DNA of 23,213 bases from a virus: positions 1-23,213 of IMG/VR virus record IMGVR_UViG_3300010430_000468; one strand, given 5' to 3'. Below, in pieces: positions 1 through 23,213 of the stretch. The notes under the pieces were generated by a model that was not told where the DNA came from, did no database searches, and saw nothing but the letters and a program-made list of their open reading frames with translations. Both the position numbers and the translations under genes were made by a program. How positions within the stretch are numbered: the first letter of the stretch is position 1; every line of letters begins with the position of its first letter.

Positions 1-13
1 AAAAAAAAAAAAA
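1..13. repeat. Poly-A run at the window edge
   Basis: Thirteen consecutive A residues open the window. It could be a genuine A-tract, the T-tract of a leftward element, or an assembly edge artefact. A small hairpin lies just inside it (GGGGATA at 33-39, loop CGAA, TAT at 44-46, CCCC at 48-51, one bulged G), but it is too far from the A-run to make a standard terminator. Confidence 0.6.
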
Positions 14-73
14 CATGTACTACTACAGGGACGGGGATACGAATATGCCCCTTACTCAAATGTTGTGGGACGT

Positions 74-126
74 TAGTAAACATCCGGTAAACATACGGGG
101 AACTGTAGTAAACATCCGGTAAACAT
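74..126. repeat. GTAAACAT repeat array
   Basis: A 21-nt unit occurs twice, at 74-94 and 106-126, identical and offset by 32 nt. Each unit holds two copies of GTAAACAT separated by CCG (76-83 and 87-94; 108-115 and 119-126), so there are four copies in about 50 nt. The array is noncoding and lies just beyond the terminator of the leftward genes. Regular short repeats of this kind fit a binding site for a regulator or replication protein, but no function can be assigned from sequence. Confidence 0.75.
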
Positions 127-142
127 GCAGGAAAATAGTGCG

Positions 143-178
143 AAAAAAAAGGACTGATTCAATTAAGAACCAGTCCTT
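143..178 (-). terminator. Intrinsic terminator of the leftward 162-aa gene
   Basis: Read leftward, an inverted repeat (AAGGACTG at 149-156 against CAGTCCTT at 171-178) extends inward by four more pairs, including one G-U, to a TTAATT loop. It is followed by eight T residues (A at 143-150 on the plus strand). The 12-bp stem plus T-tract is a textbook rho-independent terminator, 18 nt beyond the stop codon of the gene at 196-684. Confidence 0.9.
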
Positions 179-195
179 CTTGCTACGTGCTACGC

Positions 196-684
196 TTAGG
201 CTAAGTCGTCCAGAGAAACGTCAGCTGCGTTCTCACGCTCTGCTTTAATTTCTGCGGCTGCGGCAACAATCGCCTCATTAGCAAAGATAGCTTCTTTCTG
301 TTCCGGCGAGTAAGCCTTGAGAGCTTTCTGCGCCTGTGGTACAGAGATTTGCTTGACGCGAGCCAGAGCTTCGACGTTGATTGAGACAACTGGTGAACCG
401 CTGGTGCGTTCTGCTGCCCATTCGCCTGATTCCAAGCGGTCTGCAACTTTCTGCATCAGGTCAAGCTTGTCAGCACCGAGTTCCTTGACGCTGTCGCCTG
501 ATGTGCGGTCTTGCAGTAGCTTGCCCAGACCATACAGTGCAACCTTAGTACGAAGCGATTCGTGAACAGATTCCAGAGGGTAGTCTTTAGTGGCGACTTC
601 CGCATTGTCATCAGCACGGTCGATAATAATACAAGTAACAACCAAGTTCTCGTCGTCGTACTTAACCTTCATTCCATATGCCAT
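196..684 (-). CDS. Hypothetical phage protein, 162 aa, paralogue of 1296-1826
   Basis: I do not recognise a named family. The protein has a beta-like N-terminal third (residues 5-35), a central helical part and an Ala/Glu-rich helical C-terminus ending in an acidic VSLDDLA tail. It appears to share its layout with the 176-aa protein at 1296-1826: an LxxRxSGxS block, an RLESGEW-like block, then LAxV..VPxAQ..LK...P and a tail ending LDxL. It looks soluble, with no membrane segment or signal peptide. The ATG is preceded by AGGAG at good spacing, and the gene has its own promoter (749-777) and terminator (143-178). It is monocistronic and divergent from the virion block, which suggests an early or regulatory role; that is inference only. 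Confidence 0.85.
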   Translation of the reverse strand: MAYGMKVKYDDENLVVTCIIIDRADDNAEVATKDYPLESVHESLRTKVALYGLGKLLQDRTSGDSVKELGADKLDLMQKVADRLESGEWAAERTSGSPVVSINVEALARVKQISVPQAQKALKAYSPEQKEAIFANEAIVAAAAEIKAERENAADVSLDDLA

Positions 685-748
685 ATTATATCTCCTAATA
701 AGAGTTTCTAGAAATCTGACGTGGATGGCAACCCGCGCCAGTAAGTGA

Positions 749-777
749 ATTTTACTAAAACCCTACCGACGCGTCAA
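749..777 (-). promoter_or_regulatory. Sigma70-like promoter for the 162-aa gene
   Basis: On the minus strand TTGACG (772-777) is separated by exactly 17 nt from TAAAAT (749-754), close to the sigma70 consensus. The expected start is near 742, about 58 nt upstream of the ATG at 684. The spacer contains CTACCGAC (763-770), the core of the paired motif found at 2117-2157 and 18906-18942, so an operator inside this promoter is possible but weakly supported. Confidence 0.75.
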
Positions 778-813
778 GCTCACGAGCTGTTATGGGGAAA
801 CTATTTTTCATAC

Positions 814-892
814 GCGACGTGGGGCTTTTAACCCGGGTCTGGCCTTTCGCCTGGTCGCGACAACTACGACACCAGTAGCTTTCCCACGTCGC
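814..892 (-). other. Foldable tRNA-sized element, function unknown
   Basis: A perfect 10-nt inverted repeat (GCGACGTGGG at 814-823, CCCACGTCGC at 883-892) encloses 59 nt. On the minus strand the enclosed part can form a 6-bp hairpin with a 7-nt loop (AGCUAC with GUAGUU), and a GGG/CCC hairpin that competes with the outer stem. A weak promoter-like pair lies just upstream on the minus strand: CGTCCA at 923-928 (TGGACG read leftward), 17 nt, then TTTAAA at 900-905. It would start transcription almost exactly at the stem. No T-tract follows, and it lacks the T-arm of a tRNA. It could be a small RNA, a leader structure or a DNA-level cruciform or binding site. Confidence 0.4.
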
Positions 893-899
893 TTGTGAA

Positions 900-928
900 T
901 TTAAATCGAAAGAAAGAAGTGGCGTCCA
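900..928 (-). promoter_or_regulatory. Weak candidate promoter in front of the foldable element
   Basis: Read leftward, TGGACG (923-928) is followed after 17 nt by TTTAAA (900-905), each four of six against the sigma70 consensus. The projected start, near 893, coincides with the first base of the inverted repeat at 814-892. That coincidence is the main reason to list it; the hexamers alone are not convincing. Confidence 0.3.
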
Positions 929-953
929 CTATTCGGGTCGTTAAAACACAGAC

Positions 954-984
954 AAAAAAAGAGGTAGCCTTTCGACTACCCCTC
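954..984 (-). terminator. Intrinsic terminator of the leftward 82-aa gene
   Basis: Read leftward, a short inverted repeat (GGTAG at 963-967, CTACC at 976-980, with flanking GA/TC) is followed by seven T residues (A at 954-960 on the plus strand). It lies six nt beyond the stop codon at 990-992. The stem is short, so some read-through is plausible. Confidence 0.8.
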
Positions 985-989
985 TAATC

Positions 990-1238
990 TTACAACTTAA
1001 ACAAGACCTCTTTGATCTGAGCTGATTCGACTGACTCAGCCAGGTCGTCAACGATATGACCTATGACTGATTCCGAGAATCCTAGCTCCCGGGCATAGTC
1101 ATGATTGACCTGGAACAGACACCAAAGGTCAACCTTAGGAGTGTCAGGTGACAACTTTAAATCAAACGTGTGTGTGTCAACCTGCTCCACTTCTACACCG
1201 TGTCTACGTAGGGTCTTCGGGTTTAATTCTAATCTCAT
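990..1238 (-). CDS. Small hypothetical phage protein, 82 aa
   Basis: No family is recognised. The N-terminal half is strand-rich and polar (MRLELNPKTLRRHGVEVEQV at the start). The C-terminal half is helical and acidic (HIVDDLAESVESAQIKEVLF), with no membrane segment. The ATG is preceded by TTGGAG at suitable spacing, and a terminator follows (954-984). Only 57 nt separate it from the upstream gene at 1296-1826, and that gap already holds a terminator (1259-1288). No promoter is visible there, so expression probably depends on read-through from the promoter at 1911-1940. It lies in the leftward, presumably early, group. Confidence 0.75.
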   Translation of the reverse strand: MRLELNPKTLRRHGVEVEQVDTHTFDLKLSPDTPKVDLWCLFQVNHDYARELGFSESVIGHIVDDLAESVESAQIKEVLFKL

Positions 1239-1258
1239 GGTACTACTCCAATAAAGGT

Positions 1259-1288
1259 AAAAAGTGGGGCGGCTAACTGCTCCGCCCC
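1259..1288 (-). terminator. Intrinsic terminator between the 176-aa and 82-aa genes
   Basis: Read leftward, a 7-bp GC stem (GGGGCGG at 1266-1272, CCGCCCC at 1282-1288) with a 9-nt loop is followed by AC and five T residues (A at 1259-1263). It lies directly behind the stop codon of the gene at 1296-1826 and would attenuate transcription into the 82-aa gene. Confidence 0.75.
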
Positions 1289-1295
1289 TCTAGTC

Positions 1296-1826
1296 TTACT
1301 CAGGTGACTCCATGCCTTCTAACAGAGAATCCAAGTTAACCTCTTCATCCTTGCTGTCCCGGCGCTCCTGCTCGATACGGTCAAGTACCTTCGCAGCTGG
1401 AGAGTCCTTGCGGAAAATATACGCTACCTTGTCCGGCGTAGCGTCCTTGAGAAGCGTCTGTGCCTTCGCCAGCGGCACTTCAAGTACCTCAGCTAAGGCT
1501 TCCGCCTTGGCAGATACTAAGCGTATCGCGCCCTTCTCACGTTCCCGCTTGAACGTACCTTCGAGCCAGTCGTTCCAAGTATCCCGAAAGGCTAGAAGCT
1601 TCTCTAACCCCGATTTACCGGAATTACGTGCTGAGAGCATTGGATTGATTGACTTGCATAAGTACAGGTCAAATATAGGACTTTCCATAATGTCCGCTAT
1701 GTGGAATGTTTCCGTTCCAGTGATAGCTCCGTTCTCAGTAAGAATAATCTTAACCGACTGATTATCCTTGGCTATTTCAACGGTCAAGCCGTTGTCCTTT
1801 AGTTGCTTAGTCATATTAAACTCCAA
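1296..1826 (-). CDS. Hypothetical phage protein, 176 aa, paralogue of 196-684
   Basis: The family is not recognised. The protein has strand-like residues 8-45, then a mainly helical body and a highly charged C-terminal helix (residues about 145-165) ending in an acidic segment NLDSLLEGMESPE. Shared features with the 162-aa protein are LSARNSGKS (versus LQDRTSGDS), a WLEG/RLESGEW block, VPLAKAQTLLK (versus VPQAQKALK) followed by a P-containing turn and an IF pair, and an LDxL terminus. ATG at 1826; the alternative Met at residue 5 (MTKQL) has TTGGAG placed better and may be the real start (1814). Its promoter is at 1911-1940 and its terminator at 1259-1288. It is probably an early protein of unknown role. 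Confidence 0.82.
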   Translation of the reverse strand: MEFNMTKQLKDNGLTVEIAKDNQSVKIILTENGAITGTETFHIADIMESPIFDLYLCKSINPMLSARNSGKSGLEKLLAFRDTWNDWLEGTFKREREKGAIRLVSAKAEALAEVLEVPLAKAQTLLKDATPDKVAYIFRKDSPAAKVLDRIEQERRDSKDEEVNLDSLLEGMESPE

Positions 1827-1892
1827 GTGTTTTGACTAATGAGAGAATGCCCCTCAAAACTATAGACTTAATCCAAATTGTTAAAGAACACA

Positions 1893-1904
1893 GTTCCGAA
1901 GAAC
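1893..1904 (-). promoter_or_regulatory. 5'-terminal UUCG hairpin of the leftward transcript
   Basis: On the minus strand GTTC-TTCG-GAAC forms a four-base-pair stem closed by the very stable C(UUCG)G tetraloop. The transcript start predicted from the promoter at 1911-1940 is about 1904, so the hairpin would sit at the extreme 5' end of the mRNA. Structures there are known to protect transcripts from 5'-dependent decay; that role is inferred here. Confidence 0.4.
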
Positions 1905-1910
1905 ACCTAT

Positions 1911-1940
1911 ATCTTAACCCGAAAAATACGCTCAAGTCAA
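1911..1940 (-). promoter_or_regulatory. Sigma70-like promoter for the leftward 176-aa gene
   Basis: On the minus strand TTGACT (1935-1940) is followed after 18 nt by TAAGAT (1911-1916). The -35 is five of six against consensus and the -10 four of six. The projected start near 1904 gives a leader of about 80-90 nt before the gene. Confidence 0.6.
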
Positions 1941-2116
1941 GCCGCCCTGAAACGTAGGCACAGTAAGGCTCTCAGCTATAGCCTTGATGGGAGGCTAGTC
2001 ACTTCCCAGTTCCGTGGTGTAAAATAATCCGACACGCCTAGCGGGGCTACTCCCCCCGAGCTGTCTCACATTCCGCCTCCTTTAAGTCAGCAAACGGGAC
2101 TACGCACATTTTTAGG

Positions 2117-2177
2117 ATAACTGTCGGTAGTTTCCCGCAATAACTGCCGGTAGTTTCAACGCCGAAAGTTTCAACGC
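2117..2177. repeat. Paired near-palindromic motif upstream of the virion block
   Basis: Two 18-nt copies differing at one base lie at 2117-2134 and 2140-2157, exactly 23 nt apart. Their core, AACTGTCGGTAGTT or AACTGCCGGTAGTT, is nearly palindromic (AACT...AGTT around a CCGG-like centre). A degenerate third copy follows at 2158-2177. The same core, again in two copies 23 nt apart, recurs at 18906-18942 in inverted orientation. Two helical turns between copies suggest cooperative binding of a dimeric regulator, or a phage-specific promoter element; neither is proven. Confidence 0.7.
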
Positions 2178-2256
2178 AACCACATCCTTTTTTAATTTAA
2201 CCGGCAGAAATCTTCCCCCCAATTCCCACTTGAACCGTCGGAGGAAACAAATTACA

Positions 2257-2307
2257 ATGAGTAATGAAGTAGAAGCTACGCAAAGGACATCCAGTGTCAG
2301 TATCTAG
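2257..2307 (+). CDS. Possible 16-codon leader ORF overlapping the SGNH protein gene
   Basis: An ATG at 2257 sits nine nt behind a strong GGAGG (2240-2244) and encodes MSNEVEATQRTSSVSI before a TAG at 2305-2307. The 511-aa gene starts at a GTG (2294) inside it, in the +1 frame. The leader may raise translation of that gene by coupling. Alternatively a +1 shift near ATC-TAG could fuse it to the long protein, or a base may be missing in the sequence. Both frames read Ser-Val-Ser at the overlap. Confidence 0.35.
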   Translation: MSNEVEATQRTSSVSI

Positions 2308-3829
2308 TAACGTGGAAAGCCCCGTCGAGCGTGGGGTCGGACATAACGCAGATGCGGTTGCTAACGCAGACGCAGCGGTCGGTCGTATCTCCGGTGCTTC
2401 GCAATACGTGCAGGATGTAGTCTGGAGTTTCGTATACCGCGAAACAATGCACGGTATGTGGCAATACATACACTCACTAAACATTCCCAAGACCGACAGC
2501 ACTAGGGGGCTCGTCGACATCAAGGGAAATGAGAGCAATGCGTCGCTGGTCGGAACAGGTCATGGACACGATGCGCAGAAAGGCTTTACGCTGACCAGCG
2601 CTAGTGGGCTCGATGTTCAGGTAGATACTGGAGATATAGGCGAAGACACAGCGGATCGCGATTACGTTATCGGGTTCTTCGCGAGCGATTTCTCGGCGTC
2701 GGGAACTAACGATTATATCTATGGTGTGTATAATGGCGGCGGTCCGAATTGTGCGTCGGCTCTGTTCCACACTGGTGGTAACCTCGCTATACAGCACAGC
2801 TCTACCTGGCCATATGCTACCAAATACACTGTGCCGATTACCGACCTCGAATCCGCAATGGTCGAAGTTCGCGCGGATGGGGACGATATAGTTCTCATCA
2901 AGGACGGGGTCGAGTATCATCGCGAAGAAGCTGCGATAGGAGCAGGCAACAAACGTCCGCCTGGGCCTATAGTCTTTGGCGCACAAACTAATACTCCAAC
3001 CAACTCCGCTATGGCAATGACCCTACACCTAGCGTACACAGCTACGCCACAGTTAGACACCGTCGGCTTCCAAGTACGGGCGAGAGCCATGCTGAACGCG
3101 CTCGACCTGACGCAAGAAACATTTACCAATACGTATGAGAACGGCGACTCGTTATCTGCGGACAGTACAACATTCCCGCCAGACCCAGATGAAGACACTT
3201 CCCAGTATCGCGGGTTTACGGACGCAATGGTCGAGCCGGTCGCCATAATCCACGATTCAGAGTCGGGAGACAATCTCGAGGAGATTCGTGCGCGGGTTGA
3301 AACCAATCTGTCGTCACACCCCACAGCAGACTCTGCCGTTATCGCGGGTGGGGTGAACAATATGAGCGAAACAGTTGCGCCTACTATCGGATTTCTTACC
3401 GGCGAACTCGATGCTATCATCGCAGAGATTGAAGCCAACACTAACATCAAGAAAGTAATTCTGGTTCCTATCGGACTGTTTCACTGTACCGCTGCCTTTA
3501 AGTGGGACTTAGCTCGTCAAGCGGTCGCCGATGCGTACAATGCGTACATGAAAACACTGGTAGACAACGAGAAGTATTTCATGCTAGACTATAACCTATA
3601 CCGTACGTTTATGGAAACGGATAACCCAGACTTCGATCTGAGTTCTGAAAGCGCTCCTTGGGGCGGTCCATATGATGTGGACGGTTACTCGGGTCTAACA
3701 CCGACTGGCGGCACACGTATCCCACGTGTATGGGATGGTATTCACTTTACACGGTATGGTCGAACAGGCATGGCGAAGATGCTTGACGCGGTCGTTCGTT
3801 CCACCCGTTATACAATCAAGAGGGCTTAA
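2294..3829 (+). CDS. SGNH/GDSL-hydrolase-like protein, candidate tail spike or depolymerase
   Basis: This 511-aa protein has three parts: an N-terminal segment (1-100), a beta-rich, LamG/concanavalin-like middle (about 105-265), and a C-terminal SGNH-like hydrolase domain (about 310-505). In the last, IIHDSESGD (318-326) resembles block I with Ser322 as nucleophile. GGVNN (352-356) resembles block III with Asn355 as oxyanion residue, and WDGIHF (480-485) gives the block V Asp481/His484 pair. The family includes carbohydrate O-acetyl esterases, which fits a spike that trims host surface glycans. The GTG start has AAAGGA six nt upstream, but a leader ORF with a better ribosome site overlaps it. 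It lies far from the other tail genes. No signal peptide. Hydrolase call fairly sure; virion location inferred. Confidence 0.75.
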   Translation: MSVSSNVESPVERGVGHNADAVANADAAVGRISGASQYVQDVVWSFVYRETMHGMWQYIHSLNIPKTDSTRGLVDIKGNESNASLVGTGHGHDAQKGFTLTSASGLDVQVDTGDIGEDTADRDYVIGFFASDFSASGTNDYIYGVYNGGGPNCASALFHTGGNLAIQHSSTWPYATKYTVPITDLESAMVEVRADGDDIVLIKDGVEYHREEAAIGAGNKRPPGPIVFGAQTNTPTNSAMAMTLHLAYTATPQLDTVGFQVRARAMLNALDLTQETFTNTYENGDSLSADSTTFPPDPDEDTSQYRGFTDAMVEPVAIIHDSESGDNLEEIRARVETNLSSHPTADSAVIAGGVNNMSETVAPTIGFLTGELDAIIAEIEANTNIKKVILVPIGLFHCTAAFKWDLARQAVADAYNAYMKTLVDNEKYFMLDYNLYRTFMETDNPDFDLSSESAPWGGPYDVDGYSGLTPTGGTRIPRVWDGIHFTRYGRTGMAKMLDAVVRSTRYTIKRA

Positions 3830-3830
3830 T

Positions 3831-4100
3831 ATGGGCATTCCCCAAGATTTCAATCAGCAGATTAAAAACATTCTGGTCGAGAAAGGCTATACCTTCGACG
3901 GATGTACAGAGTATCAGTTCCGTGAAGCAGCCATAGCTTGCTGCGAAGCAGCTCCGAAGGCGGGCGCGGCAGCGGCTTCGGACGATGAACCCGAATCACC
4001 AAAGCAGTTAGAGTTGGACTTAACACCTACAACTCGTGTGGACTCGGAAGCTATTACAGAGGATGACGAGGAAGAAGGAGACTTTGATGGCAGACCCTAA
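3831..4100 (+). CDS. Small acidic protein with a sliding-clamp-type QLELDL motif
   Basis: An 89-aa protein of unknown family. Residues 1-40 look like a small folded helical domain with a CC pair (residues 36-37). Residues 42-89 are Ala/Asp/Glu-rich and probably disordered, ending in a strongly acidic stretch (TEDDEEEGDFDG). QLELDL at 59-64 matches the hexapeptide form of the bacterial beta-clamp binding motif (QxxLxL/F), and three near-identical motifs occur in the protein at 20847. ATG 3831 was chosen over an in-frame upstream ATG at 3726 because it follows AGAGGG and lies just after the preceding stop. It overlaps the next gene by 14 nt. A link to host replication is inference. Confidence 0.8.
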   Translation: MGIPQDFNQQIKNILVEKGYTFDGCTEYQFREAAIACCEAAPKAGAAAASDDEPESPKQLELDLTPTTRVDSEAITEDDEEEGDFDGRP

Positions 4101-4395
4101 GACTTACGGCTGGGACAAGAACGGGAATCGTTACGAGAAGCCCCGTCGTATGAGCAGAGCCGAGAACAAAGAGTTGGAAACGCGTACGGCATCGTCGAAC
4201 TACAAGCAAGGTAAGGGCGGCTATGGTCGTCATGGTCATACCGGTGCTGCCGGCACTCCGCAGAAGGATGATCCAGGCGGTCGGAAGGGTGCTACTAGCC
4301 GGAAAGCTTTGGTACGACAGAACTCTGAGGAGTATCAGATCGGCAAAATGATGGCAGACAGCCGTCGAGTCGCCCGAGACAAAGGTAAGAAATAA
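4087..4395 (+). CDS. Small basic Gly/Lys/Arg-rich protein
   Basis: A 102-aa, highly basic, low-hydrophobicity protein with no recognised domain. The middle (about residues 35-75) is rich in Gly, Lys, Arg and His (GKGGYGRHGHTGAAGTPQKD) and probably disordered; the C-terminus is a basic helix ending in KGKK. It may bind nucleic acid, by composition only. ATG 4087 follows AAGGAG at good spacing and is preferred to an in-frame upstream ATG at 4036. The stop overlaps the ATG of the TerS-like gene as TAATG, so the two are translationally coupled. Its place just before the terminase genes hints at a packaging role, without direct support. Confidence 0.78.
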   Translation: MADPKTYGWDKNGNRYEKPRRMSRAENKELETRTASSNYKQGKGGYGRHGHTGAAGTPQKDDPGGRKGATSRKALVRQNSEEYQIGKMMADSRRVARDKGKK

Positions 4396-4892
4396 TGGCT
4401 CAATCAGTACAAGTAGCTAAGGTTAGCCACCGACACCATGCGATTATCGACTGGTTGTTGGCGAACCCTCACATAAAGAATATGAACGTCTTGTGTAACG
4501 AGATGGGATATTCTCGTAGCTGGTTGTCTATTGTAATGAACTCTGACGCATTTAAGCTGGAGTTCGAGCAGCGTCGCAATGAGCTGAGTAGCCAGCTCGG
4601 CGAGGATGTTGTACGTACTAACTTGGAAGTAGCGTTGAAGGCTAACAAAAAGTTGGGTGAGTATTTAGATCAAGATCTTGAGGACGTTGACCCACGCTTA
4701 GTGCTAGACGCCTCAAATGCAGTTGTTGAACGCTTCTACGGAGCAAAGAGCCAGCAAGTGAGAGCCACGAAAGAAACAGTTCGTGAAGTTCACATTGAGA
4801 ATGGTCAGCTCAGTGCAGCGCGAGAACTTATAAGGGAAACATATGAGCAGCCGAAAAACGCGTTACCGGCACCGACAGAAACCGATTCGTGA
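4395..4892 (+). CDS. Terminase small subunit-like DNA-binding protein
   Basis: A 165-aa protein whose N-terminal part (about residues 10-50) reads as a homeodomain-like helix-turn-helix: VLCNEMGYSRSWLSIVMNS. The middle (55-125) is helical and could oligomerise, and the tail is Pro/Thr-rich. Size, an N-terminal HTH and a position just upstream of the nuclease and TerL fit a small terminase subunit. That protein recognises packaging sites on phage DNA and delivers it to TerL. Translation is coupled to the gene upstream (TAATG at 4393-4397), and its last 50 nt overlap the nuclease gene. TerS proteins are poorly conserved, so the call rests mainly on fold pattern and context. Confidence 0.7.
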   Translation: MAQSVQVAKVSHRHHAIIDWLLANPHIKNMNVLCNEMGYSRSWLSIVMNSDAFKLEFEQRRNELSSQLGEDVVRTNLEVALKANKKLGEYLDQDLEDVDPRLVLDASNAVVERFYGAKSQQVRATKETVREVHIENGQLSAARELIRETYEQPKNALPAPTETDS

Positions 4893-5391
4893 TGTTGTTA
4901 GTAGTGTTATACTGCCGCATACTCCGAACTTTGCGAAAGCTAGATACAGACGGAAAGAAGCATTCCGAAAAGGACTGAAATATGAGAACCAAGTCCACGA
5001 ATATATGTTTGACAAGTTCGGCGTTTATTATGCGCCGGGCGTGTGGTTTCGTTACACAACGGAAGATGCACCGAAACGTGAGAATTATATTCAGACGGAC
5101 GGTCTCGTCATTGATGTCGAGAAAGGGCTTGTTACTATTGTCGAGGTCAAGTGGGCTCACAATGTCGGAGCGTACGTTCAATTGGTTGAGCGATATCTTC
5201 CCGTCGTTTCGCACTTCTTTGGTTCAGACCTTTTCGAGTTTCGAACGGTCGAGGTTGTTCATTGGTATGACGCGAACATTAAATTTCCCGGTGTCAGCAA
5301 GCTCGCAAAAGATGTTGCAAATATAGAAAAGAATTGTGTAGGGATTCACATTTGGAGACCTGATTATGGCAGACGGAACACAGGCAGTTAG
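4843..5391 (+). CDS. PD-(D/E)XK nuclease-like protein between TerS and TerL
   Basis: This 182-aa protein has the hallmarks of a RecB/Cas4-like PD-(D/E)XK nuclease. Glu48 lies in the first helix (GLKYENQV), Asp86 or Asp91 in TDGLVID, Glu101-x-Lys103 in IVEVKW, and a QLVERY segment (113-118) resembles the QxxxY motif. The N-terminal 40 residues are very basic and may hold DNA. The ATG follows AAGGG and overlaps the TerS-like gene by 50 nt; the end overlaps terL by 26 nt. Many phages encode an HNH nuclease beside the terminase to help processing at packaging; a PD-(D/E)XK enzyme here could do similar work, resolve branched DNA, or attack competing DNA. Fold confident, role uncertain. Confidence 0.75.
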   Translation: MSSRKTRYRHRQKPIRDVVSSVILPHTPNFAKARYRRKEAFRKGLKYENQVHEYMFDKFGVYYAPGVWFRYTTEDAPKRENYIQTDGLVIDVEKGLVTIVEVKWAHNVGAYVQLVERYLPVVSHFFGSDLFEFRTVEVVHWYDANIKFPGVSKLAKDVANIEKNCVGIHIWRPDYGRRNTGS

Positions 5392-6871
5392 TACAGAGGA
5401 GCTGGTAAGATTATGTGCGGTCGACAACGATCTGTACTCTCGTACGTTCTTCCCTCGTGCTTGTCGTCAGCCGAGTCCTCCGATGCACGCAGAAATGTGG
5501 AAGGCATCTGAGAACCATTTTAATAGATACGTTAACTTCAAAATATTCCGCGGTGGGGCAAAGACCACCTTCGGTCGAGTGTTTTTAAGTAAGCGTATCG
5601 CGTACGGAATCAGTCGGACGATACTGATTGTTGGCAAGTCACAGGATCATGCGATTCGCACGGTCGAGTGGTTGATGAAGCCAATTGAACACGGAAGTCT
5701 GTGGGCACAAACCTATGGCCTGAAGAAAGGACGGAAGTGGACAAGTAGTGATTTGGAAATTATCCACGAAGCGGAAGGCTGTACGATTAGGGTTATTGCT
5801 ATTGGTATTACTGGGTCTACTCGCGGAATTAACGTGGATGATTATCGTCCTGATTTGATTATGGTGGATGACCCCTGCGACGAGGAGAACACAGCCACAG
5901 CGGAAGGACGGGGAAAGATGGAACAGCTGTTCTTCGGTTCGTTAGCGAACAGTTTGGCGCCAGAGTCTGAGTGTCCCGAAGCGACTATGATGTTGCTGCA
6001 AACCCCGCTTGAAGAGGGTGACCTCACGGATATATGTACTAGAGATCCGCAGTGGATTACACTGTCCTACGGCTGTCTAACGTCAATGGATGACAACATC
6101 TCGGAGAGTACGTGGCCAGAGCGTTGGTCGAAGAAAGTTCTGTTAGAAGGCAAGGCTGCCGCGATTGCACGTAATCAGCTGAGTATGTGGTTACGAGAAA
6201 ATATGTGTGTCATGACGTCGAAGGAGTTACAGACCTTCGACCAAGAGTGGCTCGAGTATTGGACGGTTCTTCCCGAACGAGCTCGGTATGTTGCCGCGAT
6301 TGACCCCGCACCAGTCCTGTCGGATAAGATGCGAGCTAAAGCGGTCAACCAACAGACGACCGACTTCCAGGCGATTATGGTAAAAGCCTATTATAAAGGT
6401 CGAGCGTATGTTGTAGAATATATGCAGGCACGAGACCAAGACCCTGATATGGTATGTAATACCATGGATCAGTGGAACAGAAAGTATCCAATTCTCCGTT
6501 GGGGTGTGGAAGGTACAGCATACCAGCGGACATTAAAATGGTTTATCGAACGGCAGATGAAAGCAGGCAAACTTCTGCCCAAACGAATTCAGGAACTACC
6601 AGCTATTGGTGATAAGTTCCAGCGTATTGTTCAAGCGCATACAGACAGAGCATCCAATGGGATGTTGTATGTACATAGAGATCATACGGATTTTATATCA
6701 CAATTTACTCAGTATGGCCCGGGAGCTAAGTATCGTGACCTTCTCGATGTGAGTGCGATGTGTGACGCAGTTATGTCACCGGCACTAGAAAGTTTTATTG
6801 ACGGAGATTACGAAGAAGTGGGTTATGGTGACGTAGTGAAACCTTTGGAGTATAGACGCGGATGTCCTTAG
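5366..6871 (+). CDS. terL: Terminase large subunit
   Basis: The 501-aa packaging motor. The N-terminal ATPase has a Walker A-like loop RGGAKTT (62-68), a Walker B strand LIMVDDP (164-170) with acidic residues after it, and a coupling-type LLQTP (210-214). The C-terminal RNase H-like nuclease starts at AAIDPAP with Asp313 as a likely metal ligand, has Glu382 in WGVEGTAY, and a late acidic cluster near RDLLDVSAM. Length is normal for TerL. It pumps DNA into the prohead through the portal and cuts concatemers. ATG 5366 has GGAG upstream. It overlaps the nuclease gene upstream and the portal gene downstream by 26 and 10 nt, so the packaging genes form one unit. Confidence 0.95.
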   Translation: MADGTQAVSTEELVRLCAVDNDLYSRTFFPRACRQPSPPMHAEMWKASENHFNRYVNFKIFRGGAKTTFGRVFLSKRIAYGISRTILIVGKSQDHAIRTVEWLMKPIEHGSLWAQTYGLKKGRKWTSSDLEIIHEAEGCTIRVIAIGITGSTRGINVDDYRPDLIMVDDPCDEENTATAEGRGKMEQLFFGSLANSLAPESECPEATMMLLQTPLEEGDLTDICTRDPQWITLSYGCLTSMDDNISESTWPERWSKKVLLEGKAAAIARNQLSMWLRENMCVMTSKELQTFDQEWLEYWTVLPERARYVAAIDPAPVLSDKMRAKAVNQQTTDFQAIMVKAYYKGRAYVVEYMQARDQDPDMVCNTMDQWNRKYPILRWGVEGTAYQRTLKWFIERQMKAGKLLPKRIQELPAIGDKFQRIVQAHTDRASNGMLYVHRDHTDFISQFTQYGPGAKYRDLLDVSAMCDAVMSPALESFIDGDYEEVGYGDVVKPLEYRRGCP

Positions 6872-8805
6872 AAAAAGATTTAAAATTTGGGTCGAAGCGG
6901 CATCAGTTCGTTCTTGACGCAGTTATGCGGAGATATAAGTTCTCCAAAGAAAAGATGCAAACCAACTACGACAAGTTTAAGGAACAAGACGAACAGTTTC
7001 TTGCATACATGCCGGAGAAGGATCAAGATGCGGTACGGAGAAACCTTCGTAGTCAAGGTGGTGAGCCACAATATACTACGATAAATATCCCGTACAGTTA
7101 CGCTGTGGCTATGACGGCACATACCTATTGGACTTCTGTGTTCTTCGGACGTACGCCTACGTTCCAGTTTGAGGGAACGAGCGGACAACCGGAGCAAAGC
7201 AAGTTTGCGGTTGAAGCTCTGATTGACCACCAAGTACGAAACGCCAAGATGGTTCCGGTAGGATATCAATGGCTGGCTGATGTATCTAAGTATGGCATGG
7301 GTATTATCGGTACATACTGGGATGAGATGCAGATTATTGTGAACGAGATGGTTGAGGTCGAGGATACATTTCTCGGACAAGGTCTTGGCACAACAACCAA
7401 GAAACAGCAACGAAAGGTGATGGAGAGTTACAAGGGTTCTAAGTCGTACAATGTGCGTCCTACCCAGTTCTTCCCTGACCCACGCGTACCGCCAATCAAG
7501 CTCCAGGAAGGAGAGTTTTGCGGCGTCGAAGCTGAGGTTGGTTGGAATCATATCAAGAAAATGGCTGCGAATAAAAAGTTCTTCAATATCGGAGCGCTGT
7601 CGCAGAAACGAGCACAGAAAGCTACCGAGAATTCGGACGATTGGGGACGAGGAACAAACCGCCCATATCGTCCGGAAGAAGGAAAGTGGCTAGAGATTAT
7701 GGACATGGAGAATGTGTCCCTCATCGAGATGTATGTGGAACTAAGCCCCAAAGACTGGGGTCTAGGTGAAAACACGTTCCCAGAAAAGTGGGTATTCGTC
7801 GTCGCGAATGAATGTGTGGTTGTCGCCGCACGACCTTTGGGTGATGCCGGAAATGAGTTTCCTTTCGACGTGCTAATCAGCGACGTGGACATGTACAGCA
7901 TGTTTACGCCAAGCGTGATGGAGCGTACGAAGCCGATGGAAGACGTCATTTCGTGGCTATTAAACACCCATTTTTACAACGTTCGGAAAACTCTTAACGA
8001 CCAGTTTATTGTAGACCCAAGCATGGTTGTTATGAAAGATCTGATAGACCCGGAGCCTGGCGGTATTATACGTCTCCGGGAAGAATACTTCGGAAGCGAT
8101 GTGCGCCAAGCGGTACACCAACTTCCGGTACAAGATGTGACCCGTGCGCATTTGCACGACACAGAAATGATGGGTCAGATGATCAGTAAAGTTACTGGAG
8201 TGTCTGACAATATTATGGGAATGTTGGGAACTGGTGGCAGAAAGACCGCAACTGAAGTAAGAAGTTCTACGACCTTTGGCGTCAATAGACTAAAAACTAG
8301 TGCAGAGTGGTATTCTGCCACCGGCTTCTCTGACTGGGCAAAACGTATGCTCAGGTATTCCCAACAGTATTATGACGGAGATGAGATGTTAAGAGTGGTA
8401 GGCGATACTGCTCGGTTCTCCGGACTGCAACATCTGAAGGTTACCCCGCAAGAAATCCAGGGTGCTTTCGACTTTGTGCCAGTAGATGGTACACTACCTG
8501 TAGACAGATTTGCGCAGGTAAGTATGTGGGCGAATTTGTTTGGACAAGCACGAAACATTCCGCAAGTAGCGTCCACTTATGATATGGGTCGTATCTTTGG
8601 TTGGGTCGCACAGTTGGGGGGAATTAGAAACATTGAACAATTCCGTATCCAGGTGCAACCAGATGACCAGATACAGAACCAAGCACAAGCGGGAAATATT
8701 GTCCCGATGAGAGGTCAAGGTGGACAAACACCAGGAGGAGGCCAGACAAGAGAAGGAGGTACTCCAATCACTTCTGCAATCCAAGGGGTGGGACCTGCTG
8801 GTTAA
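6862..8805 (+). CDS. Portal (head-to-tail connector) protein
   Basis: A 647-aa protein following TerL directly, with the size and layout of podovirus portals. It has an alpha-helical N-terminus, a conserved-looking core (PYSYAVAMTAHTYWTSVFFG near residues 75-94; YGMGIIGTYWDE later), a wing/stem region in the middle, and a Gln/Gly-rich flexible tail (from about 610). The dodecameric portal sits at one vertex and is the docking site for TerL and, later, the adaptor. The first 10 nt overlap terL; the last 86 nt overlap the small gene at 8720. An excellent Shine-Dalgarno-like stretch (AAGGAGGT, 8753-8760) inside the 3' end just encodes Arg-Glu-Gly-Gly, with no start codon at the right distance. 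Confidence 0.88.
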   Translation: MSLEKDLKFGSKRHQFVLDAVMRRYKFSKEKMQTNYDKFKEQDEQFLAYMPEKDQDAVRRNLRSQGGEPQYTTINIPYSYAVAMTAHTYWTSVFFGRTPTFQFEGTSGQPEQSKFAVEALIDHQVRNAKMVPVGYQWLADVSKYGMGIIGTYWDEMQIIVNEMVEVEDTFLGQGLGTTTKKQQRKVMESYKGSKSYNVRPTQFFPDPRVPPIKLQEGEFCGVEAEVGWNHIKKMAANKKFFNIGALSQKRAQKATENSDDWGRGTNRPYRPEEGKWLEIMDMENVSLIEMYVELSPKDWGLGENTFPEKWVFVVANECVVVAARPLGDAGNEFPFDVLISDVDMYSMFTPSVMERTKPMEDVISWLLNTHFYNVRKTLNDQFIVDPSMVVMKDLIDPEPGGIIRLREEYFGSDVRQAVHQLPVQDVTRAHLHDTEMMGQMISKVTGVSDNIMGMLGTGGRKTATEVRSSTTFGVNRLKTSAEWYSATGFSDWAKRMLRYSQQYYDGDEMLRVVGDTARFSGLQHLKVTPQEIQGAFDFVPVDGTLPVDRFAQVSMWANLFGQARNIPQVASTYDMGRIFGWVAQLGGIRNIEQFRIQVQPDDQIQNQAQAGNIVPMRGQGGQTPGGGQTREGGTPITSAIQGVGPAG

Positions 8806-9010
8806 AGTCTTCACTAAGCAGGAGACTGCGCGAAGACAACAGCTCGAGTTACAACCCATTTCTTCGATAGACGATGCGTTAAAGAAGAATCTGCAGATAG
8901 GAATACTTTTAGGAATACGGCTGGTTTTTAGAATGGCAAAGGTTCGTTACGAACTACGTACTGAAGAATTTCAGGAAGCTTTAGAAAAGGAGTTAGAGAA
9001 ATATGAATGA
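8720..9010 (+). CDS. Small helical protein overlapping the portal gene
   Basis: A 96-aa protein of unknown family, nearly all helical: a charged first part (residues 1-40), then a mildly hydrophobic segment (55-70) and a Glu/Lys-rich C-terminus. The GTG start lies 86 nt inside the portal gene, five or six nt after GAGAGG; the only in-frame ATG (8933) would leave just 25 residues. The next gene begins eight nt before its stop. A small ORF at this place, between portal and scaffold, is common in short-tailed phages and sometimes encodes an assembly factor, but nothing here proves a role. The start codon is the weakest part of the call. Confidence 0.65.
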   Translation: MDKHQEEARQEKEVLQSLLQSKGWDLLVKVFTKQETARRQQLELQPISSIDDALKKNLQIGILLGIRLVFRMAKVRYELRTEEFQEALEKELEKYE

Positions 9011-10049
9011 CGGAATACCATCACATGGTGAAGTAGCAACTTCCATGGCGGCAGTCGGTGCGGATGTTAACGCCCCTACACAGGGACAAGCTAACATAAA
9101 CCCGGCTCCGAGCCAAATAGCTGCAGTTAACAGCGATGTTAATTCAACCGAGGATTCTTCTTTTTGGGATTCTCTCACGGCAACAGCGGATCTCGATGCT
9201 GGTGTAACTTCGGAAGTCTCCGAGACTGTCGAACAAGCACCTGTCGAACAACCGTATGTGCCCGAACTGCAAGCACAACAACCCCAATCTGTAGTGCAGC
9301 AAGTACCTCAGCAACCCCAACAGGCTCAAATGCAGGCTCAACCCCAGCAGATGCAGCCGCAGGGTCAACTACAACCTATGCCGCAGCAGCCGCAAGGGTA
9401 TGAGCAGGTACAACAGCCGCAACAGGGTTATGAGCAACCAGTTCAACAGCAACAGTCGGTAGATATTGAGGGTCTTCGGGACGCTGCGATAAACCAACTG
9501 TCGGGTAGTGTATATGCGCTTACCCAGGAAGAAGGGGATGCAATTGCTACGACGCCGGAAACTGCGTTGCCGCAATTGGCTGCACGGATGCATGTGAACA
9601 TCGTTCAGAGTTTGGGCGAAACACTTGCAGCACAGATTCCTCAACAAGTCCTGCCAATTATTCAGGAGCAGATGCGTGCTCAGAACGCCGAGCGGAGTTT
9701 CTACTCTCAGCATTCAGACCTCGATAACCCTCAGTACAAGGATACTGTGAATCGGGCGATGGCTACTGTGAGACAAATGAACCCCACACTCGGTCGTGAA
9801 CAGCTTATGGATGGTGCTGCTAACTTAGCTCGTCAGACTCTGGGACTCCCGCAGAACCAGATGCCTGTCCGACAAGTTCAGCAACAACAGCCAGCGCAAC
9901 AGGTAGCACAGCAACAGACTAGCCCGGTTCCACAACAACCGTACAGTCCTAGTGCTGCGCAAGCCGCCCCTGGATTACCTGCCGTGCCTACACAACCAAA
10001 TAACCAAACGCCTTGGGGCGAGTTAGCAGATGACCCCAACTTTTGGTGA
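9003..10049 (+). CDS. Gln/Pro-rich scaffold-like protein
   Basis: This 348-aa protein lies between portal and capsid genes, the usual position of the scaffolding protein that guides prohead assembly and then leaves. Residues 1-75 are acidic and disordered. Residues 78-152 are strikingly rich in Gln and Pro, with repeats such as GYEQVQQPQQ and GYEQPVQQQQ, and a second Q-rich part follows near 285-340. Between them (155-280) is a helical region with charged residues, the likely folded or oligomerising core. The C-terminus, WGELADDPNFW, is short and aromatic, a plausible capsid-binding end. ATG 9003 overlaps the previous stop. The Q-rich tracts use mixed CAA/CAG codons, so they are not simple slippage. 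Role from position, not homology. Confidence 0.7.
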   Translation: MNDGIPSHGEVATSMAAVGADVNAPTQGQANINPAPSQIAAVNSDVNSTEDSSFWDSLTATADLDAGVTSEVSETVEQAPVEQPYVPELQAQQPQSVVQQVPQQPQQAQMQAQPQQMQPQGQLQPMPQQPQGYEQVQQPQQGYEQPVQQQQSVDIEGLRDAAINQLSGSVYALTQEEGDAIATTPETALPQLAARMHVNIVQSLGETLAAQIPQQVLPIIQEQMRAQNAERSFYSQHSDLDNPQYKDTVNRAMATVRQMNPTLGREQLMDGAANLARQTLGLPQNQMPVRQVQQQQPAQQVAQQQTSPVPQQPYSPSAAQAAPGLPAVPTQPNNQTPWGELADDPNFW

Positions 10050-10067
10050 ATCTAAAGAGGAAATATT

Positions 10068-11321
10068 ATGTCTGCAATAGCAGGACTCCGCGGAACTGGT
10101 GATTGGGAAACGGGAGAACGCCCACAGAATTTTCGGGAATTCATCCTTTGGCGCAATCCGAACGGTACCGCACCTTTAACAGCCCTTATGGGTAAGATGG
10201 CCACAGATACTGTGAACGATCCACAGTTCCACTGGTGGGACGAACCGAATGACTTGCTGCGTTTGCAAGTTGACGGTCCTGTTGCACAGGCGGGTACGAC
10301 TATTACAGTCGATTCTCCCGACCCTAGCATCGGTTCTCCTGGTATCGTTTATGGCTCAGGTCTGAACTTGAAAGAAGGCGACCTTTTGATGGTGGAGCTG
10401 AACGCTTCCCAGACGAAGGAAGATTCTGACATTGGTAACCACGAGATCTTGCGAGTGATTGGTACTCCTACCGCGACAACATTTACTGTTGATCGTGCGC
10501 AGGCAGGTACTTCGGCACCCGCAGGAGCTGATTCGATTCCGGATGATGCGCACTTGCTGCTCATCGGTTCGGCATACGAAGAGGGTAGCCCAGCAGCAAG
10601 CGCTACATCTCGTAACCCAATCAAGTTCACCAACTACTGTCAGATTTTCAAGACCTCTTACGAGATTACGAAAACAGCGTTGAAAACTTATGCGCGTACT
10701 GGCAAGGTTGAGAGCAACGACAAGAAACGTAAAGTGTTCGACCACAGTCGACAGCTCGAATTGGCGATGATGTTCGGTCAGTCTGCAGAGACTACCGGCA
10801 CAAATGGTCAGCGTCTGCGTTTCATGGGCGGTCTTCGGGAATTCATTCCTCAGACTAATACGAACATCTTCAACGCGAATGTGACATGGCAGCAGTATGT
10901 AGCTGCTTCTGAATCAGTATTTGATTTTGACACACCCGCTGGTGATGAACGTATCCTGTTCTGCGGTAATGGGTATCTGAACTCACTGAACAACATGGCT
11001 CAGACACAAGGTCAGGTTCAGCTGGGCGCAATCGTCAAGCAGTACGGTATGGAGCTTCGTGAAATCATCATGCCTACAGGCCGTTTCTATGTTAAGACAC
11101 ACCCACTGATGAATCGTCATGCTGCGTTTAAGTACAGCGCTTTCATCATTGATGCGTCTGCTCTACGCTACCGTCCACTACGTGACACCAAGGCTGAGGA
11201 TAATATCCAGACTCCAGGTGATGATCGCGTGATGGGTCAGTGGCTAACAGAAACGAGCCTCGAGGTTCGTTATGCCGGTCTGACTCTCGGTTATCACGGG
11301 AACTTCGTCAGCGCAGCGTAA
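10068..11321 (+). CDS. Major capsid protein, SU10/DUF5309-like
   Basis: A 417-aa protein with the layout of HK97-fold capsid proteins of the SU10/DUF5309 group. An N-terminal arm is followed by FHWWDE (54-59). A beta-rich insertion comes next (about 75-168; GTTITVDSP, TTFTVDRAQAG). The conserved-looking core is NYCQIFKTSYEITKT (189-203), a helix with EL-M-FG, then MGGL and loop segments; the C-terminus forms the last strands. It builds the icosahedral shell. AGAGGAAAT gives a strong ribosome site, and an intrinsic terminator follows directly (11335-11370), suited to making this the most abundant product. Position after the scaffold-like gene agrees. Family assignment is from recalled patterns, not from a search. 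Confidence 0.9.
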   Translation: MSAIAGLRGTGDWETGERPQNFREFILWRNPNGTAPLTALMGKMATDTVNDPQFHWWDEPNDLLRLQVDGPVAQAGTTITVDSPDPSIGSPGIVYGSGLNLKEGDLLMVELNASQTKEDSDIGNHEILRVIGTPTATTFTVDRAQAGTSAPAGADSIPDDAHLLLIGSAYEEGSPAASATSRNPIKFTNYCQIFKTSYEITKTALKTYARTGKVESNDKKRKVFDHSRQLELAMMFGQSAETTGTNGQRLRFMGGLREFIPQTNTNIFNANVTWQQYVAASESVFDFDTPAGDERILFCGNGYLNSLNNMAQTQGQVQLGAIVKQYGMELREIIMPTGRFYVKTHPLMNRHAAFKYSAFIIDASALRYRPLRDTKAEDNIQTPGDDRVMGQWLTETSLEVRYAGLTLGYHGNFVSAA

Positions 11322-11334
11322 GCTGTATAAGAAT

Positions 11335-11370
11335 GGGGAGGGGATTTTCTCTCCCCCTTCTTCTTTTTTT
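11335..11370 (+). terminator. Intrinsic terminator behind the capsid gene
   Basis: GGGGAGGG (11335-11342) pairs with TCTCCCC-containing sequence at 11349-11356 (one G-U) around a six-nt loop, followed by a T-rich tract with a final run of seven T. It lies 13 nt after the capsid stop codon and 11 nt before the next start. It probably attenuates rather than ends the operon, since the genes behind it show no promoter of their own. Confidence 0.85.
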
Positions 11371-11381
11371 AGGAGACAGAG

Positions 11382-11696
11382 ATGTCGTTAGTAGTAAATG
11401 ATCAGAAGTATATAGAAGAGGAATCTCTGGCAGCTGATGTTACGGGAGATCCGATACAACTTCCAAAACTAGTTAAAAAATGTGTCTTGTCAGCTTTCCC
11501 TGGTGCGGGCGGTACATGTAAATGGCAATACACATATTCTTCTCACACAGATATCGATGATTCTAATGCCTCTTGGTTAGATTGGGCAGCTGGTGCGGTC
11601 GCCTCGGATGCGGATGCTTATTTCGAAGTAGCTCCGAACGCTGTACGATTGGTATCTATCGGAGATACCGCGACAGGTACAGTAGTCGGAGCCTAA
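11382..11696 (+). CDS. Small protein after the capsid gene, possible head decoration protein
   Basis: A 104-aa protein of no recognised family. It is strand-rich with few charged residues (KKCVLSAFPGAGGTCKWQYT, then an acidic loop DDSNASW and a C-terminal VSIGDTATGTVVGA). Small beta-rich proteins directly downstream of the capsid gene are often head decoration or cementing proteins, which bind the outside of the expanded shell; that is an inference from position and composition. The ATG follows AGGAGA at 11371-11376, directly after the terminator T-tract. Translation is therefore well initiated whenever the terminator is read through. No membrane segment or signal peptide. Confidence 0.72.
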   Translation: MSLVVNDQKYIEEESLAADVTGDPIQLPKLVKKCVLSAFPGAGGTCKWQYTYSSHTDIDDSNASWLDWAAGAVASDADAYFEVAPNAVRLVSIGDTATGTVVGA

Positions 11697-11711
11697 TGAA
11701 AGGCTTTTCAC

Positions 11712-12128
11712 ATGGCGGAGAGAGAGTATGAACCTTACTTTTCCCGGCGTATTGCTGGGATTCTTACTACCGTCTGCGGCGGCGTGTCTATTTTTCTTGT
11801 ATCACTTCTTATCGACGCCCCATCCAAAGTCGACAAAGAGTCACAAACCAGGCACTACGCACAGCAGGAAACAATCGGAGAGTTATCCAGAGAGCTTGAC
11901 GAACTTCGAGCAACAATCAGTAAGCTTGAAACAGACAAAGAAAGATTGCGAATCACAGTCGAAGAAGGTACAGGTGATAGATTCACCGGAAACGATTGGA
12001 ATCGGGAGCAGAAACGTCTCGACGAGCGCGCTGAACGAAACCGATCTGAGATTGAGGACTTAAGACGTGTCGATGAGAAATTGTTTGACACTGTAATGGG
12101 AACATGTAGAAATGCTAGAAGCGATTAA
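11712..12128 (+). CDS. Membrane-anchored coiled-coil protein, inner-membrane spanin-like
   Basis: A 138-aa protein with a charged N-terminus, one transmembrane helix (about residues 14-34, IAGILTTVCGGVSIFLVSLL), and a long charged coiled coil (about 50-130). This N-in/C-out layout is that of Rz-type i-spanins, which bridge the periplasm and help disrupt the outer membrane in the last lysis step. Its position fits: the DUF5675 gene and the holin follow directly. An ORF in another frame starts 16 nt inside it (11728-12063) and might be the partner, but that is weakly supported. The ATG has AAAGG at eight nt. Other short membrane proteins share the layout, so the function is a guess from topology and context. 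Confidence 0.68.
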   Translation: MAEREYEPYFSRRIAGILTTVCGGVSIFLVSLLIDAPSKVDKESQTRHYAQQETIGELSRELDELRATISKLETDKERLRITVEEGTGDRFTGNDWNREQKRLDERAERNRSEIEDLRRVDEKLFDTVMGTCRNARSD

Positions 12129-12148
12129 AAGAACTCAAGGTTGAACTA

Positions 12149-12634
12149 ATGCAGCTTACGTTGTCAAGATATCCAAGCGGTGAGACAGAGTGTCAAGGTA
12201 TCCTTGAGGTACGTGGCAACGTTTTTGCTACCATGGAACAGGAAGTACGGTTCACTCCTGTATACCCGAGCGGTGTGCCGAGTAACTCTTGTATCCCGTT
12301 TGGTCGGTATGAGATAGAACCTTTTGTACGTCCCAGTGGTAAACACGCTTGGTTGATTGTTAACGAAGCTCTGGGTGTGTATAGATACAAACACGATAGA
12401 CCAGACGATAAGAGTAGATATCTGTGTCTTATCCATGCGGGTACATACAGTTATCATTCTGCCGGTTGCATTTTGTTAGGAAATAGACATACTCAGTTCC
12501 ACTCAGCTGTGAAGGATAGAACTCTGCCGGCGGTCAGCAATACAACCGGCAGTATGGACAAACTGGAAGAGCTGTTGGGTTTTGAAGAATCTCACACACT
12601 GGATATTATTCCGGTAGATAGGTATCATGTATGA
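12149..12634 (+). CDS. DUF5675-like protein in the lysis cassette
   Basis: A 161-aa protein matching, as I recall it, the phage family DUF5675. The YRYKHDRPDDKSRYLCLIHA run (78-97) and HSAGCILLGN (103-112) are its hallmarks. The His96 ... Ser104-x-Gly106-Cys107 pattern resembles the HG...S-x-GC(I/V) active site of L,D-transpeptidase (YkuD) enzymes, so a peptidoglycan role is plausible. That would suit its place between a spanin-like gene and the holin, and no standard endolysin is visible in the window. The catalytic idea is my inference; the family has no established function that I know of. No signal peptide, so export would need the holin. Its last four nt overlap the holin gene (ATGA). 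Confidence 0.75.
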   Translation: MQLTLSRYPSGETECQGILEVRGNVFATMEQEVRFTPVYPSGVPSNSCIPFGRYEIEPFVRPSGKHAWLIVNEALGVYRYKHDRPDDKSRYLCLIHAGTYSYHSAGCILLGNRHTQFHSAVKDRTLPAVSNTTGSMDKLEELLGFEESHTLDIIPVDRYHV

Positions 12635-13149
12635 ACATTAAGAAATTAGGCAAGAGTTTGTTAGGGTTTGCTCCTACAGTTGCCACAATGTTGGGCGGAC
12701 CGATGGCGGGTCAGGCGGTCGCTGCGTTGGCGAACCAGTTTACTGGCGGGGACGAAGATGCCTTAGCCGGGTTTATTGCTGGGGCTAGTCCCGAAACAAT
12801 GGCAAAGATTAAACAATGGGATCACGAGTATAGACTAGAGCTTACAAAAGCTGGTGTAGAATTCGAAAGAATGGCAGTCGATAACACCAAGTCGGCAAGA
12901 GCTATGGCAACAGCGAAAGGGTTGCTGCCGCAGCTTTTGCTCAGCGTTATCGTGCTTACAGCATTTGGGATTGTATTGTATCTGGTATTTAGCGGAAAGA
13001 CTTCTATACAAGAAGGTGTGCGAGATATGGCACTTCTTTTGTTAGGTGTCCTGACTGGTGAAGTTCCTCGTGTCATGCAGTTCTGGTTGGGCAGCTCAAC
13101 TGGCAGTAAACGTAAAGTATCTCCACCGGAGGACTACGACAATGGCTGA
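12631..13149 (+). CDS. Holin, PF11351 (3TM holin) type
   Basis: This 172-aa protein has a weakly hydrophobic N-terminal helix (about 10-32), a charged middle (55-95), a clear transmembrane helix (98-120), and a second one (130-153) running into FWLGSSTGSKRK (151-162). That ending is the hallmark of the holin of 3TMs family first named for gene-transfer-agent release. Holins accumulate in the inner membrane and trigger at a set time, letting the lysis enzyme through. The ATG overlaps the DUF5675 stop as ATGA, and the last eight nt overlap the adaptor gene, so lysis and tail genes are co-translated. Length is typical. Confidence is high from the C-terminal signature. Confidence 0.85.
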   Translation: MNIKKLGKSLLGFAPTVATMLGGPMAGQAVAALANQFTGGDEDALAGFIAGASPETMAKIKQWDHEYRLELTKAGVEFERMAVDNTKSARAMATAKGLLPQLLLSVIVLTAFGIVLYLVFSGKTSIQEGVRDMALLLLGVLTGEVPRVMQFWLGSSTGSKRKVSPPEDYDNG

Positions 13150-13774
13150 TGCGGATAAGATTATAAGTCGGGTTAAAAGACGGTTGGGTCGTACCCGTGC
13201 GGATAATGACATAGAGATTCTCGACGAGATGGAAGCGTTCCAAGACTTTATTGAACAAGGCCCAACTATGCCTTGGTTTCTTCTTGAGAATTTTGACCAG
13301 ACTACACCGCAAGCGGCTGGGGTCGAGATACTTACAGAACTTGTACCTGCGGACTTTCTGAGAGAGTTTCGGGCGTACGGTCTGTATGTGTATGATGACG
13401 AAGGCAAAAAGAAAGCCTGTAAGAAAGAAGACTATGAATTTGTAATGGCGCAGACAACTATGTCTGGTCAAAACACACCGTACTACGCGTTACTTGGTGA
13501 CGAGATACTTATACGTCCCACGTACGACGAAGAGAAAACGTATGGTATGTGGTATTATAAGAGCGAAGATGCAGTAGCAGCTGGAGAGAGTAATGGATAT
13601 ACCGAGAACCTTTCGGAGTATATGATCTCTTGGGTAGCTCATCAGATTGGCTTGGGTATAGAATCTCCGAAGATTCAACAACTTGCTCAGCAAGGGACTG
13701 TTGCACACAAACGGTTTATATCAAATACTATCGCACGCGAGGAAGCTAACGTGCGTAGAGTTATGGGAGATTAA
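13142..13774 (+). CDS. Head-tail adaptor protein, SU10-adaptor-like
   Basis: A 210-aa protein resembling the adaptor or head-completion proteins of short-tailed phages. It has helical ends and a central beta part (residues about 60-150) typical of gatekeeper proteins (VPADFLREFRAYGLYVYDDE; ILIRPTYDEEKTYGMWYY). It would form the ring between the portal and the nozzle. ATG 13142 was chosen over an in-frame upstream GTG/ATG region starting at 13058 because it follows GGAGG at good spacing and leaves only an eight-nt overlap with the holin. The fibre gene follows after two nt and the nozzle-like gene after that, which supports the assignment. No motifs specific enough for certainty. Confidence 0.72.
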   Translation: MADADKIISRVKRRLGRTRADNDIEILDEMEAFQDFIEQGPTMPWFLLENFDQTTPQAAGVEILTELVPADFLREFRAYGLYVYDDEGKKKACKKEDYEFVMAQTTMSGQNTPYYALLGDEILIRPTYDEEKTYGMWYYKSEDAVAAGESNGYTENLSEYMISWVAHQIGLGIESPKIQQLAQQGTVAHKRFISNTIAREEANVRRVMGD

Positions 13775-13776
13775 AC

Positions 13777-15351
13777 ATGGGTTTTGAACCTAATCCCGAC
13801 TATCCCAGCGATCTGGATAAAAACACTCCGGTTGGCGGGGTCGACCACTATTCGACGGTTGATGAACATCTCCGGAACATTAAACGTGTTATTACAACAA
13901 CACTGGCTAATGTTACCGGAGCGATTACTGCTAATCAAGCTGAATTAAATATCTTGACCGGAGCGACGGTTACTACCGCCGAGCTAAACACGCTCGATGG
14001 AATACTGTCGACTGTAGATGAATTGAATTTGCTGAACGGCGTAAGTCTGTCGCTCACTGCAACCGAGCTTAATCTGCTTATCGGATTGACCGCAGCTGCA
14101 GCCGAAATAAACACGCTGGACGGCTATACTGGCGATGTTACAGATTTAAACAAACTAGCAGGTGTTACATCTAGCGCAGCTGAATTGAATATCTTAGATG
14201 GGGCAGATATAACTATCACTCCGGTGGAGATCAACACGTTACAAGGTCTAACGGCTACGACGGCTGAGTTGAATATCTTGGACGGCGTGACAGCTACCAA
14301 TACAGAAGTTAATCTGCTTGCGGGTCTGCTTACGACAAATGCTGAGTTGAATTTCCTTCAGGGTGCCACAAGCAATATACAATCACAGCTGACAGCTTTA
14401 GATGCGAAAGCGGACGGAACTAACACCCTTACCGCAGAAGCTAACAAAGGTCTGTCAGTATCCGGTGGAGGTACGTTAGACAATAACAACACGTTGGCAC
14501 TGGATACAACTAATGTACCATCCGCTTCTGATGCAGAACTTACCGATGAACTTATCGGCGCAAGAGCAGATGTACCGCACGTACAGACTTTGCAACATGT
14601 AAAAACTCTGTTCAATATCCCGACTTACCCCCCTGGGCTGGTTTGTGGTTGTTCGGTGGTAGGCTCGGGTGATGATTGTACTATTCAGCCTGGGTATGCC
14701 ACAGATACAACGAACCAAAAAATGATTAACCTGACCTCTGCGTTGACAAAAGAGATGGACGCAGCATGGACTGACGTCGGGAATGGTGGCTTTCCGACAG
14801 GTATTACAAGAAACGCTCTCACTTGGTATCAGTTGTTCCTGATTATGAAAGAAGATGGTACAATCAATGCTGGGTATGATACGTCAGATGTAGCAGCAAA
14901 TCTGTTACTCGATGCGACAGACTATGTCTATTACCGTCGTGTAGCTTGGGTATATAACCAAACCGTGAGCGCTATGCGAGGCTTCCGTAAACAGGGGGAT
15001 ATTGTACTCTGGACTAACCCCGCGTTAGTTGCCAATCATGATACTGTAGGTGGGGGGTCGGTGGATTATGAAACATATTCATTAACTGGGTATGTTCCTC
15101 CAAGATATTTAGACATCGTTGCCAAGCTCTACATCTGGCGTACAGGTAGTGTAGCTACAGGGTGGCTAACTAACGGGGATAACTATACTACCCCGTCTAG
15201 TTACGTCGGCAACTTTACCGGCGATGAAGGTGTAAGCCACATAGATTTGATTATGACGTCTGCACGGGAGTGTCGAGTAGAGTTCGCGGGCCCCAACAAT
15301 ACTATTACCTTAGGCTCTTCTGGTTATATTGACTTTAACACGGTAGACTAA
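13777..15351 (+). CDS. Tail fibre with eleven tandem 13-residue repeats
   Basis: A 524-aa fibre protein. Residues 1-50 look like a virion-attachment head (VDHYSTVDEHLRNIKRVI). Residues 51-199 are eleven tandem copies of a 13- to 15-residue unit close to TTAELNTLDGVTA, ending in SNIQSQL. Such AELN.LDGVT repeats are known from other phage fibres and form a trimeric shaft. Residues 205-270 are a polar linker (GLSVSGGGTLDNNNTLALDT). Residues 280-524 form a beta-rich tip, probably receptor-binding. The gene starts two nt after the adaptor stop with GGGAG upstream and ends one nt before the nozzle ATG. The tip shows no enzyme motif that I can see. Fibre call confident; receptor unknown. Confidence 0.85.
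   Translation: MGFEPNPDYPSDLDKNTPVGGVDHYSTVDEHLRNIKRVITTTLANVTGAITANQAELNILTGATVTTAELNTLDGILSTVDELNLLNGVSLSLTATELNLLIGLTAAAAEINTLDGYTGDVTDLNKLAGVTSSAAELNILDGADITITPVEINTLQGLTATTAELNILDGVTATNTEVNLLAGLLTTNAELNFLQGATSNIQSQLTALDAKADGTNTLTAEANKGLSVSGGGTLDNNNTLALDTTNVPSASDAELTDELIGARADVPHVQTLQHVKTLFNIPTYPPGLVCGCSVVGSGDDCTIQPGYATDTTNQKMINLTSALTKEMDAAWTDVGNGGFPTGITRNALTWYQLFLIMKEDGTINAGYDTSDVAANLLLDATDYVYYRRVAWVYNQTVSAMRGFRKQGDIVLWTNPALVANHDTVGGGSVDYETYSLTGYVPPRYLDIVAKLYIWRTGSVATGWLTNGDNYTTPSSYVGNFTGDEGVSHIDLIMTSARECRVEFAGPNNTITLGSSGYIDFNTVD
13927..14373 (+). repeat. Tandem repeat region of the fibre gene
   Basis: This stretch encodes eleven in-frame repeats of a 13-residue unit (39 nt), two of them enlarged to 15 residues. 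The Glu/Asp-Leu-Asn and Leu-x-Gly positions are nearly invariant, while DNA identity between units is only moderate. So the array is old and held by protein-level selection rather than newly amplified. Confidence 0.85.
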
Positions 15352-15352
15352 T

Positions 15353-16951
15353 ATGAGAATACCAATCCATAATGTAGGAAGCTTGGGGGTGATTACTGAT
15401 ATCGCCCCTGAAGACCTTCCGCCCGAAGCTTGGACTATTGGTAACAATGTGCGGTTTATCGACAATAAGGTCGTTAGTACCATGGGGTACGATAGTATCT
15501 ATGAGACAGCTCTGGATACTCCTCAATGGCTGCTTCCAGCAGAGTCCAGTACCATTATGTGGGCATATCCCAGCACAAACAAAGTGTACGCCACTAACGG
15601 GGTGAGTCATGCAGATATCACCAGAACCGTAGGTGGGGACTATATAGGAACTGCGGACGATTTGTGGAATGGGGCAATGCTGGGGAACATTGGTATATTA
15701 AACAATGGTATCGATATCCCACAAGTATGGATAAATCCTGGACTAGGTGCGCCACTTGCTGACTTAGCCAACTGGCCGGCAAGCACATCCGCCAAAGTTA
15801 TGCGTAGCTTTAAACAGTTCTTGATCGCTGGGAATGTTAATAAACCTGGAGGTCAATATCCACAGATGATTAAGTGGAGTCACCCTGCAGACCCAAATGC
15901 TGTGCCGAGTTCTTGGGATGAAACAGACGCAACTAAAGATGCGGGCGAGTGGAACTTACTACAATCCGAAGGTGAGATATTAACATTTGCTCCCTTGAAA
16001 GATTCATTTCTTATATATAAAGATGACAGTGTGCATTATATGCGCTACATCGGCGGTCGCTTTATCTTCGACTTTGAGTCGATGTTCGACACTATGGGCG
16101 CGTTGTCGCAACGTAGTGTGAAACGTACAAAGAGAGGTGATCGACATATAGTTATGGGAAGGACTGACATCCTTATTCATGACGGTACGTCTATAGAAAG
16201 TTTACTGGATGATAAGATGCGTAGATGGTATGCTGGACAACTAGATCCGGAAAGTTATCATCGTGCGTTCCTTGTTCCATATTATGACGAGAACGAGTAT
16301 TGGGCGTGCTTTAGAAGTAACAGCGCGAACGGAGATTATTGCGATAAAGCCTTGGTAATCAATTTCCAAGACGGGACAATAACACCTCACGATGTTCCAG
16401 ATGCTACACACGCTGGGTGGGATTATATTGATCCTACTGTAGCAGATAGCACTTACGATGCGAAGGATGTACCAATAGATGACGTGCCAGGAAGAATCGG
16501 GCAAGCAGGTATCCTGTCTGGAACGCGACGCATTATCTGGCTGAGCGGGGATGATAAGTTCTATCTACAAGACGAAGGTCTGTCGGCAAATGGTTCTAAC
16601 ATTGACTCATATATACAGCGTACAGGTATCGCGATTGCCGGGGTCGACAGGAATAAGATGCCGAAAGCTGACGCCAGTGTGGTTAAACATCTGACAGAAG
16701 TTTGGCCGTATGCGGAGGTAGAAGGAGGTGAGCATATTCTCATCTCTGTAGGAGCGCAGCAACAAGTTAACGGCAGCATCGAATGGCAAGGTCCGTTTGA
16801 GTTCCGACCCGGCGAAGAAGAGTCTATCCAGCCGGACATAGAGGGACGTCTTCTTGCGATTCGGTTTGAGACTGACCAAGTTACTTATCCGGGAAGCAGG
16901 ATGAAGATTGCTAGATATGATCTGGGATTGAATCCTGTGGGAGCATACTAA
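15353..16951 (+). CDS. Nozzle-like tail protein
   Basis: A 532-aa, beta-rich protein whose N-terminus (MRIPIHNVGSLGVITDIAPE, then GNNVRFIDNKVV) and repeated blade-like strands are typical of the beta-propeller nozzle or tail-hub proteins of short-tailed phages, comparable with T7 gp12 and P22 gp10. Later segments (SFKQFLIAGNV; FLIYKDDSVHYMRYIGG) continue the pattern. It would bind below the adaptor ring and close the DNA channel until infection. It starts one nt after the fibre stop and its own stop overlaps the next ATG (TAATG). Family from recalled pattern, function from family and neighbours. Confidence 0.8.
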   Translation: MRIPIHNVGSLGVITDIAPEDLPPEAWTIGNNVRFIDNKVVSTMGYDSIYETALDTPQWLLPAESSTIMWAYPSTNKVYATNGVSHADITRTVGGDYIGTADDLWNGAMLGNIGILNNGIDIPQVWINPGLGAPLADLANWPASTSAKVMRSFKQFLIAGNVNKPGGQYPQMIKWSHPADPNAVPSSWDETDATKDAGEWNLLQSEGEILTFAPLKDSFLIYKDDSVHYMRYIGGRFIFDFESMFDTMGALSQRSVKRTKRGDRHIVMGRTDILIHDGTSIESLLDDKMRRWYAGQLDPESYHRAFLVPYYDENEYWACFRSNSANGDYCDKALVINFQDGTITPHDVPDATHAGWDYIDPTVADSTYDAKDVPIDDVPGRIGQAGILSGTRRIIWLSGDDKFYLQDEGLSANGSNIDSYIQRTGIAIAGVDRNKMPKADASVVKHLTEVWPYAEVEGGEHILISVGAQQQVNGSIEWQGPFEFRPGEEESIQPDIEGRLLAIRFETDQVTYPGSRMKIARYDLGLNPVGAY

Positions 16952-17145
16952 TGCCGAGATCGCTGCAAGAGCTTGAAGACAGGATTAAACGTCTAGAAGA
17001 TGGGGCGTTAGATGTTCGTTTTACGCAACCGGAGAAACCCAGAAACGGATTGTACTATTTCGCAACTGGTTCAGGATGGAATCCAGGCGCAGGCGTTGGA
17101 TTGTATCGGTATGAGGAGGGCGTGGGATACACGTTTATTGCATAA
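16951..17145 (+). CDS. Small protein with an N-terminal coiled coil
   Basis: A 64-aa protein of unknown family. Residues 2-20 form a short heptad-patterned helix (LQELEDRIKRLEDGAL). The rest is aromatic and Gly-rich, with strand-like pieces (GLYYFATGSGWNPGAG, GLYRYEEGVGYTFIA). A trimerising helix with a small beta tip would fit a minor tail or fibre-tip protein, but this is only a reading of the sequence. Its ATG overlaps the nozzle stop (TAATG) and its TAA overlaps the next ATG in the same way. Translation therefore depends on its neighbours, and it is surely a real gene despite its size. Confidence 0.75.
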   Translation: MPRSLQELEDRIKRLEDGALDVRFTQPEKPRNGLYYFATGSGWNPGAGVGLYRYEEGVGYTFIA

Positions 17146-17576
17146 TGCCTATATTAAGAAAGATTGAAAAAGAAGAAATCCCCGTACTATATACGGTGGC
17201 GTTGGACAGAGTCCAGAAAGTTTTGGACAAAGCTGGCGTAACCGGACATACTGGGGAAACAGTTCTACAATTCGCGCAGCAAGGGTTAGCCCAGCTGTGG
17301 GTTACTATCAATGACGAAGACCTGAGAAGTCTTTTCGTTACAGATATACAAGCGTATCCTCATAAGAATGTGTTAAACATTTGGTTGATGGATGGCGATC
17401 TAACAGATATGAATCAAGACGCGTTAGAAGAAGTTGAGCATTGGGCTGCAATGAATTTCCAATGTACGGCTGTTACCGCTCTTGTACGTCCTGGACTTGT
17501 GCGACCTTTGACAGATTTAGGTTTTCACAGAACTCAGGTACAAGTAGAAAAACCAATCATGAGGTCACTTAACTGA
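17145..17576 (+). CDS. GNAT-like protein of the virion module
   Basis: A 143-aa protein resembling the acetyltransferase-fold (GNAT) proteins often found among internal virion genes of short-tailed phages. Features are an N-terminal helix, LAQLWVTINDEDLRSLFVTDI (strands 2-4), NVLNIWLMDGD, and a C-terminal ALVRPGLVRPLTDLGFHRT block. The canonical acetyl-CoA loop (Q/RxxGxG/A) is not evident, so it may have lost catalysis and serve a structural role. Overlapping start and stop codons (TAATG before, TGATG after) tie it to both neighbours. What it modifies, if anything, is unknown. Confidence 0.62.
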   Translation: MPILRKIEKEEIPVLYTVALDRVQKVLDKAGVTGHTGETVLQFAQQGLAQLWVTINDEDLRSLFVTDIQAYPHKNVLNIWLMDGDLTDMNQDALEEVEHWAAMNFQCTAVTALVRPGLVRPLTDLGFHRTQVQVEKPIMRSLN

Positions 17577-18907
17577 TGAAGTTATTACAGTGTAAGGGTG
17601 GCAGTTCTACGGTCGAGGATAATACATATCCTACAGGTCCGTTTGAGCCGCAGATCCCGTATATCAACAAGCTGTTTTCGGAAGGAAATCGTTTGTATGA
17701 TACAGGTGGGCCACAACAATATGACGGCAGTACAGTTGCGGATACACACCCACAGCTCGCACAGAACCAGCAGGCTGTTCACAATTATGTGGGACAAAAT
17801 GTCGGGACTGCGCAAGCTGGGGCTAATGCCGCTCTGAACAACGCGCAAGGTAATGCGAGTAACCCAGTATTGGATACGGCTCAACAGAATAATCCCTTTC
17901 TAAACTACGGTATAGCCGCACAGCTTAACCCAAATAGCGCACAAGGGGCGATCTTACCGCAGGTAGGGGGTAACGTAACCAATAGTATAAACGCGGCTTT
18001 GTCCGCAAATCAGGGCGGACTAGGGGGGGTAGTGGTACCAGGTACAGATGCTGGTAGCCAAAACATCTCCGGAGTCTTGCAGAACCAATTGAACGGGCAG
18101 CCGCTGAATCCATACCTTGAACAGCTTGTACAGGATCAGGCGAGTACAGCAGCTCGTGCGTTCAATGACAATGTTCTCCCTACCATACGTACCGACGCAG
18201 TTAATGCCGGACAGTTCGGAGGTACGCGTCACGGTATCGCTGAGGGTATTGCATCTAGTAGAATGGGAGAAGATATCTCCAAGATTACTAATCAATTATA
18301 TGGTGATGCGTATGATAAGGGACTTCAAGCGCAGCAATTCGCAACGGGCGTGGTGGCTGACCAACAGCAATCCGGTGTCAGCAACTCTCTGCAAGGGCAA
18401 CAACTCCAGGGAACACTCGACCAACAGCGGAACCAAACTGCGCTTAATGCAGGACAACTGGCTAACCAATTCCAGACAGGCGCAAATCAAGCGTTAAGTT
18501 CTGGTACAAACACAGCTGCCGGACTGTTGACCCAAGGCGGCGCTCAAGGAGTTCAGCAACAGAATGCAGGACTTGGAGCACTTCCTGGATTACTAGGTTC
18601 TGGTAGCGGTTTGTTGACTCAAGGCAACCAGGCGGGTGTACAACAGCATGAGCAAAGTCAGGCACAATTGACAGACGTAGTCAACCAGCATAATTATGAT
18701 GCGAACCTGCCATGGCAGAATCTGGCACAGTATCAACAGTTTGTATCCGGTCCGTTCGGCTCCAGTATTACAGGAGAAGAGAATGGAGACGGAGCAATTA
18801 ATCCTTATCAAAGTTTACCAGGATTCGGTGTGTATAATCCTACAACCTCGAGGGGAGGCGATGGCGGCAAGGGCGGACAATTGCTATCACCCTTAATGCA
18901 AAGATAA
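17576..18907 (+). CDS. Internal virion or DNA-ejection-type structural protein
   Basis: A 443-aa protein rich in Gln, Asn, Ala and Gly with few hydrophobic stretches. A conserved-looking central block contains QFGGTRHGIAEGIASSRM (residues 213-230) followed by amphipathic helices. I recall this block from structural proteins of short-tailed phages, but no biochemical role is known to me. Residues 235-400 show irregular Gln-rich repeats (LQGQQLQ; LLTQGGAQGVQQQN and LLTQGNQAGVQQHE). The C-terminus is Gly-rich. It starts at a TGATG overlap with the GNAT-like gene and is followed by the second copy of the paired motif (18906-18942). Probably an internal or ejected protein, by position. Confidence 0.68.
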   Translation: MKLLQCKGGSSTVEDNTYPTGPFEPQIPYINKLFSEGNRLYDTGGPQQYDGSTVADTHPQLAQNQQAVHNYVGQNVGTAQAGANAALNNAQGNASNPVLDTAQQNNPFLNYGIAAQLNPNSAQGAILPQVGGNVTNSINAALSANQGGLGGVVVPGTDAGSQNISGVLQNQLNGQPLNPYLEQLVQDQASTAARAFNDNVLPTIRTDAVNAGQFGGTRHGIAEGIASSRMGEDISKITNQLYGDAYDKGLQAQQFATGVVADQQQSGVSNSLQGQQLQGTLDQQRNQTALNAGQLANQFQTGANQALSSGTNTAAGLLTQGGAQGVQQQNAGLGALPGLLGSGSGLLTQGNQAGVQQHEQSQAQLTDVVNQHNYDANLPWQNLAQYQQFVSGPFGSSITGEENGDGAINPYQSLPGFGVYNPTTSRGGDGGKGGQLLSPLMQR

Positions 18908-18942
18908 CCACCGACAGTTTGAATTTATAACTACCGACAAAT
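18906..18942. repeat. Second paired near-palindromic motif, inverted orientation
   Basis: AACCACCGACAGTT (18906-18919) and AACTACCGACAAAT (18929-18942) match the complement of the 2117-2134 core at 13 and 12 of 14 positions, and they are again 23 nt apart. The first copy overlaps the stop codon of the gene upstream. This is the only other sizeable gap in the rightward block, so the motif pair may control the ejection-protein genes behind it, as a phage-specific promoter, operator or RNA-processing site. Confidence 0.65.
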
Positions 18943-18954
18943 TAGGAGAAATAT

Positions 18955-19674
18955 ATGGTTTGGCCAGCACTAGTAGCAGCAATGCCATACATAAAAGCAG
19001 CAATGGCAGGTTTGGGCGTCGCTCAGATGGGCGCGCAAGCAGCAGGAGTTTACGATCAGGACAGTAAACAATCAACGAATAACGGAGCGGCAACGCCGGG
19101 GTCGCAAGGTGCGCCAGTGGACCCAGGGAACGCATTTATGAATATGCCTTCTAGTTCTCCAGGTGGGGGTCCATTCAGCTCCATGTTAGCAGGGATGAAC
19201 GCGCTAAGCGGAGCCGTCGGAGCAACGCCAGCAAATGCGGCTGTGGCTGGCAACGATGTGGACGGAGCTATGCTAAGCGATCCAGCAGTTGCTCCGGCTC
19301 CTCCGCCTCCACCAATTCAGGAAGCGACGCCTGCAGATTTTCAAGGTCCGCAAGCGACACAGCCTCCGGCAGTACAAGGTGCTCCGCATGTACCACAGCC
19401 TGGCGATCCTGACTTTATGGGACCGACTCAGCCTCAACCTCCCGCTGCGGGCGATGATATGTCGTGGACAGACTGGGTCGAGTTTGCTCCAGGAGCTGTA
19501 ACAGCAGCTGCTCCATTTCTGACACCTCAACGCGAAACTGTGCGACAAGGGTCGACAGGTATTCGTCCAGTAGGTCAGGCGGTACAGGCGAATGTGCTAC
19601 CTACCTTTACTCCAAACAAAACTCCATCTGTTGGCGAGATTCTTGCCTTGTTAGAGAAAGCTACACAGGGATAA
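18955..19674 (+). CDS. Pro/Ala-rich structural protein
   Basis: A 239-aa protein of unknown family. Residues 1-30 form a mildly hydrophobic helix (VWPALVAAMPYIKAAMAGLGVAQMGAQAAG) that could touch a membrane. Residues 35-165 are disordered and very rich in Pro, Ala, Gly and Gln, with a polyproline run (APAPPPPPIQEA). Residues 168-239 contain WTDWVEFAPGAVTAAAPFL and a short C-terminal helix. The ATG follows AGGAGA, and the gene is the first behind the paired motif at 18906-18942. Its neighbours suggest an internal virion or ejected protein that helps DNA across the envelope; sequence alone does not show this. Confidence 0.68.
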   Translation: MVWPALVAAMPYIKAAMAGLGVAQMGAQAAGVYDQDSKQSTNNGAATPGSQGAPVDPGNAFMNMPSSSPGGGPFSSMLAGMNALSGAVGATPANAAVAGNDVDGAMLSDPAVAPAPPPPPIQEATPADFQGPQATQPPAVQGAPHVPQPGDPDFMGPTQPQPPAAGDDMSWTDWVEFAPGAVTAAAPFLTPQRETVRQGSTGIRPVGQAVQANVLPTFTPNKTPSVGEILALLEKATQG

Positions 19675-19677
19675 ATT

Positions 19678-20835
19678 ATGAAAGACCCAAGGAACCCATT
19701 AGCACAAGATCCTTTGGCGAATGCTCCCGTAGGTGCGCCACAGCCTAGTGCTCAACCTAGTCCTTATGCAAACAATCCTTTTGCGAATCTTCCGGATGTG
19801 CAAGGACAACAGACACAACAGAGACTTACCACTCCATCGAGTGTTCCTGAGGGGACACCCTTTCTAAAAGACCCTCGTAATCAGATAGCTCTGGCTGCGA
19901 TGGGTCTTGGTATGCTTGCTGGACAAAGTCGGGGCGAAAGCTTCGGCCAGAGTCTGGGTCGCAACGCGCTAGGAGCTATTAGTGTACGAGGCGGGTTGGA
20001 CAAAGGTGCGAACGAAGCGCGAGATGTCGAGAGAAAGAATCTGAGAGAAGAACAATCTCTTGAGCTCAGTCGTCAGAAGGCCTACAGTGACTACGAACTA
20101 GGAACCGAGAGAAACAGAATCGGTCAAGCTGAAGTAGTTGCGCAGAATGAACTTGCTCGGTTACGAGCTCAGTCTATTGCTAACACAGAACGGTATCGAG
20201 CTAAATCTCTCACACCGAAAAGTATGACTATTGAATCATGGTTGCAGATGGAACAAGAGCAACATATGATGAGCAATCCTGGCGCACCGTTTGATATGCA
20301 GGGCGCGATTATTCGTTATTACCAGGGTCGCAAACTCGACGAAATGATTCAGAACGGTTCTCTTGTTATTGATGAGACTGGTCAGTTGTTAGGTCCTGAA
20401 GGTTCGCCATATGATATAGATGGTACACGTGGTGGAACCGTAGGGTCTGGTGGTGTCGGAGATGCTCCGGAAGTAACCAATCGTAATACCCCCGATTATA
20501 GCCCACTGAAACCCGAGATAAGTCACGGTAACAACGAACGAGAGATTGAGGCAAATCGGCGTCGGAATAATACAGAAGTCGAGACACAACTCAAGCGTGC
20601 TCGGGTACGTATGAAAGATCCCAACATGACCGCAGACGAATACATTCAGAAAGTTGAAAGCTTCCGTCAGTTCATGAACAGTGCCGAGTTTAACAATGTC
20701 GGATATTTAGAATTACAGAAATACAAACGTCAGTATGGACCATTCCTGCCGCCGAAAGACGCAGCTGTTCTTGACGACTATTTGAAAGCACGTCGCTTTA
20801 GTGAAGATCCAACCTCTCACGCCACAATTATGTAA
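19678..20835 (+). CDS. Internal virion-type protein with a repeated KDPRN motif
   Basis: A 385-aa protein of unknown family. The N-terminus is Pro-rich and starts MKDPRNPLAQ; KDPRNQIAL recurs at 64-72, ahead of a Gly/Ala-rich helix (AAMGLGMLAGQSRGESFGQSLGRNALG). Residues 100-175 are a long charged coiled coil (ERKNLREEQSLELSRQKAYSDYELGTE in part). Residues 205-250 look folded (SMTIESWLQMEQEQHMM), and a linker leads to a second helical part (295-385). It starts three nt after the previous stop, and AAAGGA behind its own stop serves the next gene. Likely an internal or ejection protein by context; no enzyme motif seen. Confidence 0.66.
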   Translation: MKDPRNPLAQDPLANAPVGAPQPSAQPSPYANNPFANLPDVQGQQTQQRLTTPSSVPEGTPFLKDPRNQIALAAMGLGMLAGQSRGESFGQSLGRNALGAISVRGGLDKGANEARDVERKNLREEQSLELSRQKAYSDYELGTERNRIGQAEVVAQNELARLRAQSIANTERYRAKSLTPKSMTIESWLQMEQEQHMMSNPGAPFDMQGAIIRYYQGRKLDEMIQNGSLVIDETGQLLGPEGSPYDIDGTRGGTVGSGGVGDAPEVTNRNTPDYSPLKPEISHGNNEREIEANRRRNNTEVETQLKRARVRMKDPNMTADEYIQKVESFRQFMNSAEFNNVGYLELQKYKRQYGPFLPPKDAAVLDDYLKARRFSEDPTSHATIM

Positions 20836-20846
20836 AAGGATTTCGA

Positions 20847-23213
20847 ATGAACGATAGAAAGAGAAGTTTGTTTCCAAAGATTAACGATACGGTCGTTGAT
20901 AAAGATGGGAATACTCAGTATCTCGTCCCAAAACAATTTAACTTTTACCAGTCTGCTGCACCAAACGTGGAACAGACTCCACAGGGCGGCGCATTCAGTC
21001 GTGGTATTAAATTTACCCAAAGCGATTTGACAGCTACGGGCGGACTACTTGCAGACGCATTGGGATTCGACGGAACAGCCGAACGTTTATACGAAGCGGC
21101 TGAGAACTATTCCCGAACTGGCGCACAGATGCACCGCGATGTTCCGCGGATAGAAGATATCGACGGGGTCGGAGACGCAGCCACCTTCGCGGTCGAAACG
21201 TTGATCGAGAATCTTCCGATGCTGGCGACCATCCTCATCCCCGGTGCTGGGGTCGGCGCGTTGAGCGGTCGTATCGCAGCTAGTGCGGCAACTCGTGCCG
21301 GTTTGAGTGGAGCAGCTGTAGCTGTGAAAGGTGCACGAGCCGCAAAGTTTGCTGGTACTACCGCAAGTTTTCTTGCAGACGTAGGACTGCTTACAGGTGA
21401 GAGTGTAAACATTGCGCGAGAGAACGATGAAGACCCGTTCAGCGTGGAAGTGGTCGGTAGTGGTGCGGCGAAAGCTGCTCTAGACTTCCTTCCCATTGCC
21501 TTCATGGCGAACCGAATCGGGCTAGGAAAATTCCTGCCCCAGTTTGAGCGCAATGTCGCACGAGAGTTGGTGAACCGTCGTTACATTACCCGAGCTGCGG
21601 GTGACGCATTTACCCTGATGGCGGCAGAGATTCCTACAGAAACATTGCAGGAAGTAATCAACATCGGGTTGGACAGAACATATAAAGATATCGAAGGTGA
21701 GTTGAGCGAGGAAGAACTTAGCCAGCTCAAGAACGCCGCGGCAGGTGCTGCAAGTTTCGGTCTGTTTGGATTCGGGACTGGTATCCGTGCACGTAACCCT
21801 AACGCTATCGACCCAAGTAAGTTCTCGGTCAACGAGAAGGGCGAAGTATTAGACGAAAATGGTAATCCATTGTTTCCTAGAACTAAGGGCGACCCGAATC
21901 AGGGCGTGCAGATGGAGCTGGACTTAGAAGAAACTGGCGGACCTCGTCAACTTGAAATGGATTTTCGTGACGCTACACCAAATGTGAATAATGAGTCGGG
22001 TAGTCCGCTGATCTTTGACCCAAATCAGCTTGAGTTGGATCTGGGTGAAGACTTAGTCAATCCTAACAAAGATACAGGAGAAGGGCCGACTTCTACCCCC
22101 GACCAACAGATACCTCTACCCGGTCTTGACCCACACCTAATGCCGGCAGAAGCCGCACCTAAGCAGGAAGATTTATTCAATTCTCCTTCGCAACTGGAAG
22201 AAGTAGATACGGGTGTCGAGTCTTTGCGGGGCGAGCCTGGAACCTATGAACTACTCCACGGATATACTGACGATCCCTCCCACCCATTGGAAACAGACGG
22301 AGAGTTTCTGCCACTTGGTCATGCTGAGGTAGAAAACTGGACAGGGATGTCCGGTCGCGCGCTAGGGGAAGGTATCTACATGGGTCGCAACGTAGACGCA
22401 GCTTGGTATAATGGCGAGCTAATGCACCACGGTGCTATCGCGAACGTGAGTGCGGACTTAACCCCCATGACTGTTACGCCTGACAATCTCCCAGCATGGG
22501 CGAGTTTTGTAGAAGAGGCGTATCAGGAATTTGCGCATAATCCGGAACTTGGTGGTGACACACAGCTGAACGTTGTAACCATGCGGGACCTAGATACTCT
22601 CGAAGAATACACAGAATATGTGAACAGAGATCCTGACGGTGTGCTGAGTATTGGTAATAACCACGAGCGTTTCGCACAATATCTACAGGGCAAAATCAAG
22701 GCGTTAGGGTATGACTCGCTAGCGATCAATCTACCCCAAGGTCATAACTTTACTATCCGACAGGGTGAGCTATTCCTCCAGCCGCAAGTTGTGTATTTTG
22801 GAGATAAGGCTGACGGGATTAGAGTCAAGGGCAAGACGGACGGATTCTACGAGGGTCGCGAAAGTTTGAATATCCCTAGCCCTAACTCCCCTGTATATAG
22901 TAGAACCTCTGGTCAGGATTACTACAGCCCAGATAATGCGTATCAACAAGCTCTAGTAGAACCCGACGGTACTATCAATGTCCGCTACTATGGCGCGTCC
23001 TTTGCGATGAGTCCAGAAGAATTTGCACGAATGGAAGCGATAGATACAGAGATCAACAAACTTTGGTCGCAGGTGATGAAGAAGAATGAAAATGTAGACA
23101 AGGCGGCGATCCAGGAACAGATACGGATATTGAACCGCGAGCGTCTGGCATTGAGATTGGCGGCAAGAGATCGCTCCATTATTCGGGTTCCCCAAGGTTA
23201 CAATCTTATTAAG
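20847..23213 (+). CDS. Large polyvalent ejection-type protein with clamp motifs and an ART-like domain (right end missing)
   Basis: Open through 789 codons to the window edge, so the C-terminus is missing. Residues 122-148 and 205-222 are hydrophobic, possibly membrane-active; AEIPTETLQEVIN (260-272) is typical of large phage polyvalent proteins. Residues 350-450 are a disordered acidic linker with five Q-x-x-L type motifs: QMELDL (355), QLEMDF (368), QLELDL (394), QIPLP (421) and QEDLF (440). All resemble sliding-clamp binding peptides. Residues 465-655 resemble a PARP-like ADP-ribosyltransferase: LLHG (His471), GEGIYM (Tyr511), GYDSL (621-625) and GELFLQP (Glu641), giving an H-Y-E triad. 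The ATG follows AAAGGA. Position suggests injection with the DNA. ART and clamp roles are inferred. Confidence 0.8.
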   Translation, partial: MNDRKRSLFPKINDTVVDKDGNTQYLVPKQFNFYQSAAPNVEQTPQGGAFSRGIKFTQSDLTATGGLLADALGFDGTAERLYEAAENYSRTGAQMHRDVPRIEDIDGVGDAATFAVETLIENLPMLATILIPGAGVGALSGRIAASAATRAGLSGAAVAVKGARAAKFAGTTASFLADVGLLTGESVNIARENDEDPFSVEVVGSGAAKAALDFLPIAFMANRIGLGKFLPQFERNVARELVNRRYITRAAGDAFTLMAAEIPTETLQEVINIGLDRTYKDIEGELSEEELSQLKNAAAGAASFGLFGFGTGIRARNPNAIDPSKFSVNEKGEVLDENGNPLFPRTKGDPNQGVQMELDLEETGGPRQLEMDFRDATPNVNNESGSPLIFDPNQLELDLGEDLVNPNKDTGEGPTSTPDQQIPLPGLDPHLMPAEAAPKQEDLFNSPSQLEEVDTGVESLRGEPGTYELLHGYTDDPSHPLETDGEFLPLGHAEVENWTGMSGRALGEGIYMGRNVDAAWYNGELMHHGAIANVSADLTPMTVTPDNLPAWASFVEEAYQEFAHNPELGGDTQLNVVTMRDLDTLEEYTEYVNRDPDGVLSIGNNHERFAQYLQGKIKALGYDSLAINLPQGHNFTIRQGELFLQPQVVYFGDKADGIRVKGKTDGFYEGRESLNIPSPNSPVYSRTSGQDYYSPDNAYQQALVEPDGTINVRYYGASFAMSPEEFARMEAIDTEINKLWSQVMKKNENVDKAAIQEQIRILNRERLALRLAARDRSIIRVPQGYNLIK

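Follow-up and report, generated by a model that had tools for sequence, protein, structure and literature searches.

Paired near-palindromes at a fixed 23-24 bp spacing form a conserved, probably operator-like architecture in a family of tailed phages

At 23,213 bases, the window analysed here, an IMG/VR virus record, covers about half the genome of an uncultured tailed phage, and it carries four 14 bp near-palindromes grouped as two pairs. Pairs built in the same way, with a spacing of 23 bp or, in some pairs of a Vibrio phage, 24 bp, recur in its relatives at two to five per genome, both at promoters and between stop codons and ribosome-binding sites. This regulatory architecture, seen here from one member, is real and conserved; its general kind is known and the variant is new. 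Each pair very probably serves a phage regulatory protein as a double binding site.

Two pairs of dyads in the window

By terminase, the nearest cultured relatives of the window phage were Microcystis phage Mel-JY34 (38% identical) and Vibrio phage VS-ABTNL-3 (W02; 35% identical). Three leftward genes, two related small ones and one other, occupy positions 196-1826; the dyads and the main rightward features are as follows.

2119-2132, + strand: dyad site 1a of pair 1, AACTGTCGGTAGTT
2142-2155, + strand: dyad site 1b, AACTGCCGGTAGTT, 23 nt after 1a
2294-3829, + strand: first rightward ORF past pair 1, with a weak GDSL-lipase-like match (E 0.0037, below cut-off)
5366-6871, rightward: large terminase
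6862-8805, rightward: portal
10068-11321, rightward: capsid
18906-18919: dyad site 2a, AACCACCGACAGTT read rightward and AACTGTCGGTGGTT on the - strand, overlapping the stop codon that closes the preceding ORF
18929-18942: dyad site 2b, AACTACCGACAAAT read rightward and ATTTGTCGGTAGTT on the - strand, 23 nt after 2a
18955-19674, + strand: ORF directly behind pair 2, without a family match

As the original prediction had it, near-palindromic copies are present in two pairs (2119/2142 and 18906/18929), each with a start-to-start spacing of exactly 23 nt, and the 18-mers ATAACTG[T/C]CGGTAGTTTC at 2117 and 2140 show 94% identity. The description of the second pair as inverted is ambiguous because the core, AACYRYCGRYAGTT, is a degenerate palindrome; read rightward, all four copies begin with ATAAC and three of them end with AGTTT. 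Both pairs do lie in non-coding DNA, but the gap housing pair 2 (18908-18954, 47 nt) is not one of the two main rightward gaps as had been supposed, the gap at 11322-11381 being longer. Site 2a begins within the TAA stop codon (18905-18907) of the preceding ORF, and pair 2 ends just 5' of the AGGAG belonging to ORF 18955.

The window holds two pairs only, which might suggest a chance repeat, but this explanation is already refuted statistically and its probability is negligible. Eleven matches with at most three mismatches to the window dyad were observed against 1.94 expected. The four-site match requires four consensus mismatches, whereas the minimum reached in 60 second-order Markov surrogates was eight when any spacing from 14 to 60 was allowed, and 12 when only spacings of 23-24 were considered (n = 20); likewise, none of 100 first-order surrogates contained such a quad (spacing 18-45). 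No surrogate of the window thus equalled the match, as the prediction had anticipated in calling chance unlikely. Moreover, a palindromic matrix derived from either pair ranked the other pair first among the non-training positions of 23,177, and an excess of quads at spacing 23 as well as cross-recognition among relatives (see below) likewise speak against chance. The window pairs are confirmed as non-random.

The sigma70-like promoters and the single site recognised in the window are:

749-777, - strand: leftward promoter TTGACG-17-TAAAAT for ORF 196-684, with GTCGGTAG (763-770) in its spacer
763-770, - strand: weak site, possibly a single half of the window motif
1911-1940, - strand: leftward promoter TTGACT-18-TAAGAT for ORF 1296-1814
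2230-2258, + strand: predicted promoter TTGAAC-17-TACAAT (9/12 consensus)

The earlier statement that the virion genes lack a good sigma70 promoter in front of them could not be upheld. Judged from its letters, the promoter at 2230-2258, with pair 1 approximately 75 nt upstream of it, is probably the start of the rightward virion operon, and in relatives TTGACA-like promoters are found immediately 5' of the terminase operon, G012 for example having TTGACA-17-TATAAT. No good sigma70 promoter overlaps either window pair, and none was seen near pair 2. The CTACCGAC at 763-770, previously put forward as a weak single site, was confirmed within the spacer of a leftward promoter; no partner was seen 23 bp from it. 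Two further elements were observed in this part of the window. A 16-codon ATG frame (2257-2307) is probably not translated; it opens within the -10 of the promoter at 2230-2258 and extends across the GTG (2294) at which the first rightward ORF starts. A 17-bp inverted repeat (807-899; arms 88% complementary and 59 nt apart) lies in the stretch that separates the leftward promoter at 749-777 from the leftward gene following it.

Recurrence of the pairs in related phages

When the window's own letters were searched directly in the relatives, they were absent or at chance level; DNA similarity to the window pair in phage records was by chance only, and a strict scan with the window dyad gave no matches. 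A scan of viral contigs with the consensus of the window and L023 (the locus of G013) returned two matches only in L023's own contig, and five other contigs, which show no similarity to window proteins, gave single chance matches that were rejected. The pairs of the relatives were found by scanning for any self-similar tandem pair that is repeated elsewhere within the same genome, and the following dyads were obtained.

G013 (L023): dyad AATTATAAGTAGTTT, two pairs
G009 (L017): dyad core TACAAGTA, four pairs and a possible fifth
W02 (Vibrio phage VS-ABTNL-3, MF497422): dyad GAATTRTAYAATTC, pairs at 3160/3183, 42181/42204, 32133/32157, 39923/39947 and 23200/23224
G022: dyad TAATTGTATAGTTG / CAATTACACAATTA, four pairs
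G002 and G003: dyad GGGGCGGGTT
G020, G023 and G017: dyad AATGATTGCATT

G018 carries its own version of the pair, as does, weakly, G010. The letters are therefore absent from the gaps of close relatives, an outcome that the original prediction had named as counting against it, but the architecture is kept there, each relative having its own dyad with equal spacing and in equivalent positions. The records' own dyad pairs at 23-24 bp beat all 20 surrogates in G013, G009, W02, G022, G023 and, marginally, G018, whereas G017, G020, G010 and G003 failed to do so singly and rest on synteny or a shared motif. G002 likewise rests on synteny or a shared motif, the best quad of its surrogate test being a different one from the pair discussed here. 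The dyad of G002 and G003 came from the palindromic pair model, an exact k-mer search for a motif shared by G001-G003 having failed. Across whole records, 61 quads were found at spacing 23 and at most 24 at every other spacing, multiples of three being left out because of coding periodicity; the pair-score statistic alone is not decisive, as AT-rich genomes score high at other spacings too. Finally, motif letters were cross-recognised at 22-24 bp in non-coding DNA within three groups, namely the window with G013 and G009, W02 with G022, and G002 with G003.

Near AT tracts, G011, G012 and G015 contain arrays (periods 13, 21, 23 and 26) that have the look of origin repeats and were not counted. 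Upstream of the terminase operon, L020 (857-925) contains about three near-exact 23-nt tandem copies of the non-palindromic GGATTAGTGTGTAAAACAGGTAA.

A fixed two-turn spacing is typical of iterons, and origin-like AT tracts with repeats are present in these phages, so that the pairs might be taken for replication iterons or for partition or packaging sites. The origin-like region has other repeats, however (GTAAACAT in the window at 76-125, and different ones in G003, G002, G012 and G015), and the pairs are spread across several gene starts; we consider this explanation highly improbable. With regard to the origin-like region itself, window positions 1-130 comprise a 13-nt A run followed by two 32-nt repeats with four GTAAACAT-like units, approximately 10 nt apart inside each repeat, an arrangement that gives the left end of the contig the appearance of one half of a replication origin. 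Comparable repeats flank A/T tracts in G003 (L006 7000-7250), G002 (L005 7250-7530), G012 and G015, and this may be the reason that contigs break at this point and that the length of several relatives is close to 23 kb.

Location of the pairs relative to genes and promoters

The small-terminase gene is preceded by a pair in seven relatives (G013, G009, G017, G020, G023, W02 and G018); pairs also stand before a homologous ssDNA-binding-like gene in G020 and G023, and directly 3' of the capsid gene in G002 and G003. A pair fills the short space from a stop codon to the following ribosome-binding site in the window (18906), W02 (3160 and 32133), G009 (3657) and G022 (9716 and 18795). Other pairs, in part the same ones, coincide with near-consensus sigma70 promoters (G020 27132, G023 41142, G023 25049, G020 11733, G009 3657 and W02 32132), and where the promoter is clear, the pair covers its spacer, -10 or start, a geometry that is typical of operators. 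Promoters covered in this manner are:

G020: TTGACA-17-TAGAAT
G023: TTGACA-18-TAAGAT and TTGACA-17-TATAAG
G009: TTGACT-17-TACAAT
W02: TTGTGA-17-TATATT

The best sigma70 score was higher at pairs than in control upstream regions (median 8.1 versus 6.4, p 1.4e-4), the pairs being partly chosen by eye and the scores being inflated wherever the dyad itself is AT-rich.

Several pairs stand directly before ribosome-binding sites, and RNA pairing between the two copies of pair 1 is conceivable if G-U pairs are allowed, which would be compatible with an RNA-level element, i.e. a translational operator or a processing hairpin in the leader. By inspection, however, such a hairpin is impossible for window pair 2 on the rightward transcript, and other pairs lie hundreds of nucleotides upstream or between the -35 and the -10 of a promoter. 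At G020 27132 and G023 41142 one site is situated within the -35/-10 spacer and is hence not transcribed from that promoter, indicating that DNA rather than RNA is recognised. An RNA element is accordingly very unlikely.

The pairs could, on the other hand, be activator sites or a phage-specific class of late or middle promoters, whose dyads would recruit host RNA polymerase together with a phage factor, with transcription starting in or after the second dyad. The 23 bp spacing approximates the distance from -35 to -10, a -10-like TACAAT or TATAAT often lies within the second dyad, pairs head transcription units in both directions in G009, internal pairs directly before ribosome sites leave room for very short leaders only, and window pair 2, like others, has no sigma70 promoter nearby. 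Against this, the sigma70 -10 varies from -14 to +13 relative to the pair start where both are clear, the near-consensus promoter of G020 requires no activator, and the window dyads are not -10-like. We regard this reading, the main rival, as unlikely. Among the late promoter, activator site and repressor operator originally proposed, the regulatory type as such stands and the repressor operator is favoured; the late promoter is weakened because phages differ in how far a pair lies from the closest sigma70 -10 and because some pairs stand at the head of early, leftward genes. A dual role, with early genes repressed and late genes activated, is possible.

A candidate binding protein

In 15 of the 26 records, both cultured relatives among them, the early region encodes a small, unannotated protein with a strand-helix-helix pattern; in Vibrio phage VS-ABTNL-3 its gene lies at MF497422 34514-34741 on the - strand. 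The candidate was spotted by eye and its family was confirmed by profile search. Ribbon-helix-helix (RHH) families account for two of its five weak Pfam leads (RHH_3, the best, with E 0.005, and RHH_1 with E 0.044, from one member each); most members have no Pfam match, and as these matches are below cut-off, the protein is called no more than RHH-like. In an AlphaFold model of low to modest confidence based on eight sequences (pLDDT 67, pTM 0.38), residues 1-18 are extended and helices span residues 19-29 and 41-54; a structure search with this model against the PDB gave no match.

RHH proteins read DNA with their strand segment, and the presumed DNA-reading strand of the candidate varies between phages. 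G020 and G023 have in common the strand AVTFRI and the dyad AATGATTGCATT, the strand match having been found first and the dyad afterwards, and G002 and G003 share the strand KKLSLR together with a GGGGCGGGTT dyad at the same place. W02 and G022, with similar dyads and dissimilar strands, are an exception to this rule. In G009, one of the pairs heads a leftward gene block that includes the RHH-like gene. No such gene was detectable in G004 (49 kb), and no 23-bp pair was found in G001, G007, G012, G014, G015, G021 and W01, which do have the gene. As the window, being about half a genome, lacks the genome region concerned and has no RHH-like gene, the link of this protein to the window pairs is indirect. 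A single-sequence search of viral contigs for a larger RHH set returned only the query's own contigs.

Searches for other regulators were negative within their range. Pfam and PHROG scans of 20 Vibrio phage proteins revealed no clear regulator; no CI-like HTH_3 repressor exceeded the cut-off in any of the 26 records, the one sub-threshold match being in the Vibrio phage small terminase; the T7-like RNA polymerase domain PF00940 was not found in the 26 records in a search whose control was equally silent, and no full-length T7-like polymerase was evident among the annotated genes of the two cultured relatives. Nor was a tyrosine integrase found in these records, several of which are fragments. 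In a limited literature search, mostly without subscription papers, we found no description of the pairs or of the RHH-like protein.

The binder might alternatively be another conserved phage protein or a host regulator. The paralogues encoded at 196-684 and 1296-1814 (- strand; PHROG 28928 type) are one example; this family adjoins the divergent gap, occurs in one or two copies in 17 of the 26 records and is present in the window. Their model, however, has three strands at the N-terminus, is helical in its C-terminal half and falls into no recognised DNA-binding family, and their acidic C-terminus, SLDDLA, resembles the tail of an ssDNA-binding protein. A host regulator, for its part, would be hard to reconcile with the drift of the motif inside a single phage family; both possibilities together appear improbable.

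For the RHH-like protein as binder the balance tilts slightly in favour, and we lean to a similar degree towards repression as the net effect. The pairs with their spacing, recurrence and positions are observed, whereas binding by a protein, its identity as the RHH-like one and the repressive effect are deduced from them. As the best explanation, the following mechanism is proposed. Each pair would be an operator made of two dyads, bound by a dimeric protein that the phage encodes, with the small RHH-like protein of the relatives' early operon as the best candidate and with two dimers sitting 23 bp, or about two helical turns, apart and probably in mutual contact. At sigma70 promoters the complex would cover the -10/start region and thereby repress, whereas inside operons, as at pair 2 in its gap between stop codon and ribosome-binding site, it might serve as a further block to transcription or as a cover on a weak internal promoter. 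The dyad letters would drift while the spacing is kept because the base-reading strand of the RHH-like protein changes between phages. Whether the pairs are in this full sense operators of a phage-encoded dimeric regulator, mostly repressing and acting like stoperators within operons, we judge to be evenly balanced. More tentatively, and with somewhat less than even weight, a single RHH-like global regulator may run the early, replication and virion operons, combining strict 23-24 bp spacing, conserved gene positions and letters that are almost wholly replaced between phages with co-evolution of regulator and operator. If this were true, the family, in which no tyrosine integrase was detected, would represent a natural series of regulator-operator co-evolution with a previously undescribed regulator. 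The pairs are likely to constitute the regulatory code of a large group of mostly uncultured phages that has no known transcription factor, and one cultured relative, Vibrio phage VS-ABTNL-3, offers a concrete candidate regulator. With spacing conserved and letters not, they also form a natural data set that should be useful for studying the joint change of a DNA-binding protein and its sites.

Comparison with known systems

The stoperators of mycobacteriophage L5 and other Cluster A phages are repressor sites located at promoters and in short intergenic spaces and oriented along transcription, with a consensus that is specific to each phage group and drifts with its repressor (PMC6550527, PMC9283540). 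The L5 sites are 13 bp long, asymmetric and singly bound by a monomeric two-domain HTH repressor, and the phages are temperate (PMC6550527, PMC9283540). The orientation along transcription is shared with the pairs, and in layout and in consensus drift between groups these stoperators are the closest known system. Because a monomeric HTH protein occupies each asymmetric L5 site singly, whereas the dyads described here come in pairs at 23 bp, we did not assign the pairs to the L5 type; in addition, there are two to five pairs per genome here as opposed to more than 20 sites in L5, no tyrosine integrase was detected, and the candidate is RHH-like.

The OR and OL regions of lambda contain near-palindromic dimer sites about 23-24 bp apart over sigma70 promoters, but as two or three sites in a single control region, bound by HTH repressors and not spread across late genes; spacing and promoter overlap are thus alike, whereas the distribution differs and no such repressor was found here. 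P22 Arc, MetJ, CopG and NikR are short strand-helix-helix proteins that bind short dyads as dimers, and NikR spans a pair of sites separated by roughly two turns. The sequence similarity of the candidate to these proteins is weak, its inter-helix loop is longer (DPxTxRPxYG), and no structure match was obtained. Protein p4 of phi29, a phage regulator that uses two inverted-repeat sites to control early and late sigma promoters, has another fold and belongs to another phage, and may be likened to the proposed protein as a two-site phage regulator.

Between the convergent operons of the Vibrio phage (L047, MF497422), a 24-bp pair of the same dyad at 23200-23235 makes up a large inverted repeat, which may be a terminator or a roadblock serving both directions.
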